From positions 1,999,001 to 2,063,000 of the forward strand of contig NZ_AP018694.1 of the NCBI RefSeq assembly GCF_009689585.1: a stretch of 64,000 nucleotides of DNA, in the 5' to 3' direction. Positions within the stretch are counted from its first letter, which is position 1. Each line of letters opens with the position of its first letter. The notes beneath the pieces were generated by a model. The model was given only the letters and a program-made list of their open reading frames with translations, did no database searches and had not been told where the DNA came from. Below are positions 1-64,000 of the stretch, one piece after another. The translations under genes were made by a program, and so were the position numbers. Origin of the DNA: Aquipluma nitroreducens. Lineage in GTDB: Bacteria; Bacteroidota; Bacteroidia; Bacteroidales; Prolixibacteraceae.

Positions 1-1
1 T

Positions 2-910
2 ATCTTCAAAAAGAAAGTAATTCCGCAGGTTGACAGTGGAAACAAAGTCTTTGTTTTGGTAATCGACAATCTGAGATACGACCAGTACCGCGTTTTAGCT
101 ACTGTGCTCAACAATTATTACCGTGTTGAAGAAGAAGATCTGTACTGCAGCATTTTACCAACTGCCACCATGTATGCCCGAAATTCAATGTTTGCCGGAT
201 TAATGCCTTCTGAAATTGAACGGCTTTTCCCGCAATTTTGGGAAGATGACGACAATGAAGGTCACAAAAATCGCTTCGAACACGAACTTCTTCAAACACA
301 ATTAGCCAGACTTGGAAAGAATTACAAGTTGTTCTTTGAAAAGATTGGCGGCATAAGAGGAAGCCGTACGTTGACCGATTACATCGGGAACATTCTTCAA
401 AACGATCTTTCGGTAATGGTTTTCAATTTTGTGGATATGATTTCGCATGCCCGTACCGAAATGGATATGATCAAAGAACTGGCCAGTGACGAATCGGCTT
501 ACCGATCGCTTACGCTGAGCTGGTTTAACCACTCGTCGTTACTCGATTTACTGAAGTTGCTGGCCGAAAATAAAGTTACGGTCGTTCTGACTACCGATCA
601 TGGAACCATTAGGGTTGACAATGCCTTGAAAGTGATTGGCGACCGCGAAACAAATACTAATCTGCGCTATAAACTGGGCAGAAACCTCAATTACAATTCG
701 AAATCGATATACGACATTAAAACTCCGGCAACCATTTACCTGCCGTCGCGCAATGTGAGTACTTCGTACATTTTCGCTGCCAATACCGATTTTTTTGCTT
801 ACCCAAATAACTACAACCATTTTGCCCAATATTACCGGAATACCTACCAGCACGGAGGAATTTCGTTGGAAGAAATGATCATTCCGGTGGTGACAATGAC
901 ACCGAAATGA
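2..910 (+). CDS. porX: PorX-type response regulator/phosphatase, C-terminal part
   Basis: The reading frame is open to the left edge, so the start and the expected N-terminal CheY-like receiver domain lie outside the window. What is visible is the PglZ/alkaline-phosphatase-superfamily domain: a first metal-site motif VIDNLRYDQ near the left edge, the TTDHGT motif around base 595, and a late HGGISLEEMIIPV motif. In the Bacteroidota this architecture is PorX, the cytoplasmic response regulator paired with the PorY histidine kinase that controls type IX secretion genes. That fits the T9SS-type genes at the right end of the window, although porX is widespread in the phylum. The gene converges on the small XRE gene 15 bases downstream. 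Family assignment is strong; the activity is inferred. Confidence 0.85.
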   Translation: MFKKKVIPQVDSGNKVFVLVIDNLRYDQYRVLATVLNNYYRVEEEDLYCSILPTATMYARNSMFAGLMPSEIERLFPQFWEDDDNEGHKNRFEHELLQTQLARLGKNYKLFFEKIGGIRGSRTLTDYIGNILQNDLSVMVFNFVDMISHARTEMDMIKELASDESAYRSLTLSWFNHSSLLDLLKLLAENKVTVVLTTDHGTIRVDNALKVIGDRETNTNLRYKLGRNLNYNSKSIYDIKTPATIYLPSRNVSTSYIFAANTDFFAYPNNYNHFAQYYRNTYQHGGISLEEMIIPVVTMTPK

Positions 911-925
911 TAAGCGCGTGAGTTT

Positions 926-1138
926 TTATTTCTCATTCAAGGTAAACAGCTCTTCCACCTTTATCTCAAAGAAACGAGCCAGTTTGATGGCCAGAATGGT
1001 GGATGGCACAAATTTTCCGGTCTCGATGGTGTTGATGGTCTTTCGGGTCACGCCAATGTGAGCGGCAAGTTCTTCCTGGGTGATGTTTTTCATCGCCCGT
1101 TGAACTTTAATCTGATTACTTAATTCCTGATTCTCCAT
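926..1138 (-). CDS. Small XRE-family helix-turn-helix regulator
   Basis: This 70-residue protein is almost entirely one Cro/C1-type HTH: the recognition region reads TQEELAAHIGVTRKTINTIETG, followed by a short tail (EIKVEELFTLNEK) typical of the YozG-like minimal XRE regulators. There is no effector or dimerisation domain. It starts 2 bases after the stop of the membrane-protein gene on the same strand, so the two are almost certainly co-transcribed from the region near base 1600. In many bacteria such tiny XRE proteins sit next to a DUF2178-like or other small membrane protein, and the pair is thought to regulate itself. A set of evenly spaced repeats upstream (1594-1649) is a candidate operator. 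Confidence 0.85.
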   Translation of the reverse strand: MENQELSNQIKVQRAMKNITQEELAAHIGVTRKTINTIETGKFVPSTILAIKLARFFEIKVEELFTLNEK

Positions 1139-1140
1139 GT

Positions 1141-1575
1141 TTAGTCGCGGTTATAGAACATTTTTGAAATCAGGACAGTCAAGCCACCCAAATAGAGGAT
1201 TACTTTTGTCACCAACAGGGCAGGTATGGTATAAAACAGGGAAACCATAAGGAATACAGCCGTAACGCCCATAACCACAAAGAAACCCGTTTGAAATGAT
1301 TTGCGAAGATTGTATTGGTGCAACTCCCCTTCCAAGGCACCTCTCATTTTTTTATCCCATCTTAACTCACGTTTTAGCTTAATCGCACGAATTCCACTTA
1401 CAGCCAAAATAAGCCACCCCAATATTCTGATCCATTGGATTACTGATGGAATTTCAGGCAGGAAAAAGGGATCTGCTACAATGTAAGTTCCAAACCAGAT
1501 GGCATAACCCACAGTTGCCCATTTCAGAAAACTACTTCTAGCGGCGTCCAATTTTTCAATCATCGATGTTTCCAT
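1141..1575 (-). CDS. Small four-helix membrane protein paired with XRE regulator
   Basis: A 144-residue protein with four hydrophobic stretches in two pairs: about residues 18-35 and 46-62, then, after a charged cytoplasmic-looking loop (IKLKRELRWDKKMRGALEGE), about 95-115 and 118-137. I do not recognise a named family. The layout resembles the small membrane proteins that accompany YozG-like XRE regulators. It is the first gene of a two-gene minus-strand operon with that regulator (2-base gap). A start at Met5 is also possible. No enzyme motifs are seen. It may sense something at the membrane and modulate the regulator, but that is inference. Confidence 0.7.
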   Translation of the reverse strand: METSMIEKLDAARSSFLKWATVGYAIWFGTYIVADPFFLPEIPSVIQWIRILGWLILAVSGIRAIKLKRELRWDKKMRGALEGELHQYNLRKSFQTGFFVVMGVTAVFLMVSLFYTIPALLVTKVILYLGGLTVLISKMFYNRD

Positions 1576-1909
1576 AATTTGTTGCTTTTAATGTAACCTT
1601 AAACTATTATTTAATAACCCTAACGTTTCTTTATATAACCTTTAGGTTACAAAGTAAATTTATTTTTTCTATTCGGGCAAATAATTTCGATCATATTTTT
1701 TGCAGAAAAAAATGTCTGTTACCAAGGACATACTTTTTCTCTTTTTTCAGATCCGGGTACTTTGTCAAAGATCAATACAGCCATTTTATCGTCAACTACA
1801 GGCTGTTCACCGAAAAAAGCAATTTTACAACATCCTTTTTTCTAACTTAGGCTCAAATAAGCAATTAAACCTATTGACGAATAACTAGTCTATCAGTTGA
1901 CTTAACTTT
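1576..1909. other. Intergenic region between divergent XRE pair and efflux locus
   Basis: This 334-base gap separates the minus-strand XRE/membrane pair from the plus-strand export locus. Apart from the repeat array at 1594-1649 it is AT-rich and shows no convincing gene. A 62-codon frame at 1700-1888 has no recognisable protein character. Promoters for both directions should lie here, but I cannot point to a clear TAnnTTTG box for the plus strand. Confidence 0.6.
1594..1649 (-). promoter_or_regulatory. Candidate operator: three TAACC boxes with 21-bp period
   Basis: TAACCT (1594), TAACCC (1615) and TAACCT (1636) lie exactly 21 bases apart, two helical turns. The third is half of a palindrome TAACCT-TT-AGGTTA (1636-1649). 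The array sits directly upstream of the membrane-protein/XRE operon, where an autoregulating XRE dimer would bind. Function is inferred from position and geometry. Confidence 0.5.
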
Positions 1910-2809
1910 TTGGAAGTGAAGATAACTATCGAAAACCTCAACAAAGTCTATCCCAATGGCAACCATGCGCTGAAGGATGTGAATCTGGAAATTAATAACG
2001 GGATGTTCGGGCTACTCGGTCCAAACGGTGCTGGCAAATCGAGCCTCATGCGCATATTGGTTACCCTGATGCAACCTTCATCGGGAATTGTGAAAATGAA
2101 TGGCTACGACCTGACTAAAGATCGCGAACAGATTCGATCCATGCTTGGATATCTTCCTCAGGATTTCCGCTTTTTCTCGCACCTGAAAACCTACGAATTT
2201 CTGGATTATGCTGCCCGTTTGGCAGGAATGAAAAACAGCAAAGAACGCAAGCTGGCTGTCGATAAGATGCTTGAAGAAGTGGGTTTGTTTGAAGCACGCG
2301 ACCGCAAAGCCAACAACCTTTCAGGAGGTATGAAACGCCGTTTGGGAATTGCCCAGGCGCTGATTAACAATCCCAAAATCATTATTGTTGACGAACCAAC
2401 CACCGGTCTCGACCCCGAAGAACGCATCCGTTTCCGGAATTTGCTTTCAACCATTTCAACTCAGGATGTGATCATTATACTTTCAACCCACATTGTTGGC
2501 GACATCTCCAGTTCGTGTACCGACATGGCGCTACTCAATCAAGGGGGCCTGGCGTTTACCGGTTCGCCCGACGAGTTGGTAGTTCGTGCTGAGGGAAAAG
2601 TGTGGCTGATTCAGGCAACAGAAGCTGAATACCTGGAAATCAACGAAAAATATCCGGTTATCTCCAACGTCCCGAACAGCGAAGGTTGGGAAATTCAGGT
2701 AGTAGCCGATTCCATCAATGGATACAACGGACACAACATTGCTCCAAACCTGGAACATGCCTACGTTTATTTTATGGAAAGTAATTTAAATCAATGGACC
2801 GCCATCTAG
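1910..2809 (+). CDS. ABC transporter ATP-binding protein (CcmA/NatA type)
   Basis: A 299-residue ATPase with Walker A GPNGAGKSS (residues 37-45), Q-loop in GYLPQDF, signature LSGGMKRR, Walker B IIIVDEP (D161, E162), D-loop GLDPEER and switch histidine in LSTHIVGD. No ATG lies in the right place: the start is TTG 1910 or GTG 1916. It should energise the next gene product, an ABC-2 permease fused to peptidase-like and golvesin-like domains. The ATPase core is visibly related to the one fused to the second RND pump downstream: both read MFGLLGPNGAGKS, share the HI(V/I)xDISSSC stretch after the H-loop, and end with a similar tail (P-x-LE(H/D)AY). This suggests duplication within the locus. Substrate unknown. 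Confidence 0.9.
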   Translation: MEVKITIENLNKVYPNGNHALKDVNLEINNGMFGLLGPNGAGKSSLMRILVTLMQPSSGIVKMNGYDLTKDREQIRSMLGYLPQDFRFFSHLKTYEFLDYAARLAGMKNSKERKLAVDKMLEEVGLFEARDRKANNLSGGMKRRLGIAQALINNPKIIIVDEPTTGLDPEERIRFRNLLSTISTQDVIIILSTHIVGDISSSCTDMALLNQGGLAFTGSPDELVVRAEGKVWLIQATEAEYLEINEKYPVISNVPNSEGWEIQVVADSINGYNGHNIAPNLEHAYVYFMESNLNQWTAI

Positions 2810-2810
2810 T

Positions 2811-2960
2811 TACGAGTTATTAATGATGAATTATTAATGAGACATTCATGACAAAGCAATTTTGACACACAGTAGGAAGATTATAAAACCAAACAATAAT
2901 GACATCGCTTTTTTTAAGCCTCACCCTTGGGGAAGGTTTGGAGGGGGCTTAATTATAAAC
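2811..2960. repeat. Intergenic word repeats and C/G palindromic repeat
   Basis: The 161-base gap holds TTACGAGTTATTAATGATG with a second ATTATTAATGAG copy (2811-2841), then a member of the pyrimidine/purine palindrome family (CTCACCCTTGGGGAAGG...GGAGGGGGCTTAATT, about 2919-2954). The same ending GAGGGGGCTTAATT recurs at 12290-12303, again just before a gene start. Confidence 0.6.
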
Positions 2961-2970
2961 GTATGAATAA

Positions 2971-5900
2971 ATGATTTCAGTTCATAACATCTCGTCCATA
3001 GCCAAATACGAAATAACCACACTTTTGCGAAGTTGGTTCTTCCGAATTTTTGCATTATTGGCCATCGTCATCTTGTTCTTCTTTAACATGGCCGTTTTAG
3101 TCATGGAAAACGGTGGAAATTGGACGTTAAAAGCCATTTCATCAATCGTTCCGTACATGAACTTACTGATGCTGAATACCGTACAGGCGATCATTGCCAT
3201 TTTTTTGGCTTCAGACTTCCTGAAGCGCGACAAAAAGCTTGATACTACTGATGTAATTTACATCCGTTCGATGTCGAACGGCGAATATGTGGCTGGAAAA
3301 ACCATCGGAAACCTCGTAGTTTTTATTATCCTGAACCTGATTGTTCTTTCCGAAGCGCTTATTTTCAACCTGATCTCAGCCGATGTGGCCGTGAACTGGC
3401 TGGCTTATGTGGAATATTTTCTGATCATTAGTTTACCCACCTTAATTTTCATCCTGGGACTTTCCTTTTTCGTAATGAGTGTACTTAAAAATCAGGCCAT
3501 TACATTCATTCTGTTGCTTGGCTATGTAGCAATTACTATTTTCTACCTCAATACCAAATACTATTTCCTGTTCGATTACATGGCTTACAGCTTGCCGTTA
3601 CTGAATTCAGATTTTATGGGATTCGGTAACCTGCACACCATCCTCGTTCACCGTGGAATGTATGCCTGTTTTGGTATGGCATTTATTTTCCTGACGGTTT
3701 CGCTCCTGAAACGATTACCACAAAGTCCTTTCAGCAACAAAGTAACACTTTTCCCGGCATTGCTGTTTTTCGTTGCCGGAGTTTGGTTGGGCAAAATGCA
3801 TGTTTCAACTTTTGTGAAAACTCAGGAGTTAAGAGAAAACATGCGCACTGTTAACGATGCCAATATGACCGAACCCCGCGTAAAAGTGGAGAGCTGCAAC
3901 ATTGATCTCAAACACGTAGGCAACAACATTGAAGTGACAGCCAAATTAAAAGTGAGCAATCCACTACCAGAAGCCATCAATCATTTTGTTTTCAGCCTGA
4001 ATCCTGGACTAAAAGTTAGTAAAATCACGTTCAACGGGCATGAGATTTCGCCCAAACGAGAGCTTCAACTGATCGAATTTTCAGATACGAAAATAGAATC
4101 CGGAGAATCTGCCGCGCTCGAATTCACTTACAGCGGAAGTCCGGATGAAGCTCAATGTTTTCTTGATGTTGACGACAAAACAATGGAAACGTCCAACAGG
4201 GTAAACATGTATAAGATCGACAAACGATCGGCCATCGTTTCTCCTGATTTTGTTTTGCTTACACGCGAGAGCAACTGGTATCCCATTGCCGGAACAGGTT
4301 TCGGTAAGCAAAGCAAACAATGGATTCAAAAGCAGTTCAGTAATTTTGACATTACTGTAACCACCAAACCTGGATTGACAGCAATTTCACAAGGAAAACC
4401 TGAGGGCAAAGACGGAACTTTCCATTTTACGAACAGCCACAATCTGTCGCAGATATCACTTGTTATCGGTGAGTACACGCAACTATTTAAGGTTATTGAT
4501 GGACTTGATTTCAACTTATACATCCATAAAGGCCACGATTACTTTTCCAAATTTTTGGAGCCCATAAAAGACACCATTCCGGATTTGATTAAAACGGCTT
4601 TAAAAGACTACGAGCGAAAGATCGACATGTATTACCCGTTTGATCGATTTACAGTAATTGAAGTTCCGACTCAATTTTATTCCTATCCACGCACATTGAT
4701 TGGCGAACGGGAGCAAATTCAGCCCGAAACCATTCTCTTTCCTGAAAAAGGATTACTGGTCGAAGAAGCCGATTTTGCCGGAAATATCAAACGCATGGAA
4801 CGTTGGGGTCGTGGCGATGATACCTCCACTCCTGAAGAGAAAAAAATAAATGCAGTGAACAACCTTTTGTCAGTCTTTACGCAGGCCGCTGCCAGGGCTG
4901 ATGTCAGCCAAAGTCAGGGGCAGTTTCAGGTTACAGAAAAAGCCAATCCCTTGTACTTCTATCCATTATTTTACAATTACGCTTATTTTATCCAATCCGA
5001 TCAGTGGCCAATTACCGATCGTATTTTCGAGGCCTACCTAAAAAAATCAACGGCTGAATCGGGTGCAATGGGATGGATGCAGAGCATGCAGGGTATGACC
5101 GAGAACGAACAGGCGAATTTAGCACTGCTCGATTTTTCGTTTGCCGAATTGCTAAACGATCCCGAAAAAATACAAATTATCGACAATGTGATCCAGTTGA
5201 AAGGGCAGACACTTTTTTCGATCATCAAACGCAAAACAGGCGATGATGCTTTCGACGATTTTATGTTTAAGTTCCTGAAAAGCATTCGGTTCAATTCAAC
5301 TACCATCGAAGACTTCAACAATCGGATTGAGCAACAATTTAATACCGACCTGCTTCCTTATATGGAAAAATGGTTCAGCAGTAAAGAACTTCCCGGGTAT
5401 TTGATTGGCAGTGTAAAAGCCGTTAATGTATTGGATGGTGACCGGCTAAAAGCGATGGTCAAATTCAAAATCACCAATTCCGAAAAAACAGAAGGAATTG
5501 TTCTGGTTCAATTCAGGCTTGGCGAAGGCGGTGGTCCTGGCCGTGGACGTTTTGGCGGAGGCGGTGCAAACAGTGAAACCGTTGATAAACTTTTGCATCT
5601 CGAAGGTGGACAAACCAAAGAAGTAAGTTACCTCCTCGATGGAACACCCCGGAATATAACCATTAACACGCTCACGTCAAGAAATATTCCGGCTGAACTT
5701 CGGCTTCCGCTGGATAACATTGAACAAGATATTAAGGCAGTTCCGTTTGAAGGCGAAAAAATTGTGGATACGCCTGTACGTATTGCAGAAGATGGCGAAT
5801 TTATTTGCGACAACGAAGATTCAACATTCCACGTCACCGTTTCGGAAGATAGAAGCCTGTTGCAAAAATTGCTCCTGAACGAGGAACAAACCAAAGATAA

Positions 5901-6312
5901 ATACATCGGGTACAACACCTGGCGAGCGCCAAGAACCTGGCGGGCAACCACCAACAGTGGCTTTTTCGGCAAGTTTATCCGGTCGGCTCACTACGTAAAA
6001 TCAGGCGACGGCAATAAAAAAGCATCATGGAATATTCCGATCAAGGGTGATGGAACTTACGAAGTGTACACCTATCTCACAAAAATGCGGCGTGGGCGGC
6101 GCGATAATCAGGATAATCCCGGTGAATACACGTACACCATCAACCACAACGGGGAAAAAGAAAATGTGGTGATTGACCTTAAAACCATTGATGACGGATG
6201 GAACAGTCTCGGTTCGTTCTATTTTTCGGGCGATACGGTTAAAATCGAATTGGGTAATAAATCGGCAGCGCAAACGGTAGTGGCAGATGCCATTAAACTG
6301 GTGAAACAATAA
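2971..6312 (+). CDS. ABC-2 permease fused to M1-peptidase-like and golvesin-like domains
   Basis: This 1113-residue protein has three parts. Residues 1-275 form about seven hydrophobic helices like an ABC-2 permease (NatB/DUF3526 style). Residues about 300-830 resemble the beta-rich and helical parts of M1 aminopeptidases, but I find no HEXXH zinc motif, so the domain is probably catalytically dead. A Gly-rich linker (GEGGGPGRGRFGGGG, from residue 851) leads through a beta region to residues about 937-1113, which look like a golvesin/xanthan-lyase C-terminal domain (GWNSLGSFYF... VVADAIKLV ending). M1-like permease fusions are known in Bacteroidota; the added golvesin-like tail is less familiar to me. 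With the preceding ATPase it should form one ABC transporter or periplasm-reaching mechanical unit. Confidence 0.8.
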   Translation: MISVHNISSIAKYEITTLLRSWFFRIFALLAIVILFFFNMAVLVMENGGNWTLKAISSIVPYMNLLMLNTVQAIIAIFLASDFLKRDKKLDTTDVIYIRSMSNGEYVAGKTIGNLVVFIILNLIVLSEALIFNLISADVAVNWLAYVEYFLIISLPTLIFILGLSFFVMSVLKNQAITFILLLGYVAITIFYLNTKYYFLFDYMAYSLPLLNSDFMGFGNLHTILVHRGMYACFGMAFIFLTVSLLKRLPQSPFSNKVTLFPALLFFVAGVWLGKMHVSTFVKTQELRENMRTVNDANMTEPRVKVESCNIDLKHVGNNIEVTAKLKVSNPLPEAINHFVFSLNPGLKVSKITFNGHEISPKRELQLIEFSDTKIESGESAALEFTYSGSPDEAQCFLDVDDKTMETSNRVNMYKIDKRSAIVSPDFVLLTRESNWYPIAGTGFGKQSKQWIQKQFSNFDITVTTKPGLTAISQGKPEGKDGTFHFTNSHNLSQISLVIGEYTQLFKVIDGLDFNLYIHKGHDYFSKFLEPIKDTIPDLIKTALKDYERKIDMYYPFDRFTVIEVPTQFYSYPRTLIGEREQIQPETILFPEKGLLVEEADFAGNIKRMERWGRGDDTSTPEEKKINAVNNLLSVFTQAAARADVSQSQGQFQVTEKANPLYFYPLFYNYAYFIQSDQWPITDRIFEAYLKKSTAESGAMGWMQSMQGMTENEQANLALLDFSFAELLNDPEKIQIIDNVIQLKGQTLFSIIKRKTGDDAFDDFMFKFLKSIRFNSTTIEDFNNRIEQQFNTDLLPYMEKWFSSKELPGYLIGSVKAVNVLDGDRLKAMVKFKITNSEKTEGIVLVQFRLGEGGGPGRGRFGGGGANSETVDKLLHLEGGQTKEVSYLLDGTPRNITINTLTSRNIPAELRLPLDNIEQDIKAVPFEGEKIVDTPVRIAEDGEFICDNEDSTFHVTVSEDRSLLQKLLLNEEQTKDKYIGYNTWRAPRTWRATTNSGFFGKFIRSAHYVKSGDGNKKASWNIPIKGDGTYEVYTYLTKMRRGRRDNQDNPGEYTYTINHNGEKENVVIDLKTIDDGWNSLGSFYFSGDTVKIELGNKSAAQTVVADAIKLVKQ

Positions 6313-6342
6313 AAAAGTGTTCAGTCGCAGTAAACAGAATTG

Positions 6343-6402
6343 AATGTTGCGAGTTACGAGATGCGGGTTAACCCCAAACGCGTAACCCGTAACCCGAAAC
6401 GC
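6343..6402. repeat. Hairpin repeat built of GGGTTAC/GAGTTAC words
   Basis: The left arm GTTGCGAGTTACGAGATGCG and right arm GTAACCCGTAACCCGAAACG are imperfect inverted copies made of short degenerate words (gagttac, gggttac, gggttgc). A second member lies at 9013-9090. It is non-coding and sits just upstream of the TolC-type gene. Confidence 0.65.
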
Positions 6403-6451
6403 AAATTTGAAATTTGGAATTAAAAAATATAAACCTCAGACGATAACCATT

Positions 6452-7939
6452 ATGCTTCTAAAAAAACTAATCAAAAGAGGACTGCTGGTGTTCATTTTTT
6501 GTCAGCTTTTGCTATCGGCAAATGCACAACAAATTATAACACTCGAAAGTGCGCTTGAAATAGCACGCAACAATAGTCCCGACATTCGACGCTCGTTGTT
6601 GAATCTAAAGAATTCTGAAGAGTCATTAAAAGCTCAGAATGCAGCGCTAAAATCAAATTTTTCGCTCAACCTGACTCCATTAAGTTACGACAAAACCCGA
6701 TCGTTCGATACGTTTCAATCGATTTGGAATACAAGCGAAACAACTCAATCGTTCGGTACATTAACCGTTTCGCAACCATTCCTTCCGACTGACGGAACAA
6801 TAAGCCTGAACAACCGGTTTGGCTGGCAGAACAGTTACAGCGAGAACGGAAGAAACCTCGCCCCAAAAACATTCAGTAATAACTTGTATCTGAGCATTGC
6901 ACAGCCTTTATTCACCTATAACAGAACCAAGCTTTCATTGAAAACGCTGGAGCTAAATCTGGAAAATGCCCAACTGAATTATTCGATGCAAAAGTTGAAC
7001 CTCGAAATGCAGGTTACCCAATTGTTTTACAATGTTTATCTGGCACAAATGAGCCTGAATATTGCACAGGATGAATTCACTAATACGCAAAAGAGTTATG
7101 AAATCACCCAAAACAAGGTAACTGCAGGAATTGCAGCTAAAGAGGAACTTTATCAGGCCGAACTGAACTTTGCCACTGCAAAATCGACCTTGGAAAATGC
7201 ACAGGTAACACTCGACAATAATAAAGATCAGTTTAAACAATACATCGGGATGGACATCATGGAAGAAATGACTGTGATGACCGATGTTGCATTTAACCCG
7301 GTAAATGTTGACGTAAAAAAAGCAATTGAATACGGTTTAAATTCCCGTATGGAACTTCGCCAGCGCCAAATTGATGTGACAAATGCTCAATTCCAATTGA
7401 TCCGGACCAATTCACTGAACGAATTCCGTGGCGATCTGAATTTATCAATCGGTATTATCGGTGTCAACGAAACTCTGCCTGATATATACAAGAATCCAAC
7501 CAACAACCCACGGGTGTCGGTTTCATTCAATGTACCGCTTTGGGATTGGGGCGAAAAGAAAGCCCGGATCAAAGCGCAGGAAGCTGTTATTGAAACTCAG
7601 GAAATTAATCAGTCGGAACAGAAAAAACAGATAACAGTTGACATCCGAAAAGTCTACCGCAGTTTACAAAATCAGACCAACCAAATTGAAATTGCTGCTC
7701 AGAACGAAAAAAATGCGCAACTAACCTACGAAATCAACCTCGAAAGGTATGCCAATGGCGATCTGACCAGTATGGATATGAACCTTTTCCAAACACAGCT
7801 TTCACAAAAGAAAATGTCGTATGCTCAGGCTTTAATCAATTATAAAGTTGAATTGCTGAACCTTAAAATTCAGTCGCTTTACGATTTTGAAAAGAACGAA
7901 GCCATTGTTCCTGAATACCTTATTCGAAAGAAAAAATAA
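6452..7939 (+). CDS. TolC-family outer-membrane efflux protein
   Basis: A 495-residue outer membrane factor of the TolC/OprM superfamily. I chose ATG 6452 rather than the in-frame TTG 6407 because it gives a clean signal peptide (MLLKKLIKRGLL...SANA, cleaved before QQ). After it come the two OEP repeats: long amphipathic coiled-coil helices (for example residues about 160-260 and 360-470, rich in Q, N, E, L with heptad spacing) and the typical start ITLESALEIARNNSPDI. It should form the trimeric outer-membrane channel used by the RND pumps and perhaps the ABC modules of this locus. The adaptor gene follows after 11 bases, so the two are in one transcript. Confidence 0.92.
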   Translation: MLLKKLIKRGLLVFIFCQLLLSANAQQIITLESALEIARNNSPDIRRSLLNLKNSEESLKAQNAALKSNFSLNLTPLSYDKTRSFDTFQSIWNTSETTQSFGTLTVSQPFLPTDGTISLNNRFGWQNSYSENGRNLAPKTFSNNLYLSIAQPLFTYNRTKLSLKTLELNLENAQLNYSMQKLNLEMQVTQLFYNVYLAQMSLNIAQDEFTNTQKSYEITQNKVTAGIAAKEELYQAELNFATAKSTLENAQVTLDNNKDQFKQYIGMDIMEEMTVMTDVAFNPVNVDVKKAIEYGLNSRMELRQRQIDVTNAQFQLIRTNSLNEFRGDLNLSIGIIGVNETLPDIYKNPTNNPRVSVSFNVPLWDWGEKKARIKAQEAVIETQEINQSEQKKQITVDIRKVYRSLQNQTNQIEIAAQNEKNAQLTYEINLERYANGDLTSMDMNLFQTQLSQKKMSYAQALINYKVELLNLKIQSLYDFEKNEAIVPEYLIRKKK

Positions 7940-7950
7940 AACAAATCCAT

Positions 7951-9009
7951 ATGAAACCTATTCACCAATTTATCGCTTTGATAGCCCTGATCGGGGCGAC
8001 CACTGCCTGCAACAACCAACCGGCCAACACAACAACTGAACTGGCGGTCCCTGTTTCGGTTTCCGACATCAAACCGAAGTCGATCGAAAAAGTGATCAAT
8101 ACCACCGGCACGTTGAATGCCACAAAAAAAACGGTATTGAATACCGAAATGGCCGGTAAATATAAACTATTGGTCAATCCGAAAACCCGCCGTCCGTTTG
8201 CTCTGGGCGATCTGGTCGAAAATGGACAGGTTATAATACAGCTCGAAGATGCCGAATATGTCAACGGAATTGGTCTTGAAAGCAAGAAGCTGAATCTCGA
8301 TATTACGGAGCAAACTATGAAAAAGCAGCAATCGCTTTTCGAAAAAGGTGGAGTTACCCAACTTGATTACCGCAATTCGGAAGTAAATTATACCAACGCC
8401 AAGGATGCTTTCGAAAGGGCAAATCTTCAATTGGCCAAGATGAGTATTCGTGCTCCGTTCAAAGGCGTAATTACCGATTTGCCTGCCACCACCAACGGTA
8501 CCCAGATTGCGACTGGAGCTGCTGTTGTTAGTTTGATGGACTATAGTATCATGACCGTTGAAGTAAACCTTCCGGAAAAATACATTAACGAAGTGGCGAT
8601 TGACCAACCGGTTCGAATTATGAATTATACCTTGCCCAACGACACTTTACAAGGAAATGTAAAAGAATTGTCGCCGGCCATCAGTACCGAAACACGCACG
8701 TTTAAAGGTGTTGTTCAGGTTGCCAATCCTGAGCTGAAACTACGTCCGGGGATGTTTGCCAAAGCCGACATTGTTTTGGCACGCAAAGACAGCGTAATTG
8801 TTATCCCCAAGGAAATCATCATTTCAAGCCAGCGTGGCAAGTCGGTTTTCATTGTCGATAATGGAACAGCAACCGAAAAACACATTACCATTGGCTACGA
8901 AACCCAGACCGAAGCAGAAATAACTTCAGGATTAAAAAAGAATGACCGACTGGTGATCAAAGGTTTTGAAACATTGAAGAATAGGTCGAAAGTAAAGATC
9001 GTGAAATAG
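7951..9009 (+). CDS. RND efflux periplasmic adaptor lipoprotein (HlyD/AcrA type)
   Basis: A 352-residue membrane fusion protein. The N-terminus (MKPIHQFIALIALIGATTAC) is a lipoprotein signal with the acylated cysteine at residue 20. It continues with a barrel-sandwich/lipoyl half, a short alpha-hairpin (SLFEKGGVTQLDYRNSEVNY, about residues 120-165), the second lipoyl half (MSIRAPFKGVI), a beta-barrel, and a membrane-proximal domain ending in LKNRSKVKIVK. It links the inner-membrane RND pump to the TolC-type channel. It is the only adaptor in the locus although two RND pumps follow, so it may serve both. The alpha-hairpin is short, as in many Bacteroidota CusB/MdtA-like adaptors. Substrate not deducible. 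Confidence 0.92.
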   Translation: MKPIHQFIALIALIGATTACNNQPANTTTELAVPVSVSDIKPKSIEKVINTTGTLNATKKTVLNTEMAGKYKLLVNPKTRRPFALGDLVENGQVIIQLEDAEYVNGIGLESKKLNLDITEQTMKKQQSLFEKGGVTQLDYRNSEVNYTNAKDAFERANLQLAKMSIRAPFKGVITDLPATTNGTQIATGAAVVSLMDYSIMTVEVNLPEKYINEVAIDQPVRIMNYTLPNDTLQGNVKELSPAISTETRTFKGVVQVANPELKLRPGMFAKADIVLARKDSVIVIPKEIIISSQRGKSVFIVDNGTATEKHITIGYETQTEAEITSGLKKNDRLVIKGFETLKNRSKVKIVK

Positions 9010-9012
9010 TAA

Positions 9013-9090
9013 AATGTTACGAGTTACAGGTTGCGGGATACGGGTTAAATAGCCGCATCGCGCAACCCGAAACACGCAACCCGAAACATA
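9013..9090. repeat. Second hairpin repeat of the GGGTTAC/GGGTTGC family
   Basis: Left arm GTTACGAGTTACAGGTTGCG and right arm CGCAACCCGAAACACGCAAC are imperfect inverted copies separated by ATAGCCGCATCG. It is built from the same words as 6343-6402 and occupies almost the whole gap between the adaptor and the first RND gene. Confidence 0.65.
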
Positions 9091-9097
9091 AAACCGC

Positions 9098-12000
9098 ATG
9101 AAGAAATTAACACAATTTGCTGTCAACTTTCCGGTGACCATACTGATGATGGTACTTGCCGTTGTCCTGTTGGGATACATTTCCTTCGACAAGCTGGGCA
9201 TCGACCTGTTTCCGGAGATAAACAACCCTCGTTTGTTTATCGAGCTCAAATCGGGAGAACGCCCTCCGGAAGAAATGGAAAAACAATTCGTGAAAAATCT
9301 CGAATCGTTAGCCATTCGCCAATCAGGCGTCATACAGGTTTCGTCGATTTCGAAAGTAGGAACGGCGCAAATAACCGTTGAATATGCCTGGACCAAAGAT
9401 ATGGACGAAGCTTTTCTTGATCTTCAGAAAGCAGCCAGTTCCTTTGCTCAGAATCAAACCCTCGACGAGATCAACATCACGCAACACGATCCGAATACCA
9501 CACCGGTAATGATTGTTGGTCTGACTCACGAGAGCATTACCGATATGAACGAACTCCGTAAAGTAGCCGAAAACTACATCCGGAACGAGCTGGTTCGGCT
9601 CGAAGGTGTGGCTGATGTGGAAGTTTCTGGCTCGGAAACCAATGAAGTGCTGATACAGACCGATCAATACATGCTCGATGCTTTTGGTTTGACACTCGAC
9701 GAGTTGACTACACGCATACAGAGCTTTAACCAGAGTATTTCGGGTGGTTCGATCACCGAAATGGGACTGAAATATGTGGTAAAAGGCGTTAGTTTATTGA
9801 CCGACCTGAGCGACTTCGAGAATACCATTGTTGGATACAAGTCGATTACTTCGGGAAGCACAACTGCCGAAAAAGCTCCGATATATCTGCGCGAAGTGGC
9901 TAAAATTAGTTTTGCCAATAAAGATCCTGAAAACATTGTCATGATGAATGGCAAGCGCTGTTTGGGATTGTCAATTTATAAGGAAACAAGTTTCAATACA
10001 GTAAAAGCTGTTGAAGACATTTCGAAAGCACTGGTTGACATGGGAAAAGCATTGCCTGGGTACAAGCTGACTGTTATCTCCAATCAGGGAACTTTTATCA
10101 GCAATGCCATCAGTGAAGTGGAAGATACCGCAATGATTGGCATGTTCCTGGCGATCGTGGTGCTGTTTATATTTCTGCGCCGCATTGGAACGACACTAAT
10201 TGTGAGTGTGGCTATGCCGATTTCAATCATAGCCACCTTTAACCTGATGTATTTCAATGGGCTCAGCCTGAATATTATGACCTTGGGAGGACTGGCGCTC
10301 GGTGCCGGTATGTTGGTGGACAATGCCATCGTGGTGATGGAAAATATTTTCCGGCTCCGCGAATCGGGCATGTCGGTAAAAGACGCTGCCATCGAAGGAA
10401 CTTCGCAAGTCAGCGGGGCGATAACTTCATCGACGCTTACCACCATTGTCGTTTTCCTACCCATCGTTTATTTGCACGGCGCTTCGGGCGAGCTTTTCCG
10501 CGATCAGGCATGGACAATCACTTTTTCGTTGCTTTCATCACTGGTCGTGGCCATCTTGTTGATTCCAATGATGTTCAACTATTTCTTTAAAAGCAGCCAG
10601 AAACCTACCGTTCAAAAGTCTGTCCGGATTAAGGGATATGGAAAATTTCTCGGGAATGCACTGAAACACAAATGGGCGATCATACTTCTTACTGTAGTAC
10701 TCATGGGGCTTTCTGTTTTGGTTTTGCCTTATATCGGAACCGAATTTATGCCCAAATCGGAAACCCGTCAATTTAGTATTGATTTAAAGATGCAGGAAGG
10801 AACCCGGCTTCAGCGAACTACTGCTGCCGTTGAGAATCTGGAAGGAATCATCCGCGAAGTGTTGGGCGACCATCTAGAAACGATTTATAGTCAGGTTGGT
10901 CCGTCAACCGGATTGCTTACCTCTCAGGATGCACTTTTTCAGGGTGAAAACACAGCGAGCATTAAAATTATATTGAAACCCGATAGCAAATATGGATCAA
11001 CATCGGCCATTCAGTCCATTTCGCAAGGATTGGGCGAGATGCCTGATTTGGACATCAAATATGTTCAGGATCAGACTGCATTGGGCGGTTTGATGGGAAC
11101 CGATGAAGCGCCGTTGGTGATCGAAATTCAGGGAGAAGATCTGGCCGTGATAGAAGGACTATCCAATCAGGTAAAAGCGGCCGTTCAGGGAATTCCTGAA
11201 TTGTATAACCTGGAAGCTTCGATGGAAGGTGGTTCACCCGAAGTGGAAGTGATGGTTGACCGTTTGCGTGCCGGAATTTTTAACCTGAGTGTATCCAACG
11301 TGGTTACCCAAATTCAGAATCAGTTAACCGGTAAAACAGCCGGTACTATTGAAAAAGGTGGCGAAATGCAGGACATCACGCTTCGTTTGCCCGACACCGG
11401 ATTGGCTCAATTATCGGATATGGAAATCAAGAACGGAACGCAGGTTGTTCGCGTTAACGAAATTGCGACCATTGTTGAAGGTACTTCGCCCAAGGAAATT
11501 TTCCGGAGAAACCAGGTGCGAATCGGCAAGATCACAGGTTACATGAACAAAGACATTGCCCTCGATAAAATGGTTACCAAAGTGAATCAGGCGATTGCAG
11601 GAATTCCGTTACCAACCGATTATAAAATCAAGATAACAGGTGAAGAGGAAAAACGAAAAGAATCGATGGATGCGCTCAGCTTTGCAATGTTATTGTCGAT
11701 TGTGTTGGTGTTTATGGTTATGGCTTCGCAATTCGAATCGCTGCTGCACCCATTCACCATTCTGATGACGATCCCGATGGCGGTGGTTGGTTCCGTTCTG
11801 ACCTTTTTCATTTTCAACCAAACGTTGAATATCATGGCAGTCATCGGAATCATCATGTTGGTGGGTATTGCCGTTAACAACTCGATTCTGTTGGTCGACC
11901 GGATCCTGCAACTTCAGAAAGATGGTGTTCCAAGGATCGAGGCCATTCAGCAAGCCGGTCAACAACGAATCAGGCCAATATTAATGACCACGCTGACGAC

Positions 12001-12217
12001 CTTGCTGGCTATGTTGCCACTCACGTTTGGGTTTGGCGAGAGCGCTTCGCTGCGAGCTCCAATGGCGCTGGCTGTAATTGGCGGATTACTAACCTCAACA
12101 CTGATGTCGTTAATCGTAATTCCTTGCGTGTTCGATGTTTTCGATAGATTAGCCTCCCCTAAATCCCCTCCGAAGGAGGGGACTTTAAAAGCCACAGATC
12201 CCGATGGAAGGGATTAA
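9098..12217 (+). CDS. RND-family efflux pump, inner-membrane subunit
   Basis: A 1039-residue HAE-type RND transporter, normal in length. It has TM1 at residues 9-27, a first periplasmic porter loop to about residue 335, a TM2-6 block containing the proton-relay motif GAGMLVDNAIVVMENI (D408, with N409 where AcrB has a second Asp), a second porter loop, and TM8-12 with GIAVNNSILLVD in TM10. The AcrB lysine is replaced by Asn, as in many HAE1 relatives. It should exchange protons for an amphipathic substrate and pass it to the adaptor and TolC-type channel. The last ~20 residues (SPKSPPKEGTLKATDPDGRD) are encoded by an intergenic-type repeat that has entered the 3' end, so the original stop was probably earlier. 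Confidence 0.93.
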   Translation: MKKLTQFAVNFPVTILMMVLAVVLLGYISFDKLGIDLFPEINNPRLFIELKSGERPPEEMEKQFVKNLESLAIRQSGVIQVSSISKVGTAQITVEYAWTKDMDEAFLDLQKAASSFAQNQTLDEINITQHDPNTTPVMIVGLTHESITDMNELRKVAENYIRNELVRLEGVADVEVSGSETNEVLIQTDQYMLDAFGLTLDELTTRIQSFNQSISGGSITEMGLKYVVKGVSLLTDLSDFENTIVGYKSITSGSTTAEKAPIYLREVAKISFANKDPENIVMMNGKRCLGLSIYKETSFNTVKAVEDISKALVDMGKALPGYKLTVISNQGTFISNAISEVEDTAMIGMFLAIVVLFIFLRRIGTTLIVSVAMPISIIATFNLMYFNGLSLNIMTLGGLALGAGMLVDNAIVVMENIFRLRESGMSVKDAAIEGTSQVSGAITSSTLTTIVVFLPIVYLHGASGELFRDQAWTITFSLLSSLVVAILLIPMMFNYFFKSSQKPTVQKSVRIKGYGKFLGNALKHKWAIILLTVVLMGLSVLVLPYIGTEFMPKSETRQFSIDLKMQEGTRLQRTTAAVENLEGIIREVLGDHLETIYSQVGPSTGLLTSQDALFQGENTASIKIILKPDSKYGSTSAIQSISQGLGEMPDLDIKYVQDQTALGGLMGTDEAPLVIEIQGEDLAVIEGLSNQVKAAVQGIPELYNLEASMEGGSPEVEVMVDRLRAGIFNLSVSNVVTQIQNQLTGKTAGTIEKGGEMQDITLRLPDTGLAQLSDMEIKNGTQVVRVNEIATIVEGTSPKEIFRRNQVRIGKITGYMNKDIALDKMVTKVNQAIAGIPLPTDYKIKITGEEEKRKESMDALSFAMLLSIVLVFMVMASQFESLLHPFTILMTIPMAVVGSVLTFFIFNQTLNIMAVIGIIMLVGIAVNNSILLVDRILQLQKDGVPRIEAIQQAGQQRIRPILMTTLTTLLAMLPLTFGFGESASLRAPMALAVIGGLLTSTLMSLIVIPCVFDVFDRLASPKSPPKEGTLKATDPDGRD
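12152..12190. repeat. C/G palindromic repeat inside the 3' end of the RND gene
   Basis: CTCCCCTAAATCCCCTCCGA followed by AGGAGGGGACTTT has a CCCCTCC-GAA-GGAGGGG core hairpin. It matches the family at 2919, 12266 and 59862 but here is read as coding sequence, supplying the C-terminal residues of the RND pump. Confidence 0.7.
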
Positions 12218-12265
12218 AAAGTTATCTATTTGATAAGAGAATGTTGTGAAAATATGCCGCATTAA

Positions 12266-12303
12266 GTCTCCCCTTTGGGGGGAGATTTAGAGGGGGCTTA
12301 ATT
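12266..12303. repeat. C/G palindromic repeat before the RND-ABC gene
   Basis: TCTCCCCTTTGGGGGGAG followed by ATTTAGAGGGGGCTTAATTT. It is a hairpin of the same family as 12152-12190, about 75 bases further on, and ends 9 bases before the start codon of the fusion gene. The ending is nearly identical to that at 2941-2954. Confidence 0.7.
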
Positions 12304-12311
12304 TAATCAGA

Positions 12312-15300
12312 ATGAAATTCATCATACAGCGAAAAGTACTGATCAGCATGTTGTTTCTGGGACTAACCGTTTTGGGTTACGTCTCCTACAAACAACTGCC
12401 GGTTGAATTATTGCCCAATGCCGAACTCCCGTTTCTTTTCGTTCAGGCCGGCTCGGCTACCGATTTGGCTCCTGAATACATGGAAAATCAGGTTGTTATT
12501 CCGATCGAAGGAGCTATTGGTACACTCGAAGGCATTGAATCAATCGAGTCGAACGTGACTTCGAAGCAGGGAACCATCGTCGTTTATTACCAGAAGGGCG
12601 TCAATTTCAAATATGCATACCTGAAACTTCAGGAAAAGATCAACGAGATACAGTCGAAAATGCCAACCGGCGTGCGGGTAAATGTGGCCAAAGTCGACTT
12701 GAAACAGATGAACAGCCAGTTCATGGAATTGCAGGCACGCGGCGAAGGCGGAGTTGACCGCGTGCGAACCATCGTTGAGCAGGACATTAAACCCGATCTG
12801 GAAAATATAGATGGAATTGCTTCCGTGAATGTGTATGGTGGAAGGCAAAAGTCAATCGAGGTTATTCTCGATACAAAAGCTTGTGAAGCCTATCACATCA
12901 CTCCGGGCAAAATACGTTCGTTGCTATCGCAAAATTCGAACTCGCGCACCTATGTTGGTAATTTGAAGGAAAAGACCGTCCAGTATTTTGTGCATGTAAC
13001 CGCCGAATACACCAAGGTAGAAGATCTGGAAAACCTCGTGGTAGCCAACGGTCCTATTCTGCTAAAAGATGTTGCTGAAGTCAGGTTTGGAGTAAAAGAG
13101 GAAACTTCGTTTAGCCGTGTAAATGGTAAAGATGCGGTGACGATACTGCTGGTTAACGACTCTCAAGCCAACATGATCGAGCTCTCGAAAGCGACACGCA
13201 AAGTAGTTGCCACCCTGAACGAGAAAATGGCGACCAAAGAAATTGAGATTGCAGAGATTAGCAACTCGGCCGACCAAATGGAAAAGAACATTGACCAGAT
13301 CATGGATCTTGCGTTAGTTGGCGGAATCATGGCGATTTTTGTTCTTTGGATCTTCCTGAAGAATCTTCGGATCGTTTCATTTATCGCGTTGGCTATTCCC
13401 ATCTCCATTTTTACTTCGTTTAACCTGTTTTATGCGTTCGACATCACGCTCAACAGTTTGACACTGGTTGGTATGGCACTGGCCATCGGGATGTTGCTCG
13501 ACAATAGTGTAGTCGTTCTCGAAAATATATACCGGCTCGCAGGAAAAGGATATGCGCCGATGCAGGCCGTTGTGCAGGGGACAACCGAAGTATGGCGATC
13601 TATTCTGGCATCAACTCTCACTACCATAACCGTATTTTTACCCTTCGTTTTCTCCAAAAATTTCATGGTGGTTATGTTGGGTTACAACGTGGGCATCTCA
13701 ATCATTTCCACCCTTGTTGTTTCGTTGGCAGTGGCTCTTTTATTGGTTCCGATGGCCTCGTATGTTTTGCTTAAAAGGCAGGTTGCCCGGAATATATTCT
13801 ACGAAAAAGTAACCACCAACATGCGCATGGTTCAGGTTTATCTGGTGTTCCTGAAATCGTGTATGCGCAATCCGGCAGCCACCATCATTGGTGGAATAAT
13901 CATTTTCTTTCTGGCCGTATTCATTAGTCTGGCGGTGAGTGTCAGTTCTCTTCAGGAAGTTGCAAATAAGGAAATTCGCCTGTATGTAACCATGCCATCG
14001 GGCTCGTCGCTGGAAACCACCGATCATACCGTTCAGGAAATTGAGAAAAAACTGGACGACTTAGCCGAAAAACAAGATGTGGTTAGCAAAATAGAGGAAG
14101 AACAGGCAACAGTAACCATTAAGCTGAAAGACAAGTTTGAAGACATAGCCGACCGCACATTTGCCCAAGTTAAAACCGATATTAACGACCGGACACGCGA
14201 CATCAAAGCTTCGTCGATTTCGTTCACACAAACACAAAGCACGCGCAGTTTTCAGGGGGGCAGCCGAAACATGATGGGTAGCTTCCAGAAAATGATGGGA
14301 ATAGGAACCGACGAAGAAAAAATCGTACTCAAAGGTCAGGATTTCAAAAAATTGCAAGCTGTTGGCGAAGACCTGAAATATTTCATCGACCAACTGGAGT
14401 CGGTGCAAACGGTGAACCTGAACATTTCGGATAATCGGCCTGAGGTGCATTTGTATTTCAATCCGCTACTGATGACCGAATACAACATTTCGCTCAACAA
14501 TGTTTTGTCTGAACTGAACTCGTTTTCGAAGGAAATTGCAACTGGCATTCAGTACAAACAAGGTGTTGATGAATACGAAATCATCATCACGCAAAAAGAG
14601 CCGGTTGAAGGCGAAAAGCAGAAAACTGACAGGAACATGGATGAACTCAAAATGGTGCAGGTGAGTGATGCTTCAGGAGGGATTCACGACCTTCAGGATT
14701 TTACAAATATTGTTTATGCAAGCGGGCTTTCGGGCATTAACCGCGTGAATCAGGAAAAACAAATAGAGGTAAACTACAGTTTTGTAAGCGAAGCCAGCAG
14801 TTCGAAAGATCTTTTGGCGGCCTACCGGTACGAAATTGATGAACTGGTTGCCAACTACAATTTGCCATCGGGCGTTGCGGCTGAAGTGGTTCACGAAGAA
14901 ACCGATTTATCGGAATTTTACTTTCTGATTGGAGCTGCTATTGTTTTGATTTTCATGATTATGGCATCGGTGTTCGAATCGCTGGCAACGCCTTTTGTAC
15001 TGCTCTTTTCGATTCCACTCGCAGCCATCGGCTCGCTGATTGCGCTGATTATTACCAACAACAGTTTGCTCAGTTCAAACACGCTGATAGGCTTTTTGAT
15101 TTTGCTTGGAGTGGTGGTGAACAACGGAATCATCCTGATTGACTACACCAACATCCTGCGCAAACAAGGATTCCGCCGTTCGCGCGCGCTGATGACAGCC
15201 GGACTGTCGCGCGTTCGCCCGATCCTGATTACGACCATCACCACCATTGTAGGAATGTTTCCGCTGGCTATGGGCGATGCCGAATATGTGAGTGCCATTG

Positions 15301-17024
15301 GCGCCCCGTTTGCCATTGTTGTAATCGGAGGCTTAGCGCTGAGCACCATGCTCACGCTGGTGTTTATACCAACTTTTTATTCGGGATTGGAAAGTGCTAT
15401 CGGATGGTTTAAAGAACTATCGCTCCGAATCCGCATCGCTCAATTTGTACTGATGGCTGGGTTGTTCCTGCTCATTTACCTGAAGGTCGATTCCGGATTG
15501 TGGCAAGGACTCGATTTTATATTGGTGATTATTTTGGTTCCGGGGTCAACCTGGTTTATTCTGAACAGCTTGCGAAAAGCACAAACCAAGCTGATTGGCG
15601 ATCAGGATTCCCTCAGTATCCGTATCCAAAACCTGGTTAAAATATACGACCGCGAAAGTCAGTTCTCGCGCGAATGGGAAGCCGGCAAAAAGATTCGCCG
15701 ACGTGCCGGACTCGAAAAACAATATCATACTTTGCGCGAATTCGATTACGTCATCTGGCAATTGCCTTTGCTTGGATTTATGGGTTATTTCAGCTTTTTC
15801 TATCTGAATTCGGCTTTCTGGTCGCTTCTATTTTCGGTTGCAATCACCAACCTTGCCCTGAGCATCTGGAAGCCATTCGGCTTCTTCCTGAATTTCAAGG
15901 CTGAAAAAACCGGCAAAAAACTACCGCTGAAGAACTTCCGCTGGGTTCAAATTTTCCTTTTCTGGATTCTTCCAGCGATTGAAACATTTGTGGTTTGGAA
16001 AATCACCAAAACCATCGGATTCGTGGTTACGTTTGGCATATTGTGGTATTTGGCTCTGATTATTTCGGTAACCGCCAAGAAACTGTATCAGGAAAAAATA
16101 AACATCGACCGTATTACAGGACGCTTCGGAACCATGCGTCGCGGGTTGCTTCGAACCGTGAAAAAGATACCGGTCATTGGCAAACAACATCAGCCATTCA
16201 AAGCTTTAAATGGCGTTTCACTCGACATAACCACCGGAATGTTCGGCTTGCTTGGTCCAAATGGCGCCGGAAAATCGACCATGATGCGCATCATTTGCGG
16301 TATTCTGGAACAGAGCTACGGAAAAATATGGATCAACGGCATCGATACGCAGGAAAAACGCGAAGAACTTCAGGGATTGATTGGTTACCTGCCCCAGGAA
16401 TTTGGAACCTATGAAAACATGCCTGCCGAAGAATTTCTCGACTATCAGGCTATCCTGAAAGGCCTAACCGATAAGCAACAGCGCGAAGAACGCATTGAAT
16501 ATGTGCTGAAAGCCGTTCACATGTGGGAAAAACGCGGCGACAAAATCGGCTCCTTCTCCGGAGGGATGAAACAGCGAATTGGTATTGCGCAAATATTGTT
16601 GCATTTGCCTAAAATCATGGTTGTTGACGAACCGACAGCTGGGCTCGATCCACGCGAACGCATCCGCTTCCGCAACTTGCTGGTTGAATTGAGCCGCGAA
16701 CGTATTGTAATCTTCTCAACTCACATCATCGAAGATATTTCGAGCTCGTGTAACCAGGTGGCTGTAATCAACCGCGGTCGTGTAAAATACCACGGAACGC
16801 CAATGGACATGGTACATCTGGCCAAAGACATGGTTTGGCAATACGATATTTCGGTTGAGGAATTCGATCAAATGGAAAACAAACAATTGGTTACCCACCA
16901 CATGCGGCAGGGCGACCTGATCAGGGTACGTTTCCTCTCGAAGAAAAAACCGAGCGAAGATGCAGTGCCGGTTAATCCGATTTTGGAAGATGCTTATTTG
17001 TGTCTGATTAAAGATTTGAAATGA
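12312..17024 (+). CDS. RND pump fused to ABC ATPase with inserted membrane helices
   Basis: One uninterrupted 1570-codon frame. Residues 1-1035 are a full RND transporter: TM1 at 7-24, TM4 motif AIGMLLDNSVVVLENI with D397, TM10 motif GVVVNNGIILID, and two porter loops. Residues 1037-1085 add two helices. Residues 1103-1113 (IRIQNLVKIYD) look like the first strand of an ABC ATPase. Four more helices follow between about 1140 and 1265. The ATPase then continues from FKALNGVSLDI (1296): Walker A GPNGAGKST (1315-1323), signature SFSGGMKQR (1414-1422), Walker B with D1439/E1440, switch H1471. The ATPase core resembles the separate ATPase at 1910-2809. The next gene is an ABC-2 permease, the likely partner of the fused ATPase. 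A proton-driven and an ATP-driven exporter joined in one chain is very unusual. The joint lies in conserved-looking sequence with no stop or frameshift. Confidence 0.9.
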   Translation: MKFIIQRKVLISMLFLGLTVLGYVSYKQLPVELLPNAELPFLFVQAGSATDLAPEYMENQVVIPIEGAIGTLEGIESIESNVTSKQGTIVVYYQKGVNFKYAYLKLQEKINEIQSKMPTGVRVNVAKVDLKQMNSQFMELQARGEGGVDRVRTIVEQDIKPDLENIDGIASVNVYGGRQKSIEVILDTKACEAYHITPGKIRSLLSQNSNSRTYVGNLKEKTVQYFVHVTAEYTKVEDLENLVVANGPILLKDVAEVRFGVKEETSFSRVNGKDAVTILLVNDSQANMIELSKATRKVVATLNEKMATKEIEIAEISNSADQMEKNIDQIMDLALVGGIMAIFVLWIFLKNLRIVSFIALAIPISIFTSFNLFYAFDITLNSLTLVGMALAIGMLLDNSVVVLENIYRLAGKGYAPMQAVVQGTTEVWRSILASTLTTITVFLPFVFSKNFMVVMLGYNVGISIISTLVVSLAVALLLVPMASYVLLKRQVARNIFYEKVTTNMRMVQVYLVFLKSCMRNPAATIIGGIIIFFLAVFISLAVSVSSLQEVANKEIRLYVTMPSGSSLETTDHTVQEIEKKLDDLAEKQDVVSKIEEEQATVTIKLKDKFEDIADRTFAQVKTDINDRTRDIKASSISFTQTQSTRSFQGGSRNMMGSFQKMMGIGTDEEKIVLKGQDFKKLQAVGEDLKYFIDQLESVQTVNLNISDNRPEVHLYFNPLLMTEYNISLNNVLSELNSFSKEIATGIQYKQGVDEYEIIITQKEPVEGEKQKTDRNMDELKMVQVSDASGGIHDLQDFTNIVYASGLSGINRVNQEKQIEVNYSFVSEASSSKDLLAAYRYEIDELVANYNLPSGVAAEVVHEETDLSEFYFLIGAAIVLIFMIMASVFESLATPFVLLFSIPLAAIGSLIALIITNNSLLSSNTLIGFLILLGVVVNNGIILIDYTNILRKQGFRRSRALMTAGLSRVRPILITTITTIVGMFPLAMGDAEYVSAIGAPFAIVVIGGLALSTMLTLVFIPTFYSGLESAIGWFKELSLRIRIAQFVLMAGLFLLIYLKVDSGLWQGLDFILVIILVPGSTWFILNSLRKAQTKLIGDQDSLSIRIQNLVKIYDRESQFSREWEAGKKIRRRAGLEKQYHTLREFDYVIWQLPLLGFMGYFSFFYLNSAFWSLLFSVAITNLALSIWKPFGFFLNFKAEKTGKKLPLKNFRWVQIFLFWILPAIETFVVWKITKTIGFVVTFGILWYLALIISVTAKKLYQEKINIDRITGRFGTMRRGLLRTVKKIPVIGKQHQPFKALNGVSLDITTGMFGLLGPNGAGKSTMMRIICGILEQSYGKIWINGIDTQEKREELQGLIGYLPQEFGTYENMPAEEFLDYQAILKGLTDKQQREERIEYVLKAVHMWEKRGDKIGSFSGGMKQRIGIAQILLHLPKIMVVDEPTAGLDPRERIRFRNLLVELSRERIVIFSTHIIEDISSSCNQVAVINRGRVKYHGTPMDMVHLAKDMVWQYDISVEEFDQMENKQLVTHHMRQGDLIRVRFLSKKKPSEDAVPVNPILEDAYLCLIKDLK

Positions 17025-17030
17025 TAAAAG

Positions 17031-17110
17031 AGTGACAAAGTAACAGAGAAACAAAGTAACAGAGTAAAAAATGCTTTATAAGCTTTGGTACTTAGGTACT
17101 TTGTCGCTTA
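17031..17110. repeat. Hairpin repeat built of ACAAAGTAAC words
   Basis: The left arm AGTGACAAAGTAACAGAG, with a second ACAAAGTAACAGAG copy after it, and the right arm GGTACTTAGGTACTTTGTCG are imperfect inverted copies. It fills the gap between the RND-ABC fusion and its permease gene. Same architecture as the other word-repeat hairpins but different words. Confidence 0.6.
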
Positions 17111-17130
17111 GGAACTAAAAAAATAAAACT

Positions 17131-17850
17131 ATGGGATCAGCTATAAGTGCAGCCAATGTTTGGACTTTGCTCCTGAAATTGGTGAAATACAATATGAAAG
17201 TCATTTTTGGCAACCGGTTTATCTGGTTTGTGGTGGCAGCCATTTCTTTCTACTTTTTTATCGCCATCACCAACATATACGACAATGGCACGCTTGACGA
17301 AGGATTCATTTTTGATTTACAGATTATGCCGGGCATCCTGCTTATTTTCTATCCGATGACTTTCGGTATTCAAAACGATCTGGATGCCGGAATCCTTGAA
17401 ATCCTATTTGGCATTCCCGATTATCGCTATAAAGTATGGTTGGTAAGGCTGGTGCTGGTTTTTATGTTGGTTTTCCTGATGATGATTGGCCTGACCGTGA
17501 TGAGCTATTACCTGTTGGCGCCTGTGAGTGTTTTTGAGTTGACCTGGCATGTGATGTTCCCCATCTATTTCCTCGGATCACTGGCCTTCCTGTTTTCAAC
17601 GATCATCAAAAATGGTAACGGAACCGCTGTTGTCATGGTCATCATTGGGGTTGGACTGTTGATCATGTCCGGAATTTTGGAACGAACCATGTGGAACATT
17701 TTCCTGAACCCGTTTGAAATTCCGAACCGGCTCAACGAAATGGTGTGGCAGGAAACAACCATGAAGAATCGCATTTTTCTGGCTGTTGGCACACTGCTCT
17801 TCGTGCTCTACGGACTGTTTAATTTACAGAAAAGGGAGAAGTTTATTTAA
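17131..17850 (+). CDS. ABC-2 type permease
   Basis: A 239-residue integral membrane protein with six hydrophobic segments (about residues 28-46, 67-86, 108-130, 138-160, 168-186 and 213-229) and little else. This matches the ABC-2/NatB-type permease size and pattern, including the conserved-looking QNDLDAGILEILFGIPDYRY cytoplasmic stretch that resembles the coupling-helix region. It is the last gene of the export locus, directly after the RND-ABC fusion, so the fused ATPase most likely drives this permease. Unlike the other permease of the locus it has no large periplasmic domain. Substrate unknown. Confidence 0.82.
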   Translation: MGSAISAANVWTLLLKLVKYNMKVIFGNRFIWFVVAAISFYFFIAITNIYDNGTLDEGFIFDLQIMPGILLIFYPMTFGIQNDLDAGILEILFGIPDYRYKVWLVRLVLVFMLVFLMMIGLTVMSYYLLAPVSVFELTWHVMFPIYFLGSLAFLFSTIIKNGNGTAVVMVIIGVGLLIMSGILERTMWNIFLNPFEIPNRLNEMVWQETTMKNRIFLAVGTLLFVLYGLFNLQKREKFI

Positions 17851-17854
17851 TATA

Positions 17855-17886
17855 CGGAAGACCGGAGTCAGAAGTCGGAAGACAGA
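17855..17886. repeat. Solitary copy of the GAAGACCGGAGTC repeat
   Basis: CGGAAGACCGGAGTCAGAAG followed by TCGGAAGACAGA. It shares CCGGAGTCAGAAG with the left end and GAAGTCGGAAGAC with the right end of the four-helix-bundle element at 33021-33540, and lies just after the export locus. No gene is associated with it here. Confidence 0.6.
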
Positions 17887-17972
17887 AACTTAATGGAGCG
17901 ATAGCTCACTCTCTCTTGGAAACTATTAAAGAGGAACTGATTAAGCCGGAATTATATTTGGGCAACGCAACC

Positions 17973-18000
17973 ATGGAATAGAAAATTCCATCTATGTTTG
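17973..18000 (+). promoter_or_regulatory. Promoter -7 box with adjacent inverted repeat
   Basis: TATGTTTG (17993-18000) matches the Bacteroidota TAnnTTTG box 19 bases before the start codon of the beta-barrel gene. Immediately upstream, ATGGAAT-agaaa-ATTCCAT (17973-17991) is a 7-bp inverted repeat in operator position. No good -33 TTTG is present at standard spacing. Confidence 0.4.
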
Positions 18001-18019
18001 AATTAAACTTAATTTTCAA

Positions 18020-18610
18020 ATGATGCTCAAAAAGATCGTTCTTATTACAACGTGTATTCTGCTGGCTTTGGTCACTTTCTCACAGACAAAAAACAGAGTA
18101 TCAATTTTCTATTCACCTGCCAGTAATGGATTAATAATTCCGGAGGACTTGGATGGCGATATGGGTTATTCAGGGAAAGGGGCAAATTTGTACGAATTGA
18201 GATATTCAAGACAAATTAACAGGTTCTTTTCCATAGAAACAGGTCTGGAATATTCATTTAATAAAATTGAAAAAGATTATTTCCCTGATGGAATTATGCA
18301 CTATAAAGAATCGAATATAAAGATGCTCTCAATTCCAATTTATGGAGACATAACCTTTTGGAAGTATTTCTTTGTTAATGCAGGTCCAACAATCGACTTT
18401 GAACTGCATCATACGGAATCAGAATCAACTTACAACCAATCGGGGATTGGATTTGGGCTCGGAATAGGCGGACGCTATACCCTGAAAAACTTCACCATCA
18501 GTTTAAATCCGTTTTACCAGAAACACTTGATACTTCGGAGTAAGAAAGGAGCATATCATGAAAATTTATATGAAGATGGAATTAAACTGGGACTAGGATA
18601 TAATTTTTAG
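18020..18610 (+). CDS. Small outer-membrane beta-barrel protein
   Basis: A 196-residue protein with a signal peptide (MMLKKIVLITTCILLALVTFSQ) and alternating beta-strand character throughout, ending in GIKLGLGYNF. The terminal aromatic residue is the usual C-terminal signature of outer-membrane barrels. Size and pattern fit an eight-stranded OmpW/PorT-like barrel ('outer membrane beta-barrel protein', PF13568 type). It has its own promoter-like box and a strong terminator just after its stop, so it is probably monocistronic. The second ATG (18023) is an equally good start. Function unknown. Confidence 0.75.
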   Translation: MMLKKIVLITTCILLALVTFSQTKNRVSIFYSPASNGLIIPEDLDGDMGYSGKGANLYELRYSRQINRFFSIETGLEYSFNKIEKDYFPDGIMHYKESNIKMLSIPIYGDITFWKYFFVNAGPTIDFELHHTESESTYNQSGIGFGLGIGGRYTLKNFTISLNPFYQKHLILRSKKGAYHENLYEDGIKLGLGYNF

Positions 18611-18627
18611 AAACGACCTACAAATGC

Positions 18628-18666
18628 AAAAAAGCTCCGATCTCTATAAAAGACCGGAGCTTTTTT
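18628..18666. terminator. Bidirectional intrinsic terminator
   Basis: AAAAAAGCTCCG / CGGAGCTTTTTT is a perfect 12-bp stem with a 15-base loop, with T-runs on both strands. It separates the convergent beta-barrel (plus) and DUF3088 (minus) genes. Confidence 0.9.
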
Positions 18667-18694
18667 ACTATACAATTCTCAATAAAGATTTTCG

Positions 18695-18997
18695 CTAATG
18701 CGAATATCCTATTTTATGGTTTTCAGTCAAATGACGAATAATTTCGTTGGTATCGTTGATGAATGTTCCGTTTTCGAGCACCAAAACGGGGCAACTTTGG
18801 TTTTCTTCACCCAAAAGATCAACCAATGCCGGACGCGGGCGGGCGAAGTTGACATATTTCACTTCCAACTCGTTTAAAAGACGCGGATAATATGACAACA
18901 GACCTTCAATCATCACACAATCGGGGCAAAAATATCGTTTGCCATCAGCACGGCTGGCATCCTGAAAATCAGCTTTTAATAAAAATAGTTTCTTCAT
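18695..18997 (-). CDS. DUF3088 family protein (thioredoxin/GST-like)
   Basis: A 100-residue protein starting MKKLFLLKADF. An in-frame ATG 51 bases further upstream is unlikely because that extension is not conserved-looking. The body matches DUF3088 as I remember it: an early FLLKxxFxD, a YFCPDCVMIEGLL stretch with a CxxC, ARPRPALVDLLGEENQSCPVLVL, and NDTNEIIRHL near the end. The CxxC and the cis-Pro-like CPVLVL strand suggest a thioredoxin/glutaredoxin-type fold. No biochemical role is established to my knowledge. It stands between a terminator and the cyclophilin gene, 58 bases from the latter. Confidence 0.75.
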   Translation of the reverse strand: MKKLFLLKADFQDASRADGKRYFCPDCVMIEGLLSYYPRLLNELEVKYVNFARPRPALVDLLGEENQSCPVLVLENGTFINDTNEIIRHLTENHKIGYSH

Positions 18998-19055
18998 TTT
19001 TTGCGTTTTAAAAGTAATTTGATTTCCCTCTGCAAATGTATATTTCAAACGATTA

Positions 19056-19625
19056 CTACAACCTCCGGATCGAGATAATCTTCACCGGATTAACCAAATA
19101 TTGATCTTTGTCCTTTTGCGCCTGAATCTTCCGGGCTACTTTCATTCCTTTGGTTACTCTTCCAAAGGCGGCAAATCCCTGTCCATCAGGATTACGTTTT
19201 CCGGCAAAATCCAAATCCGGCTGATCGTTGATGCAGATCGAAAAACTGCTGGTTGCCGTGTTCGGCGCGTCTCTGGCCATCGATAAAGTGCCATTTAGAT
19301 GGTGAATTCCGGTTTGTTGGGTCGTCTCCATTGGTATTGGTTCAAACTCTTTCCCTTCGGGAACATCGCCGCCCTGCACAACCTGGATCTTTACCATTCT
19401 GTTTTTTTCATTCTCAGGCGTACAAACCCTGAAAAAACTACTTCCATCGTACAACTGATGATCGACATATTTCAGGAAATTGGCAACTGTAACCGGTGCT
19501 TTGTCAGCATAGAGTTCTATCCGGATGTTACCCATCGAGGTTTTAATCAGGCATGGAATATTTTTTTGTGCAAATGAACCGAGAAACATCAGGTTCAGAA
19601 ATGCAACTAGAAGTTTTGTCTTCAT
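19056..19625 (-). CDS. Cyclophilin-type peptidyl-prolyl isomerase, exported
   Basis: About 189 residues with an N-terminal signal peptide (MKTKLLVAFLNLMFLGSFAQ) and a compact cyclophilin domain: IRIELYADKAPVTVANFLKY, DGSSFFRV, VQGGDVPEG, GTLSMARDAPNTATSSFSI, FAAFGRVTKGM. The active-site FFRV arginine and the later AFGRV are present. It should catalyse proline cis/trans isomerisation of exported proteins in the periplasm. The start is ATG 19625 or 19631; a longer frame to 19679 would overlap the TfoX-like gene and lacks a proper signal sequence. It lies 10 bases after the TfoX-like gene on the same strand. Confidence 0.9.
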   Translation of the reverse strand: MKTKLLVAFLNLMFLGSFAQKNIPCLIKTSMGNIRIELYADKAPVTVANFLKYVDHQLYDGSSFFRVCTPENEKNRMVKIQVVQGGDVPEGKEFEPIPMETTQQTGIHHLNGTLSMARDAPNTATSSFSICINDQPDLDFAGKRNPDGQGFAAFGRVTKGMKVARKIQAQKDKDQYLVNPVKIISIRRL

Positions 19626-19635
19626 TGTCATTTGT

Positions 19636-19977
19636 TTATTTTTTCTTTTTTGATGATTTGGCGAATTTGTTATACTCAACCGACAAATCGATCCAATAAT
19701 TTAAGTCGGCAACAGTCTTCATTCCTGAGTCCTCAATTAGAACCCATCCTTTCATTGGCCTTCCGGTAAAGGTCATCTCATGGCAACCAGTCTTTTCAAG
19801 CGATTCTTCATAAAGAGCAGGATCCAAGCGGCACATCAACTCATCCTTGATAATCCCAACGCACATTTTATCGTTGAGCATGAAACACAAACCACCCATC
19901 ATTTCCCTTTCCTCAATATCATCCAAATCCTGAAGTTGCTCCCTGATTCGGTTCGCCAAAGTTTGATTGTATGCCAT
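19636..19977 (-). CDS. TfoX N-terminal-domain protein
   Basis: 113 residues starting MAYNQTLANRIREQL. The features EREMMGGLCFMLNDKMCVGI, ELMCRLDP and the late MTFTGRPMKGWVLIE match the TfoX/Sxy N-terminal domain family (small cytoplasmic alpha/beta proteins, no DNA-binding domain of their own). The tail is Lys-rich (KFAKSSKKKK). A longer frame to 20052 runs into a repeat and was not used. It precedes the cyclophilin gene on the same strand by 10 bases and probably shares its transcript. The role in this phylum is unknown; competence is not implied. Confidence 0.8.
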   Translation of the reverse strand: MAYNQTLANRIREQLQDLDDIEEREMMGGLCFMLNDKMCVGIIKDELMCRLDPALYEESLEKTGCHEMTFTGRPMKGWVLIEDSGMKTVADLNYWIDLSVEYNKFAKSSKKKK

Positions 19978-19991
19978 TTCAAAAATGAAAA

Positions 19992-20070
19992 GGAAAGAGA
20001 CATTCGTCATTAGAAACAAGTTGGTATGAAATCCATTTTCCCCTATTTCCAATGACTGATGACTCTTTCC
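19992..20070. repeat. Hairpin repeat built of AAAGAGTCATxxGTCATT words
   Basis: GGAAAGAGACATTCGTCATT (left arm, 19992) and AATGACTGATGACTCTTTCC (right arm, ends 20070) are nearly perfect inverted copies around a ~30-base loop. Relatives are at 29729-29776 and 49340-49392. It occupies the gap between sppA and the TfoX-like gene. Confidence 0.75.
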
Positions 20071-20079
20071 TGGTTTTTA

Positions 20080-21849
20080 CTAATGAATCTCAATATCATA
20101 CGGCACCCTTGTCAAAATTCCCTTCTGAGCAACTACACCGCGCAACTGATCGTAGTATTTGTAAGTTTCGCCCAGTTCGTCCATCATAAATCTGGCTTTA
20201 GCCGATCCTGTAAATTCTTTCATCAATTCCTCGATCGGATCTTTCAGTTTAGGCAAATTAACAATCCGGTAGCTATCCAGTTTGGCCATTTTTTTCGCCA
20301 GCTCTATCGCTTCGGTTAATCCGCCATAAACGTCAACCAGCTTAATTTCTTTTGCATTGGTGGCTGCCCAAACGCGGCCTTGTCCAATATCATCAACCGC
20401 AGTCTTGTCCATTTTGCGACCTTCGGCAACTCTTGAAATGAAAGTATCATAACCAGCTTCAATCGTCTGCTGCATCAAATCACGTTCGAATGCCGACATC
20501 GGGCGGGTTACTGAAATCATGTCGGAATGTTCGTTGGTCGTGACCACATCCTGCGTAATTCCGAGTTTGTTGGTCAGCAGGTTCTGAAAATTTGGGATCA
20601 TCCCGAAAATACCAATCGATCCGGTGATGGTCGTGCGATCGGCCATGATGGTATCGGCAGCACAGGCAATGTAATAGCCGCCCGATGCAGCCACATCGCC
20701 CATCGAAGCAATCAAAGGTTTGGCTTGTGCAGCCAGTTTCACTTCGCGCCAGATCACGTCTGAGCCATAAGCGCTTCCTCCCGGAGAATTAATACGCAAC
20801 ACAATGGCTTTGATCGACGAATCGCGGCGAGCCTCGCGAATGGTTCTCGAAAGATCTTCCGATTTAATGTCGTCCTCCGAAGTTCCGCTGTCGATATCGC
20901 CTGACGCATAAATCACCGCAATCTTTTTACGTGCCATTGTTTTGGGACCATTCATATCCGGAACTTTAATGTACTTGTAAATATCGATTGCTTTTACATC
21001 ATCCTTCGCATCGGTATTGGTCAGCCTTTTCAGGTCATCAATCACCTGATCTTTGTATTTCAGCCGGTCAACCAGATTCTTCTGTTTAGCGAAATCAGCT
21101 TTCCGGAATGTAGCAACGGCATCAGCAATATCGTTTAACTCGTCGAAACCCATTTTGCGCGAAGCCGAAATATCAGTCAACATTTCGTTCCACATGCTCT
21201 TCATATAAGTTTCTGTCTGAAGTCTATTTTCCGGACTCATTTTATCGAGAAGAAAAGGTTCAACTGCCGATTTAAATTTACCATGACGGATAATCTGCAT
21301 CTCAACGCCGAGTTTTTCCAATCCTTTTTTGTAGAAAGTTCGTTCGCCGCCCAATCCACGAAAATCAACCGATCCTTGTGGATTCAGCATCAAACTATCG
21401 GCAACAGTCACCAGGTAATAAGCTTTTTGCGAAAATGCATCGCCGTAGGCATAAATAAATTTTCCTGAAGTTTTGAAATCCTTCAGTGCTGTACGGATTT
21501 CTTCAACAGTTGCCATTCCGGCCTGAATATCCATCGGATTCAAATAAATACCCAGAATGTTGTGATCAGTTTTGGCTTTCCGGATACAATCGAGCATGTC
21601 GTTCAATCCAACGGTTTTCTCACCCTGAAACATTCCAAAATCGAGACCTTCCAACGGATTTTTCCGGGCACGGTCAACAATCTGATGATCGAATTTCAGG
21701 AGTAACACACTATTGCTCTCCGATTGTACGGGTTCGTCAGAGCCTGAAACCATTGCTGTAATGACCCCGATCGTAACAAAAAGTAGTAAAAGACCTGCAA
21801 CCAAAACGCCAACAATCGAAGCCAGCGTAAATTTTAAAAATTGCTTCAT
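20080..21849 (-). CDS. sppA: Signal peptide peptidase SppA, 67K type
   Basis: A 589-residue inner-membrane serine protease with one N-terminal helix (about residues 8-32) and two tandem S49 domains. The catalytic pair is visible: Lys in GKFKSAVEPFL (K193) in the first half and Ser in INSPGGSAYGSD (S359) in the second half, as in the long E. coli-type enzyme. The motif MGDVAASGGYYIACAAD follows the serine. It degrades cleaved signal peptides and possibly other membrane peptides on the periplasmic side. It is transcribed away from folK. Length is close to the E. coli protein (618). Assignment is secure. Confidence 0.95.
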   Translation of the reverse strand: MKQFLKFTLASIVGVLVAGLLLLFVTIGVITAMVSGSDEPVQSESNSVLLLKFDHQIVDRARKNPLEGLDFGMFQGEKTVGLNDMLDCIRKAKTDHNILGIYLNPMDIQAGMATVEEIRTALKDFKTSGKFIYAYGDAFSQKAYYLVTVADSLMLNPQGSVDFRGLGGERTFYKKGLEKLGVEMQIIRHGKFKSAVEPFLLDKMSPENRLQTETYMKSMWNEMLTDISASRKMGFDELNDIADAVATFRKADFAKQKNLVDRLKYKDQVIDDLKRLTNTDAKDDVKAIDIYKYIKVPDMNGPKTMARKKIAVIYASGDIDSGTSEDDIKSEDLSRTIREARRDSSIKAIVLRINSPGGSAYGSDVIWREVKLAAQAKPLIASMGDVAASGGYYIACAADTIMADRTTITGSIGIFGMIPNFQNLLTNKLGITQDVVTTNEHSDMISVTRPMSAFERDLMQQTIEAGYDTFISRVAEGRKMDKTAVDDIGQGRVWAATNAKEIKLVDVYGGLTEAIELAKKMAKLDSYRIVNLPKLKDPIEELMKEFTGSAKARFMMDELGETYKYYDQLRGVVAQKGILTRVPYDIEIH

Positions 21850-21868
21850 GCTTATTTATTTGAATTAA

Positions 21869-21899
21869 TTTGTTTCGATTAAAATGAACGATAGATTTG
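21869..21899 (+). promoter_or_regulatory. Promoter of the folK-menC-menE operon
   Basis: TTTG (21869-21872), exactly 19 bases, then TAGATTTG (21892-21899). Both boxes fit the Bacteroidota sigma factor consensus (TTTG/TAnnTTTG). Transcription would begin near 21905, about 30 bases before the folK ATG at 21937, which also argues against an earlier folK start. Confidence 0.65.
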
Positions 21900-21936
21900 T
21901 ACGAAAATAGCGTTTTTGTTACACATTTCGGTTCTT

Positions 21937-22437
21937 ATGATCAAGCTATATATCCTGTTAGGCGGAAATTTGGGAGATAAACTGAAGGTTTTTTCTGAAG
22001 CGAGAGCAAGACTGAGCCAGCACGTTGGAGCGATTACCAACCAATCAGTCGTTTATGAGACTGAGCCTTGGGGATTTGAGTCGGAAGACATCTTCTGGAA
22101 CCAGGTTATTGAATTGTCAACGACACTTTCTCCGGAAGAAGTTCTTGTGCAAACACAGCAAATCGAACATGAACTGGGACGAATCCGGAAAGCAAATCAA
22201 TACGATTCACGGATCATTGATATTGACATTTTATTCTACGGAGACCAAATCATCCAGACCGAAAATCTGGTTGTTCCACATCCACGCATTCAGGAACGGA
22301 AATTTGCTCTCGTTCCACTGTGCGAAATCGCTCCGGAACTGATCCATCCAGTCTTTCAGAAAAGCATCAGGCAAATACTAAATGAATGTACTGATTCTTT
22401 AAAAGTTGAAAAAGTGACAAAAACTTATAACTCATAA
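21937..22437 (+). CDS. folK: 2-amino-4-hydroxy-6-hydroxymethyldihydropteridine pyrophosphokinase
   Basis: A 166-residue HPPK, transferring pyrophosphate from ATP to the pterin in folate synthesis. It shows the family landmarks: LGGNLGDK at the N-terminus, SVVYETEPWGF, FWNQVIEL, and the ATP/Mg signature RxxxxYDSRIIDIDILFYG, then VPHPRIQERKFALVPL. ATG 21937 gives the normal length and start (MIKLYILLGGN); an earlier frame start is not conserved. It is first in an operon with menC and menE (gap 19 bases). Confidence 0.95.
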   Translation: MIKLYILLGGNLGDKLKVFSEARARLSQHVGAITNQSVVYETEPWGFESEDIFWNQVIELSTTLSPEEVLVQTQQIEHELGRIRKANQYDSRIIDIDILFYGDQIIQTENLVVPHPRIQERKFALVPLCEIAPELIHPVFQKSIRQILNECTDSLKVEKVTKTYNS

Positions 22438-22456
22438 TTTATCACTCACAACTCCA

Positions 22457-23518
22457 ATGAAGGCTTCCTTTCAAAAATATACACTCAACTTTAAACAGGC
22501 ATCAGGCACATCGCGTGGAGTTTACACCACACGCGATTCGTGGTTTATTTTCCTAAATGACGGAACGAACACGGGCATTGGCGAATGCGCTCCCCTGCCC
22601 GATTTGAGCATCGAAAGTCCGAATAGAATGAGCGCCAGGTTGCTCCAGGTCTGCGAGCAAATTAGCTATTTCAGTCAATATACTGAAGAATTGAATACCT
22701 GGCCATCCATCAAATTTGGTCTCGAAACAGCTTTACTCGATCTGAAAAACGGAGGTAAACAGGAACTTTTCCCTTCAGCATTTACCCGTGGCGATCAGGG
22801 AATCCCAATCAATGGACTGATCTGGATGGGAACTCCAGAATTTATGAAACAGCAGATTCGTGCCAAACTCGATGCCGGATTCCGCTGCATCAAAATGAAA
22901 ATTGGCGCGCTCGATTTCGAAACTGAATTGGAATTGCTCAAAGCCATCCGTCGCGAGTTTTCTGCGGAAGAAATTACGGTTCGGGTTGATGCCAATTGTG
23001 CCTATTCATACCAAACAGCTCTTGAAAACCTGAAACGATTGTCTGATTTGCAGATTCATAGCATTGAGCAGCCCATACCGACTGGTCGCTGGAACGAAAT
23101 GGCCGAATTGTGCCTCAAATCGCCCATTCCGATTGGGTTGGATGAAGAATTGATTGGCATAAGTTCGGGTAAAGAGATGCAAAAGTTGCTCGAAACGATC
23201 CATCCAGCTTACCTCATCCTGAAACCCAGCTTGCACGGAGGTTTTTCGGGCTGCGAAAAATGGATCGGGCAAGCCGAAAAATATGGCACTGGCTGGTGGA
23301 TTACTTCCGCACTCGAATCAAATATCGGGCTGAATGCCATTGCACAATGGACATTCCACCTGAACGCCAAAAATGAACAAGGTTTGGGAACCGGCCAGCT
23401 TTTTACCAATAATTTTGATTCGCCACTCGAAATTACAGGTGATCAACTGTGGTTTCGACCGGAGAAACGCTGGGATCTGCAGAATCTGCTGAGTGAAAAT
23501 ACAGAAGAAGATTTTTAA
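22457..23518 (+). CDS. menC: o-Succinylbenzoate synthase
   Basis: A 353-residue enolase-superfamily enzyme dehydrating SHCHC to o-succinylbenzoate in menaquinone synthesis. The barrel residues are all in place: K146-M-K148 (KMKIG), metal ligands D178 (VRVDAN), E204 (IEQP) and D229 (GLDEE), and the second acid/base K256 (LKPS). The N-terminal capping domain begins with GTSRGVYTTRDSWFI. It is followed after 12 bases by menE, the next enzyme of the same pathway, which firmly separates it from other enolase-superfamily members such as dipeptide epimerases. Confidence 0.95.
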   Translation: MKASFQKYTLNFKQASGTSRGVYTTRDSWFIFLNDGTNTGIGECAPLPDLSIESPNRMSARLLQVCEQISYFSQYTEELNTWPSIKFGLETALLDLKNGGKQELFPSAFTRGDQGIPINGLIWMGTPEFMKQQIRAKLDAGFRCIKMKIGALDFETELELLKAIRREFSAEEITVRVDANCAYSYQTALENLKRLSDLQIHSIEQPIPTGRWNEMAELCLKSPIPIGLDEELIGISSGKEMQKLLETIHPAYLILKPSLHGGFSGCEKWIGQAEKYGTGWWITSALESNIGLNAIAQWTFHLNAKNEQGLGTGQLFTNNFDSPLEITGDQLWFRPEKRWDLQNLLSENTEEDF

Positions 23519-23530
23519 ACAACACTTAAC

Positions 23531-24598
23531 TTGAAACACGCCACATCACATTTTATTCTCAACGGCAAAACAGTTACTCCTGAAGTAATTACTGAACGAC
23601 TCAGCAACTCAGGTTCTCCGGAATGGGAGAAAGAACTGTATCTGTTTCTGGACGAATGGTTTTCGGATTCCGATTTCGTTTTGGCTCAAACCTCGGGAAG
23701 CACGGGCGAACCAAAGCCTATTGAATTGCACAAATCGGTGATGCAAAAAAGCGCCGAGCGAACCATTGAATATTTCGGATTGCAGAAAAACAACCGGCTT
23801 TTGCTCAGCCTTCCCTGCCGGTACATCGCCGGGAAAATGATGGTAGTCCGCGCCATTGTTGGACAAATGAACCTGATTGCTGTTGATCCGGCAACCGATT
23901 TCGACTTTCTGGAACATGAAAAATTCGACTTTGGCGCCATGGTTCCCAATCAGGTTTTTAAACTTTTGGAACAGCCCTCAGGAATAGAAAAGCTGCAAAA
24001 CATTCGGAATCTGCTGGTTGGTGGATCAGCAATTTCAACAGTTCTGGAGTCACAAATCAGTCAACTTTCGAGCCGGGTGGTTATTACCTATGGAATGACA
24101 GAAACCGCTTCGCACATTGCCATTCGCGAACTTTCTGGCAATCGAAGATCAGATTTCTACCACTGCCTTCCGGGCATTTCGGTAAACCTTGGTGAAAACG
24201 ATTGTCTGCAGATTCACCATCCGGAGTTTACTGAACCGATTCAAACCAACGACTTGGCCGAACTCCAATCGCCTGTCTCTTTCCGGATTTTAGGACGGGC
24301 TGACTCCGTAATCATTTCAGGAGGAATCAAGTATTCGCCGGAATTATTGGAAAAAAAACTGGAACCAATAATCAGCAGGCGTTTCGTAATCTCTTCGGTT
24401 CCCGATGAAAAACTGGGAGAACAATTGGTTCTGGTTATTGAAGGCAAGCCGTTTGATACTCATATCCTGAAACAAAAAATCGCCTTAATTTTAACGCCTT
24501 ACGAATCTCCCAAATCCATCAGGTTCATTGATCGGTTTCCGGAAACCAACAGCGGGAAAATAATCAGGAGTAACATAAAAAAGATGCTCAGAAAATAG
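23531..24598 (+). CDS. menE: o-Succinylbenzoate-CoA ligase
   Basis: A 355-residue ANL-superfamily adenylating enzyme, short as usual for Bacteroidota MenE. It has the P-loop QTSGSTGEPKPIEL, the A5-like YGMTETASHIA, the GRADSVIISGGIKYSPE hinge and the final catalytic lysine in NSGKIIRS. It activates o-succinylbenzoate with ATP and CoA. No ATG is available near the N-terminus, so TTG 23531, 12 bases after menC, is taken as the start. It is the last gene of folK-menC-menE. menB and menD are not in the window. Confidence 0.93.
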   Translation: MKHATSHFILNGKTVTPEVITERLSNSGSPEWEKELYLFLDEWFSDSDFVLAQTSGSTGEPKPIELHKSVMQKSAERTIEYFGLQKNNRLLLSLPCRYIAGKMMVVRAIVGQMNLIAVDPATDFDFLEHEKFDFGAMVPNQVFKLLEQPSGIEKLQNIRNLLVGGSAISTVLESQISQLSSRVVITYGMTETASHIAIRELSGNRRSDFYHCLPGISVNLGENDCLQIHHPEFTEPIQTNDLAELQSPVSFRILGRADSVIISGGIKYSPELLEKKLEPIISRRFVISSVPDEKLGEQLVLVIEGKPFDTHILKQKIALILTPYESPKSIRFIDRFPETNSGKIIRSNIKKMLRK

Positions 24599-24752
24599 GG
24601 CCAGAGGAGTAGCACCGCTTTTATCTTTTCATTAACTTTTGACTGTTCGCCCCATAAAATACTTATCGGCGAACGCCTTTAGCCGAATTAGTTTAATCTT
24701 TATCAGCTTAAAAATTCAGACGAATATAAATCCTGATTTTGCAAACCAGAAA

Positions 24753-25745
24753 ATGACAAAAAGCTTACTCTCCAAATGGAAGAAATACCTTCCAGATCCG
24801 TTTATACTCGGTATTATATCGATGATTGTTCTCGCCTGGCTCATTCCAGGCATCGGTGGAGAAAATAGTTTCATCAAACTGAAAGTACTGACTCAATATG
24901 GCATTGCCCTTCTTTTCTTTTTCTATGGGTTGCGACTAAGTCCGGAGAAACTGGTAAACGACCTGAAAAACTGGCGATTGCATATACTGATACAATCAAT
25001 TACATTTATTGTTTTCCCTCTTTTGGTTTTGCTCTTTCGCCCATTTCTGAAAGGCACCGATAACGAAATTTTGTGGTTGGCAGTTTTCTTTCTGGCCGCT
25101 TTGCCATCAACCGTTTCGTCTTCAGTGGTTATGGTTTCAATTGCCAAAGGAAACATCACGAGCGCCATTTTCAATGCCAGTATTTCCGGAGTGATTGGTA
25201 TTGTGGTTACCCCACTCCTGATGGGTTTCTTTCTGGAAAAACAGGCCGAAGCATTTGATTTCGGAGGTGTGATGGCCGATTTATTCATGACGATTTTAAT
25301 GCCGGTATTTGCCGGATTGTTATTGCATCGCTTCTGGGGAAGTTGGGCCATCCGAAACAAAAGATATCTGGGTTTGTTCGACAAATCAGTGATTCTTTCG
25401 GTGGTGTATCGTAGTTTCAGCGATTCGTTCCTGAATGGCATTTTCAAGAACATCAGTTGGTTCGACTTGATTGTACTCACAGCAAGTGTAATTGTATTAT
25501 TCTTTGTGGTCCTAAATTTAACCCAGGCCTTGACGCGACTGATGAAGTTTAACCGCGAAGACAGTATCACAGTGATTTTTTGTGGTTCGAAGAAATCGCT
25601 CATGCACGGTTCGGTGATGGCCGGAGTCATTTTTGCAGGTAGCAGCGCCGGAAGTATTTTCCTGGTTCCAATCATGATTTATCACGCTTTTCAGCTTTTC
25701 TACATCAGCCTGATTGCCCAAAAATTAGGAAAAGATCATTCGTGA
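24753..25745 (+). CDS. Bile-acid:sodium symporter-like transporter (SBF-like)
   Basis: A 330-residue membrane protein with about ten helices, starting MTKSLLSKWKKYLPDPFILGI. The sequence FFYGLRLSPEKL, AALPSTVSSSVVMVSIAKGN and the second-half FCGSKKSLMHGSVMAGVIF with a closing pair of helices match the SBF-like (PF13593, YfeH/P3-type) branch of the BASS superfamily. The two crossover motifs with conserved small residues are visible. It probably transports an organic anion with sodium; the substrate cannot be read from sequence. An upstream in-frame ATG (24639) would add 38 residues unlike the family. No operon partner. Confidence 0.85.
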   Translation: MTKSLLSKWKKYLPDPFILGIISMIVLAWLIPGIGGENSFIKLKVLTQYGIALLFFFYGLRLSPEKLVNDLKNWRLHILIQSITFIVFPLLVLLFRPFLKGTDNEILWLAVFFLAALPSTVSSSVVMVSIAKGNITSAIFNASISGVIGIVVTPLLMGFFLEKQAEAFDFGGVMADLFMTILMPVFAGLLLHRFWGSWAIRNKRYLGLFDKSVILSVVYRSFSDSFLNGIFKNISWFDLIVLTASVIVLFFVVLNLTQALTRLMKFNREDSITVIFCGSKKSLMHGSVMAGVIFAGSSAGSIFLVPIMIYHAFQLFYISLIAQKLGKDHS

Positions 25746-25762
25746 CCGACTAAAATGAATAG

Positions 25763-25850
25763 ATTCATCGCTTCTCGATGAATGACAGTCTCTTATCTTG
25801 GTTCATTTTCAGAGCGCAACGAAGTGAATCGAAGAATCTCATGTAATTGA
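25763..25850. repeat. Hairpin plus GAGCGCAACGAAGTG dispersed repeat
   Basis: ATTCATCG-cttct-CGATGAAT (25763-25783) is a perfect hairpin, followed by a degenerate copy of the GAGCGCAACGAAGTG/GAATCGAAGAATCTC repeat that is common in Bacteroidota intergenic DNA. The rest of the 251-base gap (25746-25996) shows no gene. Confidence 0.5.
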
Positions 25851-25996
25851 ATAAATTTTGTCTGTCAGCAATAATTTCCTCAATCTCCGTTTAACTTCAA
25901 AAAAATCCATTCGCCGATTTTAAACTTTTACTGACCGATCATTGATGCCCCATCTATTTGATGTGAATTACATTTACATCATCAAAATTACTCGTG

Positions 25997-26374
25997 ATGG
26001 AAAAACATTGTGAACACAGACGGCATTCAGGATCATTTTGGGCATACGTGCTCATCATTGTTGGGATTTTATGGATTCTGAAAAAAAGTGGTTGGGATAT
26101 TAATCTTCCGGGCTTGGGCGAATTTTTCTCCGGAATCGGACAGTTTTTCGGCAATTTATTCCATATGACTGCCTTTGCAACAGTTCCGGTACTCATTATT
26201 CTGTTCGGAATTTTACTGATTCTGGGGCGTAAGTTTTTGGGGGCACTCTTTCTCGTTTTGTTAGTCGTGATTCTAATTCCGCATTTTCTGATCATTCCCG
26301 GAATCCTGATGGTTATCTTTTTCCCGATTATTTTGATCATAATTGGAATAGTTGTACTTTCAAACCTATTCTGA
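25997..26374 (+). CDS. Small DUF5668/LiaI-like membrane protein
   Basis: A 125-residue hydrophobic protein. A Cys/His-rich start (MEKHCEHRRH) is followed by four hydrophobic segments in the LiaI-LiaF-TM arrangement (helix-loop with WDINLPGLGEFF, then three close helices ending ILIIIGIVVLSNLF). ATG 25997 is preferred over GTG 25994. It stands 105 bases before the LiaF-like gene with which it shares the first-domain type, so it may belong functionally to the same envelope-sensing group. Function unknown. Confidence 0.65.
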   Translation: MEKHCEHRRHSGSFWAYVLIIVGILWILKKSGWDINLPGLGEFFSGIGQFFGNLFHMTAFATVPVLIILFGILLILGRKFLGALFLVLLVVILIPHFLIIPGILMVIFFPIILIIIGIVVLSNLF

Positions 26375-26450
26375 AGTCTCTTTAAAATTGGGTTAACCGA
26401 CTAGATTAGCTGTTTTACCGATCTTCGGATGATTCGAAACTGATAAAAAT

Positions 26451-26458
26451 TACATTTG
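26451..26458 (+). promoter_or_regulatory. Promoter -7 box before LiaF-LytS-LytTR operon
   Basis: TACATTTG fits TAnnTTTG, 21 bases before the start codon of the LiaF-like gene. No matching -33 box is evident, which could mean activator dependence. Confidence 0.4.
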
Positions 26459-26479
26459 TAACAAAGAAAAAAGCAAATC

Positions 26480-27238
26480 ATGGAACGTAGAAAAAGCGAT
26501 AAACGGTTTTACTTTGGGGTCATACTGATTGTGGTGGGTGTTATCCTTATTCTCGAAAGATTGAATCTGATTCCAGAATCGATGGCTGACATGCTTATAT
26601 CATGGCAAATGCTTTTGATTGGTGTCGGCGTCCTTTCAGTGATTGGCGGCAACCGCACTGCCGGCACCATATTGATTGTTATAGGGGCAACTTTCATGAT
26701 TCCTGAATTAATAACAGTTCCTCATGAAATACGAAGAATATATTGGCCATTAATTCTAGTTGTCATTGGGATCTCCATATTAATGCGACAGCGCGACCAC
26801 CAAAGGCTGCGCCAGGGAAATGACCCAATTATAAATATTCCTGATGATGATGATCCAAAATCATCCAAATCAACATATAATGCTGACTCTTTCAACACAT
26901 TCGATGATTTCGTAATTTTTGGTGGCCGCGAAATTTTTGTCACATCGCAAGCTTTATCCGGAGGAAAAGCCACTTCTATTTTTGGTGGAATTGAATTCGA
27001 TTTGAGAAAAGCCACTCTTCAACCCGGAGGTGCAATTATTGATTGTGTAAGTGTATTTGGCGGTTGCGGCTTCAAAATCCCGATGGATTGGAACGTTCGT
27101 AACGAAGTTACAACCATCTTCGGTGCATTTACCGATAAACGTGGCGAAACGTATAACGACAGATACTACGACCCTTCCAAAACCCTGGTAATTAAAGGAC
27201 TTTCCCTGTTTGGTGGCATTGAAGTAAAACACTTCTAA
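26480..27238 (+). CDS. LiaF-like protein with membrane N-terminus
   Basis: 252 residues: four helices (about 12-28, 38-55, 60-76, 84-100) of the LiaI/LiaF transmembrane region, a charged linker containing IPDDDDPKS, then a cytoplasmic beta-solenoid-like LiaF domain with repeated FGG turns (VIFGGREIF, SIFGGIEFDL, SVFGGCGFKIP, SLFGGIEVKHF). In Firmicutes LiaF inhibits a histidine kinase. Here the gene is 5 bases upstream of a LytS-type kinase and its response regulator, so an analogous sensing partner role is likely but inferred. Confidence 0.82.
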   Translation: MERRKSDKRFYFGVILIVVGVILILERLNLIPESMADMLISWQMLLIGVGVLSVIGGNRTAGTILIVIGATFMIPELITVPHEIRRIYWPLILVVIGISILMRQRDHQRLRQGNDPIINIPDDDDPKSSKSTYNADSFNTFDDFVIFGGREIFVTSQALSGGKATSIFGGIEFDLRKATLQPGGAIIDCVSVFGGCGFKIPMDWNVRNEVTTIFGAFTDKRGETYNDRYYDPSKTLVIKGLSLFGGIEVKHF

Positions 27239-27243
27239 AAACC

Positions 27244-28296
27244 ATGAAACATCCGTTAACCCACAATTATCGACTACTTGGATTTTATGCCTTGTTCTGG
27301 GCAACGATTAGTGTTATCAACATCATACTTCAAGTCCTTTGGTATAATGTGCCACTGGTCTATTCGCTTCTTGATTCAGGCACCAACTACGTTTTGTATC
27401 CATTACTTGGATCAAGCATCTGGTATTCTATCCGTTATAATAGTCCGGAAGAAGTTTCGGTTGGCCGGCTCGTCATTTTCCACCTCATTGCAGCTTCTAT
27501 TTTATGTGCGATTTGGGTTTATATTAGTTATGCCATTTATCAGCCTTTCATTAGGGACAACAATACTTATCTGAAAGACGGACTTCCTTCCAAGATCTTT
27601 GCAGGCTATGTCATGTACGCCATTTACCTGGTCTTTTTCTATGCTGTAAATTATTATCAAAGCCTGAAGGAAAAAATCAAAAAAGAAAGCGAGTACAAAG
27701 CGCTCATCCGCGAAGCCGAATTGCAGGCATTGAAATCGCAAATCAATCCACATTTTCTGTTTAATAGTCTGAATTCCATTTCATCGCTTACGGTGAGTAA
27801 TCCAGAGAAAGCACAGGAAATGGTGATCAACTTGTCGACTTTTATGCGTTATTCGCTAATGCATAACGAAAAGGAAATGGTTTCATTTTCCAGAGAACTG
27901 GAAAATATAAAACTTTACCTGAGCATCGAAAAAGTTCGTTTTGGCAAAAAGTTAAATGCTGAATTTGAAATTGATACCCATTGTATGGAAGCCGAAATCC
28001 CCAATATGATTTTACAGCCCCTGTATGAAAATGCAATCAAATACGGTGTTTATGAAACAACCGACCAGGTAACCATTAAAACAATCTGTAACTGCGAAGG
28101 CAACTTCCTGAAAATTATCATCGTAAACGATTACGATGCCAGCACCATCAAGCGAAGGGGCGAAGGAATTGGCCTGAGAAACATCCGGAAGCGCATGGAA
28201 ATCATATACAACAGTCCGGATTTGATGAAAGTTACCGACAATAAAACCAACTTTGAAGTACAACTTATTATACCACAAAAACAAGCAGTGTCATGA
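27244..28296 (+). CDS. LytS-type sensor histidine kinase
   Basis: A 350-residue kinase of the His_kinase (PF06580) type: four N-terminal membrane helices without a sensor domain, a coiled-coil linker (YYQSLKEKIKKESEYKALIREAEL), the phospho-acceptor motif SQINPHFLFNSLN with H170, and a HATPase region (LQPLYENAIKYG ... RGEGIGLRNIRKRME). The absence of an extracellular sensor suggests it reads the membrane state directly or through the LiaF-like protein encoded 5 bases upstream. Its stop overlaps the response-regulator start by 4 bases, indicating translational coupling and a dedicated pair. Confidence 0.93.
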   Translation: MKHPLTHNYRLLGFYALFWATISVINIILQVLWYNVPLVYSLLDSGTNYVLYPLLGSSIWYSIRYNSPEEVSVGRLVIFHLIAASILCAIWVYISYAIYQPFIRDNNTYLKDGLPSKIFAGYVMYAIYLVFFYAVNYYQSLKEKIKKESEYKALIREAELQALKSQINPHFLFNSLNSISSLTVSNPEKAQEMVINLSTFMRYSLMHNEKEMVSFSRELENIKLYLSIEKVRFGKKLNAEFEIDTHCMEAEIPNMILQPLYENAIKYGVYETTDQVTIKTICNCEGNFLKIIIVNDYDASTIKRRGEGIGLRNIRKRMEIIYNSPDLMKVTDNKTNFEVQLIIPQKQAVS

Positions 28297-29051
28297 GCGA
28301 AAAATTACAAACCCTTATTATTGAAGACGAAGAACTAGCTCGCAACCTTTTACGCTCCTACTTAAAAGACCATGCCGACATTGAAGTCATTGGCGAATGC
28401 GAAAACGGATTCGACGGAGTAAAAGCAATCAACGAAAAGAAACCCGATCTGGTTTTTCTGGATATTCAGATGCCCAAAATTACAGGTTTCGAGATGATTG
28501 AACTCCTCGATTTTAAGCCGCAGATTATTTTCACCACCGCATACGACCAATATGCACTTAAAGCTTTCGAGCTTAATGCCGTTGATTATTTACTGAAGCC
28601 GTTCTCGAAAGACCGCTTACTCGCTGCCATCGAAAAAGTTCAGCATCGTATTGCGAATGAAGAAGATAATACCGAAAAGCTCGAAGAGCTTTCGAATTTC
28701 CGCCCCGGCGAAGAATTTATTGACCGTGTGGTAGTTAAGGACCGGCATAAAATTCACATCATCACGGTTGACCAAATCAGGTACGTGGAGTCGCTCGACG
28801 ATTATGTGATGATTTATACCAACGATGGCCGGCACATGAAGCAAAAAACGATGAAGTACTTCGAAACCAATCTCGACCCGAAAAACTTTATCCGGATTCA
28901 CCGTTCATACATCGTCCATGTCGACCATATCGCTGAGATTCAGCAGTATGAAAAAGAATCGTACATCGTTATCCTGAAGGATCAAAATAAAACCAAGCTC
29001 AAAGTGAGCAAAACCGGCTACAAAAAGATTAAGGAAGTGCTGCATTTCTAA
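28293..29051 (+). CDS. LytTR-family response regulator
   Basis: 252 residues: receiver domain 1-120 with acidic pocket (EDEE), phospho-acceptor D57 (LVFLDIQMP), T/K of the switch (TAYDQYALKAF, KPFSKDRL), then a LytTR DNA-binding domain from about 145 (DRHKIHIITVDQIRYVESLDDYV ... FIRIHRSYIVHVDHI). It partners the LytS-type kinase whose gene overlaps it. The operon ends with an intrinsic terminator at 29117. Targets unknown, perhaps envelope-stress genes. Confidence 0.94.
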   Translation: MSEKLQTLIIEDEELARNLLRSYLKDHADIEVIGECENGFDGVKAINEKKPDLVFLDIQMPKITGFEMIELLDFKPQIIFTTAYDQYALKAFELNAVDYLLKPFSKDRLLAAIEKVQHRIANEEDNTEKLEELSNFRPGEEFIDRVVVKDRHKIHIITVDQIRYVESLDDYVMIYTNDGRHMKQKTMKYFETNLDPKNFIRIHRSYIVHVDHIAEIQQYEKESYIVILKDQNKTKLKVSKTGYKKIKEVLHF

Positions 29052-29116
29052 TCCTAAATGAAAATATCAGGATGATTTTAAGCTCCATTCTGGCAACTTA
29101 AATCCCTGAAAAGAAT

Positions 29117-29145
29117 AAAGTTCTGCTATAATCGCAGGACTTTTT
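29117..29145 (+). terminator. Intrinsic terminator of the LiaF-LytS-LytTR operon
   Basis: AAAGTTCTGC / GCAGGACTTT stem (one G-T pair), 7-base loop, then TTTTTCT. Confidence 0.8.
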
Positions 29146-29154
29146 CTATTTTTG

Positions 29155-29724
29155 ATGAATCAATTCCGAAACCGTATGATTCAAATGTTTTTTTTGCTTC
29201 TGGTGTTTAATCCGCTCCTGTTCCTTTCCGAATTCAGTTCAGGAGTTAATAATGAAACCCTGGTTTTGATTATCATTATACTGTCGGTTCTTTTGCTTAT
29301 TGTTCTTGGATACGAACTCTTACGATTTCTTCGAAGCCGGAATTCTGGATTTCTTTCCATCTTTTTCAGGAAAATACAGTTGTCGGTTCATTTGGATAAA
29401 GACCGGCTATTTTACCCAAAAGTGTTGACATTGACCATCCGGAATACAGGAAATCAGGTCGTCGATATTAGCGCTCCAGTGCTGGAATACAAAAAAATAT
29501 GGTCGAAACGGAAATTTAAATTAAACGGAGTGAGCGGACAGCAAATTTACCCACTGCTTCTCGATCCGGGAAAAACCCACCGATTGCCAATTGAAACTGC
29601 AACATTTCAGCAATACGACAGCGAAATTAAATCGTATTACTGGGCACGTATTTATGTGTCGGACGTTGAAGGCCGGAAGTGGAAATCAAACGATGTAAAA
29701 CTTCGAAAAAGCCTGATAACCTAG
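29155..29724 (+). CDS. Membrane-anchored hypothetical protein
   Basis: A 189-residue protein not recognised as a named family. Two hydrophobic segments (about residues 9-25 and 34-57) are followed by a basic patch (LRFLRSRN) and a C-terminal soluble domain of about 120 residues rich in beta-strands (LTLTIRNTGNQVVDISAPVLEY, LLLDPGKTHRLPIE, YYWARIYVSDVEGRKW). The domain reads like an immunoglobulin-type fold with a 'NTG' turn, as in bacterial Ig-like domains. ATG 29155 is used; a TTG precedes it. The gene begins directly after a terminator and is followed by a hairpin repeat. Confidence 0.6.
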   Translation: MNQFRNRMIQMFFLLLVFNPLLFLSEFSSGVNNETLVLIIIILSVLLLIVLGYELLRFLRSRNSGFLSIFFRKIQLSVHLDKDRLFYPKVLTLTIRNTGNQVVDISAPVLEYKKIWSKRKFKLNGVSGQQIYPLLLDPGKTHRLPIETATFQQYDSEIKSYYWARIYVSDVEGRKWKSNDVKLRKSLIT

Positions 29725-29728
29725 AAAA

Positions 29729-29776
29729 GGGAAAGAGTCAATAGTCATTTGAAAAGTTTTTACTAATGACTCTTTA
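29729..29776. repeat. Hairpin repeat of the AAAGAGTCAT family
   Basis: GGAAAGAGTCAATAGTCATT and, after GAAAAGTTTT, ACTAATGACTCTTT form inverted arms. The in-frame ATG at 29766 (in aATGACTCTTT) belongs to this repeat, a reason to place the pullulanase start downstream. Confidence 0.65.
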
Positions 29777-29798
29777 CAAAAAACATAAGAAAACCCTG

Positions 29799-31742
29799 AT
29801 GAGAGAATGGAAATTTAATGGAGATGATTTTTTATCGTACCCTTACTACGGAGGCAATGACTTAGGCGTTACTTATTCCAAAACGCACACCACAATCAGG
29901 ATTTGGGCACCAACCGCGAATATAGTCGAATTACGCATTTACAAGCAGTCGCAGGGAGGTTCTGCCATTCGGATCGACCAGTTTGAACAGGGTGAAAACG
30001 GAACCTGGATCATCAACCTACATGGCGATTTAAACGGATATTTTTATACCATCAGGGTAAACGACAACATTGGATGGCTAAACGAAACACCGGGAATCGA
30101 CGCCAAGGCTGTTGGCATAAACGGGCATCGCGGTTTGATTTTTGATCCGGAACCAACAAATCCGGAAGGTTGGGACGATGACAAGAGAGTCCATTGTGAT
30201 CATGCTACCGATGCCATAATCTACGAGTTGCACGTTCGCGATTTTTCAATTTCTCCATCTTCAGGAATAACGAATAAAGGGAAATATCTGGCATTTACCG
30301 AATCAGGAACACTTTCTCCTGATGGACTAAAAACTGGAGTCGATCATCTCAAAGAGCTTGGTATTACTCATGTTCACCTGTTACCGGTTTACGATTTCTT
30401 TACCGTTGACGAACAAGCTCCGCACGAAACCTACAACTGGGGTTATGATCCACAAAATTTCAATGCTCCTGAAGGAAGTTATTCAACCAATCCAAATACA
30501 GCTACACGCATTCTTGAATTGAAGATGCTGGTTCAGGCACTCCACAAAGCTGGAATTGGTGTCATTTTCGATGTTGTTTACAATCATACCTATCATACCC
30601 GAAGGTCGTACTTCAACCAAACGGTACCCGGATATTATTATCGCCAGAAATCAAACGGCACTTTCTCGAATGCCAGCGGATGTGGAAACGAAATGGCCAC
30701 CGAACGTGGAATGGTTCATAAATTCATTCTCGATTCGCTCTATTATTGGGCTACCGAATTTCATGCCGATGGATTCCGGTTCGATCTGATGGGAATTTAT
30801 GATCTGGAAACGATGAATCAGATTAGGGCGCGGATGGATAGCATTTCACCGTCCATTCTTTTGTATGGCGAAGGTTGGACTGCCGATAAAAGTCCGTTAG
30901 CTGAAACATGGAGAGCTGTTAAAACAAATGTGTCGAGACTTTATCGTGTCGCTGTTTTTAACGACGATTTCCGTGATGGGTTAAAGGGTAATGGATTTGA
31001 TCCTAAAAGTAAAGGATTTGTTAGCGGAAAGACCATTCAGGAGGAAAACATTAAGTTTGGTATTGCAGGAGCTTGTTTCCATCCTCAAATTGTATATGGC
31101 TATGTTGAGCATTCCAAATCGCCGTGGGCTACCGAACCCTGGCAATGTGTGAATTATGCCTCGTGCCACGATAATTATACTCTGTATGACAAATTGGTTT
31201 TAAGTTCTCCGGAAGCGAGTGAGGAAGAAATTAGTCGCATGATTTTGCTGGCTGGAGCTTTGGTGCTTACATCCCAGGGAATTCCATTTTTACATGCCGG
31301 AACTGAAATGGCCTACTCGAAACAAGGCGACCACAATTCATACAAATCGGCCGATGAAATTAACCAGATCGATTGGAAACGAAAAAAAACCTATAATCAA
31401 ATATTTCAGTACTACCAGGCGCTCATCAATTTGCGAAAGACACATCCGGCTTTCCGTATGATTTCTGCCGATCAGATTCGGAAACATCTTATTTTTTCAT
31501 CAGATTATCAACCAGGAGTCGCCTCATACATGTTGGTGAATCATGCTAACGAAGATAAATGGAGAACCATCTTATTGGTTTTTAATGGAACCCGTCAACC
31601 AATTACCTTTAAACTACCTGATCGCATCGCATGGAGGGTTGTAGCTCGTGATACGACCATCAATTTGGAAAGCACTAAATATATTTCAGAAACTGAAATT
31701 GAAGTTTCCGGAATTTCGATGCTGATGTTGGTCGAAGATTAA
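29799..31742 (+). CDS. pulA: Type I pullulanase (GH13)
   Basis: A 647-residue alpha-glucan debranching enzyme without an evident signal peptide, so probably cytoplasmic and acting on glycogen or imported oligosaccharides. An N-terminal CBM48-like domain (VTYSKTHTTIRIWAPTA) precedes the barrel. The type I pullulanase signature YNWGYDP is at 212-218, and GH13 regions are I DVVYNH (258-263), II GFRFD with nucleophile D329, III YGEGW with acid E358, and IV SCHDN with D458. ATG 29799 is chosen because the earlier ATG lies in a repeat and adds a Lys-rich stretch unlike the family. Monocistronic; converges on the alanine-dehydrogenase-like gene 21 bases away. Confidence 0.93.
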   Translation: MREWKFNGDDFLSYPYYGGNDLGVTYSKTHTTIRIWAPTANIVELRIYKQSQGGSAIRIDQFEQGENGTWIINLHGDLNGYFYTIRVNDNIGWLNETPGIDAKAVGINGHRGLIFDPEPTNPEGWDDDKRVHCDHATDAIIYELHVRDFSISPSSGITNKGKYLAFTESGTLSPDGLKTGVDHLKELGITHVHLLPVYDFFTVDEQAPHETYNWGYDPQNFNAPEGSYSTNPNTATRILELKMLVQALHKAGIGVIFDVVYNHTYHTRRSYFNQTVPGYYYRQKSNGTFSNASGCGNEMATERGMVHKFILDSLYYWATEFHADGFRFDLMGIYDLETMNQIRARMDSISPSILLYGEGWTADKSPLAETWRAVKTNVSRLYRVAVFNDDFRDGLKGNGFDPKSKGFVSGKTIQEENIKFGIAGACFHPQIVYGYVEHSKSPWATEPWQCVNYASCHDNYTLYDKLVLSSPEASEEEISRMILLAGALVLTSQGIPFLHAGTEMAYSKQGDHNSYKSADEINQIDWKRKKTYNQIFQYYQALINLRKTHPAFRMISADQIRKHLIFSSDYQPGVASYMLVNHANEDKWRTILLVFNGTRQPITFKLPDRIAWRVVARDTTINLESTKYISETEIEVSGISMLMLVED

Positions 31743-31763
31743 ATTCTCTCACGTAGTTTTTCA

Positions 31764-32984
31764 CTAATACACCGCCAGTAACAGATCGATGTCTTTGTAA
31801 GGAATATTGAATTTTTCAGAGAGGTTTGAGTTGGTCAAAATTCCATTGTACACATAAACACCCTTTCGGAAACTCTTCGAGCTTTTAATGTAATTATCGA
31901 TCCCGCCAATTTCGCCAATGGAAATTAAAATAGGGATCAATACATTGCTTAGGGCAATTGATGCTGTGCGAGATACAATCGCCGGAAGATTTGGAACACA
32001 ATAATGAATTACACCATGTTCGATGTACGATGGATTATTCAGATCGGTACATCGTGTTGTTTCAAAACAACCTCCCTGACTTACATTCAAATCGATAATT
32101 ACCGACCCCGGTTTCATCTTTTTCACCATATCTTCCGATATCCGGAAAGGAGAAGGCATCGATATTGGCATTGCACCCAAAACTGCATCAGCCGATTTGA
32201 GCGCTTTTTGAACCACTTTAGGATAATACAATGAAGTGAAAATGCGTTGCGGTAGTTTCTCTTCCAGTTTCCGCAGCGAACTGATACTCTCATCAAAAAC
32301 TTTAACAATTGCGCCCATACCGAGAGCCGCACGCGCAGCAAACTCAGCAGCGGTACCTGAGCCAAGGATAACCAATTCGGTAGGCGAAATTCCGGTTACA
32401 CTGCCCAACAGCACGCCCTTTCCGCCGCGCGATTTGCTCATGTATTCGTTAAACAAAACAACGGAAGTACTCCCGGAAATCTGGCTCATAAGCTGAACAA
32501 TTGGCTTACGACCATCTTCGTCCTCCATATATTCGTAAGCAATATTTGTCAATTTCTTTTGCATCAGCTTCCCTATTGAACCTGCACAATGAGCATTAAT
32601 CTGTAAGTCGGAGATTAAGGCTTGGTGCCCCTTTAGTAAATCAATCTCGGACTCATCGAAAGGCGAAACACGTAGAATAATATCGCATTCAAATATTTCT
32701 TTTCGGTCATCCATAACTACTGCTCCTGCAGCCAAATACTCTTCATCGCTATAACTGGCAGCTTTCCCCGCACCTTTTTCAATCAATATATCGTGACCAT
32801 ACGAAACCAACAGTTCAACAGCTTGTGGAGTCAGCGCAACACGATACTCAACTTTATCCTTGTCCGAAGGAATTCCAATCCTGATCTTCTTGCCCTTTCG
32901 CCTGATTTCCAGCATTTCTTCCTTAGGCATCATGAATGTTGAGCCAACTACGGAATGTTCAGTTAATCTTTCCTTTTCGGTCAT
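31764..32984 (-). CDS. Alanine dehydrogenase-like NAD-dependent oxidoreductase
   Basis: A 406-residue protein of the alanine dehydrogenase/PntA N-terminal family, with a Bacteroidota-type N-terminal extension. The first domain begins IRIGIPSDKDKVEYRVALTP (substrate Arg present) and the NAD-binding Rossmann turn is VILGSGTAAEFAARAALGMGA. HYCVPNLPAIVSRTAS and YVYNGILTN near the end are typical. Two pyruvate-site positions look altered: where most members read K-V-K and T/S-x-L-H, this one has LRVSPF and SDLQINAH. Substrate could therefore differ from alanine. It is followed on the same strand by nothing obvious and lies upstream of a mobile-looking element. Confidence 0.8.
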   Translation of the reverse strand: MTEKERLTEHSVVGSTFMMPKEEMLEIRRKGKKIRIGIPSDKDKVEYRVALTPQAVELLVSYGHDILIEKGAGKAASYSDEEYLAAGAVVMDDRKEIFECDIILRVSPFDESEIDLLKGHQALISDLQINAHCAGSIGKLMQKKLTNIAYEYMEDEDGRKPIVQLMSQISGSTSVVLFNEYMSKSRGGKGVLLGSVTGISPTELVILGSGTAAEFAARAALGMGAIVKVFDESISSLRKLEEKLPQRIFTSLYYPKVVQKALKSADAVLGAMPISMPSPFRISEDMVKKMKPGSVIIDLNVSQGGCFETTRCTDLNNPSYIEHGVIHYCVPNLPAIVSRTASIALSNVLIPILISIGEIGGIDNYIKSSKSFRKGVYVYNGILTNSNLSEKFNIPYKDIDLLLAVY

Positions 32985-33020
32985 GGGTGGGAGTTATTAA
33001 ATTGAAAAATGTTTGGAATT

Positions 33021-33540
33021 GTCCGGAGTCAGAAGACCGAAGTCCGGAGTCAAAAATATATAAAATAGCAACGGCGATGAGTGAATGATAATCCTATTCA
33101 TTGAATCTTATCTTTAAATGCTACCATCATATTCATCAGATTGAAAGCAAACTCATAGTGTTTCAGAAATTCTTCTTCTGAAATATATTCCCGTCTTTTT
33201 GCTTTATGCAAGCAAGTAACCACCTCTGCAAGTGAGCGAATTGAATAGCCCATAAACTTTTTGAATTCAAGATTCGTTTGTCCAATAGAACCTTCTGAAA
33301 TATTTAATGCTATTGAATCCACAGCCCTCCTTATTTGAGAAGAAAGATTAAATATTTCTTCCCTTGGGAATTTGTATGCCACTGTATTTATGCTTTCTCC
33401 AAAATCCATTGATTTTTGCCAAATGGTCAGCTTTTCAAATTTGAAATCCATAACAATTTCTTTTGTGAGAATAATATATCTTAAAAAAGCTGAACATCTG
33501 AGGTGTCCGGTCTTCCGACTTCCATCTACTGACTTCCAAC
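33021..33540. mobile_element. Candidate element: four-helix-bundle gene within inverted repeats
   Basis: The left end (33021-33051, GTCCGGAGTCAGAAGACCGA then AGTCCGGAGTC) and the right end read on the minus strand (33540 down to 33505, GTTGGAAGTCAGTAGATGGA then AGTCGGAAGACCGGAC) align over about 28 bases as imperfect terminal inverted repeats. Between them is just one gene, the four-helix-bundle protein at 33098-33451. A solitary related repeat is at 17855-17886. No transposase is present, and I cannot see a clear target duplication. Confidence 0.5.
33098..33451 (-). CDS. Four-helix-bundle protein (23S rRNA IVP/Avd-like family)
   Basis: A 117-residue protein. LTIWQKSMDFGESINTVAYKFPREE, LSSQIRRAVDSIALNISEG and MGYSIRSLAEVVTCLHKAKRREYI are the hallmarks of the family first seen in intervening sequences of 23S rRNA genes and structurally like Avd of diversity-generating retroelements. 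These proteins form pentameric helical bundles and may bind nucleic acid; no enzyme activity is known. Here it is not in an rRNA gene but lies alone between two inverted repeats, which suggests that it travels with them. Base composition is lower in GC than its neighbours by eye. Confidence 0.88.
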   Translation of the reverse strand: MDFKFEKLTIWQKSMDFGESINTVAYKFPREEIFNLSSQIRRAVDSIALNISEGSIGQTNLEFKKFMGYSIRSLAEVVTCLHKAKRREYISEEEFLKHYEFAFNLMNMMVAFKDKIQ

Positions 33541-33567
33541 TTTTTATACGCAGATCCGGATAAACAT

Positions 33568-33990
33568 TTACACTTTTTGAGCTTCAACCAGCCTTACGCC
33601 TTTATCGCCTTCTTTTATTCTGACTTCGACAATTCCTTCAGGCAATAACTGTTCAATCATTTCGGGCCACTCGATAAAACAATAGTTTCCACTGTAAATA
33701 TAATCTTCATATCCCAGATCAAATGCTTCTTCAAGCTTTTTAATACGGTAAAAGTCAAAATGATAGATCAGTGAACCTTCAGTTGTAGAGTATTCATTGA
33801 TCAAAGCAAAAGTAGGACTTGTCACGTAATCATTCGAACCTAATTCTTGGCAAATGGCTTTAATAAATGTGGTTTTACCGGCTCCCATTGCTCCGTAAAA
33901 GGCAAATATTCGATCGTTTGGAAAATTATTCAGCAACATTCGGGCAGTTTCCTGAAGTGCTGATAAATCTGAAAGTTGAGTCTGAAACAT
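33568..33990 (-). CDS. tsaE: tRNA t6A37 biosynthesis ATPase TsaE
   Basis: A 140-residue P-loop protein with the Walker A motif GAMGAGKT (33-40), TSPTFALINEY (switch I-like SPTF), HFDFYR and the closing FIEWPE motif, all diagnostic of TsaE. It works with TsaB and TsaD to form N6-threonylcarbamoyladenosine in ANN-decoding tRNAs. It is a single gene on the minus strand, divergent from gcvH. In other Bacteroidota, as I recall, tsaE sits beside porX and an alanine dehydrogenase gene; here porX is 32 kb away. Confidence 0.95.
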   Translation of the reverse strand: MFQTQLSDLSALQETARMLLNNFPNDRIFAFYGAMGAGKTTFIKAICQELGSNDYVTSPTFALINEYSTTEGSLIYHFDFYRIKKLEEAFDLGYEDYIYSGNYCFIEWPEMIEQLLPEGIVEVRIKEGDKGVRLVEAQKV

Positions 33991-34061
33991 CGGAATCTAA
34001 ATTAATAGCGCAAATTAATAAAACTTCAGAGAATATGCATAACACTGACTTTTGTTAAAGG

Positions 34062-34089
34062 TTTGAATAAAAAAATTGTATTACTTTTG
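34062..34089 (+). promoter_or_regulatory. Promoter of gcvH
   Basis: TTTG (34062-34065) and TACTTTTG (34082-34089, TAnnTTTG) with a 16-base spacer, slightly short of the usual 19. The -7 box ends 29 bases before the gcvH ATG. Confidence 0.5.
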
Positions 34090-34118
34090 ATTCAGGATAA
34101 ACCGAAAAAAATTATCAT

Positions 34119-34499
34119 ATGAACAATCCGGAAAATTTAAAGTACACCAGCGAGCACGAATGGATTAGTGTGGAAGGTGATGTTGCATTGGTTGGAATTA
34201 CCTCATTCGCTCAAGGCGAATTGGGTGACATTGTTTTCGTCGAAATTGAAACTGAAGGTGAAACTTTGGCAAAAGGAGAAACTTTTGGAACTATTGAAGC
34301 TGTGAAAACAGTATCAGATTTGTTTATGCCTGTAGGTGGCGAAGTGATTGAATTCAATCCGGCTCTTGAAGCTTCTCCTGAACTCGTAAACAAAGATCCA
34401 TACGGACAGGGCTGGTTAATTAAAATAGCCATTTCGAACCAGGACGAACTTGGAGACTTACTAAGCGCCGCCGAATATCAAGCGATGCTCGAAGCTTAA
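34119..34499 (+). CDS. gcvH: Glycine cleavage system H protein
   Basis: A 126-residue lipoyl carrier of the glycine cleavage system. The lipoylated lysine is K63 in FGTIEAVKTVSDL. The start (YTSEHEWISVEGDVALVGIT) and end (KDPYGQGWLIKI) are typical. It shuttles the aminomethyl group between GcvP, GcvT and Lpd, whose genes are not in this window. Monocistronic: own promoter and two downstream hairpins. Confidence 0.97.
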   Translation: MNNPENLKYTSEHEWISVEGDVALVGITSFAQGELGDIVFVEIETEGETLAKGETFGTIEAVKTVSDLFMPVGGEVIEFNPALEASPELVNKDPYGQGWLIKIAISNQDELGDLLSAAEYQAMLEA

Positions 34500-34509
34500 A
34501 AAAACATAT

Positions 34510-34541
34510 GGCTGTCCACAAATGACAGCCTATTTCCTATT
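34510..34541 (+). terminator. Hairpin after gcvH
   Basis: GGCTGTC-cacaaat-GACAGCC (34510-34530) followed by TATTTCCTATTTTT. A moderate intrinsic terminator 10 bases after the gcvH stop. Confidence 0.6.
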
Positions 34542-34573
34542 TTTATTCCGGATCAGACTAGTGATCTAAGAAA

Positions 34574-34605
34574 AAAAAGCCTGCTTTGTACAAAGCAGGC
34601 TTTTT
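34574..34605. terminator. Bidirectional terminator between gcvH and infB
   Basis: A perfect 32-base palindrome, AAAAAGCCTGCTTTGT and its exact complement, with A/T tracts on both sides. It serves gcvH on the plus strand and infB (stop at 34634) on the minus strand. Confidence 0.9.
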
Positions 34606-34633
34606 GATTTATGAGAAAATGTTGGTTGCTGAA

Positions 34634-37600
34634 CTAAAGCGTCTTTGCAACTTCTGTTAAAGTAAAGGCTTCAATAAAGTCGCCCGCTTTCACATTGTTG
34701 TAATTGTCAATATTCAAGCCGCATTCATAACCTTTGTTGACTTCTTTTACATCATCTTTGAATCGTTTGAGCGATCCTAAAGTTCCGGTATAGATTACAA
34801 TTCCATCGCGAATAACACGAACCTTATCTTTCCGGATAATTTTCCCGTCGCGAACGATACATCCGGCAATGGTACCAACTTTCGTGATATCGAAGGCTTC
34901 CATAACTTCAGCCGTTCCGGTAATTTCTTCCCTGATTTCAGGAGAAAGCATACCTTCCATCGCTGCTTTTATTTCGTTGATTGCATCGTAAATAATTGAA
35001 TACAAACGGATATCTATTTGTTCCTTTTCAGCAATTTTACGGGCACTTACTGAAGGACGTACCTGGAATCCAACAATGATTGCATTCGAAGCGGTTGCAA
35101 GCATAATATCCGATTCGGAAATTGCACCAACTGCTTTATGGATCACATTCACCTGAATTTCTTCAGTCGACAGTTTAATCAACGAATCAGAAAGTGCTTC
35201 GATTGATCCATCCACGTCACCCTTCACAATCAGGTTCAATTCCTGGAAGTTGCCAATCGCAATACGACGGCCAATTTCATCAAGAGTAATGTGTTTCTGA
35301 GTACGCAATCCCTGTTCGCGGGCAAGCTGTTCGCGTTTGTTGGCAATGTTACGTGCATCACGCTCATTCTCCATTACATTGAATTTATCACCTGCCTGTG
35401 GGGCACCGTCAAGTCCAAGAATAATTACCGGTTCACCAGGAAGTGCAACAGTAACTTTTTGGTTTCGTTCGTTGAACATGGCTTTAACGTGACCATAGTA
35501 TTGACCAGCCAATAACACATCTCCTACTCTTAATGATCCGTTTAGTACGAGCACTGTAGCTACATATCCACGACCTTTATCAAGGGTTGACTCAATTACG
35601 GTTCCGGTTGCACGTTTATTAGGATTACCTTTCAATTCGAGCATTTCGGCTTCGAGCAATACCTTTTCAAGCAACAAATCAACATTTAATCCACTTTTTG
35701 CTGATATGTCCTGACTCTGGTATTTTCCACCCCAGTCTTCAACAAGGAAATTCATCCCCGCTAATTTTTCTTTTATCTTTTCAGGATTTGCACCCGGCTT
35801 GTCGATTTTGTTAATTGCAAAGATAATTGGAACATTTGCAGCCTGAGCATGGTTGATTGCTTCAACGGTCTGTGGCATGATGTTATCATCGGCAGCCACA
35901 ATAATAATTGCAATATCAGTTACCTGAGCACCACGTGCACGCATCGCTGTAAAGGCTTCGTGACCTGGTGTATCGAGGAAGGTGATTTTGCGTCCGTCCT
36001 TTAGTTTAACATTGTATGCGCCAATATGCTGCGTAATACCTCCGGCTTCACCGGCAATTACATTGGTACTCCGAATATGGTCAAGCAACGAAGTTTTACC
36101 GTGGTCAACATGACCCATTACGGTAACAATTGGAGCTCTTGGCAACAACTGTTCTTCGGTATCAGGTTCTTCTTCAATTGCAACCTGAATTTCGGCACTT
36201 ACAAATTCTACTTTAAAGCCAAATTCATCAGCCACAACAGCCATTGTTTCAGCATCCAAACGCTGATTGATTGACACGAACAGCCCAAGACTCATACAAG
36301 TTGAGATTACACTGGTAACCGATGTATCCATCATGGTAGCCAACTCGTTAACTGAAACGAATTCGGTAACTTTCAGAACATTCAGATTCTCAGTGTCGCG
36401 CTCGGCCTGGGCTGCCATTTTATCGCTAACCATCTGACGTTTATCTTTCCGGTATTTCGATCCCTTTGATTTAGTACCTTTAGTCGTCAGGCGAGCCAGT
36501 GTATCTTTAATTTGCTTTTGTACATCTTCTTCACTAACTTCCTTTTTAAGAAGTGTGCGTTTCTTCAATCCGGGCTTATCTCCGGCAGGTCTTGGAGCTC
36601 CTCCAATATTTTTGGTGACCACCAATTTTTTCCGTTCGCCGGCAACAACTGGTTTATCGGCAACATTCACTCTTTGTTGCTGATTTCCAGGAATATCTTT
36701 TGAAATACGTTTTCTTTTTTTCTTGCGATTGGCCTGCGCCGCTGCATCATTGGACGGCCCTGCTGGTCTTTTATCTGAAGGTAGCTCAATCTTGCCCACT
36801 ACTGTTGGACCCGATAAACGTTCGGCTCTGGCTTTAATGACAGTTGGCCCAACACGTTCAGGACGATCTGTGGCTGGAGTTCCCTGCTGAACAGCTTCGC
36901 TTTCTGATGGTTTTTGAACATCACGGCGAACACGTTCGCGATCTTTGCGTTCATCCTCCTTCTGTTTTTTGCTCTTCTTTGCCGGTCTGGTCTTTTGATT
37001 CAACAAATCCAGATCGATCCGACCAACCACCTTAACATCTTCAACTGTTGGAACATTGGTTGTTACATGGTCAGAACTAAAACGGTCATCTTCTGCTTCT
37101 ACACGAACAGGTTCTGCCTTAACTTCAGGTATAATAACTGGTTCGGGCTTGTGCTCTTTCGTTGGTTTAGTTGCCTTAACTTCAGAAACAACGACAGGTA
37201 TTTCCTGAACAGGCGGAGTTTCAACTACCGGTTTTTGATGTATAGGTTTTGTTTTTTCAACAGGTGGAGCTGGTGGAACAACAGGAACTACCGGTTCTTC
37301 TTTTTTCTTTGGCCCACTAAGGTTTTCAAGATCAATCTTGCCAACAACTTTTGGTGATTCAATTTCCTGACGTTTGGTAGTGATTAGTTCTTCCTTATGC
37401 TCAGGCCTAATTGGTTTGGCCTCGACATGCGGAACAGCCTCAACCTTTTTCGGGTTATGATCTTTAATGATTACTTCGTCATCCTCATAATCATCTACAA
37501 CATGTTTGTTACCCGAATCTTTCACATCGTCTAGTGAGATTGATTCATGAGCGCCACGATGACTTTTCAGATTAATTTTCTCTGACTCTTTTTTAAGACT

Positions 37601-37777
37601 GATGTCACCCTTATATTCTTTTTCAAGAAGATGGAATGCATCATCTGTAATCTTGTTGTTTGGATTTGTATCAATATCAAATCCCTTCTTGTGCAGGAAA
37701 TCAACGATGGTTGAAATACCAACATTAAAGTCGCGCGCTACCTTACTTAGTCGTTTTATACTACTACCTATAACCAT
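34634..37777 (-). CDS. infB: Translation initiation factor IF-2
   Basis: A 1047-residue GTPase bringing fMet-tRNA to the 30S subunit. An IF2_N-type domain ([27 protein letters not shown], from residue 6) is followed by a disordered Lys/Pro/Glu-rich extension of about 450 residues, then G1 GHVDHGKT (555-562), [12 protein letters not shown] and the C-terminal beta-barrel domains. The extension contains three copies of a motif VVG(K/R)I(D/E)L ([29 protein letters not shown]). It is the last gene of rimP-nusA-infB on the minus strand, 118 bases after nusA. Assignment secure. Confidence 0.97.
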
Positions 37778-37895
37778 AAACCCACTCAGTTAAATAAACC
37801 TCAAAATAGTTTCTAAGGAATTAACGATGATGCAATTTTACATTCAAAATCTAAAATGCCCTAATTTTCAAGCAAAAATTTGAATAAACTTTCGC

Positions 37896-39131
37896 CTATT
37901 CAAATTCATTTTTAAGTATTCGAAGAACCTCGTCGATCGTTTCCTCTTCGAGGTCGGTTCTTTTGATCAGTTCTGACCGGGTAAGCGTTAATACGTTTTT
38001 AGCCGTATCGCAACCGATTGATTTCAGTTGATCAATTACCCAGCTTTCAATTTCATCGGAAAATTCATCCAGATTTACGTCTTCATCGTCCTGAGCCACT
38101 TCGCGGTAAACATCAATTTCGTAGCCGGTAAGCTGGCTGGCCAATCTGATGTTCAACCCACCTTTCCCGATAGCCATCGAAACCTCATCGGGTTTCAGGT
38201 AAACATCGGCTCTTTTGGTGTCTTCGTGTAACTTAATGGATGATACTTTGGCTGGATTCAATGCTCGTTGAATAAACAACTGATTGTTAGCCGAGAAATT
38301 TATTACATCAATATTTTCGTTACGCAATTCACGGACGATGCCATGAATACGCGATCCCTTCATTCCAACGCAGGCTCCAACCGGATCAATGCGTTCGTCA
38401 TATGATTCAACAGCAACTTTAGCGCGTTCGCCCGGAACCCTTACAATCTTTTTAATGGTAATTAAACCATCAAAAATTTCAGGCACTTCCAATTCGAAAA
38501 GGCGTTCGAGGAAAACAGGAGAAGTACGCGAAAGTATAATCAACGGATTGTTGTTCCGTAATTCAACTTTAAAAACGACTGCACGCAGGTTATCTCCTTT
38601 TCTGAAATAATCAGAAGGAATCTGCTCGGTTCTTGGAAGAATCAGTTCATTGCCTTCGTCATCCAAAATTAGGATTTCTTTTTTCCAAACCTGATAAACT
38701 TCACCGGCAACGATGTCACCGATTTTGTTCTTGTATTTGTTGTAAATATGGTCTTTTTCAAGCTCCATAATTCGACTGGCAAGGTTTTGACGCAAGTTCA
38801 AAATGGCCCTGCGACCAAAATGTGCAAGCTTAACCTCGTCGGTTACTTCTTCTCCAATGTCGTAATCAGCGTCAATTTTTTTGGCTTCTTTCAAAGTGAT
38901 CTGCCTGTTTGGATCTTCAAAATCCTCGTCAGCAACTACTTCCCTATTGCGCCAAATCTCAAAGTCACCTTTATCGATGTTAATAATCACATCGAAGTTT
39001 TCATCTGTGCCATAGGTCTTTTGAAGAACATTTTTAAATACATCTTCCAATACGCTCATCATTGTGGCGCGGTCGATGTTTTTAAGTTCCTTAAATTCGG
39101 CAAAGGTGTCGATAAGATTAAGAGTCTCCAT
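37896..39131 (-). CDS. nusA: Transcription elongation/termination factor NusA
   Basis: 411 residues: N-terminal RNAP-binding domain (1-125), S1 domain (about 130-200, GDIVAGEVYQVWKKEILILD), then two KH domains with GACVGMKGSRIHGIVREL and SMAIGKGGLNIRLASQLTGYEID, and a short C-terminal helical region (DEVLRILKNEFE). It lacks the two acidic AR repeats of E. coli NusA, as is usual outside Proteobacteria. It binds RNA polymerase and nascent RNA to modulate pausing and rRNA antitermination. It follows rimP by 12 bases. Confidence 0.97.
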   Translation of the reverse strand: METLNLIDTFAEFKELKNIDRATMMSVLEDVFKNVLQKTYGTDENFDVIINIDKGDFEIWRNREVVADEDFEDPNRQITLKEAKKIDADYDIGEEVTDEVKLAHFGRRAILNLRQNLASRIMELEKDHIYNKYKNKIGDIVAGEVYQVWKKEILILDDEGNELILPRTEQIPSDYFRKGDNLRAVVFKVELRNNNPLIILSRTSPVFLERLFELEVPEIFDGLITIKKIVRVPGERAKVAVESYDERIDPVGACVGMKGSRIHGIVRELRNENIDVINFSANNQLFIQRALNPAKVSSIKLHEDTKRADVYLKPDEVSMAIGKGGLNIRLASQLTGYEIDVYREVAQDDEDVNLDEFSDEIESWVIDQLKSIGCDTAKNVLTLTRSELIKRTDLEEETIDEVLRILKNEFE

Positions 39132-39143
39132 CTCGTCCCGGTT

Positions 39144-39605
39144 TTAGAATTTTAATACTTTTTTTGTTTCTTTTATCTCCAGATATCCAAGTGTATGAAC
39201 CCGTGTTACAAGTTCCTTCTTTTTTGATCCTTCTGATTTTTCTTTTGTTGTCACCTCCAGATCAATTCCCTGATCGTCGGCTTTTAATAGTATCCCAGTC
39301 AATTTTAATCCACTGGTCAGCAGCACATCAACTTCTGTATTTATATTTTTCTTATACTGACGAACCAAACTGAAAGGTTCGCTCAATCCGGCAGAAAAAA
39401 CCGACAATTCGAAATCTTCCACCTCACGATCAAGGTTGCTTTCAACAAAACGGCTGATTTCGACAATTTGATTGATCGAAATGCCTGTGTCGCTATCAAC
39501 CATGATATCAATGACGTTGCTTAACGAAACTGTTACATCAACCAAGAACTGGTCATCTGTAAGCTTTTCATTTACAAGTTCTGCTATTTTAACTTTGTCG
39601 ATCAT
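39144..39605 (-). CDS. rimP: Ribosome maturation factor RimP
   Basis: A 153-residue 30S maturation factor, first gene of rimP-nusA-infB. The N-terminal domain has VDSDTGISINQIVEISRFVESNLDRE and ELSVFSAGLSEPFSLVRQYKKNI (the conserved SPG-type turn reads SAGLSEP, a common Bacteroidota variant), then an Sm-like C-terminal domain with GIDLEVTTKEK. Gene order is diagnostic. A promoter-like pair lies upstream at 39669-39699. Confidence 0.94.
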   Translation of the reverse strand: MIDKVKIAELVNEKLTDDQFLVDVTVSLSNVIDIMVDSDTGISINQIVEISRFVESNLDREVEDFELSVFSAGLSEPFSLVRQYKKNINTEVDVLLTSGLKLTGILLKADDQGIDLEVTTKEKSEGSKKKELVTRVHTLGYLEIKETKKVLKF

Positions 39606-39668
39606 ATTTTTGTAATAAAATAGGGGACTTTCGATCCCCTACGCTCTGGTTTCCCCAAATTGTCGCGA

Positions 39669-39699
39669 CAAAAATAGTAATTTTAATTAAATTGTCAAA
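39669..39699 (-). promoter_or_regulatory. Promoter of rimP-nusA-infB
   Basis: Read on the minus strand: TTTTG (complement of 39696-39700), 19 bases, TATTTTTG (complement of 39669-39676), fitting TTTG/TAnnTTTG. The leader then carries a small AGGGGA/TCCCCT hairpin (39622-39640) before the rimP start. Confidence 0.5.
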
Positions 39700-39790
39700 A
39701 TCAATTCATTAAGCTTTCTGATTATCAGCAAAAAATAAAGACTATTGCCCTCTTTACGAACACATTTATACATGAACTTTCAATTTTTAG

Positions 39791-39798
39791 TATGTTTG
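39791..39798 (+). promoter_or_regulatory. Promoter -7 box before the HD-domain gene
   Basis: TATGTTTG fits TAnnTTTG, ending 26 bases before the putative TTG start. No clear -33 box. Confidence 0.4.
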
Positions 39799-39823
39799 TA
39801 TATGAAAATACACATGCAATACA

Positions 39824-41077
39824 TTGAAAACAAATAAGAAGAAAATAATCAACGATCCGGTTTTTGGCTTTATCAACATCCGCTCCGAACTCGTCTTCGA
39901 TTTAATTGAACACCCCTATTTTCAAAGGCTACGCCGTATTAAACAATTAGGATTATCATGTATGGTGTACCCGGGTGCCAATCACACCCGGTTTGAACAT
40001 GCTCTTGGGGCAGTTCATCTGATGCGCTCAGCAATTGGGATCCTGAAATTAAAAGGACAGGAAATTAGCGAAGAAGAAGCCGATGCAGTAACCGTTGCTA
40101 TTCTTTTGCACGACATTGGCCATGGGCCATTTTCGCATGTACTCGAAAGTACAATTGTGCAAGGCGTACCACACGAACGCATTTCGTTGCTTTTGATGGA
40201 GGAACTGAACCGGCAATTCGATGGGAAATTGGACCTTGCCATCCAAATTTTTACCGACAATTACCCCCGACATTTCCTTCACCAACTGGTATCCAGTCAA
40301 TTGGATATGGATCGGCTCGACTATTTGAGCCGCGACAGTTTCTTTTCAGGTGTATCTGAAGGAGTAATCAGTTCGGAGCGCATTATTAAGATGCTGAACG
40401 TAAAAAACGATGAACTGGCAATTGAGTATAAAGGAATTTATTCGGTTGAAAATTTCCTGATAGCCCGACGACTGATGTACTGGCAGGTTTATTTACACAA
40501 AACTGTTCTTTCGGCCGAATACCTTTTTATTAATGTACTCGCACGTGCCCGTGAATTGGCCTTGCAAGAAATTGACCTATTTGCAACTCCGGTATTTAAA
40601 GCATTTCTGACCTACAAAATAACTCTCGACGACTTTACTTTTAATCGGCTGATTGACGGTCGTCCGGCATTAGACCTATTTGCCAACCTGGATGACAACG
40701 ATATTATTGCCTCCATTAAAGAATGGCAAAACCATCCGGATGCCATATTATCCTATCTTTCTCACTGCATCATCAACAGGCGCTTTTACAAAATAAAGAT
40801 CAGTAAAAAACCTATTCCTGAGCAGAAAATATCTTTGCTTAAAGAAAAAATATGCGCACATTTTGATGTCTGCGATGAGTTCGTTCACTATTTTCTTATT
40901 GCCGATACCATCTCAAACAGCGCGTACAATCAGTCTTCCAGTGAAAAAATTAATGTTTTATTCAAAAATAACAAGATAAGCGATATTGCAGATGCTTCGG
41001 ATATAAACCTCTCTGCTTTTTCTGAAACGGTGAGGAAATATTTCATCTGTTATCCGAAAGAATTGGACATTAAGTAA
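39824..41077 (+). CDS. HD-domain phosphohydrolase (dGTPase-like)
   Basis: A 417-residue metal-dependent phosphohydrolase. The HD residues are visible: H in NHTRFEHALGAVHL, HD in LLHDIGHGPFSHVLE, and the later LDMDRLDYLSRDSFFSG with the last Asp ligand region. This is the dGTPase/SAMHD1-like subgroup found next to lpxD in many Bacteroidota. It may hydrolyse dNTPs or another phosphoester; substrate unproven. No ATG fits, so TTG 39824 is used (KTNKKKIINDPVFGFINI). lpxD follows 36 bases downstream, probably in the same transcript. Confidence 0.88.
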   Translation: MKTNKKKIINDPVFGFINIRSELVFDLIEHPYFQRLRRIKQLGLSCMVYPGANHTRFEHALGAVHLMRSAIGILKLKGQEISEEEADAVTVAILLHDIGHGPFSHVLESTIVQGVPHERISLLLMEELNRQFDGKLDLAIQIFTDNYPRHFLHQLVSSQLDMDRLDYLSRDSFFSGVSEGVISSERIIKMLNVKNDELAIEYKGIYSVENFLIARRLMYWQVYLHKTVLSAEYLFINVLARARELALQEIDLFATPVFKAFLTYKITLDDFTFNRLIDGRPALDLFANLDDNDIIASIKEWQNHPDAILSYLSHCIINRRFYKIKISKKPIPEQKISLLKEKICAHFDVCDEFVHYFLIADTISNSAYNQSSSEKINVLFKNNKISDIADASDINLSAFSETVRKYFICYPKELDIK

Positions 41078-41113
41078 TTTAAACTATTTTTGCACGGCAA
41101 ATCGAAAACGAAT

Positions 41114-42157
41114 ATGGAATTCAAAGCTCAAAGCATAGCTGATTTTCTGGGAGGTACAATAGAAGGAGACACCAATGCTACAGTTACTGACGTAGCAAAA
41201 ATTGAAGAAGGAAGACCCGGAACATTAGCATTTTTATCCAATCCGAAATACAATAAATACCTATACGAAACAGAGGCTACAATCGTAATTGTAAATCAGG
41301 ATTTTGAACCTGAGGCTGAAGTTAAACCTACCCTAATCCGGGTTCCAGACGCTTACAAAGCTTTCGCTTCGCTTCTCGAATTGTATCAGCAGGCTAAAGG
41401 CAACAAAACCGGCATTGAAAACCCTTCATTTATTGATGCTTCTGCAAAAGTGGGTAACGACGTTTATGTTGGTGCATTTGCATACATTGGCAAGAATGTC
41501 CGCATCGGAAATCACGTAAAAATTTACCCTCAGGTGTATATTGGCGACAACACCATTGTTGGTGACGACAGCATTTTATATGCAGGAGTAAAAATCTACG
41601 AAGACACCAAAATAGGTGAAGCCTGTATCATTCATGCCGGTGCAGTAATCGGAGCTGATGGTTTTGGCTTTGCTCCTCTCGAAGATGGAACTTACCAGAA
41701 GATTCCACAGGTTGGAAACGTTATTCTGGAAGATTACGTGGAGATTGGCGCCAATACTACGATTGATTGTGCAACAATGGGATCGACAATCATCCGAAAA
41801 GGAACAAAGATAGACAACCTGGTACAAATTGCCCATAATGTTGAAGTTGGAGAAAACACGGTAATGGCTTCGCAAACGGGTATTGCCGGATCAACAAAGG
41901 TTGGTAAAAATTGCCAGTTCGGCGGACAGGTGGGAGTTGCAGGTCACATAACGATAGGCGATCATGTCAGTTTGGGAGCCATGTCGGGGGTGGCCAACAG
42001 TATCAAATCAAACCGGACAGTTTTAGGAGCACCCGCTATGGATATTGCTCAGGCTGCAAAAGTTTTTGCCATTTTCCGGAATTTGCCCCAACTTAGGGAA
42101 CAACTTATCGACCTGGGAAGACAAGTTGCACAAATTAAAACCAAGCTTGAAGAATAA
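41114..42157 (+). CDS. lpxD: UDP-3-O-acylglucosamine N-acyltransferase
   Basis: 347 residues from ATG 41114: a short N-terminal uridine-binding domain ([16 protein letters not shown]) and a long left-handed beta-helix with hexapeptide repeats (I-G-N-H-V-K, V-G-D-D-S-I and so on), ending in a helix ([21 protein letters not shown]). The catalytic His region [11 protein letters not shown] is present. It adds the second 3-hydroxyacyl chain in lipid A synthesis. It is first of lpxD-lpxC/fabZ-lpxA. An upstream in-frame start at 41090 adds eight unconserved residues. Confidence 0.96.
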
Positions 42158-42169
42158 TTGAAATCAGGA

Positions 42170-43558
42170 ATGACAATAAAACAAAAAACATTAGCGAAAG
42201 AATTTTCGATTAGCGGAAAGGGACTGCACACCAATTGTTTGGTGAACATGACTTTTAAACCCGCGCCAATCAATCACGGATTTAAATTTCAGCGTATCGA
42301 TCTTGAAGATAAACCAATTATACCAGCAAGTGCCGAATACGTAGTTGACACCTCAAGAGGTACGGTGCTTGGCATCGGGAATGCCCGTATAAGCACACTC
42401 GAACACAGTCTGGCCGCTTTAACCGGAATGGATCTGGACAATGTATTGATTGAAATTGACAACGAAGAAGTTCCGATTTTGGATGGAAGTTCACGTTTTT
42501 TTGTTCAGGCCATTGAAAAAACCGGAATAGTTGAACAGGATGCCGAACGTGAATACTTTGTTGTTACTGAACGGATTGTTTACAAAAATGAAAAAACCGG
42601 ATCGGAGATCATTGCCGTACCCGATTCAGAATATAATCTCAATATCTTAATATCGTTCAATTCAACGGTACTGAACAACCAGTTTGCAGTTTTAAATTCG
42701 CTTTCCGATTTTAAGACTGAGGTAGCCAATTGCCGTACTTTTGTATTTCTGCACGAACTCGAATTTTTGCTTCAAAACAACCTGGTAAAGGGTGGCGATC
42801 TGGACAATGCCATTGTAATTATGGACCGTCCGATTTCGCAGGAAGAACTTGACCGCATTGCCCTCATGTTTAATCACGAACGTGTTGAAGTAAAAGAGCA
42901 GGGAATACTGAATAACGTTGAATTGCAATACGATAATGAATGTGCCCGCCATAAACTTTTGGATGTAATTGGTGATTTAACCCTCGCCGGAAAGCGAATC
43001 AAAGGACGTATCATTGCAACCAAGCCAGGGCATAGCGCAAATACCGAATTTGCAAAAGTAATTATGAAAGCCATCCGGAAGGAAGATTCAAGGGAAAAGG
43101 CTCCCGTTTACAACGCCAGTACTCCGGTATTGATGGATGTAAATAAAATAAAAGAACTACTTCCACACCGTTACCCCTTCTTATTGGTCGATAAGGTTAT
43201 TGACATTCAGGATAACTACCTTGTAGGTGTAAAAAATGTAACTGCCAACGAACCATTTTTTCAGGGACATTTTCCTGAAGAACCTGTTATGCCCGGAGTT
43301 TTACTTGTTGAAGCGATGGCTCAGGCTGGAGGAATATTTGTACTTCGAAACCTTGCTGGAAAATACTCTACTTATTTCATGAAAATTGACAACGTCAAAT
43401 TCAGGAGAAAAGTAGTTCCCGGAGATACTCTGGTTTTCAAGGTTATCCTTTCATCGCCTATTCGTCGTGGAATCGCAGAAATGCGTGGATTATGCTACGT
43501 GGGCGATACCATTGTTGCCGAAGGTGATTATATGGCTCAGATAATAAAAATACAGTAA
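42170..43558 (+). CDS. lpxC/fabZ: Bifunctional LpxC deacetylase / FabZ dehydratase
   Basis: A natural fusion typical of Bacteroidota (462 residues from ATG 42170). The LpxC half has zinc ligands H79 (LEHSLAAL), H261 and D265 (HKLLDVIGD), and deacetylates UDP-3-O-acyl-GlcNAc, the committed step of lipid A synthesis. From about residue 315 the FabZ half has catalytic H333 (PHRYPFLLVDKV) and E381 (GVLLVEAMAQAGG), and dehydrates 3-hydroxyacyl-ACP. The fusion couples the use of 3-hydroxyacyl-ACP between lipid A and fatty acid synthesis. It follows lpxD by 12 bases; lpxA is 24 bases downstream. Confidence 0.98.
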   Translation: MTIKQKTLAKEFSISGKGLHTNCLVNMTFKPAPINHGFKFQRIDLEDKPIIPASAEYVVDTSRGTVLGIGNARISTLEHSLAALTGMDLDNVLIEIDNEEVPILDGSSRFFVQAIEKTGIVEQDAEREYFVVTERIVYKNEKTGSEIIAVPDSEYNLNILISFNSTVLNNQFAVLNSLSDFKTEVANCRTFVFLHELEFLLQNNLVKGGDLDNAIVIMDRPISQEELDRIALMFNHERVEVKEQGILNNVELQYDNECARHKLLDVIGDLTLAGKRIKGRIIATKPGHSANTEFAKVIMKAIRKEDSREKAPVYNASTPVLMDVNKIKELLPHRYPFLLVDKVIDIQDNYLVGVKNVTANEPFFQGHFPEEPVMPGVLLVEAMAQAGGIFVLRNLAGKYSTYFMKIDNVKFRRKVVPGDTLVFKVILSSPIRRGIAEMRGLCYVGDTIVAEGDYMAQIIKIQ

Positions 43559-43582
43559 TTAGAAACAGAAAATAGTACAGAA

Positions 43583-44365
43583 ATGAAACAACCATTAGCT
43601 TACGTGCACCCCGAAGCAAATATTGCTGAAAACGTAGTTATTGAACCTTTTGTGTCGATCGACAAAGACGTGATCATTGGTGAAGGCACCCGGATCGGAT
43701 CGAGTGTTACCATCATGCCCGGCGTTCGTATTGGCAAAAACTGCCGCATTTTCCCTGGAGCAGTCATTGGAGCTGCACCTCAGGATTTAAAATTCAGAGG
43801 CGAATATTCTACAGTGGAAATTGGTGACAACACTACCATTCGCGAATTTGTAACTATAAACAGAGGCACCGTAGCTAAAGGCAAAACCGTAGTTGGCAAC
43901 AATTGTCTTTTGATGGCTTATGTACACGTTGCACACGATTGTGTTGTTGGAAACGACGTTATTTTGGTAAACAACACACAATTGGCCGGCGAAGTTGTTA
44001 TTGACGACTATGCCATTTTAGGTGGGATGACCGCGGTACATCAGTTTGTGCATGTTGGTTCGCACGTGATGGTTTCAGGTGGTTCGCTGGTTCGTAAAGA
44101 TATTCCTCCATTCATTAAAGCTGGCCGCGAGCCGCTTTCGTATGTAGGTATCAACTCCATCGGATTGCGTCGTCGTAATTTCAGCAACGAAAAAATCCGC
44201 GAGGTACAGGAAATTTACCGCTACATTTACCAAAAAGGTTTGAATATCTCTCAGGCTGTAGAGATTATTGAAGCCGAAATGCCTGCTTCGACCGAGCGCG
44301 ACGAAGTTTTGCTGTTTATTAAAGACTCGAAACGAGGAATTATTCGTGGTTATCTGCCCGATTAA
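43583..44365 (+). CDS. lpxA: UDP-N-acetylglucosamine O-acyltransferase
   Basis: A 260-residue homotrimeric left-handed beta-helix enzyme adding the first 3-hydroxyacyl chain to UDP-GlcNAc. Hexapeptide repeats start at residue 1 (AYVHPEANIAENVVIEPF). Catalytic His lies in LMAYVHVAHDCVVG, with GGMTAVHQFVHVG and the C-terminal helical domain (GLRRRNFSNEKIREVQEIYRY) all present. It ends the lpxD-lpxC/fabZ-lpxA operon, with a strong terminator 25 bases after the stop. Confidence 0.97.
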   Translation: MKQPLAYVHPEANIAENVVIEPFVSIDKDVIIGEGTRIGSSVTIMPGVRIGKNCRIFPGAVIGAAPQDLKFRGEYSTVEIGDNTTIREFVTINRGTVAKGKTVVGNNCLLMAYVHVAHDCVVGNDVILVNNTQLAGEVVIDDYAILGGMTAVHQFVHVGSHVMVSGGSLVRKDIPPFIKAGREPLSYVGINSIGLRRRNFSNEKIREVQEIYRYIYQKGLNISQAVEIIEAEMPASTERDEVLLFIKDSKRGIIRGYLPD

Positions 44366-44390
44366 TTTCTACTGAAAATAATACTGCTGA

Positions 44391-44424
44391 AAAGCCCTGA
44401 ATCATTTGGTTCAGGGCTTTTTTA
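44391..44424 (+). terminator. Intrinsic terminator after lpxA
   Basis: AAAGCCCTGAA / TTCAGGGCTTT stem (11 bp), 8-base loop, followed by TTT. Confidence 0.9.
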
Positions 44425-44730
44425 TGTCTTGATATTTCTGAAATGAAAATTACGAAGCTCCAAAGCACTGGGACTGTATACACAAAATTGTTGACCGATT
44501 ATAAAAAAGATTGCCGGAAAATGAGCCTAATAACATGAAATTGAAATACTGATAATCAACGATAATCGCAGGAAACGCTATATATTTGGGGTTATACAAT
44601 TGACTTAATTCCAGGAAATACAGCTATCGCTCAGAGTTTTGATTTAGATGTAATAGCAAAAAAGCAGAACCGAAATTATTTATAGTATTTATCCACAAAC
44701 ATAAATTTCACAAAATATTGATTGGACAAA
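44425..44730. other. AT-rich gap without a gene
   Basis: About 300 bases with no supported gene, repeat or promoter. Composition is noticeably more AT-rich than the lpx operon to the left and continues so through the VanZ-like gene. Confidence 0.5.
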
Positions 44731-45261
44731 ATGAAAGAGAATGTTAAAAAGGACAAGTTCACTTATGTATTATTTGCAGTCTATTTGATTGCATTATTTT
44801 GGATTTTACTGTTTAAATTAAGTGTTCATTTTTCGTACATGGGAAATACGAGGAATGTAAACCTAATTCCATTCAATGAGCTTTTCATCCAAAATGGTAA
44901 AATTGATTGGAGTGAAATGATTATGAATGTATTGATTTTTATACCATTGGGGATATATGCAGGAATTTTGTTTAAACGATGGATTATTGGGAGAATATTA
45001 TCCTTGTTTTTCTTAATTAGCTTAATCATTGAAGTATTCCAATTTATTTTTGCACTTGGGGCTTTTGATATTACGGATATAATTAATAATACTTTAGTCG
45101 GAATAATTGGATTGATGACATATCTGGGAATTGAAAAAGCATTTAAAAATAGTGTTAAGGCACAAAAATTCATAAACGTAGTTGCAACGATAGGAACTGT
45201 CTTGATGATTGTATTGCTTTCGTTACTAAAAATGGGCAAACTATGGATAAGATACCAGTAG
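44731..45261 (+). CDS. VanZ-like membrane protein
   Basis: A 176-residue protein with four to five helices. RNVNLIPFNELF, EMIMNVLIFIPLGIYAGILF, SLIIEVFQFIFALGAFDITDIINNTLVGIIG are the VanZ-family landmarks (the N-x-L-x-F-x-P-x-G and E-x-x-Q-x-x-x...D-x-x-D-x-x-x-N-x-x-G pattern). VanZ confers low teicoplanin resistance in enterococci, but most family members have no known role. ATG 44731 is chosen over a TTG 9 bases earlier. The gene lies alone in an AT-rich stretch between a terminator and a MITE-like repeat, so it may be acquired. Confidence 0.85.
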   Translation: MKENVKKDKFTYVLFAVYLIALFWILLFKLSVHFSYMGNTRNVNLIPFNELFIQNGKIDWSEMIMNVLIFIPLGIYAGILFKRWIIGRILSLFFLISLIIEVFQFIFALGAFDITDIINNTLVGIIGLMTYLGIEKAFKNSVKAQKFINVVATIGTVLMIVLLSLLKMGKLWIRYQ

Positions 45262-45330
45262 TCAACTATAAATATTAATGATTATCCGGAGTTCTGCCTA
45301 AAGCACATAAATTACCTGAGAACAAAAAAA

Positions 45331-45489
45331 TATATCGGTGCTCTGCACCTCATGATTCAACAATAATCACATTTCTACAAATATCCCGGGATGCTGCCCC
45401 TTGAGTCTTATCAAATAGGGTGCAGAGCACCAAATCTTTGTAGAATAAGGTAGAAAAGAAACAAAATAGGTTCAGAGCACCGACATATA
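45331..45489. repeat. MITE/REP-like element with GGTGCTCTGCACC arms
   Basis: The outer arms TATATCGGTGCTCTGCACCT (45331-45350) and AGGTTCAGAGCACCGACATA (45468 on) are inverted repeats. A third copy, GGGTGCAGAGCACC, is at 45418. TTTCTACAAATAT (45372) pairs with ATCTTTGTAGAAT (45433). The whole ~160 bases can fold into nested hairpins; it contains no gene. It lies in a 381-base gap (45262-45642) that otherwise shows nothing. Confidence 0.65.
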
Positions 45490-45642
45490 CTTTCCTTAAA
45501 TCATGGGTAGGCAACAAAACTGATATTCATTAAATATTATTCTGAATGTAGAGTGGTTAAAACAAGTTATAATATAAAGCTTTCCGACTGACAGAAAATT
45601 AGTTACTTTATATGACTGAATGATCATTAATCGAAATTGGTC

Positions 45643-46389
45643 ATGATAAATTATTTTGAAAAACAATTTGAGCTTCGCTATTTCGAAATGAATAAATTCG
45701 GAGAGGCTTCATCGACTGCTATCTTAACTTTACTCGAAGAAACGGCTGCCGATCATTGTTATGCCATCAATCACAGCTTGTTCGATCTTGAAAAGCAAAA
45801 TATTGGATGGGTATTGCTTTCGGGTATTATGGAAATGGATTACTATCCGGCTTACAAAGAAAAGATTGTAATCCGGACATGGTTGTCGAAATATTCGACG
45901 ATTAAAGGGTTTCGAGAAAATATCATATACAACGAACAAGGACGCATTATCGGAAGAGCGAAAGGCCTTTGGGTTTTCTTCGATATCGACCGCAGAAGAC
46001 CCATTCAAATTCCGGATGCCATTAAAGATAAATGGTTGTACTTTAACGAAGAATCTATCAATCACGACATCACGAAGAAAATCGACATTATTGATTCGTC
46101 AGACCATATAAAGGAATTTAAAATTAACCGGTTTGATGTTGATACGAATCTGCACGTAAACAACATCCGGTATTTGCAATGGCTCATTGAGTCAATTCCT
46201 GAAGACATTATCGATAATTTTTATTTACACTCCATCGACGGGAGATTTATTGCCGAAGCTCAATTGGGCGACACCATCATGTCATTTACCGAAAGGGATG
46301 ACAATCTCAATTCCTTTATTCATAACATTAAAACCCAGGAGAACAATACCGTTTGTGCCTCTGCCCGAACCGTTTGGAAATCAAGATAA
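45643..46389 (+). CDS. Acyl-ACP thioesterase (FatA/FatB-like)
   Basis: A 248-residue double hotdog thioesterase. The first hotdog begins FELRYFEMNKFGEASSTAIL and contains LSGIMEMDYYPAYKEKIVIRTWL. The second holds the catalytic region FDVDTNLHVNNIRYLQWL with the Asn and His of the FatA-type active site. It releases fatty acids from acyl-ACP, ending or editing acyl chain synthesis. ATG 45643 is used. It is monocistronic with a terminator at 46394 and lies next to the AT-rich VanZ/MITE stretch. Confidence 0.9.
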   Translation: MINYFEKQFELRYFEMNKFGEASSTAILTLLEETAADHCYAINHSLFDLEKQNIGWVLLSGIMEMDYYPAYKEKIVIRTWLSKYSTIKGFRENIIYNEQGRIIGRAKGLWVFFDIDRRRPIQIPDAIKDKWLYFNEESINHDITKKIDIIDSSDHIKEFKINRFDVDTNLHVNNIRYLQWLIESIPEDIIDNFYLHSIDGRFIAEAQLGDTIMSFTERDDNLNSFIHNIKTQENNTVCASARTVWKSR

Positions 46390-46393
46390 AAAT

Positions 46394-46434
46394 AAAGGGC
46401 AAATCCTGATTTTACAATCGGGAAATGCCCTTTT
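46394..46434 (+). terminator. Intrinsic terminator after the thioesterase gene
   Basis: AAAGGGCAAATCCTGAT / ATCGGGAAATGCCCTTT, 14 of 17 positions paired, followed by a short T tract. Confidence 0.75.
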
Positions 46435-46526
46435 ACTCCACAAACAAAATCGCTTCTTTAACCTCTTTATCTTAAACCTTCGACTAAATCCAAGTCAAAA
46501 GCTTGTATCTGGATTTTTTGAATAAT

Positions 46527-46550
46527 GTTAGGCTGAACGCTCAGCCTAAC
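46527..46550 (-). terminator. Strong hairpin after the rhamnosidase gene
   Basis: GTTAGGCTGA-acgc-TCAGCCTAAC, a perfect 10-bp stem with a tetraloop, 8 bases past the rhamnosidase stop. No strong T tract follows on the minus strand, so it may protect the mRNA end as much as terminate. Confidence 0.6.
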
Positions 46551-46558
46551 AACACAAA

Positions 46559-49300
46559 CTATTTTTTCAATCCTTCTGCCGGATATCTGAACGTATAATT
46601 TCCTGATCCAACATTCATGGAAATACCTTTATCGGTTTGTTTCAAACTTCCTTTAATTGAAGCTGTCATCGCTTGAGCATTTACCGTTAACTGATCGGCT
46701 TTTGCTGAAGGTAAAGTAACCGTTGCTGTTGTATTCGCAGGTACAGTAACCTCGTAAACAAAGTCATTTCCATCAATTTTCCATGCCGATTTTACTTTTC
46801 CGTACAGTGAATTAAACTCAACTCCTGCATTGGTTAATCCACCACCCGGATGCGGTGCCAGCAAAATGTGCTTGTAGCCAGGATTTTCGGGGTCGATATC
46901 CATACCGGCAACGTAGCGGTACAGCCATTCGCCAATCGCTCCGTAAGCATAATGGTTAAAACTGTTCATGCCCACATCCTGGAACGATCCGTCAGGTTTC
47001 TGTCCGTCCCAACGTTCCCAGATGGTGGTTGCACCCTGAGTAACCGGATATAGCCACGAGGGGTAATCCTTTCGGTTTAGGAGCATAAAGGCTAAATCAT
47101 CGTATCCATGCGCCGACAATGTTTTGCAAAGCAATGGCGTTCCAACAAAACCGGTAGTCAAATGACCCATTTTCTTTACATCGTCAGCCAGATATTTGGC
47201 TGCTTTTGGTATCAAATCTTCAGGCAAAAGATCGAATGCCAATGCCAGGGAATAAGCCGTTTGCGTATTCGAAACCAAACGCCCGGCTGGCGTCACAAAT
47301 TCTTTCTGAAATGCTTTCTTGATGTTTTCAGATAGTTGAGCATATTTTTTGGCGTCGTCATTCTGCCCAATGATAGCAGCAATCTTAGCGAGTAATCCGC
47401 TTGAATAGGAATAATAGGCAGTGGCAATCAGGTCTTTTTCGGTAGTTGCACCTGTATAATCCGAACGGTTACTGGCAAAGGCAAGCCAGTCGCCAAAATG
47501 AGTATCCCCGGTCCATAAATTTTTCTCTCCAGCCCTGGCTTTCATGTATTCAACCCAGGCTTTCATACTTGGATACTGAACTTCCAGAATACGTTTGTCG
47601 CCATAAGTCAGGTAAGTCGTCCACGGCACAATAACCGAAACATCGGCCCAGGCAGTTGATCCTCCATCTTGTCTCAAAACATCTGGAATGACATGCGGAA
47701 CCCGTCCGTTAGGCAACTGGTCGGCAGCTACGTCGCGCATCCATTTGGTATAGAAAGGAGCCACATTAAAATTGAAGGCTGCAGTCATGCTGAAAACCTG
47801 TGCATCGCCGGTCCAACCCAAGCGTTCGTCGCGCTGCGGGCAATCGGTAGGCACATCCAGAAAGTTTCCTTTTTGTCCCCACTGAATGTTGTGCTGCAAT
47901 TGATTGATCATTGGATCGGAACATACAAATGTACCCGTTGGGGTCATGTCGGAATGGATAACAACACCGGTAATCTGGTCAAGCGAGGGTTGTGCCGAAA
48001 GACCTTCGATTTTTACAAACCTGAATCCATGAAATGTAAAATGAGGTTCAAACGTTTCAATTCCTGATCCGTTCAGGATAAAGTTATCCGTACATTTTGC
48101 ACTGCGCAGGTTGTCGGTGTAAAAATTTCCTTCTTTGGTCAACACTTCAGCAAACTTCAGCGTTACCTGATCGCCTTTTTTGCCCTGAACTTTCAGGCGC
48201 ACCCAACCAACCATATTTTGTCCCATGTCGAAAACGGTTTCGCCTGTGGGAGTAATGATTAATTTTATTGGCTTAATTTCTTCGATGGCTTTTACAACAA
48301 CACCCTGTGGTGCAATTAGTATTTTCTTTGATTGATCGGTAATTGTAGCTTTTTCCCATTCACTATCGTTGAATCCGGCACCGGACCAGCCCGACATTTC
48401 TTTGCGGGCATCGTAAGTTTCGCCATTGTAAATATCAGAGAATACAATCGGTCCGTTCGAAACTTTCCAACTTTGATCGGTACCGACTACCTCAGATGTA
48501 CCATCGGTATAAGTAATCTGAAACTGAGCCAAAAGCGCCAATTTGCTTCCATAATAACCATTCTGGCTGCTCCAGCCAATGTTTCCACGAAACCAGCCGT
48601 CGCCCAAAATTGCGCCAACCGTATTTTTTGCCTGAAGCATTGAAGTTACATCGTAAGTCTGGTATTGAATGCGATTTTTATAGCTGGTCCATCCGGGAGT
48701 AAACAAATCGGTGCTTACTTTTTTCCCGTTCAGGAACAATTGATACAAACCATGTGAGGTAACATAAACCCTTGCCGATTTTATTGTTTTGGCAGTGGTA
48801 AACTCTTTCCTGAAGTATTGGGCTGGTTTCGATCCCTTTACTTCAGGCTCCGATCCAAGTGTAATCCATGAAGCTTTCCATGATTCGGGTTCGAGAATTC
48901 CCATTTCCCAGGTGGCCGGGGCGCTCCATGCTGATACTTTGTTTTTGTTGTCCCAAACACGCACTTGCCACGACACACGCTGCATCGATTTTAATGCCGG
49001 TCCGTCGTATGTAACATCAACAGATTGTGCCGAATTTACTTTCCCGGAAGTCCAGAGTAATTTGCCTTTGGCTGATTGGTCGGTTACCTTAATTTCGTAT
49101 GCAGTTTGAAGTACATTTTCTTCATCTGATACTATTTTCCAGCTAAGGCGGGGTTTCTGGATATCGATACCCAGAGGATTGGTATGATACTCGCAAATCA
49201 GTTCTTTAACTTCGGTCTTGACAGCAGCAACAGTACTAAAACTGCTGATTGCCAACAAAACCAGAAGCAGTTTCGTCAATCTTAAAATTTGTTTCATCAT
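46559..49300 (-). CDS. Alpha-L-rhamnosidase (GH78), exported
   Basis: A 913-residue glycoside hydrolase with a signal peptide (MMKQILRLTKLLLVLLA...TVAA). The order is a fibronectin-like N-domain (RLSWKI, YEIKVTDQ), a CBM67-like region with RVYVTSHGLYQLFLNGK and GWTSY, an (alpha/alpha)6 barrel with DVPTDCPQRDERLGWTGDA (general acid Glu region) and ATTIWERWDG (general base Glu), then a C-terminal beta domain. It removes terminal alpha-L-rhamnose from plant or bacterial glycans in the periplasm or at the surface. It is the most downstream gene of the rhamnose cluster, about 100 bases after rhaM, with a hairpin repeat in the gap. Confidence 0.94.
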   Translation of the reverse strand: MMKQILRLTKLLLVLLAISSFSTVAAVKTEVKELICEYHTNPLGIDIQKPRLSWKIVSDEENVLQTAYEIKVTDQSAKGKLLWTSGKVNSAQSVDVTYDGPALKSMQRVSWQVRVWDNKNKVSAWSAPATWEMGILEPESWKASWITLGSEPEVKGSKPAQYFRKEFTTAKTIKSARVYVTSHGLYQLFLNGKKVSTDLFTPGWTSYKNRIQYQTYDVTSMLQAKNTVGAILGDGWFRGNIGWSSQNGYYGSKLALLAQFQITYTDGTSEVVGTDQSWKVSNGPIVFSDIYNGETYDARKEMSGWSGAGFNDSEWEKATITDQSKKILIAPQGVVVKAIEEIKPIKLIITPTGETVFDMGQNMVGWVRLKVQGKKGDQVTLKFAEVLTKEGNFYTDNLRSAKCTDNFILNGSGIETFEPHFTFHGFRFVKIEGLSAQPSLDQITGVVIHSDMTPTGTFVCSDPMINQLQHNIQWGQKGNFLDVPTDCPQRDERLGWTGDAQVFSMTAAFNFNVAPFYTKWMRDVAADQLPNGRVPHVIPDVLRQDGGSTAWADVSVIVPWTTYLTYGDKRILEVQYPSMKAWVEYMKARAGEKNLWTGDTHFGDWLAFASNRSDYTGATTEKDLIATAYYSYSSGLLAKIAAIIGQNDDAKKYAQLSENIKKAFQKEFVTPAGRLVSNTQTAYSLALAFDLLPEDLIPKAAKYLADDVKKMGHLTTGFVGTPLLCKTLSAHGYDDLAFMLLNRKDYPSWLYPVTQGATTIWERWDGQKPDGSFQDVGMNSFNHYAYGAIGEWLYRYVAGMDIDPENPGYKHILLAPHPGGGLTNAGVEFNSLYGKVKSAWKIDGNDFVYEVTVPANTTATVTLPSAKADQLTVNAQAMTASIKGSLKQTDKGISMNVGSGNYTFRYPAEGLKK

Positions 49301-49339
49301 TGTTGATAGTTTAGGTTTTGTATTCGAAAAATGTTATTC

Positions 49340-49392
49340 GGAAAGAGTCATCAGTCAATGGAAAACTTTTCGAATGACCAATGACTTTTTCC
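49340..49392. repeat. Hairpin repeat of the AAAGAGTCAT family
   Basis: GGAAAGAGTCATCAGTCAAT (49340) and AATGACCAATGACTTTTTCC (ends 49392) are inverted arms. Third member of the family seen at 19992 and 29729. Confidence 0.7.
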
Positions 49393-49399
49393 TGAATAT

Positions 49400-49714
49400 T
49401 TATTCCATATAAAATACTTCTTCCAGCGGAATTGATACCGGAGAGTTGTCAGGGTTTGTTTTCATAAGGTCGGCCATGAAAGCCCACCATTTCTTTACGA
49501 TTTCGGTTTGTCCAAGGTCTTGCGAGCCACCGTCGCCACTTACTTTCTGAAAAGCAAACAGGGTACTGGTTTCTTCATCGAGAAAAATGGAATACTCACT
49601 GACACCAGCACCTTTAAGCAGTTGGCGTAATTCAGGCCAAAGTTCGTTGTGCCTTTTCCTGTATTCTTCTTTCTGACCTTCGTTCAGGTACATTTTAAAT
49701 GCTAGACGTTCCAT
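49400..49714 (-). CDS. rhaM: L-rhamnose mutarotase
   Basis: A 104-residue dimeric alpha/beta-barrel protein. It begins MERLAFKMYLNEGQKEEY, with the catalytic His in RKRHNELWPEL, then SIFLDEETSTLFAFQKV and KKWWAFMADLMKTNPDNSP, matching RhaM over its full length. It interconverts alpha and beta L-rhamnose to feed the isomerase. Its start codon overlaps the rhaT stop by one base (TAATGG), so translation is coupled. Confidence 0.95.
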   Translation of the reverse strand: MERLAFKMYLNEGQKEEYRKRHNELWPELRQLLKGAGVSEYSIFLDEETSTLFAFQKVSGDGGSQDLGQTEIVKKWWAFMADLMKTNPDNSPVSIPLEEVFYME

Positions 49715-50841
49715 TATCCGAGGGCATTTAATTCAGGATATAACCATTTGGCTACGCCAATAATAATAACCGACAAAAGAATTGCGCCAATACCCATAAG
49801 AATCATGTTGTAGGTCTTTTTTGATACGCCTTTCCATTCCTTGCGGTAGAAACCCCAAAGGTTGGCGGTTAAAATGATGGTGGCCATGTGAAGCGTCCAC
49901 GAACTGGCACCATTGCCGATTTTGGTTTCACCCATTCCGTAGAAAAAGAATTGCAGAAACCAGGTGGTTCCGGCCAAAGCACAGAAAAGGTAGTTGCTCA
50001 AAAGCGGCGTTTTCTTGTCAATGAAGTCACCGCCTGTTTTGTTTTTGAAAATCAGGGCGGTAGTCCAGATCAGGTTGGTGGTAAGGCCTCCCCAGAGAAT
50101 GACAAAAAAGATAATGTTGTTTTCGAAGAGGTATTTGAAACCCGTTCCTGCCTGGGTTACAAAAGGATAGTGCTGTTCCACAGCCAGCGACCGGGCAATG
50201 GACGACATTTCTTTTCCAGCATCGATTCCAAAACTGAAAAATGCGCTTAAAATACCGGAAACAATAGCAATCATTAACCCTTTAGACAGCTTGAATTCAC
50301 TATTAACTCCCTCTTTATTTTTGCCCAGATCCTGATCCTTCCGAATTCCGGCGGTTCCACTTAGAATAATTCCGACTAACAAAATTAAAATACCGAGTAA
50401 GACGATTCGTCCACCTGTAGTACTAAACAAATCGGTGAACGATAGTCCGTCAGGGATTAATTCAGCAATTCCGGGAATATTCCGCAAAATCGGCAATCCC
50501 AGCGAACCAACGATAGAAGTAATACCCAGCAGTACAGAGTTACCAAGCGACATACCAAGGTAGCGAATAGCCAGTCCGTATGTCAGGCCACCAACTCCCC
50601 ACAGCAAACCCATAATATAGGTATTGCGAATAACTCCACCCGGAGTGGCTTCTAAAATCCCCTGCCAGCCAGGAATCGTCAACAAAACAGCAATTAATGG
50701 CATGATAAACCAAGAGAAAAGTCCCCCGGTAATCCAATAAACTTCCCATCGCCATTTTTTCACCCAATTGTATGGCATGTACCAACTTCCCGAGGCACCG
50801 CCTCCAAGGGCATGAAAAATAATCCCTAATAGTGCATTCAT
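49714..50841 (-). CDS. rhaT: L-rhamnose/proton symporter RhaT
   Basis: A 375-residue transporter with ten helices, slightly longer than E. coli RhaT (344). Landmarks are GGGASGSWYMPYNWVKKWRW at the N-terminus, WEVYW, GLLWGVGGLTYGLAIRYLGMSLG, LSAFFSFGIDAG and WFLQFFFYGMGETKIG. It imports L-rhamnose with protons across the inner membrane. It lies between the isomerase and the mutarotase genes on the same strand; a repeat-rich gap of 127 bases separates it from the isomerase gene upstream. Confidence 0.95.
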   Translation of the reverse strand: MNALLGIIFHALGGGASGSWYMPYNWVKKWRWEVYWITGGLFSWFIMPLIAVLLTIPGWQGILEATPGGVIRNTYIMGLLWGVGGLTYGLAIRYLGMSLGNSVLLGITSIVGSLGLPILRNIPGIAELIPDGLSFTDLFSTTGGRIVLLGILILLVGIILSGTAGIRKDQDLGKNKEGVNSEFKLSKGLMIAIVSGILSAFFSFGIDAGKEMSSIARSLAVEQHYPFVTQAGTGFKYLFENNIIFFVILWGGLTTNLIWTTALIFKNKTGGDFIDKKTPLLSNYLFCALAGTTWFLQFFFYGMGETKIGNGASSWTLHMATIILTANLWGFYRKEWKGVSKKTYNMILMGIGAILLSVIIIGVAKWLYPELNALG

Positions 50842-50877
50842 ATGTTTAGTTATTAGTTAAGTTTTAAACTCAAGATA

Positions 50878-50966
50878 GTTCGGAGTGCCTGGAATTCCCT
50901 GCCCGAAGCAGGCGGGGAAGTGCCTAAAGTTAAACTCCGCACTTCAAAATTCGCACTCCACTCTTA
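50878..50966. repeat. Word-repeat hairpin (GGAGTGC/GCACTCC) between rhaA and rhaT
   Basis: CGGAGTGCC (50881) and GGAAGTGCC on one side, ACTCCGCACTTC and TCGCACTCC on the other, form an inverted array around a CCCTGCCCGAAGCAGGCGGGG hairpin. It fills almost the whole gap. Confidence 0.55.
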
Positions 50967-50968
50967 TT

Positions 50969-52231
50969 TTATCGTTTGCTGGTCACTTCTTTTTCGTATT
51001 GCTGAATGTCGGCAATGTAAGCTTCGCCGGCAATAACACCTTTTTTCAGGCAATAGTAATCGAATACAGCAGCCCAAGGTAATGATTTAGCTTCTTCGAG
51101 CAATGCCAAACGCTCAAAGTTTTGGCCATTGGCTTCGTAAGCACGCAATTGAGTAATTGGCTCTAGCAAAGCTTGTAACAAAGCTTTCTGAGTTGCACGA
51201 ACGCCTACCACGTAAGCGCCAATACGGTTGATGGATGCATCGAAATAATCGAGTCCAACGTGAACGCGATCGAGCGCATTGGCCCGGATAATTTCCTGCG
51301 TCAGCGCCTGCAATTCGTCGTTCAAAATAACAACATGGTCGCTGTCCCAACGCACACCACGACTCACGTGAAGCATAATTTCAGGAGCAAAAAGCAACAG
51401 CGATGAAATCTTGTCGGAAATCACTTCGGTTGGATGGAAATGACCAGAATCCAAGGTAATCATTTTGTTGTTGGCAACACCGTAACCCATATAGAACTCG
51501 TGTGAACCAACCACATAGCTTTCGCTTCCAATACCGAATAATTTACATTCGATACTGTCGAGCATGTAATCGTCATTGGTTTTGTATTCGAAGATCTGGT
51601 CGAGCGATTCTTTCAGATTTTTACGATACAGCAAACGGTCGACGGTTAAATCTTTCGATCCATCAGGAATCCAGATGTTGTGAATACATTCTGAACCCAA
51701 CTGACGTCCCATCTCTTCGGCAATTTTACGCGATTGGACGACGTGATCAATCCAGAACTGGCGGATGGCAGGATCGCGGTGCGACAAGGTAAAGCCGTCA
51801 GCCGATTTTTCGTGCGAAAAACAGGTACAGTTGAAGTCCAGTTTATAGTTTTTCTCTTTCGCCCAATCAATCCAACTCTGGAAATGTTTGGGTTCAATCT
51901 GATCGCGGTCAACCGTTTCGCCGCCAAAATCGCCATAAAAAGCATGGATATTTACACGGTGATCGCCCGGAATCAAGCTCATGGCTTTGTCAATGTCGGC
52001 ACGAAGTTCAGAAATTGAACGTGCTTTCCCCGGATAGTTTCCGGTTGCCTGAATACCACCAGTTAGTTCACCATCGCCATTTTCGAAACCGGCCACATCG
52101 TCGGCCTGCCAGCAGTGCAGCGATATAGACAACTTGTCTAATTGTTCTACTGCTTTTTCAACGTCGATACCCAGATCGGCATAACGGGCTTTGGCATATT
52201 CAAATGCCTGATTAATTTGAGATTCTTTCAT
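50969..52231 (-). CDS. rhaA: L-rhamnose isomerase
   Basis: A 420-residue TIM-barrel aldose-ketose isomerase converting L-rhamnose to L-rhamnulose. SLHCWQADDVAGFE with GGIQATGNYPGKA at the N-terminus, IHAFYGDFGGETVDRDQIEP, and the metal-site strands IHNIWIPDGSKD and ITLDSGHFHPTEVISDK are all typical. Length matches the E. coli enzyme (419). It lies between rhaB (upstream, 356-base gap with repeats) and rhaT. The long upstream gap may hold its own promoter, but no clear box is seen. Confidence 0.96.
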   Translation of the reverse strand: MKESQINQAFEYAKARYADLGIDVEKAVEQLDKLSISLHCWQADDVAGFENGDGELTGGIQATGNYPGKARSISELRADIDKAMSLIPGDHRVNIHAFYGDFGGETVDRDQIEPKHFQSWIDWAKEKNYKLDFNCTCFSHEKSADGFTLSHRDPAIRQFWIDHVVQSRKIAEEMGRQLGSECIHNIWIPDGSKDLTVDRLLYRKNLKESLDQIFEYKTNDDYMLDSIECKLFGIGSESYVVGSHEFYMGYGVANNKMITLDSGHFHPTEVISDKISSLLLFAPEIMLHVSRGVRWDSDHVVILNDELQALTQEIIRANALDRVHVGLDYFDASINRIGAYVVGVRATQKALLQALLEPITQLRAYEANGQNFERLALLEEAKSLPWAAVFDYYCLKKGVIAGEAYIADIQQYEKEVTSKR

Positions 52232-52587
52232 GATTGCTTTATTATTTGTATATAATCTATTTTCAACCTATTTGTAACTACTTTTTTGAAGGTCGATACC
52301 ATTTCGTCCGAAACAAGGTCTTTGTTTTGAAAGGCGCTTTCTCGCGGACGTAATTACTTCTTCCCGTTTTATCCCCGGGTTTCGTTTCACTTTACCCGGG
52401 GTTATTGATATTTTACCCCTTCGGAGTATGAAGAAACATTTGTTTCAATTGCATTCGACAGTCTCTCTTTTCTCCAGTCACCCCTATCATCCTGAATTTA
52501 TTTCAGGATCATTTCAGTGTCTCATTCGTTTAGAGATGCTGAAACAAGTTCAGCATGACCCGACATCGCTAGTTTATTGACCCGACA
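52232..52587. repeat. Repeat-rich gap between rhaB and rhaA
   Basis: No gene. CCCCGGGT / ACCCGGGG inverted repeat (52373-52401) with a 13-base loop. A classic TCATCCTGAATTTATTTCAG / GATGCTGAAACAAGTTCAGC double hairpin (52486-52560). Two 22-base direct copies beginning TGACCCGACA (52557 and 52579), the second running over the rhaB stop codon. Confidence 0.65.
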
Positions 52588-54060
52588 CTAGCCTGTTATT
52601 TTCAGAAATTTCTGGTACGCTGCTTCCCAATCGCCTTTGTTTTCAGGTAAAAACTCTTCGATTTGAATGGACTCGCGAATAATTTGACGCATCTCAGACA
52701 AAGAATCGACACAGCCGGCAGTTTTTGCCTGAATCATGATATTGCCGATAGCCGTGGCTTCTGACGGTCCGGCTAATACCGGTATGCCAATCGCATTGGC
52801 AGTCCATTGGTTGAGCAATGGGTTTTTGGAGCCTCCACCAATGACATGAAGTTTTTCGATGGTAAAAGGCGCCAGATTAATAAACTTCCCCAATACATAT
52901 TTATACCTAAGCGATAAGCTTTCGAAAATACAGCGAACAAATTCGGCATGGGTCGAAGGGGCGGTTTGGCCAGATGCGATACAATAATCAACAATGGCTT
53001 TTGTCATACTGACCGGATTAGCAAATGACGCGTGATCAGAATCAATCAACGACTGAAATGCAGGCGCCGATTCGGCCATGTGAACCAACTTTTCGTAGGC
53101 ATACGTGATGCCCTCTCTTTTCCATTCTTTCAGGCATTGTTCGAGGAGCCACATCCCGGTAATGTTCTTCAGGAAACGCGTTGTTCCTTCTATTCCGCCT
53201 TCATTCGTGAAATTAAGCGCATAAGTTTCGTCGTTTATAATCGCATCTTTTACCTCAATTCCCATTAGCGACCATGTTCCTGAACTCAGGTAAGCGAAAC
53301 GTTCATTTTCAGCCGGAATAGCAGCAACTGCTGAAGCAGTATCGTGACCTGCAACAGCAACAACAGGTACTTTACCCAATTCGCTTTCGTCGGCTAAGTC
53401 ATCGGTAAGTGTACCAATGCGATGACCTGGCATAACGATTTCACCCAACATCGACGGAGAAATACCAGCGGCTTCGAGCAATTGAGACTCGAACTGCTTT
53501 GTCCTCGGATTTAATATCTGCGAGGTGGAGGCGATGGTATATTCAACCACTTTATTTCCGGTGAGCAAATAAGCCAGAGCATCGGGCATAAACAACACTT
53601 CTGAAGCGGCTTCCAAAAGTGAGTTACCTGCTTGTTTCAAGGCAAACAACTGGTATAAACTGTTGAAATTCATCACCTGTATTCCGGTGAGTCCATAAAC
53701 TTTTTCGCGTGGAATGATTTCGAAGTATTTTTCGGGCATTCCGTCGGTGTGCGGATCGCGATAGGCATACGGAGCGCCAAGAATAGTTCCGTCTTTAGCA
53801 ATCAATGCAAAATCAACTCCCCAGGTATCAATGCCAATCGACGAAATTTCAACACATTCTTTTTTAACTTCAGCCAAGGCTACTTTAAAATGTTCGAATA
53901 ACGAATAAATGTTCCAATGAAAATGATCGCCTATCTGAAGCATCTGATTTGGAAACCTTGTTAACTCCTTCATTTGAAGCCTTCCATTATCAAGAGTTCC
54001 AAGTATAGAGCGTCCGCTGGTGGCTCCAAGGTCGAATGCCAGAAACGATTTATTTTTCAT
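52588..54060 (-). CDS. rhaB: Rhamnulokinase
   Basis: A 490-residue FGGY carbohydrate kinase phosphorylating L-rhamnulose at O1. ATP-binding FLAFDLGATSGRSILG at the N-terminus, SIGIDTWGVDFALI with the catalytic Asp region, VAVAGHDTASAVAAIP, YLSSGTWSLMGIE and the adenosine motif VIGGGSKNPLLNQW are present. It is the promoter-proximal gene of the rhamnose cluster and diverges from the AraC regulator. Length and motifs match RhaB rather than xylulose or fuculose kinases. Confidence 0.95.
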   Translation of the reverse strand: MKNKSFLAFDLGATSGRSILGTLDNGRLQMKELTRFPNQMLQIGDHFHWNIYSLFEHFKVALAEVKKECVEISSIGIDTWGVDFALIAKDGTILGAPYAYRDPHTDGMPEKYFEIIPREKVYGLTGIQVMNFNSLYQLFALKQAGNSLLEAASEVLFMPDALAYLLTGNKVVEYTIASTSQILNPRTKQFESQLLEAAGISPSMLGEIVMPGHRIGTLTDDLADESELGKVPVVAVAGHDTASAVAAIPAENERFAYLSSGTWSLMGIEVKDAIINDETYALNFTNEGGIEGTTRFLKNITGMWLLEQCLKEWKREGITYAYEKLVHMAESAPAFQSLIDSDHASFANPVSMTKAIVDYCIASGQTAPSTHAEFVRCIFESLSLRYKYVLGKFINLAPFTIEKLHVIGGGSKNPLLNQWTANAIGIPVLAGPSEATAIGNIMIQAKTAGCVDSLSEMRQIIRESIQIEEFLPENKGDWEAAYQKFLKITG

Positions 54061-54397
54061 TCTTAAATGGCTTAGTTAAATTTTATCTATTATGACTTTA
54101 TTATCTATTTTTGTAAGTGTAAAACTACATACTAATTAATGCCTACTTATATTAGAAATGATTCTTTATTTGCACAAAATGACACTACATTAGATGTTAT
54201 AAAATAGGTTTATTAGATGAGGTGACAATAAAAAACCGGGTTGCAATTAAAAGTGATTTGGGGATCTGAAAATTTGAAATGAAGAGGAATGGATAAATGG
54301 TTGTATGGCTAAATGGTTAAAATGAATAAATAACAATTTGACACTACAACAATTTAGTCCTGTTGAAATATGGAACGTTGAAATTGAAACTCAATTT
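54061..54397. promoter_or_regulatory. Divergent rhaB / AraC-regulator control region
   Basis: 337 AT-rich bases with no gene. The 10-mer TGACACTACA occurs twice (54180-54189 and 54339-54348), with a looser AAAACTACAT at 54120. These are candidate binding half-sites for the adjacent AraC protein. A run of AAATGGTTGTATGGCTAAAT words occupies 54293-54325. No standard TAnnTTTG box is clear. Confidence 0.4.
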
Positions 54398-55285
54398 ATG
54401 CCAAACGAATCGTTTGTAAAATATATTCACGCGGGTTCACTCGATAAAGAATGGGGATTGTTCCTGACTGGCGCGGGATATGCACAAATTCCGCCGACGA
54501 CTGTTTACCCGCCAAATGTGCACCCCAGCGGTTATTTCTTCACCTGGGGAAAAGGACGTGTGCTTCAGGAATACCAGATCAATTACATTACTGAGGGCTC
54601 CGGAACGTTTGAGACGAGTACTGATCAGTTTCAGGTAGTACCCGGTTCGATCCTGATTTTGCGTCCGGGAATGTGGCACCGCTACAAACCCGATTCCAAT
54701 ACCGGGTGGAGCGAACATTACCTTGGATTTAACGGCGATTTTTGTTCGCACCTGTTTAACGAGGGATTTTTTCAATCGGGCAAGCCTGTCATGTATGTGG
54801 GCTTTCAGGAAAATATCCTGAAGTTATTCCTTGAAATTATCCAATTGGTAAAAGATGAGAAAACAGGCCATCAACAAGTTGCCGCAGCAAATACGATTTT
54901 AATTCTTAGCAAGATTCTATCGGTAGTTCGTAACCAGGAGTTCGCCGGGAAAAGCATAGAGCGCACCATTCGGAAAGCCTGTTTGCATTTCAGGGAAAAC
55001 CTTAATACCAATGTTAATATTGAAGAGTTGGCCAAAGAGTTAAATGTTGGATATTCCTACTTCAGGCAAATGTTCAGGAAATACACAGGTATTCCGCCAA
55101 CCCAATACCATTTATCGCTCAGGATACAAAAGGCTAAAGACTTGCTGGTTTCAACCGATCAAAGTTTCAAGGAAATTGCCATCGACCTCGGATTTGAATC
55201 GTATTTTTATTTTTCACGAATTTTTAAGGACAAGACCGGAAAAAGCCCGATGGAATTCAGGAAAGAACATCACCAACAAAATTGA
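54398..55285 (+). CDS. AraC-family regulator, probably of rhamnose genes
   Basis: 295 residues from ATG 54398 (a TTG 60 bases earlier would add 20 residues and cover a putative operator copy). The N-terminal cupin sensor domain includes INYITEGSGTFETSTDQ and VVPGSILILRPGMWHRY; the C-terminal double HTH includes NVNIEELAKELNVGYSYFRQ and IAIDLGFESYFYFSRIFKDKTGKSP. Its divergent position next to rhaB makes it the likely rhamnose-responsive activator, comparable in role to RhaR/RhaS. It converges on the OmpA/PD40 gene with 14 bases between stops. Confidence 0.88.
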   Translation: MPNESFVKYIHAGSLDKEWGLFLTGAGYAQIPPTTVYPPNVHPSGYFFTWGKGRVLQEYQINYITEGSGTFETSTDQFQVVPGSILILRPGMWHRYKPDSNTGWSEHYLGFNGDFCSHLFNEGFFQSGKPVMYVGFQENILKLFLEIIQLVKDEKTGHQQVAAANTILILSKILSVVRNQEFAGKSIERTIRKACLHFRENLNTNVNIEELAKELNVGYSYFRQMFRKYTGIPPTQYHLSLRIQKAKDLLVSTDQSFKEIAIDLGFESYFYFSRIFKDKTGKSPMEFRKEHHQQN

Positions 55286-55299
55286 GGCATTGTGTCCGA

Positions 55300-57306
55300 T
55301 TAAAAGTAGAATATATTTTTCTGACCACGCTTTTCTTTGTACGCCCCTTTTCGAACCACTTTCACAATAGAACGCCGGTTTACTTCGTGCTGTTCTTCAG
55401 TACATTCAACCCCATTGGCGCATTTATTCAGCAAACGTGTCTCACCGTATCCGTGGTACAAAAGGCGTTTCGGGTCAATTCCTTTGGAAACCACATAATC
55501 GAAAGCAGCCTTAGCCCGCTTTTTCGAAAGCAACATATTGTAATCATCGCTACCGCGCGAATCGGTGTGCGATTCAATCCGGATTTCAAGATCCGGAAAA
55601 TCTTTCAGCATGGCAATCAGCCGGTCAAGAGTAGCAGCAACATCAGGTTTGATATCTGATTGATCTAATCCATAGTTGATGTATTCCAGTTCGACGACCT
55701 GTAAAGCCTCCCCATCCTCTTCTTCCATGCTTTTTGGCGCAGGCGAATTATCGTCAGCTTCTATCTTTTGTTCCAGAAAAATCTCTGAGTAAGCTTCATC
55801 ATTTGGCCGAAGTTTCGCTGTACCAATAACGACTTCGGTTTCGTTGTATAATTCTTTGGTTACATTAATCGTGTATTGTTGCCCCTTGTTTACTTCGAAC
55901 TCGAACTGCCCATCGATGCGGGTGGTACTCGATGCAATGGTATTCCCGGCTTCGTTAATCACAGAAACTGTGGCATCAGAAAGTACGTCTTTTGTATCGC
56001 GATCCTTGACTACACCACGGATGATAACCGGAACCCGTTTGATCTTCAGAAAGTACAAATCGTCGTCACCCTTACCTCCCGAACGGTTTGAGGCAAAATA
56101 GCCTTTCACTCCGGTCGAGTCAAGTGCCAGCCCAAAATCATCTTTCGATGAATTAACCGGGTAGCCCATATTCTCGACACTATTAAAAATGCCCTGTTCA
56201 GGAACCGAGAAATAAATATCCAATGCCCCTAAACCACCATGTCCATCGCTTGAAAAATAGAGAACCCCATCGTTACTGATAAATGGGAAAAACTCGTTTC
56301 CTTCGGTATTAATTTTTGGCCCGAGATTAAAAGGTTTACTCCATTGTCCGTTCGAAAATACACTAAAGTAAATATCTGATTTTCCATAACCACCGGGCAT
56401 ATCAGAAGCAAAATACAATATCTTTCCTTCTTTGTCAATCGAGGGATGCCCCGCAGAATATTCGTCGCTGTTGTACCTAAAGCTACCGCTCAAATTCCAT
56501 TCATTATCGTCCAGCTTTCCAAGAAATATCTTCAGGTTAACTACGCCTTCCCTACTTTTTGAAGTTTTCCCCTTCGCAAAATTATTCCGGGTTAAATAGA
56601 TAATGTTGTTTTTCGAATCGATTGAAACCGGTCCGTCGTGGTAAGCAGTTTTCAGCTTTGGAGCAAAGGGCTCTACTGAATTCAGATCGCCATAGGGTCC
56701 TATTTTTGCTGAATACAACTTCAGATAGGGCAATTCATTCCACTTATAAGTCGCTCCTGCTTTAGTGCCTATTGAGGTTGATGAGAAAATAAGTTTGTCC
56801 TTATAGAAAGCTGGTCCCATGTCGGAACCGATTGTATTTATGGCGGTATTCAGGATTTCATAATTGGTAGAATCGCGCATCAGGAATTTAATGTATTCGA
56901 GGAGAGAAACCTGCAAATTAACGCGTCCGTCTTCAGGTCGTAAATCGGAGTATTCTTTTAGCCATTGCTCTGCAACCAGGTATTTACCATTGCTTTTCAA
57001 CGCCTGCGAATAATTAAAAATATCTTCAGGAATGGCAACTTTGCGGTCGATTAATTTTTTGAGCCAACGTTCAACCTCTTCTGTATTTCCAACATTTCGG
57101 TTCGACTCTGCCAATCTCTTTACTACATAATTATCGGCAGTATCCTTTTCGTAGGCATATTCGTAAAGTCCAATTGCCTCAACAAATGCAAATTCATCAA
57201 AGCTTTTATCAGCAAGCTTAACGGTAAGCTTCTGGCTCAAACCTACCGTTGGTATGAATAAGATAAGAATTACTCCCCACAGAAATATTTTTGAAAGTCT
57301 TGCCAT
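55300..57306 (-). CDS. OmpA/PD40 outer-membrane protein (PorE-like)
   Basis: 668 residues: signal peptide (MARLSKIFLWGVILILF...GLSQ), TPR-like helices (about 30-140), a PD40/WD40-like beta-propeller (about 160-440, for example GPAFYKDKLIFSS, HPSIDKEGKILYFASD, FPFISNDGVLYFSSDG), a carboxypeptidase-regulatory-like domain (VIIRGVVKDRDTKDVLSDATV), and an OmpA peptidoglycan-binding domain (IRIESHTDSRGSDDYN, ending EVNRRS). This is the architecture of PorE/SprE-associated OmpA proteins linking T9SS parts to peptidoglycan. Last gene of the minus-strand surface cluster, 94 bases after the PorP/SprF gene. Confidence 0.9.
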   Translation of the reverse strand: MARLSKIFLWGVILILFIPTVGLSQKLTVKLADKSFDEFAFVEAIGLYEYAYEKDTADNYVVKRLAESNRNVGNTEEVERWLKKLIDRKVAIPEDIFNYSQALKSNGKYLVAEQWLKEYSDLRPEDGRVNLQVSLLEYIKFLMRDSTNYEILNTAINTIGSDMGPAFYKDKLIFSSTSIGTKAGATYKWNELPYLKLYSAKIGPYGDLNSVEPFAPKLKTAYHDGPVSIDSKNNIIYLTRNNFAKGKTSKSREGVVNLKIFLGKLDDNEWNLSGSFRYNSDEYSAGHPSIDKEGKILYFASDMPGGYGKSDIYFSVFSNGQWSKPFNLGPKINTEGNEFFPFISNDGVLYFSSDGHGGLGALDIYFSVPEQGIFNSVENMGYPVNSSKDDFGLALDSTGVKGYFASNRSGGKGDDDLYFLKIKRVPVIIRGVVKDRDTKDVLSDATVSVINEAGNTIASSTTRIDGQFEFEVNKGQQYTINVTKELYNETEVVIGTAKLRPNDEAYSEIFLEQKIEADDNSPAPKSMEEEDGEALQVVELEYINYGLDQSDIKPDVAATLDRLIAMLKDFPDLEIRIESHTDSRGSDDYNMLLSKKRAKAAFDYVVSKGIDPKRLLYHGYGETRLLNKCANGVECTEEQHEVNRRSIVKVVRKGAYKEKRGQKNIFYF

Positions 57307-57400
57307 TCAATGATTCTTTGTACCCGAAAATAAACCATTCCATACAACGAATATCTGTACACCAAAATTAAAACCGACAAATCGACCCGAGAAAACTGGG

Positions 57401-58360
57401 CTAGAAATATCTTGGTGATCTAACTCTGCCGCGTCCAAAGTCGAAATCGAAGGTTACCATAATTTCATGTGTTCCGTTGCTAAAAGCTCCCAATTTATTG
57501 ATTGGAAGATCGTAGGAATATCCGAATTTTAACTGATCGGTGACCTGAAGTTGAAATAATCCTCCAAATGAATCTCCAACCCGATACATACCTCCCAACC
57601 AAAGACGGTCATAAAATAAAAATGTACCCGTTAAATCTAACCCAACAGGGGCATTGTTAACATATTTGGTTAAAATGGATGGTTTAAATTTAACAATTCT
57701 ATTTACATCAAATACATAGCCCGCCATAAAAAAAATGTGTACCTGTTCCTTGCTGATACTCTGCGTGGAAACGCCATTTTTATTGATTCTGTTTTCAATT
57801 AATTTTGGAAGTGAGAGTCCAAAATAATATTTAGGAGTATAATAAAAAGCTCCAACACCGAAGTTTGGTAAAAATTTACGGTTAATATCATTGGCGAAAA
57901 CCGGGTCATCCGGATCGTTGGTAGTTAAGTCTGAAAGGCCAGCATCAAAAAAATTGACTCCCCCTTTTAGTCCCAGAGAAAGACTTCTGCGGCGACTAAA
58001 ACTGAGCGTAAAAGAATAATCGATATAAAGTCCTGTCTGTTTTACAGGGTCTACCTGATCGCTCAAAAACGAAAAGCCTAAACCCATTTTTGTGCCGACA
58101 ACAGGAAAATTCATCGAAAATGAGCGGGTGACGGGTGCCCCAGGCATAGATACCCATTGATTGCGCGAAACGACCATCATGCTCAACACATCTTTTGATC
58201 CGGCATAAGCAGGATTAAGCGTAAGCAGATTTTCCATGTACTGCGTGTACATTGGATCTTGCTGCGCATACGATTCGAGGACACAAAACAATAGTACAAT
58301 TACCGCGATAACTCGGGCAACCAATTGGTTTATTCGTTTTATGTATTTAGAATTACTCAA
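57401..58360 (-). CDS. PorP/SprF family type IX secretion outer-membrane protein
   Basis: A 319-residue predicted 14-stranded barrel with a signal peptide ending SYAQQ. The start QQDPMYTQYMENLLTLNPAYAGSKD, then SMVVSRNQWVSMPGAPVTRSFSMN, LSFSRRRSLSLGLKGGV and the C-terminal FDFDFGRGRVRSPRYF are characteristic of PorP/SprF. Family members associate with particular T9SS substrates, classically SprF with the SprB adhesin. Here it directly follows the type-B-sorted protein gene (68 bases), so that protein or the giant adhesin is its probable client. Confidence 0.93.
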   Translation of the reverse strand: MSNSKYIKRINQLVARVIAVIVLLFCVLESYAQQDPMYTQYMENLLTLNPAYAGSKDVLSMMVVSRNQWVSMPGAPVTRSFSMNFPVVGTKMGLGFSFLSDQVDPVKQTGLYIDYSFTLSFSRRRSLSLGLKGGVNFFDAGLSDLTTNDPDDPVFANDINRKFLPNFGVGAFYYTPKYYFGLSLPKLIENRINKNGVSTQSISKEQVHIFFMAGYVFDVNRIVKFKPSILTKYVNNAPVGLDLTGTFLFYDRLWLGGMYRVGDSFGGLFQLQVTDQLKFGYSYDLPINKLGAFSNGTHEIMVTFDFDFGRGRVRSPRYF

Positions 58361-58428
58361 TTTTTCATTTTGTTTTTAATGTCTTCAGTTTTTTATCCGA
58401 GTTTCCAATTTTTACTTTAGGCGCTTTT

Positions 58429-59847
58429 TCATCGATCGAGATAAATGGCACCATTTATTTTTTCTTTTCCATCCAGTTTCAGCACATAAAAATAAGTGCC
58501 TGTAGGAACCGAGCCTGAACCAACCCGAACACCCTGTCCGGCTTTTCCATCCCAGAATCCGCTTTTACCCTGACCTTCTCCATAATTGTCCGATCGGTAA
58601 ACCACATTACCCCAACGGTTGAAGATTTCAATTTGCACTGTTTTATATTTGGCTATTCCTTTTATTTCGAATTTATCGTTGATGCCATCACCATTGGGAG
58701 AAAAAGCTTCAGGAATAAAGAATGGTGCATCGCTAACCAAAACCAATACGGTTGCCTGATCGCAATGCTCGAAATAGTCACAGATAGAATAGATAAAATT
58801 ATCAGATCCAGTATAATACTGATTGGGTAAATAAGAAACCAGCGAATCGCCTACCACGGTTGCGATACCATTTTGTGGCGCGGTTACTATTTTCAATGTG
58901 GCCGGGTTTAATTCTCCCTTGGGCATGTCGTTGGCCAGTACATTAATATCAACAGCAAAATTCAACTTAGTTGATGAAGTATCCATCACTGCTTGAGTAT
59001 ATAAGCCAACCCAAACCGAATCCTGACTGGTACAGCCGTATGTATCAGTAACCTTCAAATAGTACATACCCAAACCACTCACCTCTGCCATAGCCGTAGT
59101 TTCTCCACTTCTAATAATGCCATCCTTCGACTGCCACAAATAAGTTAGGCCAACTCCTGTACTCTTACTTCCACTCAGTAAAATATCAGCATTTGGCTCA
59201 TTAACAAAAACATTTTTATCGGTTACAGCCTTTGGCTGATTATTAACAACAATCAACACCGAAGTCGTATCCACTTGCCCCCTGCTATCAGAAACAGTTA
59301 AGTGATATCGGGTTGTTTTTCCAGGAATAAAGGTCGGTTTTGAGCTGGCTGCATTGTCGAGATAAGCAGATGGCGACCAAGTAAAAGTAAGTCCTCCACC
59401 ATTTGATGAACTTGCATCCAATACATAACCAGTAACATTACAATTACCTAGCATTACAATTGAGTTTCCTGCAATTCGGGCAGTTGGCTTATCATCGGTT
59501 TGATCGACCACAAAATGCCAGGCCTTACGGTTGGCACATCCTGAAAGAGAATTAACTGTAACCATTAAGTAATAGTCGCCTGAACCGTTCCATTTGACCT
59601 GAATTTCATTTTCACGGCCAGCCCCCAAGGGTGACATAACCGCCTGACTGTTATTTGCAGGATTTATCAACGTAACATCGGTGAATACCTGCCAATTGTA
59701 AGTTACTTCAAACGCATTCTTCGCAATCTTGTATTCGTGCACAGAACCACGATATACCGTGTAGAAGTCCTGTCCAGTTGCAAAAGCAACAGACGAAACC
59801 CATACGAGTATCATGATTAGAATTCTATGTAGAATACCTTTTTTCAA
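58429..59847 (-). CDS. T9SS type B sorting-domain protein
   Basis: 472 residues with an N-terminal signal peptide (MKKGILHRILIMILVWVSSVAFATGQ), two or three PKD/Ig-like domains (LTFTWSPSAYLDNA..., LTYLWQSKDGIIRSGETT), a cadherin-like linker (VLANDMPKGELNPATLKIV) and the C-terminal gliding-motility-associated CHU_C domain: AFSPNGDGINDKFEIKGI, IEIFNRWGNVVYRSDNY, GTYFYVLKLDGKEKINGAIYLDR. That domain marks secretion by the type IX system and surface attachment via SprF-like proteins. It is followed by the PorP/SprF gene. Confidence 0.92.
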   Translation of the reverse strand: MKKGILHRILIMILVWVSSVAFATGQDFYTVYRGSVHEYKIAKNAFEVTYNWQVFTDVTLINPANNSQAVMSPLGAGRENEIQVKWNGSGDYYLMVTVNSLSGCANRKAWHFVVDQTDDKPTARIAGNSIVMLGNCNVTGYVLDASSSNGGGLTFTWSPSAYLDNAASSKPTFIPGKTTRYHLTVSDSRGQVDTTSVLIVVNNQPKAVTDKNVFVNEPNADILLSGSKSTGVGLTYLWQSKDGIIRSGETTAMAEVSGLGMYYLKVTDTYGCTSQDSVWVGLYTQAVMDTSSTKLNFAVDINVLANDMPKGELNPATLKIVTAPQNGIATVVGDSLVSYLPNQYYTGSDNFIYSICDYFEHCDQATVLVLVSDAPFFIPEAFSPNGDGINDKFEIKGIAKYKTVQIEIFNRWGNVVYRSDNYGEGQGKSGFWDGKAGQGVRVGSGSVPTGTYFYVLKLDGKEKINGAIYLDR

Positions 59848-59861
59848 TCCTTAAATTTCAA

Positions 59862-59900
59862 ATGCCCCCACCAAACCTCCCCCGGAGGGGAGGCTATTGG
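59862..59900. repeat. C/G palindromic repeat
   Basis: CCCCACCAAACCTCCCCCGG with AGGGGAGGCTATTGGGCGG, a member of the family at 2919, 12152 and 12266. It lies in the 134-base gap between two surface-protein genes. Confidence 0.6.
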
Positions 59901-59981
59901 GCGGCAAAGCTTTATTAAATTATCGCCTCCTAAAAATCTACCTAACACACTATTTTTCAAAGTTTTTTTTGGACGAGGACT

Positions 59982-60860
59982 TTATACCCCTTGTAAACTG
60001 TCTATAACCGGTAAAACTTCAATCCGGTGCTGAACTGAATCATTCGAAGAATTACTATCAAGCAGATTACTGCGACTTTCACTCTGATTTTTGATTGATA
60101 GTTTTACATCCTGCGAAACTCCAGGCACGTTCTTGACCGCAACCGTAACCGTTACTTCGCTGTCGGTACCTTTAACTAAGTAAAGGTTATTTACATCGGA
60201 AGTCAGCTTACCTGAATTAACTCCTACAATTGATACAATTGAAATACCTGTATTATAAGCCGGATTGACTGATAAAACAGGTTGAAACGACCAATCATAG
60301 GTATCTCCTGCCAGCGCTGTTTGTTTGTTATCGGTACCATTTAACCTCCGAACTATAAATTTCAGAGTAGTGGTACCGGCATCATATGCCGAAGCCAAAG
60401 GGTTAAACCCATCGGTTGAGGCCACCGCCGGACAACTCATGGTATTGTCAACCGGAATATTCTCCGACAATAAGTCGAATTTGTTGATTTGTGGTGTAAT
60501 TTGAATATTAATTCGATTAGTACATCCACCATTATCTGTTGCCTCCAGCCACACATAATAAATATGCGCCGAAGCTCCCGAATTCCATTGAATTTTCGTG
60601 GATGCTAATCCGTCTACCCCCACTTTCCCTTTTGCATTGATAATATCAAATTCACCAGTCAAACCATCATCATAGTATCCACTACCGTCGGCATTGGCGG
60701 TAATGTAAAAATTGTACAAGGCTCCAGCGCTTATACCGTTACAGGTATATGTTTGCAAAGCACCCTCATAAGGCTGCCGAGTCGCACTCTGTGCATTAGC
60801 TGTCGGACTAAATCCGACAGCTAACAGCATTAGTATGATGATATGTTTAAATTGGTACAT
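59982..60860 (-). CDS. Exported Ig-like protein of unknown function
   Basis: 292 residues from ATG 60860, with a signal peptide (MYQFKHIIILMLLAVGFSPTANAQ). An upstream ATG would overlap the previous gene. The mature part is all beta: YTCNGISAGALYNFYITANA, IQWNSGASAHIYYVWLEATDNGGCTNRINIQI, VTVAVKNVPGVSQDVKLSIKNQ. These read like two PKD/Ig-like modules. It ends HRIEVLPVIDSLQGV with no T9SS sorting domain. It is sandwiched between a similar exported protein and the CHU_C protein on the same strand, so it probably works with them at the cell surface. Confidence 0.65.
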   Translation of the reverse strand: MYQFKHIIILMLLAVGFSPTANAQSATRQPYEGALQTYTCNGISAGALYNFYITANADGSGYYDDGLTGEFDIINAKGKVGVDGLASTKIQWNSGASAHIYYVWLEATDNGGCTNRINIQITPQINKFDLLSENIPVDNTMSCPAVASTDGFNPLASAYDAGTTTLKFIVRRLNGTDNKQTALAGDTYDWSFQPVLSVNPAYNTGISIVSIVGVNSGKLTSDVNNLYLVKGTDSEVTVTVAVKNVPGVSQDVKLSIKNQSESRSNLLDSNSSNDSVQHRIEVLPVIDSLQGV

Positions 60861-60870
60861 CAATATATTG

Positions 60871-61767
60871 TTATTGGAAACTTCCAATTGAAGGAAGGGC
60901 GTTAACTGTCACTGTAGCCGAGTTATCCGACCCGTTGATTGTTGTATTTTCATTATATGTTGTGCCACCGGTCCTATCTTCTCTCACAGAAACGTTAGAT
61001 ACTGTGCCTTCGAGGTTTTGTGCTGCAATACCTGAAGTTGTGTAGAATGTTACGGTAAATTCCTCAGAAGTTACAGAGGAAGCCAGATCCACCACCTGTA
61101 GCCCTCCAGTTGCAATAACGTCGCTTGTAATGTCGTTTCCTCCCTTCGTAACTTTAAATGCACCTGCTGTTGTACCTAAAAGGCCACTTGGATTCGGTAA
61201 CTTTAATGTATAACTCCAGAGGAATGAAGTGCCAGATACATTTATATTTTCGAATGTTGGAGTTACAGTAAATTTAATTGTATTGTTTTGATCTTTGGAA
61301 GCTGCAGTATTATCTGTTGTATTTGCAATAGTCTGGCAGTATTGTGGACCTTTATCTGCGGCAATAGCCAAATTAATAGTTGGGGCAGCCAAAACGGTAA
61401 CATTAAGTTTAATGGTATTGGTACAGCCATTACTAGAGCCATCCTTTATTGTTACAATAAGATTTCCCGTTGCCCCAACTGTAGCACTGGTACTATAATG
61501 CACTGTAAAAGTAGCATCATAACTACCGGCCTTCGCTATTAAATTTGTTTTATCTGTACCTGAAAACCCTGCAGTAACGGCAATAACTTCAGCAGCATCA
61601 CCGTCAAAATCAATTGTCGCAGTACCTGCAGTGTTTACAACAATACCTTTTAAAGTGTATGTGTATGTACCGCCTTGTATTACAGTTGAATTTACTTGCC
61701 CCTTAGCACTTCCAGCCACGATTACCAACGTGACCAACATTAAGAACGAATAGAATAGCTTTTTCAT
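60871..61767 (-). CDS. Exported Ig-like protein of unknown function
   Basis: 298 residues with a signal peptide (MKKLFYSFLMLVTLVIVAGSAKG, then QVNST). The mature part is beta-rich and Thr/Ser/Ala-rich: GGTYTYTLKGIVVNTAGTAT, VHYSTSATVGATGNLIVTI, FLWSYTLKLPNPSG. Two sequence modules end in similar strands (LNVTVLAAPTINLAI and ATVTVNALPSIGSFQ). No sorting domain or catalytic motif is visible. It resembles in style the repeats of the giant adhesin upstream on the same strand (196-base gap) and is followed after 10 bases by another such protein. Confidence 0.65.
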   Translation of the reverse strand: MKKLFYSFLMLVTLVIVAGSAKGQVNSTVIQGGTYTYTLKGIVVNTAGTATIDFDGDAAEVIAVTAGFSGTDKTNLIAKAGSYDATFTVHYSTSATVGATGNLIVTIKDGSSNGCTNTIKLNVTVLAAPTINLAIAADKGPQYCQTIANTTDNTAASKDQNNTIKFTVTPTFENINVSGTSFLWSYTLKLPNPSGLLGTTAGAFKVTKGGNDITSDVIATGGLQVVDLASSVTSEEFTVTFYTTSGIAAQNLEGTVSNVSVREDRTGGTTYNENTTINGSDNSATVTVNALPSIGSFQ

Positions 61768-61885
61768 AACATTGAAATTTTAAGATTTACGTTTTTTATT
61801 TGTTTTTTTAATTGAAAATTCTGAATATATGTTGATTTGTAAAGACAAAATGAATTACGTCTCGACAATGTATGTCAAGGATCAT

Positions 61886-61900
61886 CACCGCCAGGCGGTG
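61886..61900. other. Small hairpin after the adhesin gene
   Basis: CACCGC-cag-GCGGTG in the gap between the giant adhesin stop and the next gene. It has no T tract, so it is not a convincing terminator. Confidence 0.35.
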
Positions 61901-61963
61901 AGTTTGTAGAGGTCAAAATAGTTTGTTGCTTCATCTTTTATGATTATTTTGTTTTCTTGTATC

Positions 61964-64000
61964 TTAATAAAATCTTCCTGGTATTGGTTTTGCGTTTACA
62001 TTTATGGTGGCCTCGTTCGATTCAATCCTCCCAGTTACAGTGCCAGCAGCCCCCGAATTATTGGAGCTTGTTATTGTAACTACTCGTTTGACTTTATATG
62101 TGCCTGCTTCGAAAATGGAATTTGATGGCGTATAAGAATCTCCATTTGCTCCCGAAATTTCCACCCATTGTGTTGATGGGTTCTTTTGATAATACCATTT
62201 ATAGGATGGCGTTATACCAGTTGGCAGAGAATTACCATTGTCCAACTTTAGCGTTCCGTTAATTGCAGTAAGTGGGTCACCTTCACAAATTGTTTGATCA
62301 ATGTAATCAGTCAGATTATTTTGAATTTCCCGAATGTTATTATAGGCAACTTGATTCTGACCAGTGTTTTCATAATATTCAAGCGCCAATAAATTTGAAC
62401 TACTTAAAGGAACCAGAACATCGGAAGCTAACCTTGGTGCATGATTTGTCCAGTCACTAAAAATGATATTACCATCGAGCGACAAACGGATGCCATCATC
62501 GCTATTTAAATCGACCAGATACAATCCGGTTTTATTAGAATTCATCAGGAAACGCGCAGAAAAAGTAGCGCTTAAGATTGATCGATCCTGTATGCCATTT
62601 GAAAATAAAGGAATGCAGGTAGCATCGTTATCGCCTCCAAAATTTGTGCTGAATGATTCTGGCTGTAAAAGATATCCGGCATATGTGTTGAAGCTTATCC
62701 CATCATAGACGTAACCTATCCAAGAATTGTCACCTGGGGTTTGAATGTCGATTGGAGATACAACCTGAATTACATTGACTGTCGTTGAGCCCTCACAGCC
62801 AATGGCATCCTTTACCCAAACTATATAATTATCGGGTGCAAGGCCGCTAAAGGTATTTGAACTCGCATAGGTGCCTGAGTTAAGTTTAAATTGATAAGGC
62901 GATTGGCCCCCACTTCCTGTAGCTGTAATTATACCATTACTATTACCAATACAAGTAATATCTGTAGGGTCGGCAGACACCGAAAGGACAGAATTTACTG
63001 TCACCGTTCCACTAATTGAAGAGGCAATGCAAGGTGATGTATGACCGCCCGTGGTTATGGTATAAGTTCCAGTTGCTGTTGGCGTACCACTGATGGTTAC
63101 GGTCTTGTTAGTCGTATTTACAGAATAAGCCAGCCCATTGGGCAAGCCTGATACACTAGCGCTTGTGGCACTGCCACCAAAGGTATAAACTGTTGTGGAG
63201 ATTGCAGTGCCCGAACATATGGTCGGATTTTGCATCCCACTAGTCAAAATTATAATTGATGCTGTATTCACAGTTGCTGTTACCCCGGTGCGGGCTGCAG
63301 ATATACATCCCTGAGGGCTTATCGCTTCCGCATAATAGGTGGTATTTGAACTAATTGTTGGATTAAGTAAAGAAATCTCATTTCCACCGGTTAAAGCATC
63401 ATACCATTTTATTGATCCGGAGCTTGCTGTTGCTGAAAAAGTAACCTGGGCTGCCCCACAAACCGATGATGGGGATACTGTTGCTGAACTTACCGTCGGT
63501 AAAGCCTTGACAGTTGCTGTTACCCCCGTGCGGGCTGCAGATATACATCCTTGAGGGCTTATCGCTTCCGCATAATAGGTGGTATTTGAACTAATTGTTG
63601 GATTAAGTACAGAAATCTCATTCCCACCGGTTAAAGCATCGTACCATTTTATTGATCCGGAGCTTGCTGTTGCTGAAAAAGTAACCTGACCTGCCCCACA
63701 AACCGATGATGGGGATACTGTTGCTGAACTTACAGATGGCAACGGATTCACCGTAATGGAACCTGTAATACTTGCCTCTGCGCAAGGACTTATCGTACCT
63801 GAAGTTGTAATTCTATAGGTACTATTGGCTCCTGGGCTGCCACTTATGGTAACTATACCTGCATTAAATGAAGATGTCACTCCGGAGGGTAAGCCGGTTA
63901 CTGTCGCTCCGCTAGCGCCGCCGCCAACTGCATAAGTTATAGAGGTAATGAGCGTATTAATACAAACTGTTTGAGCGTCGGTTCCCGTATTAGAAGTTAA
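61964..64000 (-). CDS. Giant repeat surface adhesin, C-terminal part
   Basis: The frame is open to the right edge, so at least 678 residues are visible and the N-terminus is missing. The part seen starts with Ig-like modules (VCINTLITSITYAVGGGASGATVTGLPSGV), then two nearly identical 80-residue modules (STATVSPSSVCGA-type, with IKWYDALTGGNEIS and NTTYYAEAISPQGCISAARTGVT), another TYAVGG-type module, a SprB-like module (DPTDITCIGNSNGIITATGSGG), a PA14-like sandwich (GYVYDGISFNTYAGYLL, LVDLNSDDGIRLSLDGNIIF), and a final Ig-like domain ending ATINVNAKPIPGRFY. No sorting domain at the end. It is probably exported with the help of the T9SS-type genes that follow on the same strand. Confidence 0.85.
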   Translation of the reverse strand, partial: LTSNTGTDAQTVCINTLITSITYAVGGGASGATVTGLPSGVTSSFNAGIVTISGSPGANSTYRITTSGTISPCAEASITGSITVNPLPSVSSATVSPSSVCGAGQVTFSATASSGSIKWYDALTGGNEISVLNPTISSNTTYYAEAISPQGCISAARTGVTATVKALPTVSSATVSPSSVCGAAQVTFSATASSGSIKWYDALTGGNEISLLNPTISSNTTYYAEAISPQGCISAARTGVTATVNTASIIILTSGMQNPTICSGTAISTTVYTFGGSATSASVSGLPNGLAYSVNTTNKTVTISGTPTATGTYTITTGGHTSPCIASSISGTVTVNSVLSVSADPTDITCIGNSNGIITATGSGGQSPYQFKLNSGTYASSNTFSGLAPDNYIVWVKDAIGCEGSTTVNVIQVVSPIDIQTPGDNSWIGYVYDGISFNTYAGYLLQPESFSTNFGGDNDATCIPLFSNGIQDRSILSATFSARFLMNSNKTGLYLVDLNSDDGIRLSLDGNIIFSDWTNHAPRLASDVLVPLSSSNLLALEYYENTGQNQVAYNNIREIQNNLTDYIDQTICEGDPLTAINGTLKLDNGNSLPTGITPSYKWYYQKNPSTQWVEISGANGDSYTPSNSIFEAGTYKVKRVVTITSSNNSGAAGTVTGRIESNEATINVNAKPIPGRFY
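63271..63750 (-). repeat. Tandem 240-bp repeat in the adhesin gene
   Basis: Copies at 63271-63510 and 63511-63750. Over the first ~222 bases they differ at only about seven positions. Each encodes one 80-residue Ig-like module with a Cys pair (SVCGA and PQGCIS). The near identity indicates recent duplication or gene conversion. Confidence 0.9.

Follow-up and report, generated by a model that had tools for sequence, protein, structure and literature searches.

A single-chain fusion of an RND permease and an ABC ATPase in a conserved seven-gene cassette of Aquipluma nitroreducens

The window analysed here is a stretch of 64,000 nucleotides from the single-contig, 5.71 Mb genome of Aquipluma nitroreducens (NZ_AP018694.1, positions 1,999,001 to 2,063,000). 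Between positions 1910 and 17850 it carries a cassette of seven genes that code, in order, for a stand-alone ABC ATPase (ABCu), an ABC-2 type permease with degenerate M1 and Golvesin parts (M1ABC2), a TolC-type channel, a periplasmic adaptor, an RND permease (RND1), a fusion of an RND permease with an ABC ATPase, and an ABC-2-like permease (PERM) (Table 1). The intergenic gaps within the cassette are 11–161 bases, which is no proof of one transcript. An initial annotation of this DNA had recognised the fusion, the flanking permease, the adaptor and the TolC-type protein; ABCu, M1ABC2, the separate RND1 and the interruption of the fused ATPase described below had escaped it.

Table 1. Genes of the cassette and parts of the fusion protein, with window coordinates and the basis of each assignment.
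Feature	Position	Strand	Basis
ABCu, stand-alone ABC ATPase, first cassette gene	1910..2809	+	Pfam ABC_tran 1.5e-33
M1ABC2, 1113 residues: N-terminal ABC-2 type membrane domain, degenerate M1-peptidase-like region, Golvesin_C	2971..6312	+	Pfam
TolC-type outer-membrane channel	6407..7939	+	Pfam OEP 2.9e-40
RND-type periplasmic adaptor	7951..9009	+	NCBIfam RND_mfp 191 bits, cut-off 94.9
RND1, separate RND permease, 1039 aa	9098..12217	+	ACR_tran 703 bits
RND-ABC fusion protein, 1570 aa	12312..17024	+	ATG-initiated single open frame; Pfam; motifs; one frame in relatives
RND permease part, residues 1-1027	12312..15392	+	ACR_tran profile 3-1018 of 1021
Extra helices TM13 and TM14, residues about 1038-1091	15423..15584	+	AlphaFold2 helices; hydropathy
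ATPase first strand and A-loop Tyr, residues 1103-1112, IRIQNLVKIY	15618..15647	+	A-loop profile; predicted strand 1102-1112
Membrane insert, four predicted helical spans, residues about 1141-1260	15732..16091	+	AlphaFold2 helices; K/R-rich flanking loops
Rest of ABC ATPase, residues 1296-1570	16197..17021	+	ABC_tran 1-137 of 137; Walker A, signature, Walker B, H-loop
PERM, six-helix ABC-2-like permease	17131..17850	+	Constant partner; AlphaFold2; Foldseek; weak mixed Pfam

The fusion consists of a full-length RND permease, a membrane linker of 260 residues, and an ABC ATPase with its catalytic motifs, all in one open frame, as the initial annotation had claimed; it starts with ATG. The Pfam family ACR_tran matches residues 2–1024 (557.5 bits), both periplasmic loops included, as expected of an HAE-type permease of the RND superfamily, and ABC_tran matches residues 1299–1443 over its whole length (97.4 bits). 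The ATPase has a Walker A motif (GPNGAGKST, 1315–1323), a signature ending in FSGGMKQR at 1422, a Walker B motif with its catalytic glutamate (D1439 and E1440 in IMVVDEP) and an H-loop (H1471 in STHIIE); these positions, and that of D397 in the RND part, agree with those first reported. Walker A (GPNGAGK followed by S or T) is kept in 24 of 24 aligned fusion rows, and DEPTAGLDP and the H-loop in 23; the last row is truncated at a contig end. One other RND of the same genome has a long frame (at 2108500), and its C-terminal addition reads as TolC-like. We rejected it as a second RND-ABC protein and regard it as an RND-TolC fusion.

Relatives were found with a profile of the linker against genome contigs, which gave at least 331, and the best 80 of these were used as loci. 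A single frame crosses residues 1000–1330 in 77 of the best 80 (of at least 331), isolates included, the other three being truncated at their start by the edge of the contig. At 68 of these 80 loci the frame runs to 1500 residues or more and holds RND part, linker and ATPase; contig ends truncate eight more. In the last four it is broken near residues 324, 1437, 354 and 117, and the three parts remain joined in a single frame; the third of these loci (L119, broken near 354) lies on a short contig. That an assembly or frame artefact has joined two neighbouring genes is a notion prompted by the rarity of the design and by the few metagenome copies with broken frames, but the same fusion occurs in isolates and in other single-contig genomes, where the frames are 1579–1624 residues long, and we give an artefact practically no weight. 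No break lies between residues 1035 and 1300 in the 77 of 80 loci that cover this stretch, and we likewise rejected a missed stop or frameshift there, which had been raised at the outset together with the idea that homologues might always be two separate genes; no relative with two separate genes was seen among those examined (the best 80 of at least 331 and the family search).

By sequence, the closest solved chain to the RND part of the fusion is MdtB, which is also the top solved-structure match for RND1. Neither protein reaches the NCBIfam cut-offs for the MdtB and MdtC equivalogs, the fusion scoring 251.8 of 1584 and 278.1 of 1774 bits and RND1 373.6 of 1584 and 416.9 of 1774. RND1 shares 27% identity with the fused RND, and the top match of RND1 in its own genome is another RND (372 bits, versus 316 to the fusion); a recent duplication as in MdtB/MdtC is thus unsupported.

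The initial annotation had called the RND part a proton pump, and this label is likely but not secure, since the relay is only partly AcrB-like. We take the AcrB relay for comparison to be Asp-Asp in TM4, Lys in TM10 and Arg in TM11. D397 lies in LLDNSVVV, and this Asp and the TM11 Arg are kept in all 29 fusion rows (28 distinct sequences); D397 is followed by Asn in 27 rows and by Thr in two, and the TM10 Lys position is Asn in all 29, so that two of the four relay residues are replaced. The RND1 rows covering these sites have the same Asp-Asn pattern without the Lys, in a row set where one row is gapped at TM4 and a few fusion fragments are misfiled as RND1. A motif scan found Asp-Asp and Lys in three other RNDs of the same genome (L001, L003 and L006), and did not find the TM4 motif in L002, L004, L005 and L008. 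The shared replacements in the fusion and RND1, set against the intact residues of those three RNDs, would suit an RND part that is no longer driven by protons and acts as a conduit, passive or ATP-driven, with energy supplied by the ABC part. We consider this improbable, as the TM4 Asp and TM11 Arg are invariant in the fusion rows and proton drive also occurs in RND proteins whose relay residues differ, SecDF being an example.

Several observations indicate that the fused ATPase probably begins near residue 1103 and is interrupted, after its A-loop and before Walker A, by a four-helix membrane segment. Between the A-loop stretch and Walker A lie, in order, a K/R-rich stretch, the four helical spans, a second K/R-rich stretch with IPVIGK, and FKALNGVSL at the start of the second strand. 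We built an A-loop profile of ten positions from 18 own-genome strings (21 were extracted; two out of register and one duplicate were dropped) and scanned it along the 245–261-residue linkers of 23 fusions, leaving out one of 24 rows as too short. The best score fell at 1103 in all 23, and none or one of 200 shuffles was equally good. In an AlphaFold2 model of residues 1029–1570 (pLDDT 81.3, pTM 0.62), helices 10–30 and 34–63 correspond to TM13 and TM14 (about residues 1038–1058 and 1062–1091), a strand is present at 1102–1112, and every other strand lies in the ATPase from 1296 onward; by the definition of a strand ladder, the strand at 1102–1112 should therefore pair with these. The A-loop Tyr 1112 is separated from the strand at 1296 by 183 residues, four membrane helices among them, and on sequence and model the contiguous run from first strand to Walker A of an ABC ATPase appears to be broken. 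The ATPase would start earlier than had been thought and be split, instead of simply following the RND part.

As judged from hydropathy, Lys and Arg abound in the presumed cytoplasmic loops and the periplasmic loops are short, and we infer a topology of 18 helices (the 12 of the RND part plus two plus four) with the ATPase inside the cell. In the window copy no Pfam family matches the membrane insert above cut-off, and the 23 scanned rows gave only scattered weak matches (best E 0.0023). All 50 matches listed by Foldseek for the 1029–1570 model are ATPases and ABC transporters. An insert that leaves the ATPase just past the A-loop could report on or control nucleotide binding, and the ATPase could be a regulator rather than a motor, with inserted helices that sense ATP or the state of the membrane and gate the RND pump. 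This seems to us rather unlikely, because all 23 aligned fusion rows that cover these sites retain the signature, the catalytic Glu and the H-loop, and because two ABC-2-like permeases stand alongside, as they would for a transporter.

The genes around the fusion are a regular company. Counted over loci with room for the gene in question, within the best 80 of at least 331 relatives, PERM lies downstream of the fusion in 72 of 72, the TolC gene upstream in 61 of 61, the adaptor is present at 62 of 63, and RND1 adjoins the fusion in 66 of 67. ABCu was counted by reading in a second set of 39 loci, several of which reach further upstream; an ABCu-type ATPase is present in all 16 loci with room, three of these 16 copies being partial at the end of the locus. 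This second set includes another order of the class (L209 and L210) and another class (L211 and L212), each with an ABCu-type ATPase, and the order of the seven genes is kept across families, orders and classes. Frames upstream of ABCu, compared across 14 sources with the window among them, do not resemble one another; 13 of these sources have 180 bases or more there, mostly less than 1.2 kb, and the cassette thus looks self-contained. At one locus (L108) the fusion and PERM are present with RND1 and the adaptor missing alongside, and the upstream genes differ and lie mostly on the opposite strand.

ABCu and the fused ATPase are 41% identical over 271 residues, the extended C-terminal part included. 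Of the own-genome ATPases compared, each is the closest to the other (224 bits, the next being 132 and 143), as expected of heterodimer partners. This comparison drew on those 30 of the 47 own-genome ABC_tran places that had loci, two of which are the pair; 24 other frames, from 28 of the 45 other places, passed the motif filter. The top NCBIfam match of the fused ATPase is GldA (184 bits, far under the cut-off of 402.6 bits), and its solved-structure matches are ABCA1, ABCA4 and ABCA7.

Both proposed membrane partners appear to resemble ABC-2 permeases. Within M1ABC2, Pfam finds Golvesin_C (2.1e-17) and Peptidase_M1 (9.8e-5, under its cut-off), and at E≤1 the N-terminal domain matches ABC2_membrane_2 in 15 of 18 relatives (best 1.7e-8). 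Active M1 aminopeptidases have HExxH and GxMEN motifs; these are absent from the window copy and from 18 of 18 relatives, and the M1/Golvesin part, which we place in the periplasm, is therefore probably a binding or structural domain. M1ABC2 has a single match in its own genome, and a single-sequence search found no solved-structure homologue at E≤0.1. PERM is modelled by AlphaFold2 as six long helices (pLDDT 80.9), for which the best Foldseek matches are PmtCD, NosY, ABCG2 and CcmB, with probabilities near 1 and E-values of 0.02 or worse. Its Pfam matches at E≤10 are weak and mixed: ABC2_membrane_3 in 14 of 61 sequences (best 5.1e-5) and Acyl_transf_3 in 20 of 61 (best 7.9e-4). Comparison of the PERM and M1ABC2 profiles gave no significant match (hhalign probability 0.24%), and we rejected homology of PERM to the membrane insert or to M1ABC2, hhalign showing no significant match in either case. 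No PERM without the fusion was found: among 296 phylum genomes searched it is present in four, all four with the fusion linker.

The presence or absence of M1ABC2 and of the fusion agrees in 99 of 101 relatives, with both in 61, neither in 38 and each alone in one. These were counted by reading over the best candidates per genome, from matches to P0001 at roughly 47% identity and above, with fragments at contig ends taken as present. The assemblies that disagree, G058 and G071, are incomplete, at 80% and 61%. The linker was not found in G033 by the order and family searches, nor in G041, G052 and G058 by the family search.

From these observations we favour, with a probability of about 0.57, the interpretation that the products of the seven genes make up a single hybrid exporter across the envelope, with an ABC-2 transporter linked covalently to an RND pump. 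The fused ATPase would pair with ABCu as a heterodimer beneath two ABC-2 membrane proteins, PERM and M1ABC2, and the six extra helices would anchor this complete ABC-2 transporter covalently to an RND trimer of RND1 and the fusion. The ABC part might deliver a substrate from the cytoplasm or the inner membrane, or work mechanically in the periplasm through the M1/Golvesin part, and the RND/adaptor/TolC conduit would receive the substrate and move it out. The single chain would hold the two transporters next to each other and might keep their cycles in step; an RND trimer with two fused chains would present two ATPases. The tethering of an ABC exporter to a tripartite conduit, which had been suggested from the first, fits a family-wide fusion that adjoins an adaptor, a TolC gene and PERM, and the proton and ATP energy sources might be coupled. 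We count in favour of one hybrid exporter the single frame with its two domains, the intact catalytic motifs, the conservation of the fusion, the kept gene order, the co-occurrence of M1ABC2, the reciprocal best match of the two ATPases, the resemblance of M1ABC2 and PERM each to ABC-2 permeases, and the self-contained look of the cassette. Against it we count the lack of a match between the PERM and M1ABC2 profiles, the weak Foldseek E-values and Acyl_transf_3 matches of PERM, the pTM of only 0.62 for the model, the low identity of RND1 and the fused RND, the intergenic gaps, and the locus L108.

An alternative explanation is that two machines are merely tied together: ABCu and M1ABC2 would form a homodimeric ABC complex, the fused ATPase would work with PERM, and the fusion would fix place and stoichiometry without coupling their energetics. 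No partner is as tightly linked to the fusion as PERM, the two stand apart from RND1 and the adaptor in L108, and canonical motifs in both ATPases would permit a symmetric dimer of each. However, ABCu and M1ABC2 accompany the fusion almost without exception, and ABCu and the fused ATPase are each other's best match among those compared, and we hold this arrangement to be unlikely. A bolder proposal than that of one hybrid exporter is that the RND trimer and the ABC-2 ATPase dimer are mechanically a single machine, a fifth kind of engine for tripartite exporters. The membrane insert would then emerge beside the nucleotide site, and ATP-driven closure of the split ATPase would be passed through the six extra helices to the RND cycle, with ATP and proton force driving one transport event. 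We find this conceivable but doubtful.

Parts of the proposed hybrid exporter have counterparts in known systems. MdtABC-TolC of Escherichia coli, with its heterotrimeric MdtB2C, likewise has two different RND permeases beside one adaptor; to our knowledge it includes no ABC ATPase, extra helices or ABC-2 permeases, and neither cassette RND attains the NCBIfam cut-offs for its subunits. The MdtB2C stoichiometry is a precedent for heterotrimeric RND pumps, according to the available excerpts of PMC4462101. MacAB-TolC resembles the proposed exporter as an ATP-driven inner-membrane ABC transporter with an adaptor and TolC, in which MacB has an N-terminal ATPase and four helices and acts by mechanotransmission, as outlined in excerpts of PMC5985334. 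In contrast, the membrane proteins of the cassette are ABC-2-like, an RND is covalently attached, and no MacB/FtsX family is among the Pfam matches listed for the cassette proteins. The ABC-2 type systems NosDFY and PmtCD are the best fold matches of PERM, with weak E-values; NosFY couples ATP hydrolysis to a periplasmic partner, and M1ABC2 might act likewise, although we know of no NosDFY or PmtCD ATPase that is interrupted or fused to another transporter. ATPases of the GldA/DrrA/ABCA type are nearest to the fused ATPase, which differs in its low GldA score and in a fold that the membrane insert appears to interrupt. RND-TolC fusions, such as the one in the same genome, also carry a C-terminal addition to an RND, but this is an outer-membrane factor and not an energy-providing domain.

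Four classes of energising transporter are distinguished in tripartite pumps, namely RND, MFS and two ABC types, and the proposed machine fits none of the four as they are given in excerpts of PMC5985334. No description of an RND-ABC chain was recognised in the literature searched, in keeping with the first impression that no characterised system has this design; subscription papers and preprints lie outside that literature, and a prior description is possible. None appears in the available excerpts of PMC8277102, PMC4462101, PMC5985334, PMC10872679 and PMC4338810. Taken singly, the parts of the design fall within the RND and ABC superfamilies.

Among the best 80 of at least 331 relatives, the nearest are mostly metagenome-assembled Prolixibacteraceae or Bacteroidota, and isolates with the fusion belong to Sunxiuqinia, Mangrovibacterium, Gaoshiqia, Prolixibacter, Draconibacterium, Maribellus, Tangfeifania and Puteibacter. 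The initial annotation had proposed counting the genomes that keep the fusion and the flanking permease, and both counts came out high: besides the constancy of PERM given above, the linker profile matches 126 of 140 genomes of the family Prolixibacteraceae (class Bacteroidia, order Marinilabiliales) and, of the 103 genomes of good quality, 98. The family search did not find the linker in any of four genomes of one genus (g12), and 13 of its 128 match rows have open frames shorter than 1500 residues, for which the contig ends were not each checked. In a sample of the order, 52 of 393 genomes match, own family members included, several with shorter open frames; in the four order members that diverge most, the open frames are 1515–1640 residues long. 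The fusion is present in six of 395 genomes of a phylum sample, own genome included, and one of 197 genomes of another class of the phylum has a match. It is thus a family-wide and otherwise scattered trait. No match to the linker was found at E≤1e-5 among 72,556 plasmid records. The 80-locus set shares species with the 39-locus set and with the genomes of the family and co-occurrence counts, and these counts are not additive.

A conserved chain with both an RND pump and an ABC ATPase, the latter with membrane helices interrupting its fold, would break the division of tripartite pumps into systems with one class of engine each, as that division is presented in excerpts of PMC5985334. The fusion would also give a natural system for testing how two energy sources couple. 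It is near-universal in one environmental family of Bacteroidota, cultured genera included, which makes such experiments feasible.

Upstream of the seven-gene cassette that encodes the RND-ABC fusion protein lie a regulator-like frame and an adjoining membrane-protein-like frame, both oriented divergently from the cassette. A comparison of the stretches upstream of the cassette (14 sources including the window, mostly with less than 1.2 kb of sequence each) turned up nothing similar to the regulator-like frame outside the window. Of the named loci, which are the best 80 of at least 331 relatives, just three (L063, L071 and L084) were seen to have the beta-barrel-like protein that lies downstream, and it is therefore probably not a cassette member.

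Genes flanking the cassette in the window
Feature	Position	Strand	Remark
Helix-turn-helix regulator-like frame	926-1138	-	70 residues
Membrane-protein-like frame	to about 1580	-	next after the 926-1138 frame; by eye
Beta-barrel-like outer-membrane protein	18020-18610		downstream of cassette

The same genome carries an RND permease of 1485 residues (G000:C1:2108476-2112933, equivalent to L009:8477-12934), whose C-terminus, judging the translation by eye, reads as a TolC-type outer-membrane factor; further long RND frames at L002 and L005 (1463 and 1509 aa) may be of this same RND-TolC kind. Four short frames with RND fragments are also present at G000:C1:4764983-4766679; TGA stops interrupt two of these frames, and this region looks like a decayed RND gene.

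The same cassette is seen at L097 and L134, whose contigs bear the labels candidate division KSB1 and Chlorobiota, with identities of 48-49% in the linker, the membrane stretch between the RND and ATPase parts of the fusion. Mis-binning of contigs from Bacteroidota may explain these two occurrences, as may transfer.

Two assemblies, G015 (C14 and C84) and G976 (C6 and C7), each contain two linker matches and so probably two copies of the fusion. At L108, from a metagenome-assembled genome, the fusion and the ABC-2-like permease adjoin genes mostly in opposite orientation, and both the separate RND protein (RND1) and the adaptor are absent beside them, which suggests that the fusion and permease pair is the core.
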